A stretch of 64,000 bases of DNA from Brevibacterium sp. CCUG 69071 (GTDB taxonomy: Bacteria > Actinomycetota > Actinomycetes > Actinomycetales > Brevibacteriaceae), in assembly GCF_021023135.1 (NCBI RefSeq), contig NZ_PGFV01000009.1, positions 1 to 64,000 on the forward strand. Reading direction: 5' to 3'. The notes beneath the pieces were generated by a model that did not search any database, was not told the DNA's origin, and was given only the letters and a program-made list of their open reading frames with translations. Shown here in pieces: positions 1 through 64,000 of the stretch; the stretch's first letter is position 1, and every line of letters starts with the position of its first letter. The position numbers and the translations under genes were made by a program.

Positions 1-60
1 CTGACGGCGGCCCAGCACCCTCGCGCGAGGGTGCTGGGCCGCCGTCAGGTAGCAGTGGGG
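1..60. repeat. Hairpin repeat family, copy A (left arm cut by window edge)
   Basis: Positions 1-48 form a perfect 48-nt palindrome with no loop. It is followed by GTAGCAGTGGGG. The outer part (CTGACGG/CCGTCAG plus GTAGCAGTGGG) is shared with copies near 48,962 and 58,683, while the centre differs and stays palindromic. It lies just beyond the stop of the DinB-like gene, so it could act as a terminator or be a REP-like mobile repeat. Its left flank is outside the window. Confidence 0.8.
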
Positions 61-94
61 TGTTGTGAGAGGGGGTGGGGTGCCTGCTGGGTGG

Positions 95-703
95 TCAGCT
101 GGCCTGTTCGTCCCAGCCTTCGGGCGGCCAGGGCTCACCGTCGGCCTGGGCATTGAGCTGGTAGGCGATCGCACCGTCGATGGATTCGCGGATGATGTCG
201 GCGTGGCCGACATGACGGGCGATCTCCGTGTTCAGGTGAGCGAGGATCCACCGCACCGTCATCGCGAAGTCGGTGGGCATCCACGGGTTGTGCGGCATCG
301 GCACCTGAGTGCCGAGGTCGATGTCTTTCTCGGCGACCGCCTGCCGTGCCGCTTCGATCTGGTCCATCGCACGATCGAAGATGACCACCACCTCGGCGAT
401 GTCGAAATCGGGGAGTGTGGAGCCGTCGAACATTCCCTCGAGACCGATCTCCCGGTTCATCGCCGGATGATCCGAGAACTCGATCAGCCGGGCGGGGTCC
501 TTGACCTGCTGGATCCAGCCGTTGACGACCTGCGCGGAGTGGGTGATGAGCCCGGAGATGCTCAGGCCGCTGACCGTCGGCGTGCTGCGCGCCTGCTCAT
601 CGGTGAGTCCGAGGGCGGTGATCTTGAGCTGAGTGCACTGTTGGGTGAGGAAGCTGAAGGCGGCGTCGGCCTCGGTGGTGACCGAAGGGGCGAAGAAGGG
701 CAT
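95..703 (-). CDS. DinB-like (DUF664-type) protein
   Basis: This 202-residue protein resembles the DinB/DUF664 and mycothiol-dependent maleylpyruvate isomerase N-terminal fold. Members are four-helix bundles with a metal site; several act as thiol-dependent transferases, but the substrate here is unknown. Visible support is the amphipathic helical pattern and spaced histidines, including an N-terminal GLITHSAQVVNGW segment and a later ILAHLNTEIARHVGHADIIRE segment that is typical of the family. The start at 703 is chosen because CAGGAGAGATC precedes the ATG; the open frame continues upstream to 1603 but only as a shadow of the WYL gene. It diverges from the WYL regulator at 896, which may control it. 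Confidence 0.75.
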   Translation of the reverse strand: MPFFAPSVTTEADAAFSFLTQQCTQLKITALGLTDEQARSTPTVSGLSISGLITHSAQVVNGWIQQVKDPARLIEFSDHPAMNREIGLEGMFDGSTLPDFDIAEVVVIFDRAMDQIEAARQAVAEKDIDLGTQVPMPHNPWMPTDFAMTVRWILAHLNTEIARHVGHADIIRESIDGAIAYQLNAQADGEPWPPEGWDEQAS

Positions 704-802
704 GATCTCTCCTGTGTCTCTCGTGCGATGCGCTTGTCCCGCAGCACGGTGAGCTGCTGATCCGGTGTTCCGGTTGGCTGTTCCCAGCATCCACTCACTT
801 GA

Positions 803-817
803 GGACATATGATGTCC
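803..817. promoter_or_regulatory. Candidate operator palindrome between dinB-like and WYL genes
   Basis: GGACATATGATGTCC has perfect 6-bp arms (GGACAT/ATGTCC) around a 3-bp spacer. It sits in the 192-bp divergent region between the DinB-like gene and the WYL regulator, where an autoregulatory site is expected. The link to the regulator is inferred from position only. Confidence 0.5.
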
Positions 818-895
818 GCATTGGATGATCGAATGAAGACTCCCGAATATGGGATTGAAATAGGTGGAGAAGCCGGTCGAAGAGGAGGAATGACC

Positions 896-1900
896 ATGCA
901 CTCGGAGACCCGGCTTCTGTCCCTCCTCGGCATGTTCGCCTCGGGCCGCATCTTTTCGGCCGCTGAGCTGGCCGAACGCTTCGATGTGACTCCGCGGACC
1001 ATTCGCCGCGACATCGCCTCCCTGCGTGAAATCGGCTATGTCATCGGTTCGGTTCCCGGCACCGAGGGCGGCTACCGTGCCGAGTCCCGAACGGTGCTGC
1101 CGCCGCTGCAGCTCGAGTCCGGGGAGGCATTGTCGACCGCGGTCGGCCTCGCCCTCCTGCGCGGGGCTGGGCTGAGCACCGCGAACGCGGATTCGGCCAC
1201 CGAGAAGCTGCGCGGGATGCTGCCTGCCGACATGCAGGCGACGGTGCGCGACATCGGCACCGCTGTCAGCGTCCTGCCTGGTCATGCCCCGGGAATCGAC
1301 CTCGGGGCGGTCATCGAGCTCGCCTCGGCGATCGCGTCCCGTGCAGTCGTGACCTTCGACCATCGGAAGGGCAGAGTACCCCGCGCCGAGGCGGCCGGAG
1401 CCGTGGACGCCCCGACGGACAAGGCGGCGCCTGACCGGCAGGAGACAGAGGGCCGGCGCGTCGAACCGGTCCGCCTCGTCGTCCTCGGCGCCCATTGGTA
1501 TCTCTACGCCTGGGATCTCGACCGGGCCGACTGGCGGTCGTTCCGACTCGATCGGATGAGCGCCGTCCACGCCACGACGTTCACCTTCGCCCACCGGCCC
1601 CATCCCGACGCCGAGGCGGCCGTGAGTTCCGCGGTGACCACCTCGGCGTATCGGCGCACCGTCGTCCTCCGGGCCCAGGTCACGGTCGAGGAGGCGAAAG
1701 ACTGGTTCCCGACGAGATCGGCGACGATCACCGAGGCGGCCGATGGCGTGCGTATCGAGTTCGGCGTCGATGATCTGCGGTGGGCGGCCGTGATGGCCAC
1801 GGCCACTCCCGGAGACGTGGAAGTCATCGAGCCGGCCGAACTGCGCGAAGAGCTGAGGACGCTCGGCGAACGGGCGCGGCGAGTCGCCGAGAAGGGTTGA
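896..1900 (+). CDS. WYL-domain HTH transcriptional regulator (YafY type)
   Basis: A 334-residue regulator. The N-terminus is a DeoR/HTH_11-type winged helix (residues about 5-55, with AAELAERFDVTPRTIRRDI as the recognition region). The C-terminal half has the WYL sandwich, with a divergent signature around APHWYLYAWD-type residues (GAHWYLYAWDLDRADWRSFRLDRM) near residue 200. WYL domains bind small ligands or nucleic acids. A low-complexity insertion (PRAEAAGAVDAPTDKAAP) precedes the WYL core. ATG 896 is preferred over 809 and 890 because the Shine-Dalgarno GAGGAGGA ends 6 nt before it. It is divergent from the DinB-like gene, a common pairing for YafY-type regulators. Confidence 0.85.
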   Translation: MHSETRLLSLLGMFASGRIFSAAELAERFDVTPRTIRRDIASLREIGYVIGSVPGTEGGYRAESRTVLPPLQLESGEALSTAVGLALLRGAGLSTANADSATEKLRGMLPADMQATVRDIGTAVSVLPGHAPGIDLGAVIELASAIASRAVVTFDHRKGRVPRAEAAGAVDAPTDKAAPDRQETEGRRVEPVRLVVLGAHWYLYAWDLDRADWRSFRLDRMSAVHATTFTFAHRPHPDAEAAVSSAVTTSAYRRTVVLRAQVTVEEAKDWFPTRSATITEAADGVRIEFGVDDLRWAAVMATATPGDVEVIEPAELREELRTLGERARRVAEKG

Positions 1901-1968
1901 GACCTGCCGGGAATCGACGCGATCACACTCGGAGTGAACCCCGAATGAATGTTTCGCCTGCTTGTCAA

Positions 1969-1974
1969 TATACT
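1969..1974 (+). promoter_or_regulatory. -10-like hexamer TATACT before the usp gene
   Basis: TATACT ends exactly 7 nt before ATG 1982, which would place transcription start at the start codon (leaderless). No convincing -35 was seen. Six other genes in the window show the same spacing. Confidence 0.4.
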
Positions 1975-1981
1975 GGGAGCC

Positions 1982-2371
1982 ATGACGATTCTCATTGGCT
2001 ACCTTCCTGCTCCCGAGGGCGAGGCGGCTCTGCGGGCTGGATTCGCGGAAGCCAAGCTGCGCTCAAGCAACGCCGTTGTGATCAACTCACAGCGACGAGG
2101 TGCCAGCGGATCCCCCACGGAGATCGGCGAGGATGAGATCGAGCGGATCGTCGCTCTGGGCAAGGAGTCCGACGTCGAGGTGGAGGTGCTCCAGCCCGAT
2201 CACGAGGATGACCTACCCGGCACCCTCAACGACCTCGCCATCGAGTACTCGGCGCAGCTCATCGTCATCGGACTGCGCAAGCGCTCGGCCATCGGCAAGT
2301 TCATCCTCGGTTCGCAGGCGCAGCGAATCCTGCTCGAGGCCGAAGTCCCGGTCCTCACCGCCAAGGCCTGA
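1982..2371 (+). CDS. Universal stress protein, UspA family
   Basis: A single Usp domain of 129 residues. It begins MTILIGYLPAPEG, the usual first strand, and ends with a GLRKRSAIGKFILGSQAQRIL segment that matches the Usp nucleotide-binding loop (G-x-x-G then GS/GT) followed by a PVLT C-terminal strand. ATP-binding Usp proteins act in the cytoplasm during starvation or stress. An upstream ATG at 1949 is in frame, but the family start favours 1982. It is convergent with the dehydrogenase at 2404, separated by 32 bp. Confidence 0.85.
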   Translation: MTILIGYLPAPEGEAALRAGFAEAKLRSSNAVVINSQRRGASGSPTEIGEDEIERIVALGKESDVEVEVLQPDHEDDLPGTLNDLAIEYSAQLIVIGLRKRSAIGKFILGSQAQRILLEAEVPVLTAKA

Positions 2372-2403
2372 GCCTCAGCTCCGGCGAGAGACTGCCCGGC
2401 GAC

Positions 2404-5400
2404 TCATCTCACCGGCTCAAGTCCCCAGCCCCAGGCGAGCAGCTCGGCCAAAGACACTCCCTGAGAGTCACTGAGGTCGGCGATCTGCGTCCGACACGAA
2501 TACCCGTCAGCAAGCACGACCTGGAGCGCAGAATCGCGGTCGCCTGCAGAATCGCGGCCGTCTGCACCACCGCCCCCGTCCGCAGAATCGCCTCTGTCAG
2601 CAGAGCCTCCGCCGCCCTCCGCAACACGGGCCCTGGTCACGCTCTCACGTTCGCGCAGCGCCGGCAGCAGGGCCACCTCGGCGACGGCGACCGAGGTCTC
2701 ATAGTGCCCTGCTTCGACCCCGAAGTTCCCGGCCAGGCCGCAGCAGCCGCCGAGGAACCGGGAGTCCGCACCGGCCCTGGCCAGCAGTTCCTTGTCCGCT
2801 GCAACCCCGAAGATCGCCGACTGGTGACAGTGCGGCTGCACGAGCGCCTCGACCCCGTCCAGCGACGGCAGCTCGGCACCGATGCTCAGCAGATACTGCG
2901 CCAAGGTCTGCACCCGATCCGCCACCCGCGCCGAGGCGGCATCCGCGAGAAGCTTGCGCGAATCGTCCTTGAGCGTGGCCAGACACGAGGGTTCGACCCC
3001 GAGGATCGGCACATCCCCGGTGGCATCGAGGGCTGAGATCGTCGCCCCCAGATTCGCCCGAGCCGCGTCGAGCTGGCCGGTCGAGATCAACGGCAGACCA
3101 CAGCAGACGGTCTGCTCGACGACGCGCACCCTCACCCCGGCACGCTCGAGCACGGCCACCGCGGCCGCGAGGATCCGCGGGGCGAAATGATTCGACCAGG
3201 AATCCGCGAACAGGATCACCTCACGAACCGGGCTCGGTCGACTTCCGCCGAGGCGGGCCTCGTCCGACCGCCCGACCGCAGCTCCACACCCGGTGCCCGA
3301 AGACCCCGCACCCGCCTCGGTGGCGGTGTTCCACCACTTCCGGAAGGTCGTCGACGCGAACTGCGGAATCGACCGGCGAACGTCGATGCCGGCGATCCGC
3401 TTCGCCACGGTCGTCAGCCCCGGCAGCCCCGAAAGTCGGTTGACCAGGGGCGCGACCGGGGTCGTCAGCCGTGCGAGCTGGGGCAGGAACCCGAGGGCAT
3501 AGTGCTTGAGCGGACGCAGCCTGCCCTTGTACGACTGGTGGAGGACCTCGGCCTTGTAGGTGGCCATGTCCGTGCCCGTCGGACACTCGGTCCCGCAGGC
3601 CTTGCACGACAGGCAGAGGTCGAGCGCCTCGGCGACCTCGGGGGAGTCCCACCGCGGCTCGAGCAGATCGCCCGAGAGCATCTCCTGGAGCACCCGCGCC
3701 CTTCCCCGAGTCGAATGCCGCTCATCCCGAGTGGCCTGAAAGGACGGACACATGGTGCCGCCGCTGCCGGCCGAATCCGCGCGGCATTTGCCGACCCCGG
3801 TACAGCGATGCACCGCGGAGGCGAAGCCGTCGGCCTCACCCTGATAGGCCATGGCGAGCTCGCCCGGCAGCACCTCCCGCAGGGGCAGCTGAGTGAGGCG
3901 AAGCGATTCGTCGAAGCCGTCGGGGTCGACGATGACCCCTGGGTTGAGCAGATGCTGCGGATCGAAGAGGTCCTTGACCTGGGAAAACAGTTCGAGCACC
4001 GCGGGCGGGTACATCAGCCGCAGCAGCTCGGAACGCGCCCTCCCGTCCCCGTGCTCACCGGAGACCGACCCGCCGTAGTGGGCGACGAGCTTCGTGGCTG
4101 CGACCATGAAATCGCGCATCAGCTGCCGCCCGTTCGGGTCCTCGAGCGGAAAGTCGACGCGCATGTGCAGGCACCCATCCCCGAAGTGCCCGTAGGGAAT
4201 CCCCCACAGCCCGTGCGCGTCCAGCAGCTCCATGAGGTCACGGAGATAGTCGCCGAGGCGTTCGACCGGAACCGCCGAATCCTCCCACCCGGCGTGGGCG
4301 TCGCGCCCGTCCGGGGTGCGTGAGACCAGGCCGGCCCCGTCGGCGCGGATCGCCCACACCTCCGCGGCCGCTGCCCGGTCGAGGACCGCGGAGTCGAGCG
4401 ATTTCGACTCCGTGATCAGCCGGTTCGTCTCTGCGGTCAGGTGGACCTCGTCCTCCCCGGTGAGTTCGACGACGAGCCACCCGGCGCCCTCGGGCAGGCC
4501 CGGGGCCGCCTCGGCGCCCTTGGTCTCGATGACCCGATTGAGCATGCGGGCGTCGAGTCCCTCGCAGGCGGCGACGGGGAAGTCCCCCAGCAGCGGGGCA
4601 TCGTGGGCGGCTGCCACCATGTCCTCATAGCCGAGCACCACCGCTGAGGTGAAGGCGGGGTTCTGGACCAGGCGCATCTTCGCGGCGAGGACGATTCCCC
4701 AGGTGCCCTCGGTCCCGGCGAAGGCGCGGCGGAGGTCGAAGCCGTTCTCCGGCAGGAGGGACTCGAGACCGTATCCGGAGACCTGACGGGAGAAGGTGCC
4801 GAAGTTCGTGCGGATCGTGCCGAGGTGCTCGGCGACGAGTTCGTGCAGACGCGGGAAGGTCTCGGTGCAGTCGCCCTCATCGAGAGTGACCACGGTGCCG
4901 TCGATGAGCATGACGGTGAGCGCCAGGATGTTGTCGCCGGTGCGTCCGTAGCCGAGCGCGCGAGGACCGCAGGCATTGTTGCCGATCATGCCGCCGATGG
5001 TGCACCGGGTGTGGGTCGAAGGATCCGGACCGAACCGCAGGCCATGGGGTGCGGCCTGCGCCTGCAGGTGCGCATGGACGCACCCGGGCTGGACCCAGGC
5101 GGAGCCTTCGACCGGGTCGAGGTCGAGGACGCGATTCATATGGCGGGAGAAGTCGAGGATGATGCCGGTGCCGATCGCATTGCCGGCGATCGAGGTCCCG
5201 GCACCGCGGCCGGTGACGGGAATGCCGTGGCGACGAGCGACGGCCAGAGTGCGGGCGACATCGGCCTCGTCATGGGGGAAGACGATGGCCTCGGGGACGA
5301 GCCGGAACAGCGATGCGTCTGAGGAGTAGGCGGCCCTGTCGGTATCGGCGAGGCTGAAGTCGCTGATCCCGACGGCCGAGAACTCCTCGTCGAGTCGAAC

Positions 5401-5439
5401 CTCGGAACGTGCTGCTGTTGCAGGCTGCAGTGCGGTCAT
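2404..5439 (-). CDS. FAD-linked D-2-hydroxyacid dehydrogenase with Fe-S domain (YdiJ-like)
   Basis: A 1011-residue multidomain oxidoreductase, matching the length and order of E. coli YdiJ, a D-2-hydroxyglutarate dehydrogenase. Residues about 45-270 are the PCMH-type FAD-binding domain (GRGAGTSIAGNAIG, GMIGNNACGPRALGYGRTGDN). The FAD-oxidase C domain follows, with HFGDGCLHMR and SVSGEHGDGRARSELL near residues 410-480. Two cysteine clusters lie near 545-570 (CTGVGKC) and 608-622 (LCLSCKACGTECP), then a CCG-type domain (QTVCCGLPLIS, QPHCHQSAIFG, GGCCGLAGNFG). The extreme C-terminus carries a hexapeptide low-complexity insertion. The start MTALQ at 5439 lacks a strong Shine-Dalgarno; a GTG at 5463 is the alternative. 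Confidence 0.85.
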   Translation of the reverse strand: MTALQPATAARSEVRLDEEFSAVGISDFSLADTDRAAYSSDASLFRLVPEAIVFPHDEADVARTLAVARRHGIPVTGRGAGTSIAGNAIGTGIILDFSRHMNRVLDLDPVEGSAWVQPGCVHAHLQAQAAPHGLRFGPDPSTHTRCTIGGMIGNNACGPRALGYGRTGDNILALTVMLIDGTVVTLDEGDCTETFPRLHELVAEHLGTIRTNFGTFSRQVSGYGLESLLPENGFDLRRAFAGTEGTWGIVLAAKMRLVQNPAFTSAVVLGYEDMVAAAHDAPLLGDFPVAACEGLDARMLNRVIETKGAEAAPGLPEGAGWLVVELTGEDEVHLTAETNRLITESKSLDSAVLDRAAAAEVWAIRADGAGLVSRTPDGRDAHAGWEDSAVPVERLGDYLRDLMELLDAHGLWGIPYGHFGDGCLHMRVDFPLEDPNGRQLMRDFMVAATKLVAHYGGSVSGEHGDGRARSELLRLMYPPAVLELFSQVKDLFDPQHLLNPGVIVDPDGFDESLRLTQLPLREVLPGELAMAYQGEADGFASAVHRCTGVGKCRADSAGSGGTMCPSFQATRDERHSTRGRARVLQEMLSGDLLEPRWDSPEVAEALDLCLSCKACGTECPTGTDMATYKAEVLHQSYKGRLRPLKHYALGFLPQLARLTTPVAPLVNRLSGLPGLTTVAKRIAGIDVRRSIPQFASTTFRKWWNTATEAGAGSSGTGCGAAVGRSDEARLGGSRPSPVREVILFADSWSNHFAPRILAAAVAVLERAGVRVRVVEQTVCCGLPLISTGQLDAARANLGATISALDATGDVPILGVEPSCLATLKDDSRKLLADAASARVADRVQTLAQYLLSIGAELPSLDGVEALVQPHCHQSAIFGVAADKELLARAGADSRFLGGCCGLAGNFGVEAGHYETSVAVAEVALLPALRERESVTRARVAEGGGGSADRGDSADGGGGADGRDSAGDRDSALQVVLADGYSCRTQIADLSDSQGVSLAELLAWGWGLEPVR
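2528..2617. repeat. 18-bp minisatellite in the dehydrogenase C-terminus, 5 units
   Basis: Five consecutive 18-bp units begin with GCAGAATCGCGG or variants at 2528, 2546, 2564, 2582 and 2600. On the minus strand they encode the hexapeptides SADRGD, SADGGG, GADGRD and SAGDRD, ending in SALQVV. The insertion is not expected in the YdiJ family. Confidence 0.8.
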
Positions 5440-5631
5440 ACTCGCATTCTGCCACCCGCGCACCCGCCGCGGTACGTTATCGTTTCGTTATAAATAGACG
5501 CTGAATCTCCCAGGATGAAGCCACTGGTTCCATGATCCGAGAATTCTTGGCGGATTGTCATATTCGTGGTATTTAATTGGACTACATCATTTTGTGGCGT
5601 CCGGCCACATGCGAATGCAGGGGAAGAAACC

Positions 5632-5886
5632 ATGTCGCGTCGTGCTCGTGAATTGACAGTTGATCAGACGGCATTAGTCGGTGCCGTTCGAAAGGTTTCC
5701 CGACAGCGGGCCAAAATCAACACCGACTACGTGATGGCGATTCTGCGCGCCCGCGAGGAGGGGGCGACCTTCGGTGCGATCGCTGAGGCTGCCGGCACCT
5801 CTTCGCAGGCCGTGCAGGAGATCGTGCGCAGGCACGGTCCCGTCCGCCGACCGGAGAAGGCGCAGGCGGCCGCAGAGTCCGCATAA
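5632..5886 (+). CDS. Small HTH protein of unknown function
   Basis: An 84-residue basic protein with one predicted helix-turn-helix near residues 30-70 (LRAREEGATFGAIAEAAGTSSQAVQEIVRRH), similar in pattern to sigma-region-4 or AsnC-type helices. I do not recognise a named family. ATG 5632 is chosen because CAGGGGAAG precedes it by a good distance; the longer frame from 5566 has no such site. It stands alone between two genes and is followed by a hairpin at 5901, so it is probably monocistronic. It could be a small DNA-binding protein or an antitoxin-like remnant. Confidence 0.6.
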   Translation: MSRRARELTVDQTALVGAVRKVSRQRAKINTDYVMAILRAREEGATFGAIAEAAGTSSQAVQEIVRRHGPVRRPEKAQAAAESA

Positions 5887-5900
5887 TCCCGAGAGCTCAG

Positions 5901-5936
5901 GGGATCCCTCGGTCACGGGCGACCGGTCGGGGATCC
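5901..5936 (+). terminator. Hairpin after the small HTH gene
   Basis: GGATCCC at 5902-5908 pairs with GGGATCC at 5930-5936, with an inner GGTC/GACC pairing, 15 nt after the HTH stop. There is no T-run, so this may be a weak or factor-assisted terminator. Confidence 0.45.
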
Positions 5937-6310
5937 TCCGAGAGGTGCGATTCGGGTCGGTGGTCCGCAGACGATGCGGACCGCCGATTCCTGCTTCCCC
6001 GCGCCTTCGGGCCGGCTACCGACCGGTAGCCGGGTTGCCGGGCTTCGTCACCGTTGCATAACAAGATCGCTTTATTGTGGAATCTGCCGCCGAGGCGTGC
6101 ATACTCGGTCGGAATATTGACGCCGAATCTGTTTTATCCGCAGCTTGGACCACTGGTATAGCAATTCTGAGCTGCTTGTCCCATTCTCGCCGTACGGCAA
6201 TTGCGGAAATGATGAAACGAACCTGTCGTGTTCGGGCTCCGATCGGCCACAGATCCGCGCCGGGAGGGGATTAGATGCAAGAAGTACATACTCGGCCCTG
6301 TATTGCAGTG

Positions 6311-6341
6311 TTGTTACACGGGCGACGGCGCCGTTTAGAGT
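6311..6341 (+). promoter_or_regulatory. Putative promoter of the IMPase-like gene
   Basis: TTGTTA (6311-6316) or TTACAC (6314-6319) could be the -35, with TAGAGT (6336-6341) as -10. The -10 ends 7 nt before ATG 6349, so the transcript may be leaderless. No Shine-Dalgarno is visible before the ATG. Confidence 0.5.
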
Positions 6342-6348
6342 GGTCGGT

Positions 6349-7338
6349 ATGAGCGCACAGCCCGAACAACTTCCGCCTGAGATCGCCGACCACCCCCTGA
6401 TCCTCATCGCCTCCGATCTCTCGGCCATTGCCTGGGAGCAGATGCTTGCGTGGCGGGGGCGGCTTGGGTCGAGACTGGACGCCTCGGTCGTCGACACCAA
6501 GACCTCGCCGAACGATCTCGTGACACTCGCGGATGCTGAGATCGAATCCCTCGTTCGCGGATATCTCGCCGCGGTCCGACCCGATGACCTCATGGTCGGC
6601 GAGGAGGGCGCCCCGGCCATCGACCCGGTGGAGTTCTTCCCGCTCGAGTTCCTACGGGGCCTCAACTGCTTCGACGCTGCTGCCGGGTGGCTGCGGGATC
6701 CGGCAGCAGGCTCGGCGGACCGCGGCGGTGCGTCCTCGCGTTTCGAGTGGCACGTCGACCCGATCGACGGGACCGTCAACTATGTCCGCAACATCGAGCA
6801 CTACGCGTTCTCGGTCGGAGTCTGCGAGGCCGGAGCCGCATCCGTGGGGGAGGGGCCCTGGTGCATCGGCCTCGTCGCCTCTCCTGGGCTCAACGTCACA
6901 TGGTCGGCAGTGGCCGGACTCGGCGCCTATCGGATTTCGGGACGAATGGCCGCCCGGACCGCAGACGACAGCCGTCCAACATCTGAGATTCCCGCAAGGC
7001 GGCTGCGTGGCACACCGTCAGGTCTGTCCGGTCGCCTGCTCGCCACCGGCTTCGCCTACACCGGCGACAACCGGGACCCGCAGCTGGCCAAACTCAACTC
7101 CCTGATGACCGGCTACGACGACATCCGTCGCTGCGGTTCGGCCGCCATTGATCTGTGCATGATCGCCGAAGGTAAGGTCAACAGCTACGCCGAACGCGGG
7201 CTCGGAATCTACGACTATGCAGGTGGGGCGCTCATTGCCGAGGAATCCGGTGCTCAAGTTCGCCGTGGCGGCGCAGGCGGGCCGACGGCGGCCGCGACCG
7301 ATTCCGCTGAGGTCGAGCGCCTGATCGCCACCATCTGA
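6349..7338 (+). CDS. Inositol monophosphatase family protein
   Basis: A 329-residue member of the Mg2+-dependent IMPase/CysQ/FBPase phosphatase superfamily, which hydrolyses small phosphate esters in the cytoplasm. Metal-binding motifs are visible: GEEG near residues 83-86 and DPIDGTVNY near 137-145, with a C-terminal YDYAGGALIAEESGA segment near 288-302 where the second conserved Asp is expected (its usual W-D-x-A-A is changed to Y-D-Y-A-G). Inserts around residues 112-130 (AAGSADRGGASS) and 200-225 are longer than usual. The substrate could be inositol phosphate, histidinol phosphate or PAP; sequence alone does not decide. Its 3' end overlaps antisense with a truncated membrane-protein frame. 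Confidence 0.8.
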   Translation: MSAQPEQLPPEIADHPLILIASDLSAIAWEQMLAWRGRLGSRLDASVVDTKTSPNDLVTLADAEIESLVRGYLAAVRPDDLMVGEEGAPAIDPVEFFPLEFLRGLNCFDAAAGWLRDPAAGSADRGGASSRFEWHVDPIDGTVNYVRNIEHYAFSVGVCEAGAASVGEGPWCIGLVASPGLNVTWSAVAGLGAYRISGRMAARTADDSRPTSEIPARRLRGTPSGLSGRLLATGFAYTGDNRDPQLAKLNSLMTGYDDIRRCGSAAIDLCMIAEGKVNSYAERGLGIYDYAGGALIAEESGAQVRRGGAGGPTAAATDSAEVERLIATI

Positions 7339-7626
7339 CCGCCCACCGCGGGATGCGCGAGGCCGCTTCCGCGTCGCCGCACCGACGCCGTCCTTGAGCA
7401 CCGACCACAGCAGGATCACGGCGATGACGATCTCGACCCAGTTCATGGCGGTGAAGACGAGCCGACCGATGCCCAACCCCAAGGGGATCGTGATCCCCGG
7501 GGCCTGGAACTTCAAGGGTGCCTCGATGAGCGAGATGCCGATGATCAACCCGAGCCACACGGCAGGGAGGACAACTCGTGCACCGGCGACGAGCCGGGTG
7601 TCTTGGGTGCTGATGACATTGGCCAT
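7018..7626 (-). pseudogene. Truncated small membrane protein, 3' half out of frame
   Basis: The first ~85 residues look like a real integral membrane protein: MANVISTQDTRLVAGARV, then hydrophobic segments near residues 17-35 and 55-78 (FTAMNWVEIVIAVILLWSVL). Downstream of about residue 85 the frame becomes Arg/Gly-rich and simply shadows the phosphatase gene on the other strand. I infer that the original C-terminal membrane helices were lost by deletion or frameshift and the frame now runs into the neighbour. The true coding remnant is probably about 7360-7626. It could instead be an intact two-helix protein with an accidental tail. Confidence 0.45.
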
Positions 7627-7726
7627 ACCTCGGATTCCACTCCCGGTAGAAAGCGGGCAGACAGCGGGCAGATAGTGGGTGGTGAAACACCCCTGAGCCG
7701 GGCCCCGCGCTCGCGAATCCGCGCCC

Positions 7727-7732
7727 TAGACT
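7727..7732 (+). promoter_or_regulatory. -10-like TAGACT before the amidohydrolase
   Basis: TAGACT ends 7 nt before ATG 7740, consistent with a leaderless transcript. No -35 with good match was found. Confidence 0.45.
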
Positions 7733-7739
7733 GGTGATC

Positions 7740-9743
7740 ATGCGTCTGTTCTCCAACGCCATCGTGCGCACGTTCGCCCCCGCGGCGCCGACTTCCACAT
7801 CGCACCCCTCCGACCCGGAGTCGACCCTCCCAGAGCACGCCGATGATCCGGCGGCCTCTGACACCCCGCCCGAGGCCATCCTCGTCGACGGTGAGACGAT
7901 CGTGGCCATCGGCACGCGCGCCGAACTGCTCGACATCGCGGCCGCGGAGTCTTCCACGACGGCGGCGCTCGCCTCGGCGGGTGGGGTCGGGGCCACCACC
8001 GTCATCCCCGGGCCCACGCTCGAGGAGATCGACTGCCAGGGGCAGGTCATCCTGCCGGGATTCGTCGATGCGCACATGCATTCGATCGCCTACGCGAACT
8101 CGCTCGAAGAGCTCGACCTTTCCGGAACCCGATCCCTCGCCGAGGCGGTCGAAGCGATCCGTGAACGTGCCCAGACGCTGCCGTTGGGGGAGTGGGTCGT
8201 CGGCTCCGGCTGGGACCTCAACAAATGGGACGACCCCCGCTACCCGGACCGGGAGCTGCTCGATGAGCTCGTACCCGACCACCCGGTGGCCATGTGGTCA
8301 CTCGACCTGCACACCCTGTGGGCCAACGCCCACGCGCTCGAGATCGCCGGCATCGACGCGCTCACCGCGGACCCCTGGGGCGGAGAATTCGTCCGCGACC
8401 ACGACGGAGAGCTGACCGGACTCGTCCGCGAGGACGCCACCGACCTCGTCGCCAGATTCATCCCCGAACCCTCCCGCGAGGAGCAGATCGAACGCCTCGA
8501 CCGGACACAGCGGCTGTTCCTGTCCCAGGGCCTGACCGGCATCCACGACTTCGACGGAATCCCCTCGACGCTGGGGTGGAACGACCTGCGCGAAGCCGAC
8601 CGGCAGCACATTCGGGTGACGAAGTACCTGCGCGGCAACGAGGTTCCGTGGGCGATCGAAACCGGTTGGCACACCGGTGACGGCGATGACTGGCTGCGCC
8701 GAGGTGGCCTCAAGCTGTTCTCGGACGGGGCCCTCGGTTCACACACCTCTCATATGTCCTCACCGTTCCCCGCCCCGGAGGTGGAAACGGAGGTGGAGGC
8801 GGAGCCGACACCCGAACCGGCGGCTAAGTCGGCCACGGACCCGGCGGACACCGGCGACACCACCGCTGCCGCCGTGTCCTACTCCTACCCGGGTTCTGTC
8901 CCCGAATCCGTGCTCAGCGATGAGGCGGCCGAAGCCAACTACGGCATCGCTCAGATGTCCGAAGACGACCTGTTCGAGAATGCGCGCTGGGCCACCGAAG
9001 CCGGCATCTCAGTGGCCATCCACGCCATCGGCGACCAGGCCAACCATCATGTGCTCAACGTCTTCGAACGCCTTCGGGAGACCACCAGGGCCGCCGAGGC
9101 CCGCTACGAGCGACCGCTGCGTCATCGGGTCGAACACGCCCAGTTCATCCAGCCCGAGGATGTCGCACGGTTCCGGGAGCTCGACGTCATCGCCTCGATG
9201 CAGCCGCGCCACTGCATCTCCGATCTGCATCTTCTCCACCTCATCGACGAATCCGCGCAGCTCGCCGCCTATGCCTGGCCGGACCTGCTGGCGGCGGGTG
9301 CCCATGTGGCCTTCGGCTCCGACGGCCCGGTCGAGCACGCGAACCCCTTTGCCGCGATCTATGCGGCGATGGCCAGGGCGAACATCTCTGGTGATGCGAG
9401 CACGAGCTTCCAACCGGAACGTCGCATGTCCGCCGCCGAGGCGATCCGTCAGCACACCCAAGGCGCGGCCTATGCGGCCGGTCTTGAACAGCGCTCCGGG
9501 TATCTGGCGCCCGGGATGGATGCCGACTTCATCGTCGTCAACACCGACCCGTGTGCGGCCGAAGGCCTCGATCCCGAGTGGACACGGTCGGGTGCCGACT
9601 CGGATCCCGCCGGCCCGGGCCACACGCGCGACGGTCTCCTCGGCTACGAGTCCGAACAGGCCCTCTTCGCCCATGCCGAGGCGATCCGGGACACCCGTGT
9701 CGCCCTGACTGTCGTCGGCGGCGAGGTGAAATACCGGGCGTGA
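7740..9743 (+). CDS. YtcJ-like amidohydrolase (Amidohydro_3)
   Basis: A 667-residue metal-dependent hydrolase of the amidohydrolase superfamily. Metal and catalytic motifs are DAHMHS (about residue 110), KLFSDGALGSHT (about 325), HAIGDQA, RVEHAQ and GSDGPVEHANP, in the order seen in YtcJ/NfdA-type enzymes that hydrolyse N-formyl or amide bonds; the substrate is unknown. Two lineage-specific low-complexity inserts are present: an N-terminal one (residues about 18-45) and one rich in Glu, Pro and Thr directly after the conserved Lys motif (about 345-395). ATG 7740 is chosen for the MRLFSNAIV start and the -10 at 7727. It is monocistronic and convergent with the next gene. Confidence 0.85.
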   Translation: MRLFSNAIVRTFAPAAPTSTSHPSDPESTLPEHADDPAASDTPPEAILVDGETIVAIGTRAELLDIAAAESSTTAALASAGGVGATTVIPGPTLEEIDCQGQVILPGFVDAHMHSIAYANSLEELDLSGTRSLAEAVEAIRERAQTLPLGEWVVGSGWDLNKWDDPRYPDRELLDELVPDHPVAMWSLDLHTLWANAHALEIAGIDALTADPWGGEFVRDHDGELTGLVREDATDLVARFIPEPSREEQIERLDRTQRLFLSQGLTGIHDFDGIPSTLGWNDLREADRQHIRVTKYLRGNEVPWAIETGWHTGDGDDWLRRGGLKLFSDGALGSHTSHMSSPFPAPEVETEVEAEPTPEPAAKSATDPADTGDTTAAAVSYSYPGSVPESVLSDEAAEANYGIAQMSEDDLFENARWATEAGISVAIHAIGDQANHHVLNVFERLRETTRAAEARYERPLRHRVEHAQFIQPEDVARFRELDVIASMQPRHCISDLHLLHLIDESAQLAAYAWPDLLAAGAHVAFGSDGPVEHANPFAAIYAAMARANISGDASTSFQPERRMSAAEAIRQHTQGAAYAAGLEQRSGYLAPGMDADFIVVNTDPCAAEGLDPEWTRSGADSDPAGPGHTRDGLLGYESEQALFAHAEAIRDTRVALTVVGGEVKYRA

Positions 9744-9801
9744 TGGTCCACACTCACCTCGACGGGTGGCAGAGGTGCGCCCCGGAGCGCCGATGACCCG
9801 A

Positions 9802-9817
9802 CGTCCCCGCGGGGACG
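9802..9817. terminator. Palindrome between convergent genes
   Basis: CGTCCCCGCGGGGACG is a perfect 16-nt palindrome in the 97-bp gap between the amidohydrolase and the SDR, both of which end there. It may stop transcription in both directions, although no T-run follows. Confidence 0.45.
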
Positions 9818-9840
9818 CCGGTCCGGCAACCTGAAACGGC

Positions 9841-10635
9841 TCAGATGTGGCGGCCGCCGGAGATCTCGGTGACCGTGCCCGTCAGGTAGCTCGAGAGCCC
9901 GGAGGCGAGGAACAGCACCACCGAGGCGACCTCCTCGGGTTCGCCTGGGCGGCCGAGCGGGATGTCGGCGAGCTTCGAATCGATCGCGTGCTGCGGCATC
10001 GCCTGCGTCATCGCGGTGTTGATGAAGCCGGGCTGGATCGCGTTGATGCGGATGTTCTTGAACGCGACTTCCTTGGCCACGGCCTTGGTCATGCCGACGA
10101 TGCCGGCCTTGGCTGCGGAGTAGTTCGACTGGCCGGGGTTGCCGACCTTGCCGCTGATCGAGGACACATTGACGATCGAGCCGCCGCGGTCCTGCTCGCG
10201 CATGAGTGCCGTGGCGACCTTGAGGCCGTTCCAGGTGCCGCGCAGGTGCACGGAGATGACGTCGTCGAACTCCTGTTCGCTCATCTTCCGGATCGTCGCA
10301 TCGCGGGTGATGCCGGCGTTGTTGACCCAGATGTCGACGCCGCCGAAGGCCCGCGTGGCCGCCTCGGCGAGCTCCTGCACATTCTCCAGCGAAGACACAT
10401 TGCACACGACGCCGACGGCCGCATCCGCACCGCCGAGCGATTCGACGGCGGCAGCGAGGCTCTCCTCATTCATATCCCCGAGGACGACCTTCGCCCCGGA
10501 ATCGACGAGGGATCGGGCCATCGCAAGGCCGAGGCCCTGCCCGCCGCCGGTGACGACGGCGACCTTGCCGGCCAGCAGGCCGGGGACGGCGGAGACACCA
10601 TGGGCGTCGGGAGTGGGTGCTGGTGAGTCGGTCAT
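9841..10635 (-). CDS. SDR oxidoreductase, FabG/3-hydroxyacyl-CoA dehydrogenase-like
   Basis: A 264-residue classical short-chain dehydrogenase. The Rossmann motif is TGGGQGLG (about residues 30-37), NNAG lies near 108, and the catalytic Ser/Tyr/Lys appear in VNVSSISG and YSAAKAG (about 160-175). GGRHI replaces the common GG-x-x-A end. It is the last gene of a minus-strand cluster with an acyl-CoA dehydrogenase and a type III CoA-transferase, so oxidation of a hydroxyacyl-CoA (or reduction of the keto form) is a sensible role. The start has AAGAAGGAACC a few bases upstream. No enoyl-CoA hydratase is nearby. Confidence 0.85.
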
Positions 10636-10721
10636 GGGTTCCTTCTTTCCGTGGAAATGTCCGTGGATTGTTTGGTCGAGGCGATAACCGGGCGATCCGG
10701 TGATGGGGCTGGTGGAGCGAT

Positions 10722-11885
10722 CTACAGGTTGAACTGCGGTTTGTGGGCGCCCCCCAGCAGCTGCCGGGCGACGACGACGCGCTGGACTTCGGAGGTGCCT
10801 TCGTAGATGCGGAACAGGCGGGCGTGACGGTAGAAGCGCTCGACGGCCGACTCGCGCATGTAGCCCGTACCGCCCTGGATCTGCACGCCTTTGTCGGCGA
10901 TGCGGGCCAAGGCCTCGGAGGCGAAGAGCTTCGCCGAGGAGGGGCCGAGCTTGCGATCGGTCTCGGCGTCCCAGCGCTGCGCGGCGGCGAGGACGATCGC
11001 CTTGGCGGCGGCCACCTCGGTGTAGATGTCGGCAAGCATGCCCTGGACCAGCTGGAACCGGGCGATGGGCTCCCCGCCCTGTTTCGCCTCGGCGGCGAAC
11101 TTCACGGATTCGTCGAGGATCCGGATGCCCTGGCCCACGCAGATCGCGGCGATGTGCAGCCGCCCCTTGTTCAGGGAGGCCATGGCCGCGTAGAAGCCCT
11201 TCTCCTCCTCACCGCCGATGAGGTTGGCGGCGGGGACGCGGACGTCGTCGAAGAAGATCTCCGAGGTCCAGGCCCCGGCCTGGCCCATCTTGTGATCGTG
11301 GGGGCCGACGGTCACACCCTCGGCGGTGGTCGGGACGAGGAATACCGAGATGCCCTTCGAACCCTTGGCGCTCGGATCGGTGCGGGCGAAGACCATGAGG
11401 ACGTCGGAGGACTCGGCGTTCGTGATGAAGCGTTTGCTGCCGGTGATGACGTAGTCCTCGCCGTCGCGGACAGCAAGGGTGCGCATGCCCGAGGGATCAG
11501 ATCCCGCCTCGGACTCGGTCAGCGCGAAGGAAGCGACGACCTCGCCGGAGCTCAGCTTCGGCAGCCATTCACTCTTCTGCTCATCGGTGCCGTAGTTGAC
11601 GAGCACCTGCCCGGCGATGCCGTTGTTCGTACCGAACACGGACCGGAAGGCCGGCGTCGTGTAGCCGAGTTCCATGGCCAGCTGCGCATCCTGTTCGGCG
11701 TTCATGCCCAGCCCGCCGTACTCCTCCGGCAGGGCCCAACCGAAGAGTCCCATCTGCGCGGATTCGTCGATGATGGACTGCGGGATGGCGTCCTCGGCCT
11801 CGATGTCGGTCTCGAGGGGGACGACCTTCTCGCGGACGAATTCGCGGACGATCGAGAGGATGTCGTCGAGTTCCGAGTTGTCCAT
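10722..11885 (-). CDS. Acyl-CoA dehydrogenase
   Basis: A full-length 387-residue flavoenzyme that introduces an alpha,beta double bond into acyl-CoA thioesters. The three-domain layout is clear: N-terminal helices, the FAD/substrate motif [11 protein letters not shown] near residue 122, [11 protein letters not shown] near 150, and the C-terminal [19 protein letters not shown], whose Glu is the usual catalytic base (about residue 366). It lies between the CoA-transferase and the SDR in the same orientation, with gaps of about 90 bp. AAGGAGAAG upstream of ATG 11885 is a good ribosome site. Substrate chain type is not resolved. Confidence 0.9.
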
Positions 11886-11980
11886 GCTGGCTTCTCCTTG
11901 TGATTGGTGGGACGTCGGTGTCGCCGAGGTGGTTGTGCGCCGGGGCGCTCAGGTGACGATTGTGCGCCCGCCGAGGTGGG

Positions 11981-13183
11981 TCAGAGGGTGTCGATCCAGG
12001 CGCGTACCCGCTCGTCGTCGGCACCGAGTTCGGGCGGCGCGAGATCGTAGGCGACCTCGGACTTCGACAAGCGGATCGGATTGCGGATGGTCGGGATGAC
12101 GCGCTCACCCTGTCCGGTTTCGACGATCGGGTCGAGGCCGAGGTCCTTGGCGCGTTCGACGCCCTCGGCGATGGTGTTGATGGGGGCGCAGGGCAGGCCG
12201 GCGGCGGTGAGCTTCTCGAACCATTCCTGCGCGGTGTGCTGAGCCAAGGCCTCGAGGAGTTCGGGTTCGAGCTCCGCGCGATGGGCGTTGCGGGCCTTGG
12301 CCTCGGCGAAACGGTCGTCCGAGAGCCAATCGGGTCGGCCGAGGACCTTTGCCAGGGTGGCGAACTGGCCGTCGTTGGCCGCGGCGACGATGAGCTCCCC
12401 GGACTTCGTGGACATCGGCTGGTAGGGATAGAGGCTGGGGTGGGCGTTGCCCATCCGAGTCGGGGTCACCCCGGCGGCGGCATAGGCGCCGGACTGGTTG
12501 GCCAGGCCGGACATCGCCGAGGACATGAGGTTCGTTTCGACGAGCTGACCTTCTCCGGTGGTGTTTTTGTGCTGGAGGGCCGCGAGGACGCCGATCGCCG
12601 TGTGCAGGCCGGTGATGACGTCGAAGACTGCGATGCCGGCGCGATACGGGGAGCCCTCGGGGCTGCCGGTGATCGACATGAACCCGGACATCGCCTGGAC
12701 CAGCAGGTCGTAGCCGGGCAGTGCGTTGTGTGCGCCGAAGCCCGTGACCGAGGCGTAGATGACCTTGGGGTTGGGCACTGGGCTGGTCTGTGTGACGGAC
12801 TCGTAGTCGAGGCCGTACTTCGCCAGTCCGCCCGGCTTGAAGTTCTCGACGATGATGTCCGCGCGGGCCGCGAGCTTCCGGGCGACCTCGAGATCCTCGG
12901 GATCGTAGAAGTCGAGGACGATGTCGTACTTGTTGCGATTGATCGACAGGAAGTAGGTGGCGTCGTCCTCGCGCACCGGTGGGGTCCAGTGCCGGGTGTC
13001 ATCGCCCCTGGGGCCTTCGACCTTGATGACCGTGGCGCCGAGGTCGGCGAGCATCATCGTCGAATACGGTCCGGCGAGAACCCGCGAAAAATCGACGACG
13101 ACCTGGCCGGAAAGCGGGCCGGTGCCGGCGCGGGGGAGGAGGTCGTCAATCCTGTCGCCCGCAGTGGTGTCGCCATTCGTCAA
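11981..13183 (-). CDS. CaiB/BaiF family type III CoA-transferase
   Basis: A 400-residue family III CoA-transferase that activates a carboxylate by moving CoA from a donor thioester. Motifs are VVDFSRVLAGPYSTMMLADLGATVIKVEGP at the start, ENFKPGG near residue 112, and GYDLLVQAMSG near 155-165, whose Asp is probably the catalytic residue. The start is best placed at TTG 13183, because AGGAG lies 6 nt upstream; the longer frame to 13243 begins inside the promoter region. It heads a cluster with acyl-CoA dehydrogenase and SDR genes and is divergent from a LysR regulator, so I infer a LysR-controlled carboxylate degradation operon. Confidence 0.85.
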   Translation of the reverse strand: MTNGDTTAGDRIDDLLPRAGTGPLSGQVVVDFSRVLAGPYSTMMLADLGATVIKVEGPRGDDTRHWTPPVREDDATYFLSINRNKYDIVLDFYDPEDLEVARKLAARADIIVENFKPGGLAKYGLDYESVTQTSPVPNPKVIYASVTGFGAHNALPGYDLLVQAMSGFMSITGSPEGSPYRAGIAVFDVITGLHTAIGVLAALQHKNTTGEGQLVETNLMSSAMSGLANQSGAYAAAGVTPTRMGNAHPSLYPYQPMSTKSGELIVAAANDGQFATLAKVLGRPDWLSDDRFAEAKARNAHRAELEPELLEALAQHTAQEWFEKLTAAGLPCAPINTIAEGVERAKDLGLDPIVETGQGERVIPTIRNPIRLSKSEVAYDLAPPELGADDERVRAWIDTL

Positions 13184-13229
13184 TGAAAGCTCCTGTCGTC
13201 GGCCCGAAGTCTGATCCGCGTGTTCCACC

Positions 13230-13284
13230 CCACAATATAGCATTGTGGATAATAATGATTAAAGACTAATATCGGATTCGATAT
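13230..13284. promoter_or_regulatory. Two palindromes in the LysR/CoA-transferase divergent region
   Basis: CCACAAT-N5-ATTGTGG occupies 13230-13248 and ATATCG-N4-CGATAT occupies 13269-13284, both perfect. The region is A+T-rich and separates LysR (13317) from the CoA-transferase (13183). This is the usual arrangement of a LysR recognition site plus activation site; assignment is by position. Confidence 0.55.
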
Positions 13285-13316
13285 GTAAATCGAGTCATGC
13301 GGCGGAGTGATCAGCG

Positions 13317-14213
13317 ATGGAGATACAGCAGGCCCGAGCCTTCCTCGTGGTCGCCGAAGAGCTGCACTTCGGTCGCGCCGCCGAACGTCTGGGTGTGCTC
13401 CAGCCGCCGCTGAGCCGCACCATCAGATCGCTCGAGGACAGCCTCGGCGTCTCGCTGTTCCACCGCACCACCCGCAGCGTTCGGCTCACCCCGGCCGGTG
13501 AGGCGCTGGTCGAGCCGGCGCGGAAGATGCTCGAGATCCAACACCTCGCCGTCGATTCCGTGCAGCGCGCGGCGACGGGGGAGACCGGGAGGCTGAGCTT
13601 CGGTTTCGCCCGTTCGTCCTCGCGCGCCTTGGCCGCGACCCTGGTCGCCGCCTCCCGTGGGGCCCATCCCGGGATCACGTTCGGACTCGAGTCGAATGTC
13701 TTCGCCGAGGAGGGGCTGGAGCGCCTCGTCGACGGTTCACTCGATCTGGCGCTGGTCCGGTGGGCGCAGCAGCCGCCGGGTGTGACCGGAAGGGCCGTGA
13801 TGATCGAGCGACTCTGCGCGGCTCTGCCCGAGGGGCACCGGCTGGCCGGGCGGTCCTCGATCCGCGTCGAGGAGCTGGCCGAGGAGGACTTCATCACCCT
13901 GCCCGCCCACCCCAGCTCGACGCTGCGTGAGAACACGATGCGGCTGTGCCGGGAGGCCGGATTCAGTCCGCGGGTGGCACAGATCGCTCCCGATTCGCAG
14001 ACCATCGGCGCGCTCATCGCGGCCGGCTTGGGCATCTCGATCACCTTCGACTCGGTGTCGGCGAATGCGCGCGAGGCCGGCACGGTGGCCGTGCCTCTCG
14101 ACATCGCGGACGATCCTTCAATCCTCTACCTCGCCCACTTAAGCGATCACGGCAAGGCCTCCTTGGACGCCGTACTCATCCTCGCCGAGGCGGTCCTGCC
14201 GACGGTGGGGTGA
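13317..14213 (+). CDS. LysR-family transcriptional regulator
   Basis: A 298-residue LysR protein. The winged HTH covers residues 1-60 (MEIQQARAFLVVAEELHFGRAAERLGVLQPPLSRTIRSLE), followed by a linker helix and a periplasmic-binding-like effector domain (about 90-290). The PPLSRTIR recognition helix and SLFHRTTRSVRLTPAG wing resemble the BenM/CatR subgroup that senses aromatic or acyl metabolites. It is divergent from the CoA-transferase cluster and probably regulates it. Just past its stop, an imperfect copy of its final codons occurs at about 14237-14270. Confidence 0.9.
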   Translation: MEIQQARAFLVVAEELHFGRAAERLGVLQPPLSRTIRSLEDSLGVSLFHRTTRSVRLTPAGEALVEPARKMLEIQHLAVDSVQRAATGETGRLSFGFARSSSRALAATLVAASRGAHPGITFGLESNVFAEEGLERLVDGSLDLALVRWAQQPPGVTGRAVMIERLCAALPEGHRLAGRSSIRVEELAEEDFITLPAHPSSTLRENTMRLCREAGFSPRVAQIAPDSQTIGALIAAGLGISITFDSVSANAREAGTVAVPLDIADDPSILYLAHLSDHGKASLDAVLILAEAVLPTVG

Positions 14214-14272
14214 GGCGGATTCCAGTCGACGGGGTGGTCATCATTCTCGCCGAGGAGGTGCTGCCGTCGATC

Positions 14273-15094
14273 TCACAGCCGCGCATTCCACTCATCCAGT
14301 CGTTCGCGGAGGACGTCGGCGGTGATCTCGGTCCGCCCGATGCCCAGGTAGTTCGGCAACCAGGTTTCGACGCGGTCGTGTGCTCGGGCCGCGGCCTGCA
14401 CGTCCCAAGCGGCGATGTCGTTGATCGGGCGGCCGAGAATCCGTTCGTACTCGCGTAGGAAGACGTCGGCGGCCTCGGGAGAACCGAGGAGCGCCAGATC
14501 CTGCCGGCACCAGGCGAGGTCGACTCCGCGCGGACCGCACCCGGCACCGGACCAGTCGACGACTCCGGTGAGGCGCTCGCCCTCCCAGAGGGCGTTCCCA
14601 CACCAGAAGTCCGTGTGGAGGAGCACCGGATCGTCTCTGTCGAGATCGCCCCATTCTTGTTGGGCCCGTCGGGCGATCGCGGAGTCGCCGGTGGGCGGGG
14701 TAGCTGGAATCGGTCGCAGTCCGTCGCCGTCGAGTTCGTGAATGCGGGCGAGAGCGGCGGCCATCTCTGTGGCCATCATCGAGGGCGAGAGTTCGGTGCC
14801 GGGCACCCTGCCCGGCACGCGCGAGGTGATGATGACCGGCTCGACCGTCGTAGTGCCGGCGGCCACCAGGTGAGGAACCCAGGTGCCCAGCCGGGTCAGT
14901 CGCGCGAGGACTTCGGCTTCCCTGAGGGCAGCATCGTCGTGGGCGGGGAAGGCGCGGACGACGAGTTCGTCCTCACCATCAGTGGCCAGAAGCGTGGTCG
15001 CATGCTGTCCGGCGGTGAATTCGTCGAGCAGCGTCAGCTCTCGCCCGAGCAGTCTAGAGGCCGAGCTCAGCGCCTGCCGTCGGGTGTCAAGCAC
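14273..15094 (-). CDS. APH-type phosphotransferase (kinase-fold) protein
   Basis: A protein-kinase-like aminoglycoside/choline-kinase family member (273 residues from GTG 15094). The Brenner-like catalytic motif is LLHTDFWCGNALWEG near residue 175, followed by GVVDWSGAGCGPRGVDLA, the usual metal-binding D segment. The N-lobe (ELVVRAF) carries a possible charged nucleotide residue. The actual substrate could be a drug, choline-like alcohol or sugar. I prefer GTG 15094, which overlaps the DUF1990 stop by only 8 nt; ATG 15142 would overlap by 56 nt. The pair is probably co-transcribed. Confidence 0.75.
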   Translation of the reverse strand: MLDTRRQALSSASRLLGRELTLLDEFTAGQHATTLLATDGEDELVVRAFPAHDDAALREAEVLARLTRLGTWVPHLVAAGTTTVEPVIITSRVPGRVPGTELSPSMMATEMAAALARIHELDGDGLRPIPATPPTGDSAIARRAQQEWGDLDRDDPVLLHTDFWCGNALWEGERLTGVVDWSGAGCGPRGVDLAWCRQDLALLGSPEAADVFLREYERILGRPINDIAAWDVQAAARAHDRVETWLPNYLGIGRTEITADVLRERLDEWNARL

Positions 15095-15647
15095 GAACGT
15101 CGTCCTGTCGGCGGTCGAGCATGCGGCGCAGCCCTTCGACATAACGACGAGCCATCATCCTCTGCGCCGCGACCGCGATCGGCGCGAAGGCCTTGAGCAG
15201 GGGATGTCCCGGCACCGAATCTGAGACGATCGAGACGATGAGGCGGTCATCGGATGCGGAGAGATCGCCGAGGCGGTCATCCGCGCCGATGGAGACGAGG
15301 AACGTCTGTTCCCCGGACTCGAGATGCCCGGGCAGGGTGCGATAGACGAGACCGGCCGCACGCGGTTCGTCGATGACCTCGACGACTTCGCACGAACCCA
15401 CGGGAACGTTCAGATCCCGACCGTGCCACCGCCTCGGCGAGGTTGGCCACAGCGGATTGAGCCAAAGGTCCACGATCATCCCGGCTCGGACACGACGCCT
15501 GGGTCGGGCGATGACGCCGGCACCTTCCTGCAGGTGCCAGGTCAGGATCGCCTCGCGGGCCAGCGGAAACAGCGATGCCGGACCGACATCCAGGTGGTGT
15601 TCCAGGTGGTTCATCGGCGCTGGGCCTCCCTGCCGCTTCCTTGTCAT
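15087..15647 (-). CDS. DUF1990 family protein
   Basis: A 186-residue protein with the DUF1990 pattern: an early WHLQEGAG segment, GSCEVVEVIDEPRAAGLVYRTLPGHLESGEQTFLV in the middle, and RRYVEGLRRML at the end. Known family members are small lipid- or cofactor-binding proteins without an assigned reaction. An internal ATG at 15614 is an alternative start. It precedes the kinase-like gene and overlaps it slightly, which suggests translational coupling. Confidence 0.75.
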   Translation of the reverse strand: MTRKRQGGPAPMNHLEHHLDVGPASLFPLAREAILTWHLQEGAGVIARPRRRVRAGMIVDLWLNPLWPTSPRRWHGRDLNVPVGSCEVVEVIDEPRAAGLVYRTLPGHLESGEQTFLVSIGADDRLGDLSASDDRLIVSIVSDSVPGHPLLKAFAPIAVAAQRMMARRYVEGLRRMLDRRQDDVRA

Positions 15648-15698
15648 CGGAGAGTCCTTGTCATCAGGGACTTCTCCTGCCTACGATACAAACACCCT

Positions 15699-15716
15699 AC
15701 TGAGCGAACGCTCGGT
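15699..15716. promoter_or_regulatory. TetR-type operator candidate before the SDR gene
   Basis: ACTGAGCGAACGCTCGGT has 8-bp arms with one mismatch. It strongly resembles actinobacterial TetR sites of the GAGCG-N2-CGCTC type, which often control lipid-metabolism SDR genes. It lies 26 bp before ATG 15742. No TetR gene is adjacent, so the regulator must act in trans. Confidence 0.55.
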
Positions 15717-15741
15717 TTCTAACTCGGACGATGGAGTTCCC

Positions 15742-16542
15742 ATGAGCGAGCAGACCACCACGGACACGACGAACCACCTCGGGCAGCGCTTCACCGGGCA
15801 GGTCGCCCTCATCACCGGCGCCAGCCGCGGCATCGGGCTCGGCATCGCCCAGCGGCTGCAGGCCGAGGGGGCGACCGTGGTCCTCACCGCTCGCAAACCC
15901 GAAGCTCTCGCCGAGGCGGTCGCGCAGTTCCCGGAAGGCACCGCGCTCGGAATCGCCGGCAAATCCGACGATCCGACCCATCGTGCCGAGGTCTTTGACA
16001 CGATCTCCGAGAAGTTCGGCCGCCTCGACGTGCTCGTCACCAACGTCGGCATCAACCCGGTCTACGGACCGCTCATCGACATCGACCTCGACGCAGCCCG
16101 GAAGATCCTCGACGTCAACGTCCTCGGCACCCTCGCCTGGGTGCAGGGTGCGGTCCACCACGAGAACCTGCAGTTCAAGGAGAACAAAGGCCGAGTCGTG
16201 TCCATCTCCTCGGTCGCCGGGGAACGGCCGAGCCCGGGAATCTCCTTCTACGGCATCTCGAAGGCCGCCGTGTCCCACCTGACCCGATCGCTGGCCGTCG
16301 AACTCGGCCCCGACATTCGCGTCAATGCGGTGGCTCCTGCTGTAGTCAAGACGAACTTCGCCACCGCCCTCTACGAAGGCCGCGAGGAGGAAGTCGCCGC
16401 GTCGTACCCGGTCGGGCGCCTCGGCACCCCCGAGGACGTCGCCGGAGCTGTGGCCTACCTCGCCTCGTCCGACGCCGACTGGATCACCGCCCAGGTGCTC
16501 ACTGCCGACGGCGGCGTCATCACGGCCGGCGGCTCGGCCTGA
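15742..16542 (+). CDS. SDR family oxidoreductase
   Basis: A 266-residue classical SDR. TGASRGIG (about residues 24-31) binds NAD(P), TNVG replaces the usual NNAG near 100, and SISSVAG with YGISKAA (about 150-172) supplies the Ser, Tyr and Lys. DGGVITAGGSA is the C-terminus. Related proteins are annotated as 3-oxoacyl-ACP reductases or general dehydrogenases; the substrate is unknown. ATG 15742 has GGAG 6-9 nt upstream; the longer frame to 15373 is a shadow of the DUF1990 gene. A hairpin terminator follows at 16631. Confidence 0.85.
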   Translation: MSEQTTTDTTNHLGQRFTGQVALITGASRGIGLGIAQRLQAEGATVVLTARKPEALAEAVAQFPEGTALGIAGKSDDPTHRAEVFDTISEKFGRLDVLVTNVGINPVYGPLIDIDLDAARKILDVNVLGTLAWVQGAVHHENLQFKENKGRVVSISSVAGERPSPGISFYGISKAAVSHLTRSLAVELGPDIRVNAVAPAVVKTNFATALYEGREEEVAASYPVGRLGTPEDVAGAVAYLASSDADWITAQVLTADGGVITAGGSA

Positions 16543-16630
16543 GAGTCTTCCTCGTCGGACAAGTCTGCCCAGTCGGGAGACTCGCCCGCGACCCACTCGC
16601 GGCTCCGCCTCGACCCCGTCCGCACCCTGC

Positions 16631-16657
16631 GATCACGGCGTTTGGCCCGCCGTGATC
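16631..16657 (+). terminator. Hairpin terminator between SDR and the gcv leader
   Basis: GATCACGGCG (16631-16640) pairs perfectly with CGCCGTGATC (16648-16657) around a 7-nt loop. It insulates the SDR from the glycine riboswitch region. Confidence 0.6.
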
Positions 16658-16665
16658 CCAGCCAC

Positions 16666-16671
16666 TAGACT
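16666..16671 (+). promoter_or_regulatory. -10-like TAGACT of the gcv operon leader
   Basis: TAGACT lies about 55 nt upstream of the glycine aptamer and would start a roughly 300-nt leader. The match to the -35 is weak (TTTGGC at about 16641). Confidence 0.45.
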
Positions 16672-16725
16672 TGGCCCCATAAACACATAGCCACACACAA
16701 TTTCATACTGCCGTTAAGACATGAC

Positions 16726-16845
16726 GTGGGAGAGCTGCGCGGTCGCCGCAACCCTTCGGGTTGCCGGACGCACCATGCAGCGCCGTAGGTGCAATTCCCT
16801 CCCCGGGAAACTCTCAGGCCCAGTACCACCGATTGCAGGCATATC
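16726..16845 (+). ncRNA. Glycine riboswitch (gcvT motif), apparently one full aptamer
   Basis: The conserved core is present: GGGAGAG (16728-16734), a P2-type stem, CGCCGTAGGTGCAA (16781-16794), the P3 stem CCCTCCCCGGG, and CTCTCAGG (16811-16818). These match the glycine aptamer consensus. No second core with its own CTCTCAGG-like element is visible between 16846 and 16982, so this may be a singlet with a ghost partner. The region 16851-16866 holds a GAGCCG/CGGCTC hairpin that could be part of the expression platform. It controls the downstream gcvP by inference. Confidence 0.85.
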
Positions 16846-16982
16846 TGAAGGAGCCGACTCCGGCTCGCCGCGCGCCACGAGCGCACGACGACCAAGGAGA
16901 CGTGCGCCCGACAGATCGGGGAGGACCACCACTGCTCAGTGCGTCCTCCGTAGGCGGGCGCGACACCGACCCAAGGACGGCA

Positions 16983-21220
<4,238 letters not shown>

Positions 21221-21334
21221 GGAAGCTCCTCTGGGTGTTCCTGGTGACTCGTACACTGGGGGCATCGGTGACCCGATCCAAGCCGTCACGAGGCCCGTGG
21301 CCGGCGCAAACTGCAGCGAAAGAAGGAAGAGAAC

Positions 21335-21733
21335 ATGGCTGAACTGCCCCCGCTCCCGGAGAACTTCACCTACTCGGCCGAGCACGAGTGGATCAATGCC
21401 GGAGCCGATGACATCGTCGGCAGCACCGTCAAGATCGGCATCACGGCCGTGGCCTCCGACGCCCTCGGCGAGGTCGTCTACGTCGACCTGCCCGCCGTCG
21501 GCGACACCGTCACCGCCGGTGAGACCTGCGGCGAGGTCGAGTCGACGAAGTCCGTCTCCGACCTGTACTCGCCGGTGACCGGCGAAGTCGTGTCCACCAA
21601 CGAACTCGCCACGGCGAACCCCGGACTGCTCAACTCCGACCCCTACGGCGACGGCTGGCTCATCGAGGTCGCCGTCACCGAACTGGGCGAGGTGCTCGAC
21701 GCCGCCGGCTACGCCGAGGCGAACTCCCTCTAG
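21335..21733 (+). CDS. gcvH: Glycine cleavage system H protein
   Basis: A 132-residue lipoyl carrier that shuttles the aminomethyl group between GcvP, GcvT and lipoamide dehydrogenase. [34 protein letters not shown] and [10 protein letters not shown] are conserved, with the lipoylated Lys at about residue 72. AAGAAGGAAGAGAAC before the ATG is a good ribosome site. A TACACT sequence near 21,250 could be an extra internal promoter. Confidence 0.96.
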
Positions 21734-21838
21734 AACACTCTCCAGATCTCCCTCCGATCGACCGGATCGGACCATCCCTGATCGGCCGGATCGGCCCAGG
21801 CTCCATGTGTGTCTGAGCCCGGGAACGGTCCGGTCGGT

Positions 21839-21871
21839 CGCATCAGTCGACCGCATCAGCCGGTCGCATCA
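21839..21871. repeat. Three CGCATCA direct repeats, 13-bp period, before sdaA
   Basis: CGCATCA occurs at 21839, 21852 and 21865, each separated by 6 bp. They lie 21-53 bp upstream of the sdaA start. A further pair of GATCGaCCGGATCGG-like sequences occurs around 21757-21795. Regularly spaced direct repeats suggest a protein binding site, perhaps for a serine or glycine response, but no factor is known. Confidence 0.5.
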
Positions 21872-21891
21872 ACAGAATCGCGGAAACCGCT

Positions 21892-23373
21892 ATGCCACTG
21901 AGCGTCTTCGATCTCTTCACCGTGGGCATCGGCCCCTCGAGTTCCCATACCGTCGGCCCGATGCGCGCGGCATCGAGCTTCCTCACACTCCTGGGCGAGA
22001 ACCTCGGATCCGTTGCGAGCATCAGAGTTGATGTCTTCGGATCCCTCGCCGCCACCGGTGCCGGACACGGCACTTTCGACGCCATCCTGCTCGGCCTCGA
22101 GGGCTGCCGGCCGGAATTCGTCGAAGCCAATGAACTCACCGCCCGCCGCACCCGTATGTCCGAGACCGGAATGATTCGCCTCGGCGATGGGGTGGCCGGT
22201 GGTGCCGGTGCCGACGCCTTCGTCGAACTCGCCTTCACCGAGGACGATATGGTCAAGCGTCCCCTCACCGTCCTGCCCCGCCACACGAACGCCATGACCC
22301 TGGCCGCCTTCGACGCCTCCGGGCAGACGCTGGCCGAGGAGACCTACTACTCGGTGGGCGGCGGATTCGTCACCTCGGAGACCGAATTCCTCGAGAAGGA
22401 GCAGGCCGCCGAGGCTGAGACCATGGACAGCGAATTCGCCGTGGCCGATGAGGTCGTCGAGGCCGAACTCCAGTCCGCCAGTCAGGAGCTGCCCTACCCC
22501 TTCCACTCGGCCGTCGAACTCCTGCAGCAGTGCCACGACAACGGCATGTCGATCTCCGAGGTGATGCTGGCCAACGAGCTCTCGATGCGCGACGAGGACG
22601 AGATCCGACACGGACTCCTGCACATCTACTCCGTGATGGAGGAGTGCGCCTCGGCGTCCCTCGACCGCTCCGGCTTCCTGCCGGGCGGGCTCAAGGTCCG
22701 CAGACGGGCCCACGACTGGTACCTCAAACTCAAGGCCGAGGACCCGGACCGCGACCCCGGCTACTATCTCGAATGGGTCAACCTCATCGCCATGGCCGTC
22801 AACGAGGAGAACGCCTCGGGCGGTCGCGTCGTCACCGCCCCGACCAACGGGGCGGCCGGGATCATCCCCGCCGTGCTCCACTACGCACTCAACTACGTGA
22901 AGTCGGTGACCGAAGGGGGCGAGGCCGCCAAGCACGCGGCCATCGTGGACTTCCTGCTCACCTCGGCGGCGGTGGGGGTCCTCTACAAGGAGCGGGCCTC
23001 GATCTCCGGCGCCGAGGTGGGCTGTCAGGGTGAGGTCGGATCCGCCTCGTCGATGGCCGCCGGGGGACTGGCCGCCGTGATGGGCGGGAGTCCCGAGCAG
23101 GTGGAGAACGCCGCCGAGATCGCCATGGAGCACAACCTCGGCCTGACCTGCGACCCGATCGCGGGACTCGTTCAGGTGCCCTGCATCGAACGCAATGCGA
23201 TCGCGGCAGGCAAGGCGATCAACGCCTCCCGGATGGCACTGTGGGGCGATGGGCAGCACCGGGTCAGCCTCGACGAGGTGATCGAGACGATGCGCCAGAC
23301 TGGCGCGGACATGTCCTCGAAGTACAAGGAGACAGCGCAGGGCGGCCTCGCCGTCAACGTCGTCGAGTGTTGA
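21892..23373 (+). CDS. sdaA: L-serine ammonia-lyase, Fe-S type
   Basis: A 493-residue one-chain L-serine dehydratase that converts serine to pyruvate and ammonia using a [4Fe-4S] cluster. The beta-domain starts [24 protein letters not shown]; the alpha-domain carries [37 protein letters not shown] and the cluster cysteines. It is the standard downstream partner of gcvPTH in many actinobacteria: glycine cleavage supplies one-carbon units, and serine feeds pyruvate. The ribosome site is weak (GGAAA), and a separate promoter is possible. Confidence 0.95.
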
Positions 23374-23733
23374 GGGGTGGGGGCTGCGGGCTGAGCGTCC
23401 CTGCCCGGGCAGCCTTTCGGCTTCGGTCTGCGTGGTCGGGCCGCACGGCCTACCCGATCTGCACGGGTCGTCCCTTGCGTCTGCCCGGATCGGCCACTCC
23501 GCGAACAAGCCGACTTGAGTGCCGATCTGGACGCCAAAAGACGTGGACGGCGTGGAACCGAAGTTCCAATAGGCCCCTAATGTAACGAAACAATAACGAA
23601 GCCCTGGCCCGTCATGAGCGCGATCGGCCGCCCTGGCACATCCCAGAGATGCCATGGGGAAGCCCCGGTCGATGACCGTGCGGACACGCCCGGGAATCGC
23701 GGCCGAATGGCGCCCGAATCGATGAATCTGCGG
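23374..23733. other. Gap between sdaA and the ectA promoter
   Basis: The CTGCCCGGGCAG palindrome at 23401-23412, followed by CCTTTC, may end the gcv-sda transcript. From about 23570 the sequence becomes A+T-richer (CCCCTAATGTAACGAAACAATAACG in spirit: two ACGAA-like elements). I see no gene in either strand; the minus-strand frame at 23577-23840 lacks any coding sign. Confidence 0.45.
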
Positions 23734-23761
23734 TTGACGCTCATTCTCAGGTCGTTAGGTT
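23734..23761 (+). promoter_or_regulatory. ect operon promoter, leaderless
   Basis: TTGACG (23734-23739), a 16-bp spacer, then TAGGTT (23756-23761) form the best sigma-70-like promoter in the window. The -10 ends 7 nt before the GTG at 23769, so the ectA transcript is probably leaderless; no Shine-Dalgarno is present. Confidence 0.7.
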
Positions 23762-23768
23762 TGAGGGC

Positions 23769-24263
23769 GTGACAAACACACTCGTTGAACCGAAGACGGA
23801 AACCGAACTCCGGACTCCCACGTTGGAGGACGGACAACATCTATGGCGGCTTGCGAAAGATACGGCCGTGCTCGATCTCAACTCCTCCTATTCGTACCTG
23901 CTGTGGTGCCGCGACTTCGCGGACACCTCGGTGATCGCCTGGGTCGAAGATGAACCCGCAGGGTTCGTCACCGGCTACACACGTCCGGAATCACCGGACA
24001 CCCTGATGATCTGGCAGGTCGCCGTGAACTCGAAGTTCCGCGGCCGGAAGCTGGCCTCGGCCATGCTCCACGAACTCGCCGATCGGACCGACGCGCTCCG
24101 CATGGAGACGACGATCACCGATGACAACGAAGCCTCGAACCGACTGTTCCAGGCCTTCGCCGAGCAGCGCGATGCCGGTTTCGACCGCAGGCCGCTGTTC
24201 ACTCCGGACCTCTACCCGGACGGCCACGACACCGAATACCTGTACGAGATCGCTCCACTCTGA
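23769..24263 (+). CDS. ectA: L-2,4-diaminobutyrate acetyltransferase
   Basis: A 164-residue GNAT protein making N-gamma-acetyl-diaminobutyrate, the second ectoine step. Conserved signs are RTPTLEDGQHLWRLAKDTAVLDLNSSYSYLLWCRDF at the N-terminus, the acetyl-CoA loop NSKFRGRKLASAML near residues 84-97, and TTITDDNEASNRLFQAFA. The start is GTG 23769, set directly downstream of a strong promoter. It is separated from ectB by an unusually long 267-nt structured gap. Confidence 0.95.
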   Translation: MTNTLVEPKTETELRTPTLEDGQHLWRLAKDTAVLDLNSSYSYLLWCRDFADTSVIAWVEDEPAGFVTGYTRPESPDTLMIWQVAVNSKFRGRKLASAMLHELADRTDALRMETTITDDNEASNRLFQAFAEQRDAGFDRRPLFTPDLYPDGHDTEYLYEIAPL

Positions 24264-24390
24264 ACCCCTGCCTCGGTGCTGACAGATGCACCTGGAGGCA
24301 TTGCAGGTGAGGTCGTCGGGCTCGGCCGCCAACGCTGAGCCCATCCGCGACACCACCACCGCGCCCGCCGCACGGCGTCCGCAGCGTACT

Positions 24391-24436
24391 GGCCGATCGG
24401 TCGGACCGACCACTGGCCGGACCGGCCACCGGCCAG
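24391..24436 (+). promoter_or_regulatory. Structured ectA-ectB intercistronic region
   Basis: ACTGGCCGG (24411-24419) pairs perfectly with CCGGCCAGT (24428-24436) around an 8-nt loop, just after a GGTCGG/CCGACC pairing at 24398-24410. This lies in a 267-nt gap, while ectAB genes are usually only tens of bases apart. It could be an attenuator, RNA processing site or partial terminator. No T-run follows. Confidence 0.5.
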
Positions 24437-24530
24437 TCCGGAACTATCGTCCGAAACAGCGCGAGACCCGGGAACGTGCGCACCGCGTCGGAAGCCGACG
24501 CACAATCGAGAAGTCGAAAGGACTCAAACG

Positions 24531-25823
24531 ATGACCGACACGACTAAGACCGACAAGCCCGACATCTTCGAAACCCGCGAATCCGCCGTGCGCGGCTACT
24601 CGCGCTCCTGGCCGGCGACCTTCGCCCGCGCCGAGGGTGCGCATCAGTGGGACGAAGACGGCAAGGACTACCTCGACTTCTTCTCCGGCGCAGGAGCGCT
24701 CAACTACGGGCACAACAACCCTGTCGTGATGAAGCCCCTCGTCGACTACCTCCAGTCCGGTGCGGTCCTGCACTCGCTGGACATGAAGACCCCGGCCAAG
24801 CGTGAGTTCCTCGAGACCTTCCAGGACCTCATCCTCAAGCCGCGCGGACTCGACTACACCGTGATGTTCCCCGGACCGACAGGCACGAACACCGTCGAGG
24901 CGGCGCTCAAGCTCGCCCGCAAGGTGACCGGGCGCCAGCACATGCTCTCGTTCACCAACGCGTTCCACGGCATGACCCTGGGATCGCTGTCGGTGACCGG
25001 CAACTCGATGAAGCGCGAAGGCGCAGGAATCCCGCTGACCAACAGCTCGAAGATTCCCTATGACGACTACTTCGACGGCGAGATCCCTGACTTCCTGTGG
25101 CTCGAGAAGGTCCTCGAAGACTCGGGTTCGGGCGTCGACAAGCCTGCGGCCGTCATCGTCGAGACCGTGCAGGGTGAGGGTGGTCTGCGGGCCGCTCGCG
25201 CCGAATGGCTGCGCGCGCTGTCCGAGCTGTGCAAGAAGCACGAGATCCTGCTCATCGTCGACGACGTGCAGGCCGGCTGCGGTCGCACCGGCACGTTCTT
25301 CAGCTTCGAAGAGGCCGGCATCGAACCCGACATCGTCTGTGTGTCCAAGTCGATCTCCGGCTCGGGCCTGCCGATGGCGCTGACTCTGTTCCGTCCCGAG
25401 CTCGATGCCTGGGAGCCGGGCGAGCACAACGGCACCTTCCGCGGAAACAACCCTGCGTTCGTCACCGCGACCGCCGCGATCAAGAAGTTCTGGGCCGACA
25501 ACACCTTCCAGAACGAACTGGCCGACACGATCGCCGCCCTTCACCAGCGCCTCGACGAGATCGTGGCCAAGTCCGAGGGCGCCAGCGTCCGCGGACGCGG
25601 CCTGCTCGCGGGTCTGCACTTCGAAGACGACGAGGTGGCCGAGAAGGTCGCCGCGTACGCCTTCGACAACGGCCTGCTGCTCGAGACCTCCGGTCCCAAG
25701 GACGAGGTCATCAAGATCATGCCGCCGCTGACGATCTCGGCCGAGGACCTCAAGGCCGGCCTCGACATCATGGAAGCCGGAGTGCTCAAGTTCGCTCCCG
25801 CCGCCGAGCCCGCGCTGGCCTGA
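24531..25823 (+). CDS. ectB: Diaminobutyrate--2-oxoglutarate aminotransferase
   Basis: A 430-residue class III aminotransferase that forms L-2,4-diaminobutyrate from aspartate semialdehyde and glutamate, the first ectoine step. [20 protein letters not shown] is the EctB-specific start. PLP contacts are [26 protein letters not shown] and the Lys in [13 protein letters not shown] (about residue 273). GAAAGGA precedes the ATG, so translation here is Shine-Dalgarno-led, unlike ectA. Confidence 0.97.
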
Positions 25824-25877
25824 TCAGAACTCTGCCCGGGCTCACCCGAACTTCAGAACTACCGAAAGGACTTACGA

Positions 25878-26285
25878 ATGTACGTAGTCAACCGCGATGA
25901 CCTCAACGACACCGAGCGCGACATCAAGTCCGAGACCTGGCGTAGCCGCCGCATGGTGCTCGGCCGTGAGCGTGTCGGATTCTCCTTCCACGATACCGTG
26001 ATCTACGCCGGAACCACCTCGACGTTCCACTACCAGAACCACGTCGAAGCCGTGTACTGCGTGCAGGGTAAGGGCACACTGACCGACGAGGAGACCGGGA
26101 AGACCTACCCGCTCCACGATGGCGTCATGTACCTCCTCGACGGCCACGAGAAGCACACCGTTGTGGCTGAAGAAGAGCTGCGCATGGCCTGCGTGTTCAA
26201 TCCGCCGGTCACCGGCCGTGAGGTCCACGACGAGAACGGCGTCTACCCGCTCATCGTCGAAGACGAAGAGGCTGCCGTGAGCTGA
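25878..26285 (+). CDS. ectC: L-ectoine synthase
   Basis: A 135-residue cupin that cyclises acetyl-diaminobutyrate to ectoine. MYVVNRDDL, SRRMVLGRERVGFSFHDTVIYAGTT and HYQNHVEAVYCVQGKG are characteristic, as are the conserved metal ligands in HVEAVYC and HEKHT. Ribosome site AAAGGA. No ectD (hydroxylase) or aspartokinase follows; the operon ends at the terminator at 26341. Confidence 0.97.
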   Translation: MYVVNRDDLNDTERDIKSETWRSRRMVLGRERVGFSFHDTVIYAGTTSTFHYQNHVEAVYCVQGKGTLTDEETGKTYPLHDGVMYLLDGHEKHTVVAEEELRMACVFNPPVTGREVHDENGVYPLIVEDEEAAVS

Positions 26286-26340
26286 GAAGCATCACCTCGC
26301 CGAGGTTGCCGACAGTTGCGTCGGCGACCGCGGTCAGCTG

Positions 26341-26381
26341 AGAGGGCGGTTCGAGTGTTTCGGCACTCGGGCCGCTCTTTC
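26341..26381 (+). terminator. Rho-independent terminator of the ect operon
   Basis: GCGG-TT-CGAGTG pairs with GCACTCG-GG-CCGC around a TTTCG loop, and CTTTCG follows. It sits 56 nt after ectC. Confidence 0.75.
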
Positions 26382-26532
26382 GTATGCCCGGCTGATATCC
26401 GTCCGGATGCGACTTCAGTTGTGATAATGTTCGGTTTGACGAAACTTCAACTATCGTGACGCACTCTGCCGACATCACTCCAGTGACTCCGACTCTGGCA
26501 TCCTCTGTCTACTCATTCTCATTGGAGTCACT

Positions 26533-27231
26533 TTGAAACTCATCAGACGCGCGCTCATTTCCGCTATTGCCGCTATTGCGTTGGCTGTTGGTCCTGCTGT
26601 TTCGGCCGAGGCCGCAAGCATCTCATTCGACGTTACGAAATTGTCGGCGAAAAGCATTGTCGTCAGCAACTCGAACTGCCGCAATGTCGACATCAACATG
26701 TCCCATAAGAAGTCGGGAGTCAGCGACTGGTACGTGGATGTCGATATCACACGACAAGGTGGTTTGGTTGACTATGCGTTCTTCCAGAACGGTGGCAACA
26801 CAAAACGCGACCGCGTGATGGTCTGCCCTGATTGGACGGGCCTTGGGAAATACACGATGGGTCCGTCCGAAGTCTGGGCGAACAATTCAAGCTACTCGAA
26901 GTACGTAGACCGCACCGACTACACCAAGGGCTCGTTCTACGTCCGCGGCAAGGCTTCCGCCTCGCTCGCGACCAAACGCAGCGGCAGCACTGTGACCCTG
27001 ACGTCCAAGACCAAGGTCTACAACCCGGAGCAGTACGGCAAGGTCAACTACAACCCCAAGGTGAAGTTCCAGGTCAAGTCCGGCAGCAAGTGGAAGACCA
27101 TCAAGACGGTCACCGCCAAGAAGGGCAAAGCCACGTACAAGGTGAAGTCGAAGAGCAAGAAGACCTACCGTGTGACCTTCAGCCAGGTCAGCTGGGCGAC
27201 CGGCGCCACCTCGAAGTCGGCGAAGAAGTAA
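26533..27231 (+). CDS. Secreted lysine-rich protein of unknown function
   Basis: A 232-residue exported protein. The signal peptide is residues 1-27 (MKLIRRALISAIAAIALAVGPAVSAEA, cleavage near AEA-AS). The mature part is beta-rich, with two cysteines near residues 56 and 97. The C-terminal ~60 residues are Lys/Ser/Thr-rich (KVKFQVKSGSKWKTIKTVTAKKGKATYKVK), a pattern seen in actinobacterial surface or Ig-like proteins. The start is TTG 26533 with GGAG 5 nt before it. It is monocistronic, lower in GC than its neighbours, and convergent with the next gene across a perfect hairpin. Confidence 0.8.
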   Translation: MKLIRRALISAIAAIALAVGPAVSAEAASISFDVTKLSAKSIVVSNSNCRNVDINMSHKKSGVSDWYVDVDITRQGGLVDYAFFQNGGNTKRDRVMVCPDWTGLGKYTMGPSEVWANNSSYSKYVDRTDYTKGSFYVRGKASASLATKRSGSTVTLTSKTKVYNPEQYGKVNYNPKVKFQVKSGSKWKTIKTVTAKKGKATYKVKSKSKKTYRVTFSQVSWATGATSKSAKK

Positions 27232-27261
27232 CCGCGAGCATCCCACTGGGGATGCTCGCGG
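27232..27261. terminator. Perfect hairpin between convergent genes
   Basis: CCGCGAGCATCCC (27232-27244) and GGGATGCTCGCGG (27249-27261) form a 13-bp stem with a 4-nt loop, starting right after the TAA at 27229-27231. It probably terminates transcripts from both sides. Confidence 0.7.
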
Positions 27262-27282
27262 CTGACTGGTGCTGCTGTGTCC

Positions 27283-28302
27283 TCAGGCGATGCGCTCCAT
27301 CAGGTGGTCACCCATCACCGCTTCTTCACGTTCGAGTTCTCTGATCACGTCAACCATCGTTCGCAGTCGCGGTACGGAGATTCCGTGCTGTTCGGCGATG
27401 CGTAGGACCGGCTCGTAGTGGGCAGGAACTTCGGTGGGACGTCTGCGCACGTTGATGTCCCTCCAGATACCGGAGCGCGTCTTCGTCTGACCTGCCAGCC
27501 ACTCACAGAGTGAGTCGAATGCATCGTCGACAGTGGTTGCCGGTGCAGTCCTTCGATATTTGTCGGGAGCGAAAGCGTCGAAGCCTTCAAGCCGGAATTC
27601 GAGGGCATCCGAGATCGCGAAGACCTCGCGGGCGAGTTCGAGCATTGAGGTACGGTTCTCGCTGATCACCGTCGACATATCTTTGTCGATGAACGAGCTG
27701 GCCGTGAGCATCGCGCCGAACGCCAGTTTGGACCACAGGAAGCCGCTGACATTGTCGCTGACGATCGGTGTTCCCCAATGTGATAGTGCCTCGGCGAGAT
27801 CACATACTCGATTGCTCGTCCCGCCGGCGAATTCACCGACCGCGATAGTGCCGATTCCGCCGTCTTTGATGACCCCCGGTTCGACGAGGTCGGCGAAGAG
27901 GTCGACGAATGCGATAACGGTCCGGTTGCGGCCGATGTGATCGGCGATGGTTGCTTCATTGAGGCCGTTCTGCATCGAGGCTACATAGCCGTCGGTGCGG
28001 AGCCGAGGGCCGACCCAGTCCATGGCAGCCTCGGTCGCCTGCGACTTGACCGCGAGCAACACAGGCCCCAATTCGTCGGGAGCTTCGTCTGGAGTGAAGG
28101 CTGGAAGGCGGGTCTTGAGAGTTCCGTTAGGGCTGTCGATCTTCAACCCGTGCTGGCGGATGGCCGCGACGTGGGCAGTGTCAGTGTCGACGATCTGAAC
28201 GGGATGGCCTCCCGCAGCGAGGTGCGCGGCAAGTGTGCCTCCGATGGCACCTCCTCCGACGACTGTATAGATCGATTCTTCAGGGGAAGACGTGTTTGTC
28301 AT
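27283..28302 (-). CDS. Ketopantoate reductase family (PanE/ApbA-like) enzyme
   Basis: A 339-residue NAD(P)-dependent reductase. VVGGGAIGGTLAAHLAAGG is the nucleotide motif; LLAVKSQ and a conserved Lys/Asn/Glu set (SKLAFGAML near residue 195) fit the 2-dehydropantoate 2-reductase family. The gene is last in a catabolic cluster, so a role in that pathway rather than pantothenate synthesis is likely; many such paralogues reduce other 2-keto acids. GAAAGTGAG precedes the ATG, and the SDR stop is 10 nt upstream. Confidence 0.8.
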   Translation of the reverse strand: MTNTSSPEESIYTVVGGGAIGGTLAAHLAAGGHPVQIVDTDTAHVAAIRQHGLKIDSPNGTLKTRLPAFTPDEAPDELGPVLLAVKSQATEAAMDWVGPRLRTDGYVASMQNGLNEATIADHIGRNRTVIAFVDLFADLVEPGVIKDGGIGTIAVGEFAGGTSNRVCDLAEALSHWGTPIVSDNVSGFLWSKLAFGAMLTASSFIDKDMSTVISENRTSMLELAREVFAISDALEFRLEGFDAFAPDKYRRTAPATTVDDAFDSLCEWLAGQTKTRSGIWRDINVRRRPTEVPAHYEPVLRIAEQHGISVPRLRTMVDVIRELEREEAVMGDHLMERIA

Positions 28303-28312
28303 TCGATCGTGC

Positions 28313-29161
28313 TCACTTTCGATGCTGAGGGTGCTGAACGTTTGCTGCTGGCGAATCGGGCTCGGTGCGCGTCTCGGGCCAGTGAACCGGAAGATTGAGT
28401 GCCCCGGCGGCAGAACCGCCGTCGACTCTCAGGATCTCGCCGGTGATCCATTCTGCTTCGGGAGAAGCGAGCCAGAGGACGGCACGAGCGATGTCGTCGG
28501 GTCGACCCTTGCGCCCGAGCGGATTGGACGAGACCTTTTCCACGTAGTCGTCGTTGAGACGATTGAGCTCGCTGTTGACGACGACGAATCCGGGTGCCAC
28601 GGCGTTGACCCTGATCCCCAGGGGGCCCAATTCGAGGGCGCTGGCTCGTGTGACCATCTCCACTGCCGCCTTCGACGTCGTGTAGGGAGCGGCGCCGGGG
28701 CGCGCTCGCAGCGCCGCACCCGAGGAGATGTTGACTACAGACGGGTACCCGAGTGGCAGTTCCTCGGCGAGGTGACGGATTCGGTTGGCGAATTCCACAG
28801 TCAGCAGCTGCGGCGCTCGCACATTGATCGACTGCACTGCGTCCCAGATCTCGGCGGTGATGTCGAGTAGGGGAACGGCGGGGTACACGCCCGCGGAGTT
28901 GACGAGGACATGGACATCACCGTGAGAGAAGGCTGACTCGATCACCGAGGCCGGTGCCTCGGGATCGCGCAGGTCGCACGTGATCGGATTGACGTCAGAG
29001 GCGCTTCGGCGAAGGTCATCGGCCAGCGCACTAAGTGCCTCGCCGTCGAAATCGACGATGGTGATTTGGTTGCCCCGATCGGCGTACTGACGGGCGATCT
29101 CCCTGCCGATGCCGCTTGCGGCGCCCGTGATGAGGATATGAGGAGCGAAACCTGTGCTCAT
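28313..29161 (-). CDS. SDR family oxidoreductase of the catabolic cluster
   Basis: A 282-residue short-chain dehydrogenase starting MSTGFAPHILITGAASGIG. NSAG lies near residue 90; the Ser, Tyr and Lys are in NISSGAALRARPGAAPYTTSKAAVE. The C-terminal tail is longer than usual (NLPVHWPETRTEPDSP). ATG 29161 overlaps the transporter stop by 4 bp (ATGA), showing coupling; the longer frame to 29242 is only the transporter 3' end. It likely oxidises a hydroxylated intermediate; substrate not known. Confidence 0.85.
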   Translation of the reverse strand: MSTGFAPHILITGAASGIGREIARQYADRGNQITIVDFDGEALSALADDLRRSASDVNPITCDLRDPEAPASVIESAFSHGDVHVLVNSAGVYPAVPLLDITAEIWDAVQSINVRAPQLLTVEFANRIRHLAEELPLGYPSVVNISSGAALRARPGAAPYTTSKAAVEMVTRASALELGPLGIRVNAVAPGFVVVNSELNRLNDDYVEKVSSNPLGRKGRPDDIARAVLWLASPEAEWITGEILRVDGGSAAGALNLPVHWPETRTEPDSPAANVQHPQHRK

Positions 29162-30471
29162 GCGATCTTCTTTCCCTTGGTCTCCGGCATGGTGAGATAG
29201 ACGGCCAAACCGACCGCGGCCGCGATGGCGCAGTAGATCCACACTTTGTCACCGATTCCGATGTCGTTCATCCACGTGATGATGTAGGGAGCGGTGCCGC
29301 CGAAAATGGCGACTGCCAGAGCATAGGGGAGTCCGATGCCGGTTGCGCGGATCTCCGGAGGGAATTGCTCGGCCATGATCACGGCACAGTTGGCGGAGTA
29401 GCCGAGCAGCAGCGTCATGCCGACGATCTCAACGGCCAGGAAGACCCAGAAATTGTTGTCGAGGAAGTTGAGCAGGGGGAACGCGAGGACGAGGAATCCG
29501 CCGGCGAAAGCGGACATCGTCGGTTTGCGGCCGATCTTGTCAGACAGGATGCCGACAAAGGGCAACATGCAGATGAAGTACCCGATTGCGATGAAGTTGG
29601 CGGTCAGAGCCTGATTGAGCGGGAGGCCGGTCACGACATGGGCATAGGTCGGCAGGTACGAGACCCAGATGTAATAGAGCAGAGTTCCAGCGATGGTGAT
29701 GCCGAAGACCCGGGCGACGGCGCCGGGATGCTTGACGAACATCGTGAGGTAGGAGCGCTTCTGCTTCGGTTCGCCTTTGCGAGCGGCTTTGGTCGCTTCG
29801 AACGATTCGGACTCGGCGACATTCGTCCGCAGCCACAGTCCGAACAGTCCCAGGAGCGCGCCGAGTGCGAACGCCAGGCGCCAACCCCAGGAATCGAGAG
29901 CGTCGGAGTCGAGCGCGGAGGTGATGACTGCTCCGATACCGGCGGCGATGAGGCCCCCGGCTCCCACCGAGACCTGTTGCCAGGACCCGGCGAAGGCCCG
30001 GCGCTTGGGTGCAGCGGCCTCGACCATGAAGGCCGAGGAGGCTCCGAACTCGCCACCGGCGGAGAAGCCTTGGAGCATGCGGGCCAGCACCAGTACGATC
30101 GGGGCCGCGATGCCGATCATCGAATAGTCGGGGGTGACCGCGATGAGGAGCGAGGCACCGGCCATCAGACCGATGGTCAGCGCCATTCCCTTCTTGCGGC
30201 CGTGACGGTCGGCGTAGTTGCCGAGGACCGCGGCACCGATCGGACGCATGATGAAACCGACGGCGAAGACAGCGAGTGTGGCGAGCAGTGCCGCTGCCGG
30301 GTCGTCGCCAGGGAAGAAGTGAACGGCGAAGACGGACGAGAAGGTTGTATAGATGGCCCAGTCGACCCATTCGACTGTGTTCCCGACGGCACCGGCGAGC
30401 AGTGCCTTTCGACCCTTCTTCGACAGTTTCGTGTCGTGGGGCGGATGCGTGTGAGTTGCGTCAGTGGACAT
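29158..30471 (-). CDS. MHS-family major facilitator transporter
   Basis: A 437-residue 12-helix carrier of the metabolite:H+ symporter family (as in ShiA, KgtP, ProP). Signs are GNTVEWVDWAIY near residue 30, the ADRHGRKKGM loop between helices 2 and 3, and RMLQGFSAGGEFGASSAFMVEAA near 135. MHS members take up carboxylates, betaines or shikimate. In this cluster it probably imports the substrate handled by the hydrolase, SDR and reductase. Ribosome site AAGGAAC about 10 nt before ATG. Confidence 0.85.
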   Translation of the reverse strand: MSTDATHTHPPHDTKLSKKGRKALLAGAVGNTVEWVDWAIYTTFSSVFAVHFFPGDDPAAALLATLAVFAVGFIMRPIGAAVLGNYADRHGRKKGMALTIGLMAGASLLIAVTPDYSMIGIAAPIVLVLARMLQGFSAGGEFGASSAFMVEAAAPKRRAFAGSWQQVSVGAGGLIAAGIGAVITSALDSDALDSWGWRLAFALGALLGLFGLWLRTNVAESESFEATKAARKGEPKQKRSYLTMFVKHPGAVARVFGITIAGTLLYYIWVSYLPTYAHVVTGLPLNQALTANFIAIGYFICMLPFVGILSDKIGRKPTMSAFAGGFLVLAFPLLNFLDNNFWVFLAVEIVGMTLLLGYSANCAVIMAEQFPPEIRATGIGLPYALAVAIFGGTAPYIITWMNDIGIGDKVWIYCAIAAAVGLAVYLTMPETKGKKIA

Positions 30472-30649
30472 GATCGGTTCGTTCCTTCATGAGGCGAACG
30501 GGGTGCCAGCGACCCCGGATTCGGATGGAGAGAGCGAGAGCGCTCGCTGTGACGAGATGGTGCAGTGAGGCCCAGGGGGTGTAGAGGAGCCCCGAGAGAA
30601 GTGCCCAGGCGTGATGATCAGTTCGTGGCGGGCGGTGCGATTTGGGCAT
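30461..30649 (-). CDS. Possible small hydrophobic ORF between hydrolase and transporter
   Basis: A 62-residue frame overlaps the hydrolase end by 32 nt and the MHS start by 11 nt. Its middle (WALLSGLLYTPWASLHHLVTASALALSI) could span the membrane once. Similar tiny ORFs next to carriers exist, but there is no clear ribosome site, and an AGCGAG/CTCGCT hairpin at 30533-30548 falls inside it. It may be only readable intergenic sequence. Confidence 0.25.
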   Translation of the reverse strand: MPKSHRPPRTDHHAWALLSGLLYTPWASLHHLVTASALALSIRIRGRWHPVRLMKERTDHVH

Positions 30650-31562
30650 TCAGATGATCGGCGAGCTGAGCGTGCGTGCCGAGCCAGACATCGTCGAATG
30701 TTCGGATGTAGCTCAGGAGTCGGTCGACCATGGCGATCCTGGAGCGGTGCCCGCTGATGTGCGGGTGCAGAGTCAGCTCGAAGACTCCTCCGGCGGCGTG
30801 CGCTGCGTCGAATTCGTCTATCCAGATGCGCTCGACGTCACGGGGAGAGAGATGAGGGCGCAGGCCGCCGAAACGGTCCATCATGAAGTAGGGCGCATCA
30901 TCCCTGATCCATTCGACTGGGATTTCGATGATCCCAGTCGGTTCGCCATCAGCATCGAGCTCGTAGGGTTCGTCATCGGCCATGAGAGAGGAGTCATACG
31001 CGAACCCGAGCTCTCTGATGACCCTCAACGTGGATTGGGAGAAGTCCCAAGAGGGAGTGCGGATACCTGTCGGCCGAGCGCCGCTAAGCTGCTCGAGCAC
31101 GTCAGTGGCCCGACCGATGAGGTCGAGTTCGGCTTCGTAAGGCAAAGCGGTGTTGCGTTCATGAATCCACCCGTGCACAGCGACCTCATGTCCGCCTGCA
31201 ACATATCCCTCAATGTCTTGGGGGTGCAGGAGGGCAGACACAGCCGGGACGTAGAAGCTGGTAGGCACCTCATACTTGGCGAGCATGTCGAGGATCCTCG
31301 GCACGGCGACCCGGCTGCCGTACTCGCCTTGGGCGAGGGAACCCGGTGAGGTCTGCCCATCGCGCAGGTACGGCGTCTCATGGTCGGAATCGTATGCGAT
31401 GAGGACTGCACAACGAGCCTGCTCCGGCCAGCGCTGCGTGACATCGTCGTGAACGAGACTGCGTCCGGCCCGTACGCGATTCACCTCTGAGCGCCATTGC
31501 TCTTCAGGCCATTGCCATGGCTCAGCAGGGATGGAAAGCGATGAGGAATTCTGTGAGGACAT
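30618..31562 (-). CDS. Polysaccharide-deacetylase-fold hydrolase (PuuE/imidase-like)
   Basis: A 314-residue NodB-fold protein without signal peptide. The metal triad is in VLIAYDSDHE near residue 55 and EVAVHGWIHE near 130; RTPSWDFSQSTLRVIRELGFAYDSSLM and PVEWIRDDAPYFMMDRFG match the HpPgdA/PuuE subgroup that includes allantoinase- and cyclic-imidase-type enzymes rather than cell-wall deacetylases. I infer hydrolysis of a cyclic amide or imide taken up by the nearby MHS carrier. AGGAG lies 5 nt before ATG 31562. Confidence 0.8.
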   Translation of the reverse strand: MSSQNSSSLSIPAEPWQWPEEQWRSEVNRVRAGRSLVHDDVTQRWPEQARCAVLIAYDSDHETPYLRDGQTSPGSLAQGEYGSRVAVPRILDMLAKYEVPTSFYVPAVSALLHPQDIEGYVAGGHEVAVHGWIHERNTALPYEAELDLIGRATDVLEQLSGARPTGIRTPSWDFSQSTLRVIRELGFAYDSSLMADDEPYELDADGEPTGIIEIPVEWIRDDAPYFMMDRFGGLRPHLSPRDVERIWIDEFDAAHAAGGVFELTLHPHISGHRSRIAMVDRLLSYIRTFDDVWLGTHAQLADHLNAQIAPPATN

Positions 31563-31654
31563 GACATCTCCTGTCGGTTCGGGTTGTTCTGTGTCGTGAC
31601 ATCACATCGGGTCGTGGCTTCTCTGCCTCGTCGATGTCGATGAGAGTCCGTGGG

Positions 31655-32686
31655 TCAGGGTCGTGGTCGGAGGTATTCGATCGGGTCGAGCGGCTGTCCG
31701 TCCGTCGCGTACCTGCCGTCGATGATCGAGGTCCACACGCGTTTGTAAGTTGCCGTCTGAATCGAGAGCTCTGCACTGCGGATTCCGGGCAGTGAACCGA
31801 GCACCTCAGTCGTGTAGTGGAACAGTTCGGTGCGGTCGCGGAGGATGAACTGACCGGCGAGGCTGCAGTTGCCTGTCGTCGCGGTGAGGTACTTCGTGGA
31901 CGGATGCTCCGCCAGTGTGAGTGCGGTCTGCCTGAGATGCTGCGGTTCGACCACCAGCCAGAGGTGGAACTCGGTATTGAAGCCGAGCAGTTCGGGTTCG
32001 ACGAGGATCCGGAAGTCGAGCACCCCGTGCTCTTTCAGCTGTTCGATCGTGCGGGCGGCGGTGTTCTCGGACTTACCGATTGATGCAGCGAGGTCACCGA
32101 GTGAGGTTCGCCCGTCGTGCATGAGCATGCCGAGCACCTTGACCTCGGACTGTGAGAGGTCGAGATGCGGTGCCGGTTCGGTCTTGACCGGAGCGAGTCG
32201 CGTAGGCTCGTGCGATTCGAACGGAGGCGCCCAGTCCTGTCCAGAGGCGAAAGCATGCGTAAGGAGCAGGCTTTCCGCCGATGCTGAAGTCCCCTCGGTG
32301 ATCTCGGCAACGAGTCGGCTGTAGTCCACGTCGGGAGGCAGAACCATCTCCGCGGCGATGTCGACGGAGCCCAAGAGAGTGTGGAACGAGCGCACTTCGA
32401 TGCGCTCCCTCAGCCGGGGGATGAGCACGTCCAGGTCACCATGCGCATTCGAGATGCGCATGTAGATCGGGGTACCAAGCCCGAGTCGGACGACGTCGGT
32501 GGCACCGATGACGCGGATCAGGCCCCGGTTGTGCAGGCTCTCATAACGTCGGCGGACGGTGACGGCCGAGACGCCGACCTGCTCGGCCACCCTCGACCAC
32601 GGTGCGCGGCCGTCACGATGCAGTGCATCGACGATTGCGCGGTCCACCGGGTCCAAAGCTTCGCTAGCAGGTGTGTTCTTGTTCAC
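31655..32686 (-). CDS. Double-domain Lrp/AsnC-type regulator
   Basis: A 343-residue protein with two Lrp-like units: AsnC HTH near residues 12-60 (LDPVDRAIVDALHRDGRAPWSRVAEQVGVSAVTVRRR) plus a RAM-like domain, then a second HTH near 170-215 (LDLSQSEVKVLGMLMHDGRTSLGDLAASIGKSENTAARTIEQL) plus RAM. Tandem Lrp proteins occur in actinobacteria as controllers of amino-acid or amine catabolism. I place the start at GTG 32686, 6 nt after a TATGAT -10, which is leaderless; a TTG at 32710 is the in-frame alternative. It leads the hydrolase-transporter cluster. Confidence 0.8.
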   Translation of the reverse strand: MNKNTPASEALDPVDRAIVDALHRDGRAPWSRVAEQVGVSAVTVRRRYESLHNRGLIRVIGATDVVRLGLGTPIYMRISNAHGDLDVLIPRLRERIEVRSFHTLLGSVDIAAEMVLPPDVDYSRLVAEITEGTSASAESLLLTHAFASGQDWAPPFESHEPTRLAPVKTEPAPHLDLSQSEVKVLGMLMHDGRTSLGDLAASIGKSENTAARTIEQLKEHGVLDFRILVEPELLGFNTEFHLWLVVEPQHLRQTALTLAEHPSTKYLTATTGNCSLAGQFILRDRTELFHYTTEVLGSLPGIRSAELSIQTATYKRVWTSIIDGRYATDGQPLDPIEYLRPRP

Positions 32687-32692
32687 ATGATG

Positions 32693-32720
32693 ATCATATT
32701 CGTCATTCAAGGGAAGTCAA
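32693..32720 (-). promoter_or_regulatory. Promoter of the Lrp-type regulator, leaderless
   Basis: On the minus strand TTGACT (32720-32715), a 16-bp spacer and TATGAT (32698-32693) precede GTG 32686 by 6 nt. The layout copies that of ectA. Confidence 0.65.
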
Positions 32721-32818
32721 TAGTCGGTTTGCTTCAAATATGCAGATGCAAAGCGAATTATTACCCAAATGCGGTGGCTGTGCGGCATGTGCCGGCGTGA
32801 TCGCTGTGCTGAACATCA

Positions 32819-32983
32819 TCACTCGCGGACCGTCAGATCTGCACCGTTCATATATCCGCGTGATCCTTCGAACGGTCCCAGGGCTTCGAAGATGGGAAAA
32901 GCAAGCACGCCGAGCTCGGCCGAGACCGACCATCCCGTCGCCTCGGCGAGGATATCGGCCAGCTCCGTGCGGTCGACGGCCAT
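32819..32983 (-). CDS. 54-residue ORF, unknown function
   Basis: A short gene starting MAVDRTELADILAEATGW and ending YMNGADLTVRE. A near-perfect ribosome site AAGGAGGAG ends about 6 nt before ATG 32983, which supports real translation. It lies after the terminator of the AGCS symporter gene and before the Lrp regulator. There is no predicted membrane segment or signal peptide; an amphipathic N-terminal helix is likely. I do not recognise the family. It might be a small partner of the symporter or the first member of the regulator transcript. Confidence 0.6.
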   Translation of the reverse strand: MAVDRTELADILAEATGWSVSAELGVLAFPIFEALGPFEGSRGYMNGADLTVRE

Positions 32984-33039
32984 CAACAACTCCTCCTTAC
33001 GGTCAGGTGGTGACTGAATGCGCTCGGGAGTGATTGATC

Positions 33040-33072
33040 ATCGGGCGCCCCTTCAACGAAGGGGCGCCCGAT
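33040..33072 (-). terminator. Terminator after the AGCS symporter gene
   Basis: ATCGGGCGCCCCTT and AAGGGGCGCCCGAT pair perfectly (14 bp) around CAACG, 62 nt beyond the symporter stop. Confidence 0.75.
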
Positions 33073-33134
33073 ACATCTGCGCGATCATGGAGAGTCAGGA
33101 TCACGCTGCACACGCGAGCACTGCACCAGCACCA

Positions 33135-34628
33135 TCACTCGCTGTCGGAACGCACTTTCTTGCCGCGGTCGTGCCAGAACTTCGCTGTGGTCACCTCGTC
33201 GGTGCCGTCCCAGGCTTCGACCTCGGTGTTGATGCGCTTGAACGTCGGCAGATCGCCGCGGCGGAAGATCGGCTCCTCGCCGGCTCGGCGCTGCTTCTGG
33301 TAGTTCTTCAGCAGTGAGAACACCAGTGGCGAGAGCATCAGCAGGGCGAAGAGGTTGATCAGAGCCATGATCGCCATGAAGATGTCCGCAGCGGTCCACA
33401 CGAGGTCCAGAGCGGCGATCGCACCGACAAACACTGCCGCCATGACGATGACCTGATAGATGCGCAGGGCGACCTTGCTCGTCGTCAGGTGTTCGATGTT
33501 TGCCTCGCCGTAGTAATAGTTGCCGAGGATCGACGAGAACGCGAAGAGGAAGATCGCCACTGTCAGGAAGTGGATCGCCCACTGTCCGAGCTGGCCGCTC
33601 AGCGCCGTCTGCGTGAGCTGGATGCCTTCTGCCGAGGTGCCGTACTCAGGGTTCGAAAGCAGGATGATGAACGCGGTGATCGAGCAGACGAGGATCGTGT
33701 CGAAGTACACGCCGAGCGCCTGCACGAACCCCTGCTTGGCCGGATGCGAGACCGAGGCCGTCGCCGCCGCATTCGGCACCGAACCGATACCCGCCTCATT
33801 GGAGAACAGGCCGCGCTGAATGCCGAGGAGCATCACCGAACCGATGGTGCCGCCGGCGACCGACTGCACACTGAACGCCTCGGAGAAGATCGTCGCGATC
33901 ATCGTGGGAACGGCGCCGATATTCATCACCACGACGATGATGCCGACGATGAGGTAGAGGCCGGCCATGAACGGCACCAGGTAGGCGGAGATGTTCGAGA
34001 TGCGCTTGGCACCACCGGCGAAGATCGCGAAGGCGGCGACGGCGATGATCGCACCGGCGATCGCGGCGAATGCCCCGTTCGAGGAATCGACGTCCAGGGA
34101 CGCCCCGACCGCGTCGACGATCGAATTCGACTGCACCGAGTTGAACACGATGCCGTAGGTGATCGCGACGATGACGGCGAAGACGAGACCGAGCCACTTC
34201 ATGTTCAGCCCGTGCTTGATGTAATACGCGGGACCGCCGCGGAAGTTCGGGCCGTCCTTGAGCTTGTAGAGCTGCCCGAGAGCGGACTCGGCGAATGCGG
34301 TGGCTCCGCCGACGATTGCCGTCAGCCACATCCAGAACATCGCGCCGGGGCCGCCGAGCGAGATCGCCAGGGCGACTCCGGCGATGTTCGCCGTACCCAC
34401 GCGTGAGGCCGCGGAGATCGAGAAGGCGCGGAACGGCGAGATGTTCCGGTTGCCTTCGGCGTCCCGTCCGCCGGGCTCCGTCAGGGTGCGGAACATCTCA
34501 GGGATCAGCCGCACCTGTACGACGCCGGTGCGGATGGTGAAGTACAGGCCCGTGGGGATGAGAACAGCCACGAGGACATATGACGAGACGGTGCTGAAAC
34601 TGTCGAGCGCACCTTGGAGCATCTCCAT
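33135..34628 (-). CDS. Alanine/glycine:cation symporter (AGCS family)
   Basis: A 497-residue Na+- or H+-coupled amino-acid carrier. Family motifs are visible: TEPGGRDAEGNRNISPFRAFSISAASRVGTANIAGVALAISLGGPGAMFWMW near residue 65, GGPAYYIKHGLNMKWLG near 145, and FSNEAGIGSVPNAAATASVSHPAKQGFVQALGVYFDT near 300. About 10-11 membrane helices are expected. ATG 34628 (MEMLQGALDSF) has GAAGGAGA upstream; longer frames lack it. It has its own terminator, so it is probably monocistronic. Substrate alanine or glycine; glycine would link to gcv. Confidence 0.9.
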   Translation of the reverse strand: MEMLQGALDSFSTVSSYVLVAVLIPTGLYFTIRTGVVQVRLIPEMFRTLTEPGGRDAEGNRNISPFRAFSISAASRVGTANIAGVALAISLGGPGAMFWMWLTAIVGGATAFAESALGQLYKLKDGPNFRGGPAYYIKHGLNMKWLGLVFAVIVAITYGIVFNSVQSNSIVDAVGASLDVDSSNGAFAAIAGAIIAVAAFAIFAGGAKRISNISAYLVPFMAGLYLIVGIIVVVMNIGAVPTMIATIFSEAFSVQSVAGGTIGSVMLLGIQRGLFSNEAGIGSVPNAAATASVSHPAKQGFVQALGVYFDTILVCSITAFIILLSNPEYGTSAEGIQLTQTALSGQLGQWAIHFLTVAIFLFAFSSILGNYYYGEANIEHLTTSKVALRIYQVIVMAAVFVGAIAALDLVWTAADIFMAIMALINLFALLMLSPLVFSLLKNYQKQRRAGEEPIFRRGDLPTFKRINTEVEAWDGTDEVTTAKFWHDRGKKVRSDSE

Positions 34629-34909
34629 TGAACTGCGTCTCCTTCGGCAATCGAGCTGCGGGGACGGAAGGCGAAAAGGCGAAGACTCCGTCCGTGTTTC
34701 CCTCCAGTCTGCCATCTCCGATCAGGGCGTGCGTCGGCGGCCCTCAGGGAGACGTGCGGAACCGTTGAGCGGGGCCACCGCCAGGATTCACGTCCCGTCC
34801 ACTCGCACATCATCCGCCCATTGCCCTGGACGGATAGCCTCATCGGCAATGTAGTGCATCATCGGTCGCTCGCACCGCTACTGATCGGCCACCCGTAGGA
34901 GTCCCCATC

Positions 34910-35725
34910 ATGCCCATCACCCTCAACCCCCAGACCGCCTCCCTCGGCGCTCGCACCTGTGTTCCGCCGCTCGTCATTGCGCACCGAGGCGCGTCCGAGC
35001 AATGGCCGGAGAACACGATCCCGGCGTTCTCTGCCGGTATCGATCAGGGTGCCGACATGATCGAGATCGACGTGCACCTGAGCCGCGACGGCGAACTCGT
35101 CGTCATCCACGACGCCACGCTCGAGCGCACCACCGACGCCCGCACCCTCTACCCCGACCGCACCGATCTCAGCGTCGGCGGGATGAATGCCCCCCAGATC
35201 GCCACACTCGACGCCGGCAGCTGGAAAGGCGAGCAGTTCGCAGGAGTGCGGGTGCCCCGCCTCGGCGAGGTGCTCGACTTGGTCCACACCACCCGCACCG
35301 GCCTGCTCCTCGAGGTCAAGCATCCGTTCCGGTATCCCGGAATCGCCGAGGTGCTCGCTCGGTCTCTGCAGGCCGATCCTCTCTACCTCGACCGGGCATT
35401 GGCCGCGGGCATGCTCGTCGTCCAGTCCGCCGACTGGGGCTTCGTGCGCGAATTCCACGAGCTGCTCCCGGAGATCCCGGTCGGAGTGCTCGGCCGTCCC
35501 TGCCCCGATGAGCTCTATGGCTTCGCCGATTGGGTCGACCAGGTCAACCCCGAGTACCTGGCAGCGGACATCGAATACCTCGGCTTCGTCCACCAGCTCG
35601 GGATGTCGAGCCTCGTCTGGACGATCGACTCCGACGAAGACATGGAGAAGGCCATCGATGCCGGTTCCGACGGCATCATCACGAATGTGCCCGATCGCCT
35701 GATTGCACTCATCGACATCCTCTGA
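34910..35725 (+). CDS. Glycerophosphodiester phosphodiesterase family protein
   Basis: A 271-residue GDPD TIM barrel. Catalytic motifs are IAHRGASEQWPENT near residue 23, EIDVHLSRDGELVVIHDATLERTTDA near 51-76, and LLEVKHP near 133. It hydrolyses glycerophosphodiesters to glycerol-3-phosphate and an alcohol. No signal peptide is seen, so it is probably cytoplasmic. It is divergent from the AGCS gene, with TAGGAG before the ATG. Confidence 0.9.
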   Translation: MPITLNPQTASLGARTCVPPLVIAHRGASEQWPENTIPAFSAGIDQGADMIEIDVHLSRDGELVVIHDATLERTTDARTLYPDRTDLSVGGMNAPQIATLDAGSWKGEQFAGVRVPRLGEVLDLVHTTRTGLLLEVKHPFRYPGIAEVLARSLQADPLYLDRALAAGMLVVQSADWGFVREFHELLPEIPVGVLGRPCPDELYGFADWVDQVNPEYLAADIEYLGFVHQLGMSSLVWTIDSDEDMEKAIDAGSDGIITNVPDRLIALIDIL

Positions 35726-36050
35726 CGGGGGTGATGGTCTAATCATTGCTCAATGAGCGTGGGGGCGAGAATTCGAATGGAATGATTCCCCGTCTCTGAC
35801 GGCGAGCAGAGTGTTCGCAAGGCTGAGTCCCTCGGGCGAATGGGGATGAACGTGTTGGCGCCCCTATGGATACGATTTAGCTGGTAAGACGACGTGCTCT
35901 CCCTTTGCTTGGCCCGGCAGTGAAGCGAAATTCGCGGTAACAACTTCTGTGTTGACGCGCCCAGCGAATGTTGATTAAGCTCGAGGTTGACCCACAGATT
36001 TCTTTCGAGCGCTTCTACTTGCCGCACTTGCACGAGTTCATAAGGAAACA
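35726..36050. other. A+T-richer gap before the LPxTG gene
   Basis: No supported gene. The minus-strand frame 35743-36051 has no ribosome site or family resemblance. A promoter with TTGACG (about 35952-35957), an 18-bp spacer and TAAGCT (about 35976-35981) lies 70 bp before the LPxTG gene, which would then have a leader of about 65 nt. Confidence 0.5.
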
Positions 36051-37652
36051 ATGAGAAAACGAGGATTGCGGAAAGCTGCGGCGGGACTCTCGGTCAGCGC
36101 GCTGGTGATGATGTCCGTTTCGCCTGCGAGCTCAGCGACGACTTCCACCTGGGCCGGCTGGACGGATTTGGAAGGAGAGAGCCGCGACTACACCGCAAGC
36201 ATGACGCTGGCCGGACAGCCCGAACTGTCCGCGGACGTCACCTCGGATTCCCGAGCCGGAAGCGTCGGACTCATCAGCGGATCGTCGACTTGGCTGTCCG
36301 AAGGTACGCCCGTCGGTGCGAAATACGGGTCTAGTCGCAATCAGCCGTACCTCAACTTGCGTCCGTACGCGGACAGCGCCAGCAGTCCGTCGACGACTAC
36401 CTACGCTTTCGATTCGCCGACACCGAAATCGGGCTGGTCTTTCGTGCTCGGCGATATCGATGCCGATCAGGTCAGCATCTCGGCGACGACCGCAGAAGGG
36501 AATCCGGCGACCTCCGAGGACCTCGGATTCAAGGATGGTTTCAACTACTGCGCCGAAGGCGTAGCTGGGAAACCCTCATGCTCCGGATCTGCCGAGGACG
36601 TGCCGCGGTGGGATGAGACCACGCTGACTCTGACAGGCAACGATCAGGCAGAGGATACGTCCGGTGCTGCTGCCTGGTTCGAGCCGAATGTGCCGTTGTC
36701 CTCGTTGACCTTCGAATTCACTCGGCGGTCGGGTTTTCCTGTTTATCAGACATGGTTTGTCTCTCAGGCGCGCGACATCACCGGGTCCGTCATCGACGAA
36801 GTCGATGGGCCGCTCGGCGGCGTAAAGGTGACGTTGACCGACGCTGATGGTGCGGTCCTCGCGACGACGACGAGTGAGGCCGACGGCAGTTTCGCTTTCC
36901 CCGAATGGTTTGCCACCGATGGTTACGTCGTGTCATTCACTGTCCCTGACGGGAAGACCGTCGTCGGCGACGACTCCCAGGCCATCGACCTGAGCGAGGA
37001 GGACGGTGTCGCAGACTTCGTCGTCCGCGATGACTCGGACGAAGACCTGGACGCGGCGTCCGATGAGGATGCTGGCTCCGATCCTGACGCGGATACCGCG
37101 GCCGACTCGGATGCGGCGTCTGATGAGGATGCGGGTACTGATCCGGATGCGGCGTCTGATGAGGATGCTAACTCCGATCCCGATGCGGCCACCGCTACTG
37201 ACCCGGACGCGGACACCACGTCTGATCCCGACACCACTTCCGATCAGGAGGCCACCTCCGACGACGCTAGCGATCCGAGCGCAGACTCCGCAGTAGACGT
37301 CGCCGCCGAAGCCGATTCCGTTGCAGACAGCGATGACTCTTCTGCCGGAACCGGTTCCGAAGCCGACAGCATGGGCGGGGACGACGTCGACAGTGATTCG
37401 GCGGCGGATTCCACTCCCGATCCGACCGATGCTGCGGGTACCGACGACGGCGGAAAGTCCGCAGATGCGGCAGAGGGCACAGGCGCACACGCAGGGGGAA
37501 CCTCGGGATCTGATTCCTCGTCGAGTTCAGCAGATGGCGCTCGTCTGCCGGTGACCGGCAGCACGGGCCTGCAATACAGTGTCGGTCTCGGTGCGCTTCT
37601 CGTCGCCACCGGTCTTGTACTGGTCGTGGCCGTCCGCCGACGTCGCGGCTGA
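36051..37652 (+). CDS. LPxTG-anchored acidic surface protein with Cna_B-like domain
   Basis: A 533-residue cell-wall protein. A signal peptide spans residues about 1-29 (ends SPASSA-TT). Residues 30-245 form an uncharacterised beta-rich domain with two Cys. A Cna_B/SdrD-like domain follows (ITGSVIDEVDGPLGGVKVTLTDADGAVLATTTSEADGSFAF, about 245-320). Residues 325-490 are very rich in Asp, Ser, Ala and Thr with hexapeptide repeats. LPVTG (499-503), a hydrophobic helix and RRRRG make the sortase signal. Likely surface display with a Ca2+-binding or spacer stalk. Codon use in the stalk is repetitive. Confidence 0.9.
   Translation: MRKRGLRKAAAGLSVSALVMMSVSPASSATTSTWAGWTDLEGESRDYTASMTLAGQPELSADVTSDSRAGSVGLISGSSTWLSEGTPVGAKYGSSRNQPYLNLRPYADSASSPSTTTYAFDSPTPKSGWSFVLGDIDADQVSISATTAEGNPATSEDLGFKDGFNYCAEGVAGKPSCSGSAEDVPRWDETTLTLTGNDQAEDTSGAAAWFEPNVPLSSLTFEFTRRSGFPVYQTWFVSQARDITGSVIDEVDGPLGGVKVTLTDADGAVLATTTSEADGSFAFPEWFATDGYVVSFTVPDGKTVVGDDSQAIDLSEEDGVADFVVRDDSDEDLDAASDEDAGSDPDADTAADSDAASDEDAGTDPDAASDEDANSDPDAATATDPDADTTSDPDTTSDQEATSDDASDPSADSAVDVAAEADSVADSDDSSAGTGSEADSMGGDDVDSDSAADSTPDPTDAAGTDDGGKSADAAEGTGAHAGGTSGSDSSSSSADGARLPVTGSTGLQYSVGLGALLVATGLVLVVAVRRRRG
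37056..37187 (+). repeat. 18/36-bp repeats coding the acidic stalk
   Basis: Units of 18 bp encode ASDEDA, GSDPDA, (24-bp spacer DTAADSDA), ASDEDA, GTDPDA, ASDEDA and NSDPDA. The pair ASDEDA-[GN][ST]DPDA makes a 36-bp higher-order unit. The array degrades further downstream into Asp/Ser/Thr-rich sequence. Confidence 0.8.
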
Positions 37653-37941
37653 CAGATCGAAGACTTCGCCGATGAGTGCGGTGACCGTGCCCCTGCGGTC
37701 GCCGCACTCATTTTCGTCACTGGCATGCATCCGGAGCGTGGGGTCCTCTGATATCGGCGTCGTGGCTTCGTCAGCCAGGCCGTTGATGTGGCCAGTGCTG
37801 CGGCAGCATCTGAGTTGATTTGCCCCCTCGTCCACGGTCGCGCCGGGGAAGCAGTGCCCGGCCAGCGCCCGCGAACGTACCTCGCCTCAGTCCCCACAGA
37901 CACACCTCGCGTGCGCGGCCCTGAAGTGAGACGCTGGGTCC

Positions 37942-40266
<2,325 letters not shown>

Positions 40267-40300
40267 AGAGCGGACAGGCATCAGGCGATGCTGTCTGGTC

Positions 40301-41326
40301 TCAACCCCAGCTCAGGCGCTCGATTCCGGAGAGGACGAGGTCGAGGCCGACGATGAACTCGGACTTCTCATCGAATTTCGCGAACTCGCCGAGCACCGAG
40401 TGGACGAAGGGGAACTCCTCTTCGTCGAAGCTCGCCCACCGGTCGATCTGCTCGGCGAACTCGGCCTCGGTGTCCTCCATCGACTCGCGATCGATCGCGC
40501 TCTGCGAAACCTCCGCACCCATTCCGGACGCGTAGTTGACCACAGTCAGCGAGGCGTGGAACTGGCTGGTCAGGTCGAGTTCCGTCCTCTGCAGGGCCTG
40601 GCCGATCCGTTCCCAGTAGCTGAGTGAATTGTGTTCGTCGGGGCCGGCCTTGATCAGCTGCCCCGCCAGCCAGCGGTGCTCGATCATCTGGACGAACAGA
40701 CAGAGGACGAGGCGGCGGACGTCCCGCAGCGCCTCGGCGGTGGCGGTGCTCGTAGCCTCCGCCGGGACCATCTCGGGATAGGCGGCGAACACCGGCGGAG
40801 TGGCCAATCCGTCGGCAATGAGCGCATCGGCGTCATCGAGGGCGCGACCGAGCAGCTCGTCGGCGACGATCGCCATCAGCTCGTCCTTGCCCGAGGCATA
40901 CCAGTAGAGGCTCGCGACACCGCTGTCGAGCTGCGCGGCCAACCCTCGCAGGGTCACCTTCTCCGCTCCCACGGCATCGAGGGTGGCGATCGCCGCCTCG
41001 ATGATCTGGTCGAGCGACAGCGATGCGCGGGTGCGCGACTGCCCGCGACCGCCTCGACGACGGGGATCCTGGCGACCCGAACGACGCATCTGTTCCGACC
41101 GTTCGATCCGTTCGGCGCGAGCGGCTCGCGGGTCGAAGGCGCCCGAGCGCGGATCGCGCCCGTCACGGGGATCCCGTCCGGCGCGTGGGTCGCGGCCATC
41201 ACGCGGGTCGCTTCCGTCACGCGGATTGCTTCCGGCTCGCGGATTGCGAGCTGAGCGGGGAGTGCGCCGGCCGCGCGAGCCCGGGGTTGATTCGCCGCGT
41301 GGACGACGGGGTGTGTCGGATGCCAT
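40301..41326 (-). CDS. TetR-family regulator with Arg-rich hexapeptide N-terminus
   Basis: A 341-residue TetR protein. Its HTH is at residues about 105-150 (SLDQIIEAAIATLDAVGAEKVTLRGLAAQLDSGVASLYWYASGKDELM), followed by a TetR_C_1-like ligand domain. The first ~100 residues are unusual: very basic, disordered and built on NPRDGS/DPRDGR-like repeats. Such a tail could bind DNA non-specifically. It diverges from a DHA2 efflux gene across an operator array, so it is almost certainly its repressor. The start at 41326 opens the whole repetitive region; an internal start cannot be excluded. Confidence 0.85.
   Translation of the reverse strand: MASDTPRRPRGESTPGSRGRRTPRSARNPRAGSNPRDGSDPRDGRDPRAGRDPRDGRDPRSGAFDPRAARAERIERSEQMRRSGRQDPRRRGGRGQSRTRASLSLDQIIEAAIATLDAVGAEKVTLRGLAAQLDSGVASLYWYASGKDELMAIVADELLGRALDDADALIADGLATPPVFAAYPEMVPAEATSTATAEALRDVRRLVLCLFVQMIEHRWLAGQLIKAGPDEHNSLSYWERIGQALQRTELDLTSQFHASLTVVNYASGMGAEVSQSAIDRESMEDTEAEFAEQIDRWASFDEEEFPFVHSVLGEFAKFDEKSEFIVGLDLVLSGIERLSWG
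41148..41255. repeat. 18-bp minisatellite in the TetR N-terminus, 6 units
   Basis: Units start at 41148, 41166, 41184, 41202, 41220 and 41238; consensus CGCGGGTCGCTTCCGTCA. On the minus strand they encode NPRAGS, NPRDGS, DPRDGR, DPRAGR and DPRDGR hexapeptides. Confidence 0.85.
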
Positions 41327-41359
41327 GCCTCGAATCTACCGACCCGCTTGCAATCGATC

Positions 41360-41425
41360 AAACAGCGTTCTATTCTCGAACAGAGTTCGACAGATCGAAC
41401 AACGTTCCATAAGCGAACGGGGTTC
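41360..41425. promoter_or_regulatory. Array of four GAAC-N3-GTTC operator-like sites
   Basis: GAACagaGTTC (41378), GAACaacGTTC (41397) and GAACgggGTTC (41415) are perfect half-site pairs; AAACagcGTTC (41360) is a degenerate fourth. Starts are spaced 18, 19 and 18 bp. They fill the region between the TetR and DHA2 genes. Confidence 0.8.
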
Positions 41426-41528
41426 GATCATGTCTTCCGAAACTCAGCTCTTCCAGACACTCATCTCTTCCGAAGCTCACCTCCTCGGGACCGGATACCG
41501 GCCCCTCCCGCCACACGAAAGGCTCCCC

Positions 41529-42983
41529 ATGTCCTCCCCAGCATCCACCACGACTGCGGTGTGCAAACCGCAGAGTCTCCGCGCGGCCTGGCCCGCACTC
41601 CTCGCCCTGTGCCTGACCATGCTCGTCGAGATGGTCGATAACTCCATCCTCAACATCGCCCTGCCCACGATCGGCAGAGACCTCGGCGCCTCGCCGACGG
41701 ACCTCCAATGGATCGTCGGCGCCTACTCCCTGACCTTCGGCGGACTGCTCATGGTCGGCGGCACGATGGGCGACAAACTCGGCCGCAGGCGGACCCTCCT
41801 CGTCGGCCTCGCCCTCTTCGGACTGGCCGGCCTGGCCGTCCTCCTCGTCACCACTCCCGTGCAGCTCATCGCGGTGCGGGCGCTCTCCGGGGCCTTCGCT
41901 GCGTTCATCGAACCGCTGACGATGTCCCTGATCTTCCGCCTCTTCGACCGCGATGACCTGCGGACGAAGGCGATCGGCATCATCATGGTCGTGTCCATGA
42001 TCGGCTTCGCCGTCGGCCCGACCCTGGCCGGACTCGCCATCGCCAGCTGGCCCTGGCAGGCGCTGCTCGTCATCAACGCACCCGTGGCCGCCATCGCCTG
42101 GATCGGTGTGCGCTTCGGAGTCGCCAAGGACGATCCCGCCGACCGCAGAAGCGGCGGCACCGACGTTGTCGGCGCCGCGCTCTCGGTCGCCTCGCTCGGG
42201 TTTCTCCTCTACGGCTTCACCGCCGGAGTCGAGAACGGATGGACCGCCCCTCTGACCATCGCCGTCTTCGCCGCCGGCATCCTCTCACTCGTCGGGTTCA
42301 TCTGGCGGGAGAAGACTGCGACGGACCCGATGCTCGACCTCAAGCTGCTCGCCCTGCCCACCGTCAGCGGATCGGCGATCCTGCAGACGGCGACGATGAT
42401 CGCCATGGTCGGCGTCATGTTCGTCTCCACCCAGCTCTACCAGTTCGCATGGGGCTGGTCGGCCCTGCAGGCCGGCCTGGCGAACCTTCCGTTCGTCGCC
42501 GGAATGCTCGTCGCCGGGCCCTTCGTCGACCGGGCCGTCGCCCACTTCGGACACCGCAAGACCTCGATCGGGGGCGTGGCGCTCGTGCTCATCAGCCTCG
42601 TGATCTGGATCTTCGCCCTCTCCCACGGATTCATCTGGTGTGCCATCGGCATGCTCGTGATGACGATGGGCATGCGCACGATCATGACCACGGGAGCCGT
42701 CGCCCTCCTCGGTGCGCTGCCCGAATCGCATACTTCGATCGGCTCGGCGCTCAACGACACCGCTCAGGAGCTCGGCAACGCCGTGGGCGTGGCGATCGTC
42801 GGCACGATCATGGCGACGGTGCTCGGCAGCACGCTTCCGCAGGGGGCCTGGGATTCGGCCATGGTCGCCGGGTTCGTCCACTCCCAGCAGATCTCGTTCA
42901 CCATCCTCGCCGGCATCGTGCTCGTGATGTCGATCTTCGGCATCCGCACGCTCACCGATTCGAAGGAGACCGAAGAGCACTGA
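41529..42983 (+). CDS. DHA2-family MFS efflux transporter
   Basis: A 484-residue, 14-helix drug:H+ antiporter. DNSILNIALPTIGRDLGASPTDLQWIVGAYSLTFGGLLMVGGTMGDKLGRRRTLLVG carries motifs A and D1, and the motif C-like glycine-rich helix is SMIGFAVGPTLAGLA. It likely exports amphiphilic or quaternary compounds. ATG 41529 follows GAAAGG by 6 nt; ATG 41430 would add 33 residues without a good ribosome site and would lie 5 bp after the last operator. Regulated by the divergent TetR gene. Confidence 0.9.
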   Translation: MSSPASTTTAVCKPQSLRAAWPALLALCLTMLVEMVDNSILNIALPTIGRDLGASPTDLQWIVGAYSLTFGGLLMVGGTMGDKLGRRRTLLVGLALFGLAGLAVLLVTTPVQLIAVRALSGAFAAFIEPLTMSLIFRLFDRDDLRTKAIGIIMVVSMIGFAVGPTLAGLAIASWPWQALLVINAPVAAIAWIGVRFGVAKDDPADRRSGGTDVVGAALSVASLGFLLYGFTAGVENGWTAPLTIAVFAAGILSLVGFIWREKTATDPMLDLKLLALPTVSGSAILQTATMIAMVGVMFVSTQLYQFAWGWSALQAGLANLPFVAGMLVAGPFVDRAVAHFGHRKTSIGGVALVLISLVIWIFALSHGFIWCAIGMLVMTMGMRTIMTTGAVALLGALPESHTSIGSALNDTAQELGNAVGVAIVGTIMATVLGSTLPQGAWDSAMVAGFVHSQQISFTILAGIVLVMSIFGIRTLTDSKETEEH

Positions 42984-42993
42984 GGACCCGGCG

Positions 42994-44730
42994 TCACTCG
43001 ACGAGGCGCAGCTCCCGATACCGGTTGAGCGCGGCCGCAATCTCCTGGGGTCGGGGCCGCGTGAGGTGGCCGGGGTGATCCCGATGCCCCGTGAGCCCAT
43101 CGATTCCCTGAGTGTCGAGCATGCCCTCAATCTCGTCGACAGCCTCAGCCACCGAGGTGCGGCCGTCGAAGATCTCGGCCAGGTACTCCAGGGCCTCGGC
43201 GACTCCGGAGGTCTGTTGGGCATCGACGAGCTGCGAGACCGCGACGAGGTCGATGAAGCTCTTGCCGAACTGGATCCGGTCGATGCCTTTGGCCCGCGCG
43301 GACTTCGTCTTCGATGCCGGCCGCAGCGCCTTCGCGGTCGGGGTGCGGGGCCCGGGTGTGAGCGCGGGCCCGGCGGGGCCGGAGGGGTCCGCGGGCTGTG
43401 TCGCGGCGGTGTCGCCAGCAGACGTTGCCTCAGGAGCTCCCACCAAATCGCGGGCCTGCGCGGTGACATCCCGGGGCACGTAGGCGTCGAGGGCGATGAC
43501 GTGATCGGCGACTTCGAAGAAAGCGCTCGAACCGCCGGCGACGAGCACCGTGGACACACCTCGGCCGGTGAGCAGGGGGCGGATGCGGTCGACGAACGGG
43601 GTGATCGGTTCCCGATCCGCGGGAATGAGGGCCCGCATCCGCTGATCGCGGATCATGAAATTCGTCGCCGAGGTGTCCTCATCGATGAGCAGGCTCCGCG
43701 CTCCGGCTTCGACGGCCTCGACGAGGTTGGCCGCCTGGGACGTCGAACCGCTGGCATTCGTGGTGGTGAAGGATCTCGTGTCAGTGGCGGATGGCAGATT
43801 GTTGATGAACGGTGAGATGTCGTCTCCGGTGACGGCACGACCATCCTCAGCCCGAATGGAGGTGGCGCTTGGATCGGTGATGACCCATTCGCGCCCGTCG
43901 CCGGCGATGTGCGGATACACGCCGCGTTCGAGGGCGCGTAGAATCGTCGACTTGCCGTGATACCCGCCGCCGACGATCACCGTGACCCCGCGCGGGATCG
44001 CCATGCCCGTGAGCCGACGGCCGCTGCTCAGCGTCACCGTGTGTTCGAGCTCGGGCGGGCTGGTGAATGCGACGGCATCGGCCGCCGGCATCGGGCGATC
44101 CGAATCCCCGGACCGGCGGGGCAGAATTGCACCGTTGCCGACGAAGCCGACCAGATCGGCCTCGCCGAGGTGGTTCCGCAGCTCCAGCTGATCGCGGTGG
44201 AGCTGAACATGGTCGTGCAGGCTCTGTGCCGAGGGGTCGGCATCGGCCCACTCCTCGAAGAGGAAGATTCGGCGGGCGAGTCCGGGGAGATCCCGGGTGA
44301 GGACGTCGGCGGCCTGATGGCCGAGGATGCGGCGTCCCCGGGCCGGGAGGTTGACGAGGAGTCTGGCTTCGAAGCCGCTGTCGTCGATGAGGATGTTGCT
44401 GCGCTCGAGCACTTCCTGCCCCGGGTGGCCGAGGATGATCGCGCGTTGGTCGAGCTTCGACAGTACGGCATTGCCGGCTCGAAGCAGGTAGTCGGCGGCC
44501 GCGACCCGGTCCTGCCTGTCTGTGGTGAGATCGGCGGGAAAGCCCGCATCTGCCCTGTCGACTCTGACCCGCACCTTCGAGGGCGAGGCGAAAGGGTCGA
44601 CCTGCACCCGGTCGATGAACAGCTGGACCGGACCGAACTGGTAGCGACCGCGGATCTGTTTAAAGTTCCCGTAGCTGCGGCCGTCGAGATCGCGCAGGGT
44701 GGCGGCAAGATTCGTGCGTGGGGAGTTCAT
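42994..44730 (-). CDS. Predicted ATPase of the ABC class (PF09818-like)
   Basis: A 578-residue soluble ATPase. Family signs are RDLDGRSYGNFKQIRGRY near residue 10, the Walker A GGGYHGKST near 265, and LLIDEDTSATNFMIRDQRM near 360 (Walker B and following). No transmembrane partner is nearby. Biological role of this family is not established. A Pro/Ala-rich linker (about 440-475) precedes a conserved C-terminal helix domain. It lies downstream of an amidohydrolase across an 18-bp repeat array, and 10 bp from the convergent DHA2 end. Confidence 0.8.
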   Translation of the reverse strand: MNSPRTNLAATLRDLDGRSYGNFKQIRGRYQFGPVQLFIDRVQVDPFASPSKVRVRVDRADAGFPADLTTDRQDRVAAADYLLRAGNAVLSKLDQRAIILGHPGQEVLERSNILIDDSGFEARLLVNLPARGRRILGHQAADVLTRDLPGLARRIFLFEEWADADPSAQSLHDHVQLHRDQLELRNHLGEADLVGFVGNGAILPRRSGDSDRPMPAADAVAFTSPPELEHTVTLSSGRRLTGMAIPRGVTVIVGGGYHGKSTILRALERGVYPHIAGDGREWVITDPSATSIRAEDGRAVTGDDISPFINNLPSATDTRSFTTTNASGSTSQAANLVEAVEAGARSLLIDEDTSATNFMIRDQRMRALIPADREPITPFVDRIRPLLTGRGVSTVLVAGGSSAFFEVADHVIALDAYVPRDVTAQARDLVGAPEATSAGDTAATQPADPSGPAGPALTPGPRTPTAKALRPASKTKSARAKGIDRIQFGKSFIDLVAVSQLVDAQQTSGVAEALEYLAEIFDGRTSVAEAVDEIEGMLDTQGIDGLTGHRDHPGHLTRPRPQEIAAALNRYRELRLVE

Positions 44731-44764
44731 CCCAGAAATGCTACGGGATCGAGTGCAACACGAG

Positions 44765-44872
44765 CCGATCAACCGAGGCGGGCCGATCAGCCGAGGTGGA
44801 CTGGGCGGCCGAAGTCGACCGATCGGCCGAGGCAGACCGAACAACCGAGGTCGACCGGTCAGCTTCGGAGAT
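44765..44872. repeat. 18-bp minisatellite between amidohydrolase and ATPase genes, 6 units
   Basis: Six 18-bp units with consensus CCGATCAnCCGAGGnnGA start at 44765. The last overlaps the final codons of the amidohydrolase (stop at 44859-44861). Unlike the other arrays it is mostly outside a gene, although on the minus strand one frame reads ADRSTS-like hexapeptides. Confidence 0.8.
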
Positions 44873-45635
44873 AGAATGCCACGGCGTTGTCCCAGAACAC
44901 GGCGCTCGCCTCCTCCGGAGTGAGGGTCTCGCGGATGAGGTCGAAGTCGGCATCGGCGAATGGCCGGGCTGCCCGCGTCGACGGCAGATCTGTGCCAACC
45001 ATCAGGGCGCTCGGGTCGGTGTCGACGATACGACGGACCACCTCGGCGGGGTCGAGGTCGACCCGTCCGAAGCCGGTGGCCTTGACCTTCACTCCGCGCT
45101 CGACGAGCCGGAGCAGCGTCGGCAGACCCTCGCTGTGCATGCCCAGATGATCGATGCTCACGGCCGGGAGTCCGGCGATGCGAGCGGCGAGATCCTCGTC
45201 GATGGTGCGGGCGTCGATGTAGAGCTCCGAGTGCCATCCCACGAGGTCATGGACGCGCTGGGCGAAGTCCTCGAGTTCGTCGAGTGTCGCCGAACCGCCG
45301 CGGGCGACGTTGAATCGCAGCGCCTTGATGCCGGCGTCGTCGAGTGACCTGATCACACCATCGCTGGTCCCCGGCGGCAGCTGGGTGACCCCGACGTAGT
45401 TGGGACCCAGCGCCTGAAGCGCCTCGACGAGGTAGCCCTGATCGAACCCCTGGAACGACCCGGAGACGACCGCACCACCGGCGATGTCGATCCCGTGGTC
45501 CTCGAGGCTGGAGATGCGGGAGCGATAGTCGCCGACGGTGAACGGGTCCGGCATGAAGCCGTTGTTCTCGATGAGCGGGTGGTTGGGGTCGACTATGTGC
45601 AGGTGCGCATCGAAGGCGCGCAGGAGGTCACTCAT
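44859..45635 (-). CDS. Amidohydrolase family 2 (TIM-barrel) protein
   Basis: A 258-residue amidohydrolase_2 barrel. DAHLHI (residues 9-14) is the HxH metal site; SIDHLGM near 165 and GTDLPS near 213 supply the further His and Asp. This family includes 2-pyrone-4,6-dicarboxylate lactonase-like and ACMSD-like enzymes; here the substrate is open. It probably shares a transcript with the downstream ATPase through the 18-bp repeat. Confidence 0.8.
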   Translation of the reverse strand: MSDLLRAFDAHLHIVDPNHPLIENNGFMPDPFTVGDYRSRISSLEDHGIDIAGGAVVSGSFQGFDQGYLVEALQALGPNYVGVTQLPPGTSDGVIRSLDDAGIKALRFNVARGGSATLDELEDFAQRVHDLVGWHSELYIDARTIDEDLAARIAGLPAVSIDHLGMHSEGLPTLLRLVERGVKVKATGFGRVDLDPAEVVRRIVDTDPSALMVGTDLPSTRAARPFADADFDLIRETLTPEEASAVFWDNAVAFYLRS

Positions 45636-45973
45636 GCCTTCACCCTACTGCGCCGCCGAGGCGGGGCTCGATGAGCTGAACAAGTAGGGCGCTGAGGAGG
45701 CTGAGCAGGCGGCTACGGCGCGGGGAGTGCGCCTCGGTCAACGGTGACGTCGAAAAAGTCGTCTCCCACGACTGAGGCGCGGCTCAGTCAACAGTTACGG
45801 CGAAAAAGTCGTCGCACGCGACGTTGTTCTCGACGTAACTGTTGATCGGGCGCCCGGACCGGTCGTCGAAGTAGTTTCCGGTTCCGCCCCATCGGTACCG
45901 AACCAAGGTCGGTACCCCGTTGGGGACCCCGGGCCGGCTCACTCCTATAGCGGGAATGCCCGCGCTCTCGCGC
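45636..45973. other. Gap with a gene remnant and a 50-bp tandem duplication
   Basis: Positions 45731-45770 and 45781-45820 are imperfect direct repeats exactly 50 bp apart, sharing CGAAAAAGTC. On the minus strand each encodes a DDFF-A/D-VTVD peptide. See the remnant entry. Confidence 0.6.
45784..45960 (-). pseudogene. Degraded gene fragment ending CDDFFAVTVD
   Basis: The minus-strand frame ends with about 45 residues that look like real protein (VPTLVRYRWGGTGNYFDDRSGRPINSYVEN, then CDDFFAVTVD and stop) and not like a shadow. The 5' part runs into the aminopeptidase gene and has no start. Just downstream, the last residues recur as GDDFFDVTVD in another frame. I infer the 3' remnant of a gene that was truncated and internally duplicated; I do not recognise the family. 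Confidence 0.35.
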
Positions 45974-47338
45974 TCAGGCTCCCTGCAGGAACGCCTTCGC
46001 CGCGGCGCCCAAGGCGACGACGTCGCTGATCGCGACCATCTCACGGGCCGAGTGCATTGAATACAGGGCCGGTCCGACATCGACGGTGGTCATGCCCAGC
46101 CGGGTCGCGGTCAGTGGGCCGATCGTCGAACCGCACGGCATCGCATTGTTCGACACGAAATCCTGGTACTCGACCCCGACGGCCGTGCACGCCCGTGACC
46201 AGGCGGCCGTGCCCACGGCGTCCGTGGCGTAGCGCTGCTGAGCATTGAGCTTGAGCAGAGGGCCCGCGCCGAGGCGGGGGCGGACATGCGGATCGTGGCG
46301 TTCCGGATAGTTCGGGTGGGCGGCATGCCCGGCGTCCGAGGACACGCAGACCGAGCCGGCCAGGGCGGCGAGATAGTCGCTGCGGGTCGATTCGGGGTAG
46401 AGGGCTGCGATGATGCGTTCGGTGGCATCGGCGAGGAACGGTCCGCACGCACCGGAGCGTGAGCTCGAACCGATCTCCTCGTGATCGAAGCCGGCGAAGA
46501 GCGCAATGCTGTCGAGAGACTCGGCATCGACTGAGGTCAGGGCGGTGATGCCGGCGTGGACGGAGAGCAGGTTGTCCAGCCTCGGCGAGGCGAAGAACTC
46601 CTCGGCGGCTCCGAAGAGTCCCGGCGCCTGGACGGGGATCGTGTAGACGTCGTGGCCGACGACGAGCTCGGGATCCACCTCGGCGGAGGCGGCGAGCAGC
46701 TCGATGACATCGGCCTCGGCGAGGTCGGCCAGGCCGATGATCGGGGTGGTGTGACGTTGCTTATCCAAGGTCAGGCCCTCGTTGACCTGCCGGTCGAGGT
46801 GGATGGCCAGCTGCGGGATGCGCGCGATCGGCCCGGTCCGGGTGAGGACCACACTGCCATCGGCGAGGCTGAGCCTGCCGGTGAAGGCGAGTTCACGGTC
46901 GAGCCAGGAGTTGAGCAGAGGGCCGCCGTAGATCTCGACGCCGACCTGCCGGGTGCCCTCGGCGGTGAATTCCTCGCCGGGCTTGAGCTTGAACGCGGGG
47001 GAGTCGGTGTGGGAGCCGAAGACGCGGAAGGCAGGGACGGTGCCGTCCGTGGGGTTCGCGGTCGTCACGGAGCCCGGCGCCGAGGCGGCTGTCCCGCCCG
47101 TGGGGTTCGACGTCGGGGTGATCCAGGCGATGATCGCGCCGTCGCGGACGACGTAGCTGCGCTGACCCGCCGCAAGCGACCATTTCTCGGATTCCTCGAG
47201 CCGGACGAAGCCTGCGGCCTCGAGTCGGGCGGCCGCCGTGGCGACGGCATGATAGGAGCTCGGGGAGGAGCTGATGAAATCGCTCAGATCGTCTGCGACC
47301 TGTGCATTCGTCTGGAGTCTTACGTGCGATTCACTCAT
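45974..47338 (-). CDS. M18-family aminopeptidase
   Basis: A 454-residue dinuclear zinc aminopeptidase, probably cleaving acidic N-terminal residues. GSHTDSPAFKLKP near residue 108, SPRLDNLLS near 255, FDHEEIGSSSRSGACGPFL near 285-303 and the final SMHSAREMVAI supply the zinc and catalytic residues. ATG 47338 fits MSESHVRL; TAGGCT lies 6 nt upstream, so leaderless initiation is possible, although a distant AAAGGA also exists. A short Gly/Thr/Pro-rich insertion occurs near residue 78-98. Confidence 0.9.
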   Translation of the reverse strand: MSESHVRLQTNAQVADDLSDFISSSPSSYHAVATAAARLEAAGFVRLEESEKWSLAAGQRSYVVRDGAIIAWITPTSNPTGGTAASAPGSVTTANPTDGTVPAFRVFGSHTDSPAFKLKPGEEFTAEGTRQVGVEIYGGPLLNSWLDRELAFTGRLSLADGSVVLTRTGPIARIPQLAIHLDRQVNEGLTLDKQRHTTPIIGLADLAEADVIELLAASAEVDPELVVGHDVYTIPVQAPGLFGAAEEFFASPRLDNLLSVHAGITALTSVDAESLDSIALFAGFDHEEIGSSSRSGACGPFLADATERIIAALYPESTRSDYLAALAGSVCVSSDAGHAAHPNYPERHDPHVRPRLGAGPLLKLNAQQRYATDAVGTAAWSRACTAVGVEYQDFVSNNAMPCGSTIGPLTATRLGMTTVDVGPALYSMHSAREMVAISDVVALGAAAKAFLQGA

Positions 47339-47504
47339 TTCCACAGCCTATCCTTTGCGGTAGCTTTGACCACAAGGGGTTTGTTCTCTCTTGGCGGCGA
47401 ACACCGTCGGGGAATACCTCGCCGAACGGCTCGGTTGACCAACACCCGGGTCGTCGGCACCGCACCACCCGCGACAGGTACATCAAGTGCAAGGAGTGTT
47501 CGAA

Positions 47505-48953
47505 GTGAACCAGTTCGTGACCGAATGGAACACGTGGCGGGATTCTCGGAACTCTGCACTGGCGACCCCCTTCGGATGGCTGAGCGTGGTCGGCCTGCAC
47601 TGGCTCGACGAATCATTGACCTGGCCCGAGGCGCCGGGGACCTTCGCCGTCGAGGACGGCTGGGTGACCGTGACCCTCGAGTCCGGAATCAAGGCCGGAC
47701 CCGCCGCCGCCACTTTCGACCTGATGGGCCGGGCCGATGCCTCTGAAGAGAGCGACGTCGATGCCCCCGAGGTGCAGGTGCGAGTGACGGACAACGGCTT
47801 CAGCGCCAGACTGCCGGCTGGTGGTTCGCTCAACTGGTTCACCATCGGCAGCGTGCTCTACGAACTCATCGACCGCGGCGGTCGCCTGGGCATCCGGGTC
47901 CGTGACTCGAAGTCCCCGCTGCTGGGCAAGTTCTTCGAAGTCCCGGTCTTCGACCCCGACCCGTCGTTCGTCTTCCTCGGCAAGTTCACCCGCTTCGACC
48001 CTTTCGAGACACACACCATCGAATCCGCCCAAGAGGACCTTACCCTGCAGGCCACCGCCGCCGGCGTCGTCAGCTTCGAGACCGAGGACGGCGAGGTCCG
48101 ACTCCTGGCCACGGGATGTCCCGCCACCGGACTCCAGCTCGACTTCCACGATTCGACGAACGGTCGGACCACCTCGGCGTGGAGGACGATCGACCTGGGC
48201 GTGCCGAATCAGGACGGATCGCTGGTCATCGACTTCAACCGGGCGGTGAACTACCCGTTCGCTTTCACAGCCTTCGCCACCTGCCCCGCCCCGATCGCGG
48301 GCAACGTCGTGCCCTTCGACGTCACGGCCGGTGAGCGGCGGCCCCCGTTCTTCTACTCGGATGCCGGGATCAACGTGCCGTTCCTGTTCTACGTCTGGTG
48401 GGACGAGGAGAGCGCCGAGGTGACCCGGCCCTGGTATTCCCGCTTCGGCCTCGACATCACCGTGCTCAACCCGAACCTCGACGACGGCGAGGTCTCGCTC
48501 GTCGGCTTCGACGGGGTCGCGATGTCCGGGGGCGACCTCAGCCCGCTCGGACGCAAGGCCAGGTCACGCCTGGTCAAGGTGGCCACGGAGGCGCTGACAT
48601 CGCGCATTCCGGTCATCGGCATCGGCGCCTACGCGGAGTTCGTCATCCGCGCCCAGCGAGAACTGCGCGAACAGGAGGGCTACAGGGACGGCATCGAATC
48701 CGAATACGAGCCCTCGGCCGACCGGCTGCTCATCGTGATGAACAACGAACTCGACCCGCGCAGGGCCGGATTCGACATCGTGCACACCGATGCCAGCGGC
48801 CTCATCTACGTCGAGATGCCCTTCGACATCCCGCTCGAATCCGAGCGCACGGAGATCGAGGACCTCGAGTCGGCGATGCGGGACAACGCCCCGATCACCA
48901 GCTGGCAGGAATTCGACTTCCGCATGGTTTCCCTCATCCGCCAGCATCGCTGA
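47505..48953 (+). CDS. DUF1684 protein with C-terminal extension
   Basis: A 482-residue protein. The first ~270 residues match DUF1684: FVTEWNTWRDSRNSALATPFGWLSVVGLHWL, the DSTNGRTTS and FNRAVNYPFAFTAFATCP segments are typical. The C-terminal ~200 residues form a second, unrecognised alpha/beta domain. GTG 47505 is chosen because AAGGAG lies 8 nt upstream; the frame from 47487 begins inside that site. It is convergent with the M13 peptidase gene and ends at the hairpin repeat. Confidence 0.75.
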   Translation: MNQFVTEWNTWRDSRNSALATPFGWLSVVGLHWLDESLTWPEAPGTFAVEDGWVTVTLESGIKAGPAAATFDLMGRADASEESDVDAPEVQVRVTDNGFSARLPAGGSLNWFTIGSVLYELIDRGGRLGIRVRDSKSPLLGKFFEVPVFDPDPSFVFLGKFTRFDPFETHTIESAQEDLTLQATAAGVVSFETEDGEVRLLATGCPATGLQLDFHDSTNGRTTSAWRTIDLGVPNQDGSLVIDFNRAVNYPFAFTAFATCPAPIAGNVVPFDVTAGERRPPFFYSDAGINVPFLFYVWWDEESAEVTRPWYSRFGLDITVLNPNLDDGEVSLVGFDGVAMSGGDLSPLGRKARSRLVKVATEALTSRIPVIGIGAYAEFVIRAQRELREQEGYRDGIESEYEPSADRLLIVMNNELDPRRAGFDIVHTDASGLIYVEMPFDIPLESERTEIEDLESAMRDNAPITSWQEFDFRMVSLIRQHR

Positions 48954-48961
48954 CACCACTC

Positions 48962-49031
48962 CCCACTGCTACCTGACGGGAGCCCAGCCACCTTGCGCGA
49001 GGTAGCTGGGCCCCCGTCAGGTAGCAGTGGG
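48962..49031. repeat. Hairpin repeat family, copy B (complete)
   Basis: The 19-nt arms CCCACTGCTACCTGACGGG (48962-48980) and its exact complement (49013-49031) flank an inner, nearly perfect stem (GCCCAGC/GCTGGGC, ACCT/AGGT) with a 6-nt loop. It lies between two convergent genes, 8 nt after one stop. Confidence 0.9.
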
Positions 49032-49053
49032 AGGGTGAGAGACCTGGGCAGTC

Positions 49054-51018
49054 CTACCAGATGGTCACGCGCTGCTCGGGGGCGAGGTACATGTCGTCGG
49101 CCTCGGTGACTCCGTAGGTGTCGTGGAAGGCGGTCATGTTCTTCACGACCTGGTTGCAGCGGAATTCCTCGGGGGCATGCGGGTCGATCGAGAGCCGGCG
49201 CACGCGCTCCTCGGTGCGCATCTTCGACCGCCATGCCTTCGCCCAGGCTTCGAAGAAGGTTCGTGCCTGTTCCCGACTCGGCGTCACGCCCAGTTCGAGT
49301 TCGAGGGCCTTCCAGCCGATGGAGAGTCCACCCAGGTCGCCGATGTTCTCACCGACGGTCAGCGCCCCGTTGACGTGCTGCGAAGCCTCGAGCCCGGCGG
49401 GCACCAGTGCCTCGTACTGGGCGATGAGGGCATTCGTGCGCTGCTCGAAGAGTTCCCGGTCCGACTCGGTCCACCAGTCGACGAGGTTGCCGTCGCCGTC
49501 ATAGCGTGAGCCCTGATCGTCGAAGCCGTGCCCGATCTCGTGGCCGATGACCGCCCCGATCGCTCCGAAGTTCGCCGCCACATCGCCGGAAGCGTCGAAG
49601 AACGGGGGCTGGAGGATCGCGGCGGGGAAGACGATCTCGTTCATCACCGGGTGGTAGTAGGCGTTGACGGTCTGCGGGGTCATCAGCCATTCGGTGCGGT
49701 CGATCGGTCCGCCGATCCGGCGCACCTGCCGCTCGTGTTCGGCACGTGCGCAGCGGCGCACATTGCCGACGAGGTCGCCCCCATCGATGGCCGCCGGGTA
49801 CTCGCGCCACACCTCGGGGTAGCCGACCTTCGGGGTGAATTTCGAGAGCTTGACCAGGGCGCGTTCCTTGGTCTCCGCGCTCATCCAGTCGAGTTCGGTG
49901 ATCGACTTCTCGTAGGCCTCGATGAGCCTGGCCACGAGGTGGTCGATGGCGTCCTTGGCCGCCGGTGGGAACTCGGCTGCGACGTAGAGTTTGCCCACAG
50001 CCTCACCGAGGAGGCCCTGCACGAGCCCGACCCCGCGCTTCCAGCGTTCCCGCAGCTCAGGGGTGCCGGAGAGGGTGCGGGAGTTGAAGTCGAAGTTCTC
50101 TTCGACGAACTCGTCGGCCAGCAGTGAGGCAGTGTCGGAGACGACGACGAAGCGCAGCCAGGTCTTGATCGTCTCGAGGTCGGTCTCGGCCCACACCTTG
50201 GCGATGCCGGTGACGAACGAGGGCTGTCCGATGACGAGGTAGCGCAGATCCGCAGCCTCGGCGGTGAGCACCCCGAGCCATGAGTCGAAGTCGAATTCGG
50301 GGCCGAGGTCGCTCAGTTCGGAGATCGAGACCTTGTTGTAGGTCTTCTCCGCGTCCCGGCAGGCGACCCGGTCCCAATGGTGGCGGGCCAGGGCGGTTTC
50401 GAACGCCATCACCTTGGCGGCCACCTCGTCGTCGGAGATTCCGCTCTTCTCACCGAGGCCTGCCAGGGCGGACATCTTCTGCACGTGCGCGAGGAACTTC
50501 GCGCGCACCTCGGCGTGGTCGTCGTTGAAGTAGTAGTCCTCGTCGGGCAGGGAGATGCCGGCCTGGTCGAGGTAGAGGGCGTAGACGTCGGAGTCTTTCG
50601 CGTCGGCGGTGACATAGCCACCGAGCACCCCGCCGATGCCTTCGATCTCGAAACGGGCGAGCAGTGCGGCGAGTTCGGACTTGTCCTCGGCGGCGTCGAT
50701 CGCCGCGAACGAGGAGTCCAGGGGGTGCACGCCGAGTTCGTTGATCCGGTCGACGTCCATGAAGGAGGTGAAGAGGTCGGCGACCTTCTGGCCTTCGCTG
50801 CCGGGTTCCTGCACGGAGTCGGACACGGAGGTGATGATGTCGCGGACCTTGGTCTCCGCGGTGTCGAAGAGCTCCCGCATGGCCCCGTCACCGGCGCGGT
50901 CGCCGGGGATGGTGAAGGAGTCGATCCACTCGCCGTTGATGTGCCGGTACAGGTCGTCCTGCGGGCGCGCGGCCGACGTTTCGGGACGCGCCGAGGCGTT
51001 CGGAGTTTCAGAAGTCAT
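49054..51018 (-). CDS. M13-family metalloendopeptidase (PepO/neprilysin-like)
   Basis: A 654-residue zinc peptidase. VIGHEIGHGFDDQGSRYDGDGN (His-Glu-x-x-His near residue 488) and the downstream GENIGDLGG Glu are the zinc ligands; VNAYYHPVMNEIVFPAAILQPPFF is the substrate-binding strand. No signal peptide is present, so it is cytoplasmic like many bacterial PepO proteins. The final MYLAPEQRVTIW matches the family end. Monocistronic. Confidence 0.92.
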   Translation of the reverse strand: MTSETPNASARPETSAARPQDDLYRHINGEWIDSFTIPGDRAGDGAMRELFDTAETKVRDIITSVSDSVQEPGSEGQKVADLFTSFMDVDRINELGVHPLDSSFAAIDAAEDKSELAALLARFEIEGIGGVLGGYVTADAKDSDVYALYLDQAGISLPDEDYYFNDDHAEVRAKFLAHVQKMSALAGLGEKSGISDDEVAAKVMAFETALARHHWDRVACRDAEKTYNKVSISELSDLGPEFDFDSWLGVLTAEAADLRYLVIGQPSFVTGIAKVWAETDLETIKTWLRFVVVSDTASLLADEFVEENFDFNSRTLSGTPELRERWKRGVGLVQGLLGEAVGKLYVAAEFPPAAKDAIDHLVARLIEAYEKSITELDWMSAETKERALVKLSKFTPKVGYPEVWREYPAAIDGGDLVGNVRRCARAEHERQVRRIGGPIDRTEWLMTPQTVNAYYHPVMNEIVFPAAILQPPFFDASGDVAANFGAIGAVIGHEIGHGFDDQGSRYDGDGNLVDWWTESDRELFEQRTNALIAQYEALVPAGLEASQHVNGALTVGENIGDLGGLSIGWKALELELGVTPSREQARTFFEAWAKAWRSKMRTEERVRRLSIDPHAPEEFRCNQVVKNMTAFHDTYGVTEADDMYLAPEQRVTIW

Positions 51019-51113
51019 GGTGCAACAGTATCGTGATCATGAGGGCGAATGTGCCGAAAGAACCGGGCCGGTCCGCGCACCGAAGGACCTTCGCAGGCGA
51101 TGAGGAGGAACAT

Positions 51114-51659
51114 ATGAGTATGGCATCTGTGGTGTTCGTATGCACGGGCAACATCTGCCGCTCGGTCACGGCCGAACGCGTGCTCGAGCATCATCTCGAG
51201 ATCAACGGTGCCACGGCAGTCGTCGACTCCGCCGGCATCAGCGACGAGGAGGCCGGCAACCCCATCGACCCACGTCAGGCGCGTGTGCTCGAGGCTGCCG
51301 GGTACCGCACGGATGATCATGCGGCGCGGCAGATCACGCCCGAATGGCTGGCCGAGCGTGACGTCGCGATTGCGATGACGGCCCGCCACTACCGTGCCCT
51401 GCAGGAGATCATTCGGGACCTGCCCGCCGAGGCGGTTCCGGAGCTGCGGATGCTGCGTGAGTTCGATCCGCGGGTGAGCGGAGCCCGCGCCGAGGCGAGT
51501 GGAGGTGCCGAGGCGGGTGCCGCAGGTGCCCCCGCGACCGACGTGCCGGACCCGTGGGGCGGGGAATTGCAGGATTTCGAAGAAACTCTTGAGACAATAG
51601 AGGTGTCCGTGCCAGGAATCACAGATCATCTGCTCTCGTTGGCGACGCAGTCTCGGTGA
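51114..51659 (+). CDS. Low-molecular-weight protein-tyrosine/arginine phosphatase
   Basis: A 181-residue LMW-PTP. The P-loop CTGNICRS spans residues 10-17 (Cys10, Arg16), and the general acid is in DVPDPWGGELQDFEETLETIE. Between them is an Ala/Gly-rich insertion built from two 18-bp units. These enzymes dephosphorylate tyrosine or arginine phosphates. GAGGAGGA precedes ATG 51114. A CopC-like gene follows about 50 bp later and may be co-transcribed. Confidence 0.88.
   Translation: MSMASVVFVCTGNICRSVTAERVLEHHLEINGATAVVDSAGISDEEAGNPIDPRQARVLEAAGYRTDDHAARQITPEWLAERDVAIAMTARHYRALQEIIRDLPAEAVPELRMLREFDPRVSGARAEASGGAEAGAAGAPATDVPDPWGGELQDFEETLETIEVSVPGITDHLLSLATQSR
51480..51533 (+). repeat. 18-bp repeats in the phosphatase insertion
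   Basis: Three 18-bp steps encode GARAEA, SGGAEA and GAAGAP; the first two share GCCGAGGCG. They lie between the P-loop and the general-acid loop. Confidence 0.55.
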
Positions 51660-51712
51660 TACTGAAGGCAGGATGGCAGAAGATGAAGATTTTCGTTGAA
51701 GGAGAATATGAC

Positions 51713-52372
51713 ATGACTCGATCACGGTGGACGGCTTTCAGGTTGGGCTTCGCGGCCCTGCTGGTGGCTGCCTTGAGTGTCTTCGCCTTTGCTCCTGCCA
51801 GTGCCCACGACCAGCTGGTGTCCTCGAATCCCGAGGACGGTGCCGAGCTCGACCAGCAGCCCGAATGGCTCGAGATGACCTTCTCCGGAAACATTCAGGA
51901 GGTCGGCTCCGAGGTGCAGGTCGTCGTCGACGGCACCGACGTCTCTGCCGGTGAGCTCACCGTCGACGGCAAGAAGCTGTCCGTGGCTCTGCCCGACAAT
52001 CTCAAGCCCGGTGACTACAAGGTGACCTGGCGCGTCGTGTCCCAGGACGGCCATCCGATCTCCGGCGACTATGACTTCAACATCAAGGACTCCGAGGGTG
52101 CCGGCGGTTCCGTCGAGGAGACCACGCAGGCCGGACTCGGCGGCGGGGTCGTCGACGAGCCGGGCAAGGACACCGAGGAGCGCGGTGAGATCGGCGAGTC
52201 CGCCGATTCCGACTCGGGCATGTCGACCCCGATGATCGTGCTGCTCGCCGTGGGCGGTCTGGCGATCATCGTCATCGTCGTCCTCCTCATGCGCCGCAAG
52301 GCCCAGGGCCTGCCCGGCACCAAGGGCGACGACTCCGGTTCGGGCCCCGGGGGAGACCCCAAAAACGGCTGA
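51713..52372 (+). CDS. CopC-domain protein with C-terminal membrane anchor
   Basis: A 219-residue exported protein. The signal peptide ends at SASA-HDQLVSSNPEDG, and the N-terminal His of the mature protein plus DGHPISGDYDF near residue 125 are the likely copper ligands of CopC. A disordered acidic region and one membrane helix (MIVLLAVGGLAIIVIVVLLM) follow, with a basic stop. It may deliver or buffer copper on the cell surface. No CopD partner is nearby. GGAG lies upstream of ATG 51713. Confidence 0.85.
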   Translation: MTRSRWTAFRLGFAALLVAALSVFAFAPASAHDQLVSSNPEDGAELDQQPEWLEMTFSGNIQEVGSEVQVVVDGTDVSAGELTVDGKKLSVALPDNLKPGDYKVTWRVVSQDGHPISGDYDFNIKDSEGAGGSVEETTQAGLGGGVVDEPGKDTEERGEIGESADSDSGMSTPMIVLLAVGGLAIIVIVVLLMRRKAQGLPGTKGDDSGSGPGGDPKNG

Positions 52373-52556
52373 TCTGACGGACGACCCCTGATCCCACAGA
52401 GGATCTCCACCGATGCCGAGGCCTCGGTCATTTTGTGGGGTCGGTTGGGCGGGCGAGCGACGTGGCCGGGTTCGGTCGCCGGTTCCGGCGGGCGGACGAC
52501 GGCGGCCGATCCCGGCGGATCATGGTCGCTGACGATCCGATGGTGTGCCCGAACGC

Positions 52557-53756
52557 TCAGGACTCCGGGTCGAAGCTGAGCAGTCGGTCATCGCCGTCCC
52601 CGGGGTCGCCACGGCCGTCGGTGTTGTTCGTCAGCACTTGCAGCGACCCGTCGGGAGCAACGGCGATGTCGCGCAGGCGTCCGTGTTCGCCGGCCCAGTC
52701 CTCGGTCGAGTCTGCGAGATCGTCGAGCGGAATCTCGCGCAGGCGTTCGCCGCGGAGGTTGGCGATGAAGATGCTGTCCTCGGTGATGGCCATGCCGCTG
52801 GGGCTCGCCTCATCGGGCGACCACTGCTGGACCGGGTCGATGAAGTCGCCCGAGCCGCTGTTGCCGGAATCCCCGCCGTTCTCCCCGGCGATGCCTTCGA
52901 CCTCGGGCCAGCCGTAGTTGCCGCCGGCTTCGATGACGTTGAGTTCGTCCCAGGTGTCCTGCCCGAATTCCGAGGCGTACATGGTGCCTTCGGAGTCCCA
53001 GGCGATGCCCTGCGGGTTCCGGTGACCGTAGCTGTAGACGAGTGAGTCGTCGAAGGGATTGTCCTCGGGGGCATCCCCATCTGTGGTCATGCGCAGAATC
53101 TTGCCCGACAGGGCTTCGCGGTCCTGCGCGCTGTCTCGGTCGCCGGTGTCGCCGAGGGTGGCGTAGAGCATGTCGTCGGGCCCGAAGGCGAGCCGTCCGC
53201 CGTTGTGGAAGTTCGCCGTCGGGAGTCCGTCGAGAACGGTCTCGGGTTCTCCCAGCGAGAGGCTTCCGGGGTCGCCGGATATTGCGAACCTTTCGATGCG
53301 GTTCTCTCCGTCGGCGGCGTAGTAGGCGAAGAGTTCGTCATCTTGGACGGCCAGGCCGTGGAGGCCCGATTCGCCCTGTGCCGAGACGTCGTCGAGGCGA
53401 GTGATCTCGCGGGCCTCGCCATTCGCGCTCAGTTCGAGGATGCGCCCGGAGTCGCGTTCGCTGATCAGCGGTGTGTCTCCGACATAGGCGATCGACCATG
53501 GTGCCTCGAGCCCGGAGGCGATAGCTTCGCCCGAGGCGACTTCAGCCCCGGAGGCCGTGCCTCCGGTTGAGTCCGTGCCCGTCCCGGTTCCGGAATCCGC
53601 CGCCGAGGTGGTGCCCGAGTCCTGCTCGCCCGTGCCCTGATCGTCGCCCCCGGACCCCGAGGAACACGCAGCCAGCAGGCTCGCCAACATGGCCGCGGCC
53701 CCGGTGCGGAACAGGTCGATTCGTGTCTGTCTGTTCTGTCTGCCTGGATGAGTCAC
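52557..53756 (-). CDS. PQQ-type soluble sugar dehydrogenase-like lipoprotein (GSDH)
   Basis: A 399-residue lipoprotein with lipobox LAAC (Cys31), a Gly/Ser/Thr-rich linker, and a six-bladed GSDH/aldose-sugar-dehydrogenase propeller. Typical blade motifs are APWSIAYV, GLHGLAV, NFHNGGRLAFGPDDMLYATLGD, YSYGHRNPQGIAWDSEGTMYASEFGQDTWDELNVIEAGGNYGWP and ITEDSIFIANLRG. It probably oxidises aldoses outside the cell with PQQ; no pqq genes are seen here. Confidence 0.88.
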   Translation of the reverse strand: MTHPGRQNRQTRIDLFRTGAAAMLASLLAACSSGSGGDDQGTGEQDSGTTSAADSGTGTGTDSTGGTASGAEVASGEAIASGLEAPWSIAYVGDTPLISERDSGRILELSANGEAREITRLDDVSAQGESGLHGLAVQDDELFAYYAADGENRIERFAISGDPGSLSLGEPETVLDGLPTANFHNGGRLAFGPDDMLYATLGDTGDRDSAQDREALSGKILRMTTDGDAPEDNPFDDSLVYSYGHRNPQGIAWDSEGTMYASEFGQDTWDELNVIEAGGNYGWPEVEGIAGENGGDSGNSGSGDFIDPVQQWSPDEASPSGMAITEDSIFIANLRGERLREIPLDDLADSTEDWAGEHGRLRDIAVAPDGSLQVLTNNTDGRGDPGDGDDRLLSFDPES

Positions 53757-53813
53757 GATCTGCGGTGTCCTTTCGTGAGTTGCGACAGCTGCCGCTTGGG
53801 AAGCTAACTGTTG

Positions 53814-54455
53814 TCAGCTCATCAGCGTGATTTCCGTGCTGGTCGGGGAGTTGACGATGACATATCCCATCTCGCCTAGAGCGGTGCTGATTGCCAGCTC
53901 CTGTCCAGCGGGGAAATTCTGTGGTCCAGATTCGCCAAAGATGTAGTAGCCGTCTTGCCGAAACGCGGATCCGAAGCGCAACGGTGCCGCAAGTCCAACT
54001 CGTTGGGAACTGTGAACGACTGCGGCAAGGGACTGCGTCCGTATGTAACTGCCGTATCCGCCGGTAAGTTCCCCCGGTACGACACCTGCCATCAAAGCGC
54101 TTCCCGACCGCAGATCGGTCAGTTCTGCAGCGGTCGGAATTTCCAGGGCAACTAGCGTCCTGCTGGCCACCTCTTCTCGCCTCACCCAGCTTCTACCGAC
54201 AAGCAGACTGCTGAATGATTCGAGAACGGCGCCGAATCGATCTTCTGCCGTATTGAGAGTGCCCTCTGGAGCTGAAAGATCAAAGCGCCCAGAACTGCTG
54301 GAGAAGTACCAAGATCCTTGTGGCGTTCCATCCTGCAGGAAGCGGCTGTGACAGCGGAATACCGTGTCTCCTTTTCGCAGAGTCTTGGGCTCGATCGCCA
54401 GCGCCGATCCATCAGAGAGATTCCATTTGGTGTAGGAGCGACTTCTCTTGTTCAC
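53814..54455 (-). CDS. RES-domain toxin
   Basis: A 213-residue RES protein. FRCHSR, GSWYFSSSSGRFDLSAPEGTLNTAED and the LVALEIP/LTDLRSG strand-turn are the RES core; the conserved Arg, Glu and Ser that give the family its name are present. RES proteins degrade NAD+ or ADP-ribosylate targets, and pair with Xre-type antitoxins. The GTG at 54455 directly follows the antitoxin stop (TGAGTG), so translation is coupled. I did not see a defect in the core. Confidence 0.85.
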   Translation of the reverse strand: MNKRSRSYTKWNLSDGSALAIEPKTLRKGDTVFRCHSRFLQDGTPQGSWYFSSSSGRFDLSAPEGTLNTAEDRFGAVLESFSSLLVGRSWVRREEVASRTLVALEIPTAAELTDLRSGSALMAGVVPGELTGGYGSYIRTQSLAAVVHSSQRVGLAAPLRFGSAFRQDGYYIFGESGPQNFPAGQELAISTALGEMGYVIVNSPTSTEITLMS

Positions 54456-55019
54456 TCACGCCGCCCATGCCGAAGCGTCTGCCCTGGCCGCAGCGAGAAC
54501 TGATTCCGCATCACCTGAGCGGAGACTGTCGATCGGACGCTGACTGTACAACTCGGGGTGGGGGTGAACAAGCCAGTCCAATACGGTCCATTCGGTGGCG
54601 ACATGAGGGAGCATTAGCTGGAGGATGGGCTTCAGCGCCGGGAGGACGTCTCCGGACTCGAACTGCAGTTCCGGGTAGGCGTTCCGGCCATCTGCGGTCT
54701 TCACACGCAGGATGGTGTTTCGACCCACGCGGCCGGTCAATGCCTGACGGTTCTCCAGGCCCAGCAGACGCATCGTTCGTTCGGTCGTATAGAACGGCCC
54801 GTACAGTCGATCATGGGCCTCCTTGGCTGCGTCGTCCTGGAGCTCTTCCTCCAGCTCGACCAGAAAAGGACCGAGCTTCTGCGCCGCGATCTCCTTCTGC
54901 CTTGGCGTATCCAGGCCGCTCACCATGGAAGCCAACTGCTGCGCCATCTCTCCAGCCCCGACCGCTTTGCGCCGCCGTGTCGCTTGGCGAGGCTGCTCGT
55001 AACCGTGTGCAGATGTCAT
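54456..55019 (-). CDS. Xre/MbcA/ParS-type antitoxin of the RES system
   Basis: A 187-residue antitoxin. A basic N-terminus is followed by an HTH-like middle part (TTERTMRLLGLENRQALTGRVGRNTILRVKT), the LQFESGDVLPALKPILQLM helix, and a C-terminal DUF2384-type toxin-binding domain (VLDWLVHPHPELYSQRPIDSLRSGDAESVLAAA). GGAGGT precedes the ATG. The upstream palindrome overlaps a -10-like TAGACT, so autoregulation is likely. Order antitoxin-toxin is standard for this class. Confidence 0.88.
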   Translation of the reverse strand: MTSAHGYEQPRQATRRRKAVGAGEMAQQLASMVSGLDTPRQKEIAAQKLGPFLVELEEELQDDAAKEAHDRLYGPFYTTERTMRLLGLENRQALTGRVGRNTILRVKTADGRNAYPELQFESGDVLPALKPILQLMLPHVATEWTVLDWLVHPHPELYSQRPIDSLRSGDAESVLAAARADASAWAA

Positions 55020-55032
55020 GATCAGGACCTCC

Positions 55033-55058
55033 GTTTACAGTCTACTTGCAATGTAAAC
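55033..55058. promoter_or_regulatory. Operator palindrome of the RES/Xre module
   Basis: GTTTACA (55033-55039) and TGTAAAC (55052-55058) form a perfect 7-bp inverted repeat with a 12-bp spacer, covering a TAGACT -10-like sequence, 15 bp before the antitoxin ribosome site. Confidence 0.7.
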
Positions 55059-55115
55059 GTTTGAGAAGATCTGGCTTCCAACTCTCCGGGCGCCTGACGC
55101 CTAGACGACCCACCC

Positions 55116-55829
55116 TCAGCTGTTGATGACCCCGGTGGCGGTGGTGGCGATGAAGACCGCGGTGACGGCCGCCGTGACCGCGTAGGTCACCGACTCCACG
55201 GCCGCAGAGACGGCGACCGACCCCCAATTCGAGTTCTGGATCTCGGTCGCTCGCTTCTTGATCTCCTTGCTCCACGGCAGCGGCGGTTTGAGATTGTCGA
55301 GTACGCCGGCCGCGGACAGCAGTGCGATGATCGCACCGGTGTGCTCGTCGGGATCCTTCTGCCCCTCGAGAACCTCGGTGATGGTCGAACGCAGAGCCGA
55401 CTCGGGGCGGGGATCCTTCTCCGGCCATTGCGTGGTCGTGAAGACCCAGAGCGACTTCGTCTTCTCCTTCTCGGTGATCCCGCGCTCGACCAGCCGTTCG
55501 AGGACGGTCTCGGCGATCTTCGGGAACTCGTTCTCGACGAACTTCGACACCTTCTGCTCGTCATCACCGAGAGCGGCGAGAGCCTCGGCGAGCAGGCCTT
55601 CGTCGGGTGCAGTACCCCCACGACTTCCGGTCGCTTTCACCCACGAGGTCTTCTTCTCCTGCCGGACATCGAGGTATCCGCCGGTCGCGAGTTCGATGAG
55701 GAGTGCACCGACGAGCGGGTAGCGTGCGTTTTCGAGTTCGAAGGCGACCTTGCCGCTGTCGGGGAGCATGAGCAGCATGACCTCCTCGGCGATGAGCAGT
55801 CTGTTGTTCAGGGGAGCGGTCGTGGACAT
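55116..55829 (-). CDS. GPP34 (GOLPH3-like) family protein
   Basis: A 237-residue member of the GPP34/GOLPH3 family, common in actinobacteria. LLIAEEVMLLMLPDSGKV at the start, AALLIELATGGYLDV near 45 and a C-terminal SALRSTITEVLEG helix fit the family. Eukaryotic members bind phosphoinositides; the bacterial role is unknown. It stands alone between the RES/Xre module and a LysR gene. Confidence 0.85.
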   Translation of the reverse strand: MSTTAPLNNRLLIAEEVMLLMLPDSGKVAFELENARYPLVGALLIELATGGYLDVRQEKKTSWVKATGSRGGTAPDEGLLAEALAALGDDEQKVSKFVENEFPKIAETVLERLVERGITEKEKTKSLWVFTTTQWPEKDPRPESALRSTITEVLEGQKDPDEHTGAIIALLSAAGVLDNLKPPLPWSKEIKKRATEIQNSNWGSVAVSAAVESVTYAVTAAVTAVFIATTATGVINS

Positions 55830-55905
55830 GGCGGGCCTTTCGACGGGCTACGGCTGACGATCACCACTGTAGTCGGGCGCCGCCTGCGAACAACAGGGGC
55901 AGAAG

Positions 55906-56844
55906 TCACCCCACCAGCCGCACGTGCGCGGCGAGGCCGGTGTCCTCGGCGGTGAGCGCCCGCGCCGTGTCGAGGATCGTCGAGCGCATCGCCGCCGCGG
56001 CCATCGTCGGGCGCACATCGGCACGGGTGGCGAGGCTGACGGTGCGGGTCAGACGCGGCTCGACCAACTCCGCCGAAGCCAGCTGGGGCCGGTCGACGAG
56101 GACCATGGCCGGGACCACGGCGACGCCGAGCCCGCGCTCGACGAAACGGAGCACCGCATCCATCTCCGCCCCCTCAACGAGGATGTTCGGTGCCAACCCG
56201 GCCGAATCGAAGGCCGCCGAGGTGGCCTCCCTGAGGTCGTATCCGTGATGGAACAGCACCTGGGGAAGATCGGCCACCTCGGCGAGGGTGACCGTGTCAC
56301 TGGTCAGCAGCTCGCCCCCGGCCGCGGCGATGACCACAAGGTCCTCCCCGAGCACCCCCTGCAGGCGCAGTCGGGGCATCTGCGCCGCCGGACCTAAAGT
56401 CCGGGTGATGAGCGCGAGGTCGAGCTCGCCGGCGCCGAGGGCCTCGATGACCTCGCGGGAGCCCTTCTCCATGAGTTCGAGCTCGATGCCCGGGTGTTCG
56501 GCGTGGAACCGACTGATCGCCTCGGCGACGAGGCTGACACACAGCGTCGGGGTCGCGCCGAGGCGGATGCGCCCCTTCCGCAGACCAGCGAGCTCATCCA
56601 TGTCACGCCGGACCGCCTCGGCGTCGGCGAGCATCCGACGAGCCGTCGGCAGCAGCGTCTCGCCCGCCGCGGTCAGGGAGATGTGCCCGTGGGCACGGTG
56701 GAAGAGCTCGGCGCCGAGCTCCTTCTCCAGGGTGGAGATCTGCCTCGACAGCGAGGGCTGAGCGAGGTGGAGGTTGGTAGCTGCCCTCGTGAAATGGCCG
56801 GTGGCGGCGACCTCGACGAAACTCGCGAGTTGGTCCAGATTCAT
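55906..56844 (-). CDS. LysR-family regulator (controls divergent flavoprotein)
   Basis: A 312-residue LysR protein: HTH residues 1-60 (MNLDQLASFVEVAATGHFTRAATNLHLAQPSLSRQISTLEKEL) and effector domain from about 90. TATGCT lies 6 nt before its ATG, inside a perfect palindrome, so the transcript is probably leaderless and the gene autorepressed. It diverges from the FAD flavoprotein gene at 56922, which it probably activates. Confidence 0.9.
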   Translation of the reverse strand: MNLDQLASFVEVAATGHFTRAATNLHLAQPSLSRQISTLEKELGAELFHRAHGHISLTAAGETLLPTARRMLADAEAVRRDMDELAGLRKGRIRLGATPTLCVSLVAEAISRFHAEHPGIELELMEKGSREVIEALGAGELDLALITRTLGPAAQMPRLRLQGVLGEDLVVIAAAGGELLTSDTVTLAEVADLPQVLFHHGYDLREATSAAFDSAGLAPNILVEGAEMDAVLRFVERGLGVAVVPAMVLVDRPQLASAELVEPRLTRTVSLATRADVRPTMAAAAMRSTILDTARALTAEDTGLAAHVRLVG

Positions 56845-56848
56845 GGCA

Positions 56849-56863
56849 ATAGCATATCGCTAT
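56849..56863. promoter_or_regulatory. LysR box ATAGC-N5-GCTAT
   Basis: ATAGCATATCGCTAT is a perfect T-N11-A type LysR site (ATAG-N7-CTAT). It covers the LysR -10 (minus-strand TATGCT, 56856-56851), fitting autorepression. Confidence 0.75.
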
Positions 56864-56884
56864 CAACTCCAGTCAAACAATGCA

Positions 56885-56914
56885 TTGGACGTATGCAGTA
56901 GGCGAACCTAACGT
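56885..56914 (+). promoter_or_regulatory. Promoter of the flavoprotein gene
   Basis: TTGGAC (56885-56890), an 18-bp spacer and TAACGT (56909-56914); the -10 ends 7 nt before ATG 56922 (leaderless). The -35 begins 21 bp from the LysR box. Confidence 0.6.
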
Positions 56915-56921
56915 GGAAAAC

Positions 56922-58679
56922 ATGAACACCACACAGGGCAATGCCCGCCGCAAAGAACACGCAATCTCCACCTCGGTGCTGGTCATCGGAACCGGCGGAT
57001 CGGGACTCCGCGCCGCGATCGAGGTCGCCGAGGCCGGGGTCGATGTCCTCGCCGTGGGCAAGCGCCCGAAGGAAGACGCCCACACCTCCCTGGCCGCCGG
57101 CGGCATCAACGCCGCCCTGGCCACGGTCGACCCGGAGGACACCTGGCAGCAGCACGCCGCCGACACGATCAAGGAATCCTATGGCCTCGCCAACCCCCGC
57201 ACCGTCGAGATCGTCACCCAGGGTGCCGCCCAAGGCATCGCCGACCTGGAGCGATATGGAATGGACTTCGCGAAGGAGGACGACGGTCGGATCTCACAGC
57301 GCTTCTTCGGCGCCCACACCTGGCGTCGCACCGCTTTCGCCGGAGACTACACGGGCCTGGAAATCCAGCGCGCCCTCATTCATCGTGCCGAAGCCCTGAA
57401 CGTCCCCATCCTCGACCGCGTCTACATCACGAAGATCCTCGTCGCCGACGGCCGCGTCTTCGGCGCCTACGGCTTCGACGTCATCGACGGCACCGGCTAC
57501 CGGATCCACGCCGACGCGGTCATCCTCGCCGCCGGCGGACACAACCGGATCTGGCGCCGGACCTCCTCGCGTCGGGACGAGAACACCGGCGACTCGTTCC
57601 GTCTGGCCGTCGAGGCCGGGGCGCGCCTGCGCGACGCCGAACTCGTCCAGTTCCACCCCTCGGGCATCATCGAACCCGAGAATGCGGCCGGAACACTGGT
57701 CTCCGAGGCGGCCCGCGGCGAGGGCGGAATCCTGCGCAATGGCCTCGGCGAGCGGTTCATGGAACGCTACGACCCCGAACGCATGGAGCTGTCCACCCGC
57801 GACCGCGTGGCGCTGGCCGCCTACACCGAGATCGCCGAGGGCCGCGGCACCGAGAACGGCGGCGTCTGGCTCGACGTCTCCCACCTGCCGCGCGAGACCA
57901 TCATGAACCGCCTGCCGCGGGTGTTCCAGACGATGATGGAGACGCAGATGCTCGACATTACGCAGTCACCGATCGAGATCGCCCCAACCGCGCACTACTC
58001 GATGGGCGGAGTGTGGGTCGACCCCGTCGACCACAGCACCGACGTCGACGGACTGTGGGCCATCGGCGAGGCCTCGTCCGGGCTGCACGGGGCCAACCGC
58101 CTCGGCGGCAATTCGCTCATCGAACTCCTCGTCTTCGGCCGCATCGTCGGGCAGAACGCCCTGGCCTACTCCGATGGGCTCGAGGCACAGGTGCGCTCGG
58201 CCGAGGCACTCGCCGAGGCCCGCGGCGAGGTCGACGAACTGCTCGCCTCGGACGGCACGGAGAACGTCCGGGCACTCCAGCGCGAGGTCCGCAACCTCAT
58301 GACTGAGCACGCGGGTGTGGTCCGGGACGAGGCCGGGCTGCTCGCCGGACTGGAGAAGCTCGCGGGCATCGAAGCGAGGCTGGGTTCGGTCGGCATCCAC
58401 CCGGACATCGCCGGATACGCCGATCTCTCGCACGCCTTCGACCTCAAGTCCTCGGTGCTCGCTGCCCGCGCGACCCTCGAATGTGCGCTCGAGCGCCGGG
58501 AGACCCGCGGCTGCCACAACCGCTCCGACTACCCCGAGCAGGACCCGCATCTGCAGGTCAACCTCGTCTGGTCGCCGTCGACGGGAGTCGTGCGCGAGGA
58601 CATTCCGCCGGTCGATCCCGATGTCGAGTCGCTTATGCGCGCCGACGAGATCAGCCAGGTCGGCAAGCTCGTGGAGTGA
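56922..58679 (+). CDS. FAD-dependent flavoprotein, fumarate reductase/aspartate oxidase type
   Basis: A 585-residue SdhA/FrdA/NadB-like flavoprotein. GTGGSGLRAAIEVAEAG near residue 22 binds FAD; TSLAAGGINAAL, HPSGI, RMELSTRDRVA and PTAHYSMGGVWVD hold substrate-binding residues. No Fe-S or membrane subunit is adjacent, so it may be a soluble oxidase or reductase rather than succinate dehydrogenase. The upstream in-frame ATG at 56880 lies in the promoter. LysR control suggests catabolic induction. NadB identity cannot be excluded, although nadA/nadC are not here. Confidence 0.8.
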   Translation: MNTTQGNARRKEHAISTSVLVIGTGGSGLRAAIEVAEAGVDVLAVGKRPKEDAHTSLAAGGINAALATVDPEDTWQQHAADTIKESYGLANPRTVEIVTQGAAQGIADLERYGMDFAKEDDGRISQRFFGAHTWRRTAFAGDYTGLEIQRALIHRAEALNVPILDRVYITKILVADGRVFGAYGFDVIDGTGYRIHADAVILAAGGHNRIWRRTSSRRDENTGDSFRLAVEAGARLRDAELVQFHPSGIIEPENAAGTLVSEAARGEGGILRNGLGERFMERYDPERMELSTRDRVALAAYTEIAEGRGTENGGVWLDVSHLPRETIMNRLPRVFQTMMETQMLDITQSPIEIAPTAHYSMGGVWVDPVDHSTDVDGLWAIGEASSGLHGANRLGGNSLIELLVFGRIVGQNALAYSDGLEAQVRSAEALAEARGEVDELLASDGTENVRALQREVRNLMTEHAGVVRDEAGLLAGLEKLAGIEARLGSVGIHPDIAGYADLSHAFDLKSSVLAARATLECALERRETRGCHNRSDYPEQDPHLQVNLVWSPSTGVVREDIPPVDPDVESLMRADEISQVGKLVE

Positions 58680-58682
58680 CCT

Positions 58683-58754
58683 CCCACTGCTACCTGACGG
58701 CGTCCCAGCTCCCTGGCGCCAGGGAGCTGGGACGCCGTCAGGTGTTTGCGGGGG
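58683..58754. repeat. Hairpin repeat family, copy C
   Basis: The left arm CCCACTGCTACCTGACGGC (58683-58701) matches copy B; the inner 52-nt palindrome (58692-58743) is perfect and has no loop. The right outer arm has diverged (GTGTTTGCGGGG). It follows the flavoprotein stop by 3 nt. Confidence 0.85.
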
Positions 58755-58766
58755 TAGTCCACTTTT

Positions 58767-58811
58767 AAGAGTGACACGTCCTACAGGAGGAACGGTAGGT
58801 TGTGTCACTCT
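58767..58811. repeat. Inverted repeat AGAGTGACAC/GTGTCACTCT before kdp
   Basis: Perfect 10-bp arms flank an inner CCTAC/GTAGG pairing with AGGAGGAACG in the loop. It may be a relic of a transposon end (GTGTCACTCT-like termini are common in IS ends) or a regulatory RNA hairpin. Which is undecided. Confidence 0.5.
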
Positions 58812-59024
58812 CGGTGCGTAGTGGCCCGGCGCGCGCCCTGCACCGAACGCACCCACCACCCAACCCATCGCCGAGGAGGGTGTGAAGATGGCGTCAGGAG
58901 GTGTCAAGACCGCGTTAAGATCCGATCCAAGGCACCCGCCGAGGCGGTGAGATGGACCCATGTCACCCACCCGTTCCACCCACTTCGCCAGCAGAGCCCC
59001 CGGCAACTTCGGGGGAGGTCGCCC

Positions 59025-60713
59025 ATGAACTGGTTCACCGGCATCACCCAGATCCTCCTCGTCCTCGCACTCCTCGCCGCGGCTAATGCACCCCTGGGTG
59101 CCTATATGGCCCACGTGTTCACTACCGATCGCGACACTAAGGTCGAAGCCCTGTTCTACCGGATCACCGGCATCGACCCGGGCTCCGAGCAGCGCTGGCG
59201 GGTCTACCTCTTCTCGGTCCTTGCCTTCTCCGCGGTCTCGATCGGCGTGCTCTTCGCGCTGCTGCGCCTCCAGCACGTTCTGCCGCTGTCCAACGGCAAA
59301 GGCTCGGTGTCTGCCGACCTCGCCCTCAACACCGCGGTCTCCTTCGTCACGAACACGAACTGGCAGGCCTACTCCGGTGAGACGACGATGGGCTTCCTCG
59401 CCCAGATGGCCGGACTCGGCGTGCAGAACTTCGTCTCCGCGGCCGTGGGACTCGCGGTCGCCGTCGCCCTCATCCGCGGCTTCATGCGCCACAACTCCCT
59501 ATTCATCGGCAACTTCTGGGTCGACCTGACCCGCGGGGTCCTGCGCATCCTGCTGCCGCTCTCCGTGCTCGCGGCCTTGGTCTACATCGGCCTCGGCGTC
59601 GTCGACAACCTCACCCCCGACCAGATCGTCCACACCGTCACCGGCACCGCCGGCGCCACTCAGACTATTCCTGGCGGTCCCGACGCCAGCCAGGAGGTCA
59701 TCAAACACCTCGGCACCAACGGCGGCGGCTTCTTCAACGCGAACTCCGCCCACCCGCTCTCGGCCCCGAGCGCCCTGATCAACCTCCTCAATGTCTTCCT
59801 CATCCTCCTCATCCCCTCCGCCCTGCCCAGGACCTTCGGGATCATGGTCGGCAGCCGGAAGCACGGTTGGGCGATCCTCGCGGCCATGGGCATCCTCTTC
59901 GCACTCTCGCTGAGCGCCGTCATCGCCGCAGAAACCTCGGCGAGCACCCCCGCCGCCCAGGCCGCGGGCGCCGCGATGGAGGGACGAGAGACGCGCTTCG
60001 GCATCATTCCCTCGGCCTTCTTCGCCGTCGCCACGACGATGACCTCGACCGGAGCCGTGGACTCGGCCCACTCGAGCTATTCGGGCCTCGGCGGGGGAGT
60101 GCTCATGGTCAACATGATGCTCGGCGAGATCGCTCCCGGCGGCGTCGGCTCCGGCCTCTACGGCATGCTCATCGACGCCATCATCGCGGTCTTCGTCTGC
60201 GGGCTCATGGTCGGCCGCACCCCCGAAATCCTCGGCAAACGAATCGGACGACGAGAGATCACCCTGGCCAGCGGCGTCATCCTCATCACCCCGACCCTCG
60301 CCCTGGCCGGCACCGCCGTTGCCACCCTGTGGCCGGGCACGATGGATTCGATCCTCAACACCGCAGCAGGCTCCGCGACCCTCAACCCCCACGCCCTGTC
60401 CGAGCTCCTCTACGCCTTCACCTCGGCGGCCAACAACAACGGCTCCGCGTTCGCTGGGCTCGCCGCGGACACCCCGTTCTTCAACGTGTCTCTGGCTGTG
60501 GTGATGTTCCTCGGCAGGCTCGTCCCGATCGGGCTGGTGCTCGCACTCGCCGGTTCCCTGGCTGGCCAATACACCGCCGAGGCGACTCCCGGCACCCTGC
60601 CCACCCACCGACCGCTGTTCGTCGGGGTCGTCGTGGGCATCGGCCTCATCATCGGGGCCCTGACCTACCTCCCGGTGCTCGCGCTGGGACCGATCAACGA
60701 AGGACTGATGTGA
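59025..60713 (+). CDS. kdpA: Potassium-transporting ATPase subunit A
   Basis: A 562-residue K+-selective membrane subunit related to Trk-type channels. Filter-like segments are [11 protein letters not shown] near residue 105, [16 protein letters not shown] near 225, SSYSGLGGG near 345 and [13 protein letters not shown] near 465. ATG 59025 is preceded by GGGGGAGG; the frame extends to 58800 only by chance. It is followed by kdpB after 1 nt. Part of the Kdp high-affinity K+ uptake pump. Confidence 0.95.
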
Positions 60714-60714
60714 G

Positions 60715-62988
60715 ATGAGGAAGTCATCCACCGCACCAACGCAGGCTGCCGCCCCCACCCAGACACGCACCACCGCGACGCTGTCGCTGACCGCCCTCGC
60801 CGAGGCGGCCGTCCTCGGGCTGCGCAAGCTCGATCCGCGCACCGCCTGGCACAACCCCGTGATGTTCCTCGTCGAGATCGGCGCGGCCATCACCCTCGTC
60901 CTCGCGATCCTCGATCCCACCCGCTTCACCTGGGCGATCAGCATCTGGCTCATCCTCACCGTGGTCTTCGCCAACACCGCCGAGGCGCTCGCCGAAGGCC
61001 GCGGCCGCGCGCAGGCCGAATCGCTGCGGGCGACCCGGGTGAGCGCGAATGCACTGAGGATCGACGAGTCCGGCCACGAGGAGACCGTCCCCGCCTCCGC
61101 CCTACGCGCCGGTGACCGGGTGCGCGTCGTCGCCGGCGAGGTCATCCCCGGCGACGGCGACATCATCGCCGGAGCCGCGACCGTCGACGAATCCGCGATC
61201 ACCGGGGAGTCTGCCTCGGTCATCCGGGAGGCCGGCGGCGACCGCTGCGCCGTGACCGGCGGGACGAAGGTGCTCTCCGACGAGATCACCGTGTCGATCA
61301 CCGCGAGCCCGGGCGAGAGCTTCCTCGACCACATGATCGGCCTCGTCGAGGGTGCGAACCGGCAGAAGACTCCGAACGAGATCGCCCTCGGCGTCTTCCT
61401 CTCCGTGCTCACTCTCATCTTCATCCTCGTCGTGGGCAGCCTCGCCCCGATCGCTGCGTTCTCCGGCGCCCCGCAGTCGCTGACCGTGCTCATCGCCCTC
61501 CTCGTCTGCCTCGTGCCGACGACGATCGGTGCTCTGCTCTCGGCGATCGGCATCGCCGGCATGGACCGGCTGGTCGGGGCGAACGTCCTTGCCAAGTCCG
61601 GGCGGGCCGTCGAAGCCGCCGGCGACGTGTCGACCCTGCTGCTCGACAAGACCGGCACGATCACGATCGGTGACCGGCAGGCGAGCGATCTCGTTCCTTT
61701 GGGGTCGACGAGCGAAACCCAGATCGCCGAGGCGGCCCGACTCTCGTCCTTGGCCGATGAGACCCCAGAAGGGAGGTCCGTCGTCACTCTCGCCGAAACG
61801 GTCTTCCACGTCGAGGCTGCGGGTCTCGAGGCCTATCCCGAAGCCGAGTTCATCCCGTTCTCCGCGAGCACACGGCTCTCGGGAATCGTGTTGCCCGGGG
61901 AACGTGGAGCCGGAGAAACTGGAGCCGGCGGAACGGCTGGAGCAGCCGGAGATGCCGGAGGCGAGGGAACGGCTGGAGCGTCCGAATCCAGGGGGACGGC
62001 CGGCGTGAGTGCGCGAACCGTGGTCAAGGGCGCCGCGAAGGAGGTCATCGCCTGGGCGAGCGAGCGCGGCGCCGAGGTTCCCGCCGAGGCCACGGCTGAG
62101 GTCGAACGCATCAACACCGGCGGCGGCACCGCCCTCCTCGTGGCCGAGTCCATCGAAGCCGGCGCGCCTGCCGCCACCGCCGCGACCACGTCGGCGCGGG
62201 CTAGCGGCTCGGCAACCGCAGCGACGGCACCGGCCGCAATCGCGACGGCCACCGCGCGGATCCTCGGGGTCATCGACCTTCGCGACGTCGTCAAACCCGG
62301 CATAGCCGAGCGCTTTGCGACCCTGCGTCAGATGGGGATCCGGACCGTGATGATCACCGGCGACAACGAACTCACCGCCCGCTCCATCGCCCGGGAGGCC
62401 GGGGTCGACGATTTCCTCGCCGAGGCGACTCCCGAGGACAAACTCGACCTCATCCGACGCGAGCAGGCAGGCGGCCGGATGGTCGCGATGACCGGGGACG
62501 GGACGAACGACGCCCCCGCCCTCGCCCAGGCCGACGTGGGGGTCGCGATGAACACGGGAACGACCGCAGCGAAGGAGGCCGGCAACCTCGTCGACCTCGA
62601 TTCGGATCCGACGAAGCTCATCGACATCGTCGCGATCGGCAAGCAGCTGCTCATCACTCGCGGGGCGCTGACGACCTTCTCGATTGCCAACGACGTCGCG
62701 AAGTACTTCGCGATCGTGCCCGCGATGTTCCTGCTCGCGTTCCCCGGACTCGGGGCGCTCAACATCATGGGGCTGCACAGCCCAGAGTCGGCGATCCTCT
62801 CGGCCGTGATCTTCAACGCCCTGATCATCCTCGCCCTCATCCCCGTCGCCCTGCGCGGGGTGCGGTTCACAGCGACGAGCGCCTCGGCGCTGCTGCGGAC
62901 CAACCTGCTGATCTTCGGACTCGGCGGCCTCATCGTCCCGTTCATCGGCATCAAACTCATCGACCTCCTCATCGCCCCGCTGCTCTGA
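60715..62988 (+). CDS. kdpB: Potassium-transporting ATPase subunit B
   Basis: A 757-residue P-type ATPase that powers K+ uptake. The phosphorylation motif [12 protein letters not shown] is near residue 310; [20 protein letters not shown] near 597 and the TGES actuator motif (ITGESASV) are present. It is longer than standard (about 680) because of two low-complexity insertions in the nucleotide-binding domain, near residues 400-430 (hexapeptide repeat) and 480-510 (Ala/Thr-rich). One-nt spacing from kdpA. Confidence 0.96.
61915..62004 (+). repeat. 18-bp repeats in the kdpB insertion, 5 units
   Basis: Units of 18 bp encode [24 protein letters not shown] and SRGTAG. The insertion is in the N domain of the ATPase, where standard KdpB has a short loop. 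Confidence 0.75.
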
Positions 62989-63033
62989 CCACACCGTCCC
63001 AACGACCCCGCTGCTCTGAAAGACAGGCTCACC

Positions 63034-63645
63034 ATGGTCACCCTCCTCACCCGCCAGCTGCTCACTGGCGTCAAGGTCCTTGCCGTCCTCACGCTCGTCC
63101 TAGGTCTCGCCTACCCGCTGTCGATGGTGGCGATCGGCACGCTCGTCCCCTCCCAGGACGCGTCGATCCGCGACGCCAGCGGTCAGGTCGTCGGCAATGC
63201 GCACCTGGCCCAGGAAGTCACCGGCGACGAGTGGTTCTACCCGCGACCCTCGGCCGGCGAATTCGACGGGCTCGCCTCCGGGGCGTCGAACCTCGCGGCC
63301 ACCAGCCACGAACTCCTCGCCGACATCCGGGTCAGGCGGGCCGACATCGCCGCACGTGAGCACGTCGACCCGGCCGCGATTTCTGCGGATGCGCTGACAG
63401 CTTCGGCCTCCGGCCTCGATCCGGACATCAGCCCTGAGTATGCTCGACTCCAGATCGCTCGCGTCGCGCGCGAGACCGGAATCAGTGAGAGGGGAGTGGA
63501 GGCCATGGTCGCGAAGAACACCGCGCAGCCGCTGCTCGGCTTCATCGGCGAACCCCACGTCAACGTGACCACTCTCAACAACGACCTCGCCAACAGCTTG
63601 GCCGATTCATCCGACCACCGCACCGAATCGCCGGGCACGCACTGA
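63034..63645 (+). CDS. kdpC: Potassium-transporting ATPase subunit C
   Basis: A 203-residue KdpC with an N-terminal membrane helix (LTLVLGLAYPLSMVAIGTL). GEEWFYPRPSA-like sequence (GDEWFYPRPSAGEFDG), SGASNLA, SGLDPDISPEYARLQIARVA and the final LGFIGEPHVNVTTLN fit the family. It stabilises the KdpAB complex. Its stop overlaps the kdpD start (TGATG). Confidence 0.95.
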   Translation: MVTLLTRQLLTGVKVLAVLTLVLGLAYPLSMVAIGTLVPSQDASIRDASGQVVGNAHLAQEVTGDEWFYPRPSAGEFDGLASGASNLAATSHELLADIRVRRADIAAREHVDPAAISADALTASASGLDPDISPEYARLQIARVARETGISERGVEAMVAKNTAQPLLGFIGEPHVNVTTLNNDLANSLADSSDHRTESPGTH

Positions 63646-64000
63646 TGGTCCCACCTCGGCGGGGGACGCTCACGGTCTTTCTCGGCTACGCGCCCGGGGT
63701 CGGCAAGACCGTGGCGATGCTCGAGACCGCGGCCGCCGCCTCGGCGACCGGGCGCGATGTCGTCATCGGCATCGTCGAGGACCACGGGCGCGCCTTCACC
63801 CGTGCCCTGGCCGAAGGGTTCGAGATCGTTCCACGCCGGCAGGTTCCCCACCAGGGGAGGACCTTCGAGGAATTCGACCCCGAGGCGGTGCTGGCCAGAT
63901 CCCCCGAGCTCGTCGTCATCGACGAACTCGCCCACACGAACGTCGTCCCTGACGAGGAGGCCCCCGCCCAAGACGCCACCCGGGCCAAGCGCTGGGAGGA
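63645..64000 (+). CDS. kdpD: Sensor kinase KdpD, N-terminal part (cut by window edge)
   Basis: At least 118 residues of the KdpD N-terminal domain. GYAPGVGKT near residue 13 is the Walker A motif, and VVIDELAHTNV near residue 87 is the Walker B-like region typical of KdpD. It would sense K+ limitation and control kdp through KdpE, which is outside the window. ATG overlaps the kdpC stop by one base. Confidence 0.93.
   Translation, partial: MVPPRRGTLTVFLGYAPGVGKTVAMLETAAAASATGRDVVIGIVEDHGRAFTRALAEGFEIVPRRQVPHQGRTFEEFDPEAVLARSPELVVIDELAHTNVVPDEEAPAQDATRAKRWE

Follow-up and report, generated by a model that had tools for sequence, protein, structure and literature searches.

A predicted tandem operator of GAAC-N3-GTTC sites between divergent TetR-family and DHA2-like pump genes in Brevibacterium

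Introduction

Do closely spaced inverted repeats between two divergent genes of Brevibacterium sp. CCUG 69071 form the operator of the neighboring TetR-family repressor, and what sets their arrangement? We addressed these questions in a window comprising the first 64,000 nucleotides of contig NZ_PGFV01000009.1 (assembly GCF_021023135.1), for which an original prediction had proposed four GAAC-N3-GTTC sites controlling a drug pump. Sites of this kind are already known as operators, since SCO7222 of Streptomyces coelicolor has been reported to bind three of them: DNase I footprinting placed it on three TGGAACGnCGTTCCA operators, gel shifts gave three complexes, and the protein represses the divergent gene SCO7223 (PMC3511530).

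Results

Four regularly spaced sites separate a repressor gene from a pump gene

The array separates a TetR-family gene, read leftward, from an MFS gene read rightward, with the following features:

40301..41326, minus strand: TetR-family repressor, 341 aa; Arg-rich tail of ~100 residues, then TetR_N and TetR_C_1
41148..41248, minus strand: 18-bp tandem repeat, 5.6 copies, coding for part of the Arg-rich tail
41360..41370, plus strand: predicted operator site 1, AAACAGCGTTC; one mismatch; AAAC in 14 of 23 compared loci
41378..41388, plus strand: predicted operator site 2, GAACAGAGTTC; exact GAAC-N3-GTTC; over the putative pump transcription start
41397..41407, plus strand: predicted operator site 3, GAACAACGTTC; exact GAAC-N3-GTTC; in the pump 5' leader
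41415..41425, plus strand: predicted operator site 4, GAACGGGGTTC; exact GAAC-N3-GTTC; in the pump 5' leader
41529..42983, plus strand: DHA2-like MFS efflux pump, 484 aa; ATG preceded by GAAAGG; nearest named model Tet(43)

All four sites stand where they had been predicted, including the degenerate one at 41360, with steps of 18, 19 and 18 bp. Their regularity is thus borne out, but the term "phased" applied to them is loose: 18–19 bp is ~1.75 turns at 10.5 bp per turn, so adjacent dimers would not share one face of the DNA and, by this arithmetic, would sit ~70–100 degrees apart. Like the targets of SCO7222-like repressors, the region holds at least two GAAC-N3-GTTC palindromes between divergent genes. 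The start codons are 202 bp apart, at the edge of a published rule of under 200 bp (PMC3511530).

The number of exact sites is weak evidence, with 0.86 expected per shuffled 64 kb and three or more in 8 of 100 shuffles. Their clustering is strong evidence against chance. Simulating 200 Mb from a first-order Markov model of the window's dinucleotide frequencies, we counted 3069 single sites and, tallying pairs and not triples, zero pairs 14–24 bp apart. Across the 4.13-Mb genome, the exact double-site pattern occurs only once (backward-pattern control, 0). The array is not a chance occurrence.

The repressor scores 29.0 bits against PF00440 (cut-off 24) and 34.2 bits against PF02909 (cut-off 21), which places it in the TetR family. 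AlphaFold2 modeled an all-helical domain (mean pLDDT 72.7) and left the tail mostly disordered, drawing one helix at residues 66–82 within the N-terminal 100. The top Foldseek rows are TetR-family chains, led by 2hxo (E 1.6e-06, probability 1.00); TM-scores are modest (0.30–0.39 by query) and r.m.s.d. values large. Its closest solved relatives are 2hxo, SimR and ActR-type proteins. The structure 2hxo is SCO7222 itself, which is both the best PDB sequence match and the top fold match, and SimR aligns with the repressor through a basic stub and the HTH. All 13 aligned orthologs share the HTH segment GVASLYWYASGK without change.

The pump matches PF07690 (MFS_1) with 147.6 bits, above the cut-off of 33.4, and the DHA2 EmrB-type model TIGR00711 with 166.1 bits, below the cut-off of 230.2. 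Its best models are Tet(43), SmvA, QacA/B, QepA and EmrB, and "DHA2-like" appears a fair label. Tet(43) as the best NCBIfam model hints at tetracycline export; the score of 443.5 bits does not reach the exception cut-off of 999 for that tetracycline pump. We rejected an in-frame start at 41430 in favor of 41529, which has the upstream GAAAGG and fits the orthologs. A 16-bp tandem repeat of 3.4 copies occupies 41428–41483 in the pump leader.

The array accompanies its predicted regulator across the compared loci

We compared 23 TetR/pump loci in one orientation, allowing one mismatch per site, and found four sites in 13, three in eight and two in two (L010 and L038, each with two recognizable sites). 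Neighboring spacings are nearly constant, 54 of 57 falling at 18–20 bp (36 at 18, 13 at 19 and five at 20), with outliers of 16, 22 and 25. The array is retained where repressor identity has dropped to 30–34% (L038, L056–L059, L062 and L063). The loci are non-independent, ten coming from one genus and L013/L014 being close. Twenty-one are the window itself or were recruited by TetR sequence; L038 and L040 entered by pattern search alone, so their arrays are there by selection. The table omits the entries L001–L002, which are the window itself, L012 with its short upstream sequence, the bioB-type loci L018, L019, L021 and L024, and repeat species (L015, L020, L022, L023, L026–L037, L039 and L041–L050).

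One of the searches by TetR sequence recruited 12 loci, half of them (6 of 12) from Brevibacterium, the nearest relatives included. At least two sites are present in all 11 with upstream DNA, L010 and L014 reaching two only by allowing one mismatch each; L012 lacks upstream DNA. Of 57 genomes of the genus, 14 contain the exact double-site pattern (control, 0), and in ten of these a TCGAAC-type array lies between the TetR and pump genes. Searching with the tail-less TetR core (E ≤ 1e-30) returned the same ten genomes out of 57. The array is therefore in 10 of 10 genomes with this TetR and 0 of 47 without it, a co-occurrence with a chance of 1/C(57,10) = 2.3e-11 if phylogeny is ignored.

The double-site pattern is not specific by itself, because it also catches bioB-type arrays. 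Rival candidates for the regulator of the sites are LexA and the biotin repressor BioQ. LexA boxes in actinobacteria read GAAC-N4-GTTC, with half-sites identical to those here. BioQ is a TetR-type regulator whose predicted site, TGAAC-N3-GTTCA, has the same core and lies upstream of bio genes (PMC3398298). Five genus genomes carry TTGAAC...GTTCAA-type arrays (G010, G020, G031, G040 and a second place in G033), and in L018 and L021 these adjoin an ORF that reads by eye as bioB (biotin synthase); L019 and L024 share sequence context with both. Such paired TTGAAC-N3-GTTCAA sites, 18 bp apart, lie near positions 1501–1529 in L018, L019, L021 and L024 and also at G033:C135:55423, and would fit BioQ-type arrays.

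The sites studied here differ from both. We rejected BioQ on flanks and neighbors: BioQ-type sites have TTGAAC...GTTCAA flanks and a biotin target, unlike the mostly TC...GA flanks here, where a C precedes every core (TC, TC, TC, GC) and the target is a pump. LexA was rejected on spacing, N3 here and N4 at lexA, and the sites do not qualify as LexA/SOS boxes: in this genome, the lexA locus (3189 bp) has one exact N4 site, ~160 bp before the lexA open frame, and no exact N3 site. Genome-wide, we counted 34 unsorted matches to CGAACNNNNGTTCG (backward control, 3). As the array is also restricted to this TetR in the genus sample, we regard control by LexA or BioQ as scarcely credible and keep the neighboring TetR as its predicted regulator.

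Beyond the genus, a stricter promoter-plus-two-sites pattern was found in 11 of 396 genomes from the order, in three of 109 genera (control, 0). In a draw from the phylum, at least five of 396 genomes match the TetR at E ≤ 1e-20, counting the window's own genome and scoring at most seven candidates per genome, which makes the figure a lower bound. Each of the four others has the array beside a divergent pump relative, with one of three sites degenerate in L056. Of 15 plasmid-record matches, 12 were examined (H11, H13 and H14 were left out). By eye, the 260 bp preceding the match contain at least two sites, each with no more than one mismatch, in nine of these; the same stretch holds zero sites in L067 and L070 and two doubtful ones in L069. 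L062 and L063, beside annotated MFS genes, are the only plasmid entries in the table.

Related sites also appear in other settings. In the plasmid records L064 and L066, TetR-type genes diverge from FAD oxidoreductases (best model Tet(X), well below cut-off), with GAAC-N3-GTTC sites 23–29 bp apart upstream of the tetR-type genes. Records from Burkholderia and Rhizobium (L065, L068 and L072) also have similar sites ahead of TetR relatives. Checking for a wider regulon in the window's genome, we found CGAACNNNGTTCG at 11 places, two of them inside the array (backward control, 1), and read two of the other nine. In the same genome, a further tetR-like ORF and an ORF diverging from it have one lone CGAACAGTGTTCG between them (L060 1546–1558; G000:C13:601645).

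The downstream pair may derive from a duplication

The array consists of two 37-bp, two-site halves identical at 27 of 37 bases. An offset of 37 gives the top self-match among offsets 12–44, and Tandem Repeats Finder returns the same period. It is plausible that a two-site ancestor, as in L038, was duplicated into the four-site array. A neutral version of this history would leave only sites 1 and 2 as functional operators, with sites 3 and 4 a by-product of the duplication, as the likeness of the halves and the two-site loci L038 and L010 might suggest. The fourth site is nevertheless kept in 13 of 23 loci, 16–19 bp past the third, although the leader beyond it differs, and these four-site loci comprise Brevibacterium, Rothia and L040. 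The third site is likewise retained in both Corynebacterium loci and in L056–L059, L062 and L063. We consider a neutral downstream pair unlikely and treat all four sites as predicted operators.

Promoter-like boxes are in register with the sites

Candidate promoters for both genes overlap or abut the first sites:

41348..41353, plus strand: putative pump -35, TTGCAA; TTG-starting hexamer at the same offset in 20 of 23 loci
41371..41376, plus strand: putative pump -10, TATTCT; abuts site 1, 17-nt spacer; TANNNT there in 21 of 23 loci
41356..41361, minus strand: putative tetR -35, TTGATC; two bases in common with site 1
41333..41338, minus strand: putative tetR -10, TAGATT; 6 nt before the ATG

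A strict consensus scan of 41200–41560 returned zero promoters, and by hand count both candidates match 8 of 12 consensus bases; the assignments therefore rest on conservation. In the two Corynebacterium loci the pump boxes read TTGACA-N17-TATATT. Given the fixed register of the pump boxes with site 1, this site would lie between them, and the pump start (about +1) would fall on site 2. A strict terminator scan found nothing.

Towards tetR, TTGRTN-N17-TANNNT is present in all 14 loci whose site 1 has AAAC, its first two T following from AAAC by construction, and the -10 is TAGATT in 12 of the 14. In the other nine, site 1 has GAAC or GAAT and the tetR-ward boxes are absent (0 of 9). The degeneracy of site 1 would thus be a cost of the two bases that it has in common with the tetR -35. 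Where the start is resolved, the -10 ends 6–7 nt ahead of the ATG, so the tetR transcript is probably leaderless.

The array is kept in loci without a long Arg-rich tail

The original prediction had also suggested that the Arg-rich repeat tail might contribute to cooperative or non-specific DNA contact; a role for the tail in the array was not supported. The tail measures 102 residues to the first invariant domain residue here, 24 in L006 and 35 in L013/L014, and in L005 it is net slightly acidic (10 R/K, 12 D/E). The count sets aside L008, which starts upstream of the likely ATG and has a shorter true tail, and L012, which is cut. Because these short- or acidic-tailed loci (L005, L006 and L013/L014) keep three or four sites, the Arg-rich tail appears unnecessary for the array, and we rejected tail-driven cooperativity as its main cause. 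Broad conservation is limited to a short basic stub (RRRGGRG.. and variants) just ahead of helix 1. The distant homolog in L057 has a Gly-Arg-rich repeat tail in its N-terminal region, which suggests that tail expansion recurs.

An all-or-none switch built on touching, strongly cooperative dimers with help from the tail could draw on the 54 of 57 spacings at 18–20 bp and on the conserved stub. Indeed, the near-constant spacing hints at contact between neighboring dimers, and QacR and CprB bind cooperatively as dimer pairs (PMC4150764). Tail length and charge vary while the array stays, however, and the step is a non-integer number of turns. Moreover, the three separate complexes of SCO7222 on three sites argue, by analogy, against all-or-none binding (PMC3511530). 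We judge such a switch decidedly improbable.

Discussion

The operator reading is supported by the sites, their conservation and spacing, their co-occurrence with the TetR, and promoter-like boxes in fixed register. That they are operators through which the neighboring TetR controls the pump, as first proposed, is upheld as a prediction by this conservation and by the footprinted relative SCO7222. Comparison and relative together make a strong case for it, and leave the cooperative-tail mechanism unsupported. We infer binding, repression, autoregulation, distinct roles for the sites and a drug ligand. We consider it highly probable that the array is a bidirectional tandem operator, at which TetR dimers on four sites repress both pump and tetR until a drug releases them.

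In this bidirectional operator, dimers of the 40301–41326 repressor would bind the four sites, whose full form is approximately TCGAACnnnGTTCGA. Occupancy of site 1 in the pump spacer and site 2 at the pump +1 would exclude RNA polymerase from the pump promoter, while sites 3 and 4 would increase occupancy and may obstruct departing polymerase. Site 1 would overlie the -35 of the putatively leaderless tetR promoter as well, so that the repressor would limit its own expression there, probably via the weakest site. Binding of a drug would make the dimers leave the DNA, and the pump would be produced. It is possible, though doubtful, that the array winds around the DNA as an ordered assembly at ~18-bp steps, with the weak shared site 1 a two-way governor of repressor level and pump output and the downstream pair, from the 37-bp duplication, sharpening the drug response.

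Pip, of the ptr system, is a TetR-family member whose operator letters differ from these, and the half-site of TetR/TetA likewise differs from GAAC/GTTC. The Pip operators of Streptomyces pristinaespiralis resemble those here in having two 4-bp elements and a 3-bp spacer; Pip represses the ptr promoter in a drug-responsive manner from three operators instead of four, two overlapping the putative -10/-35 and one 10 nt past the start (PMC5743821). TetR/TetA has 15-bp palindromes and a divergent pump, as well as two operators in place of four (PMC3511530), and the repressor here shares the TetR_C_1 domain. SimR/SimX pairs a divergent TetR-family repressor with an MFS pump, but has two separate operators, with no tight array in the text cited (PMC5812520). 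Closest is SCO7222/SCO7223, with a TetR-family repressor, a divergent target and a GAAC-N3-GTTC core between the genes; there, three operators with TG...CA flanks face a monooxygenase gene (PMC3511530), whereas here four sites with mostly TC...GA flanks and ~18-bp spacing face a pump gene.

With four sites and two promoters on a DHA2-like pump, the layout here adds one more member to this known kind of operator. Searching the text of open-licence literature for GAAC-N3-GTTC spellings returned the BioQ paper only and zero pump papers; this is weak evidence of absence, because the SCO7222 paper, where the site is spelled in another form, was missed as well. Our analysis carries the footprinted SCO7222 operator type over to DHA2-like pumps, and for a drug-pump switch conserved in several actinobacterial genera it predicts the operator, promoter pair and regulator. 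The idea of an Arg-rich tail driving the array is corrected, and loci with two, three or four sites form a natural series in which the effect of operator number is measurable. Elsewhere in the window, the ORF at 36051–37652 has a long Asp/Ala/Ser-rich repeat and, by eye, an LPVTG-like C-terminal end; its product is perhaps surface-anchored.
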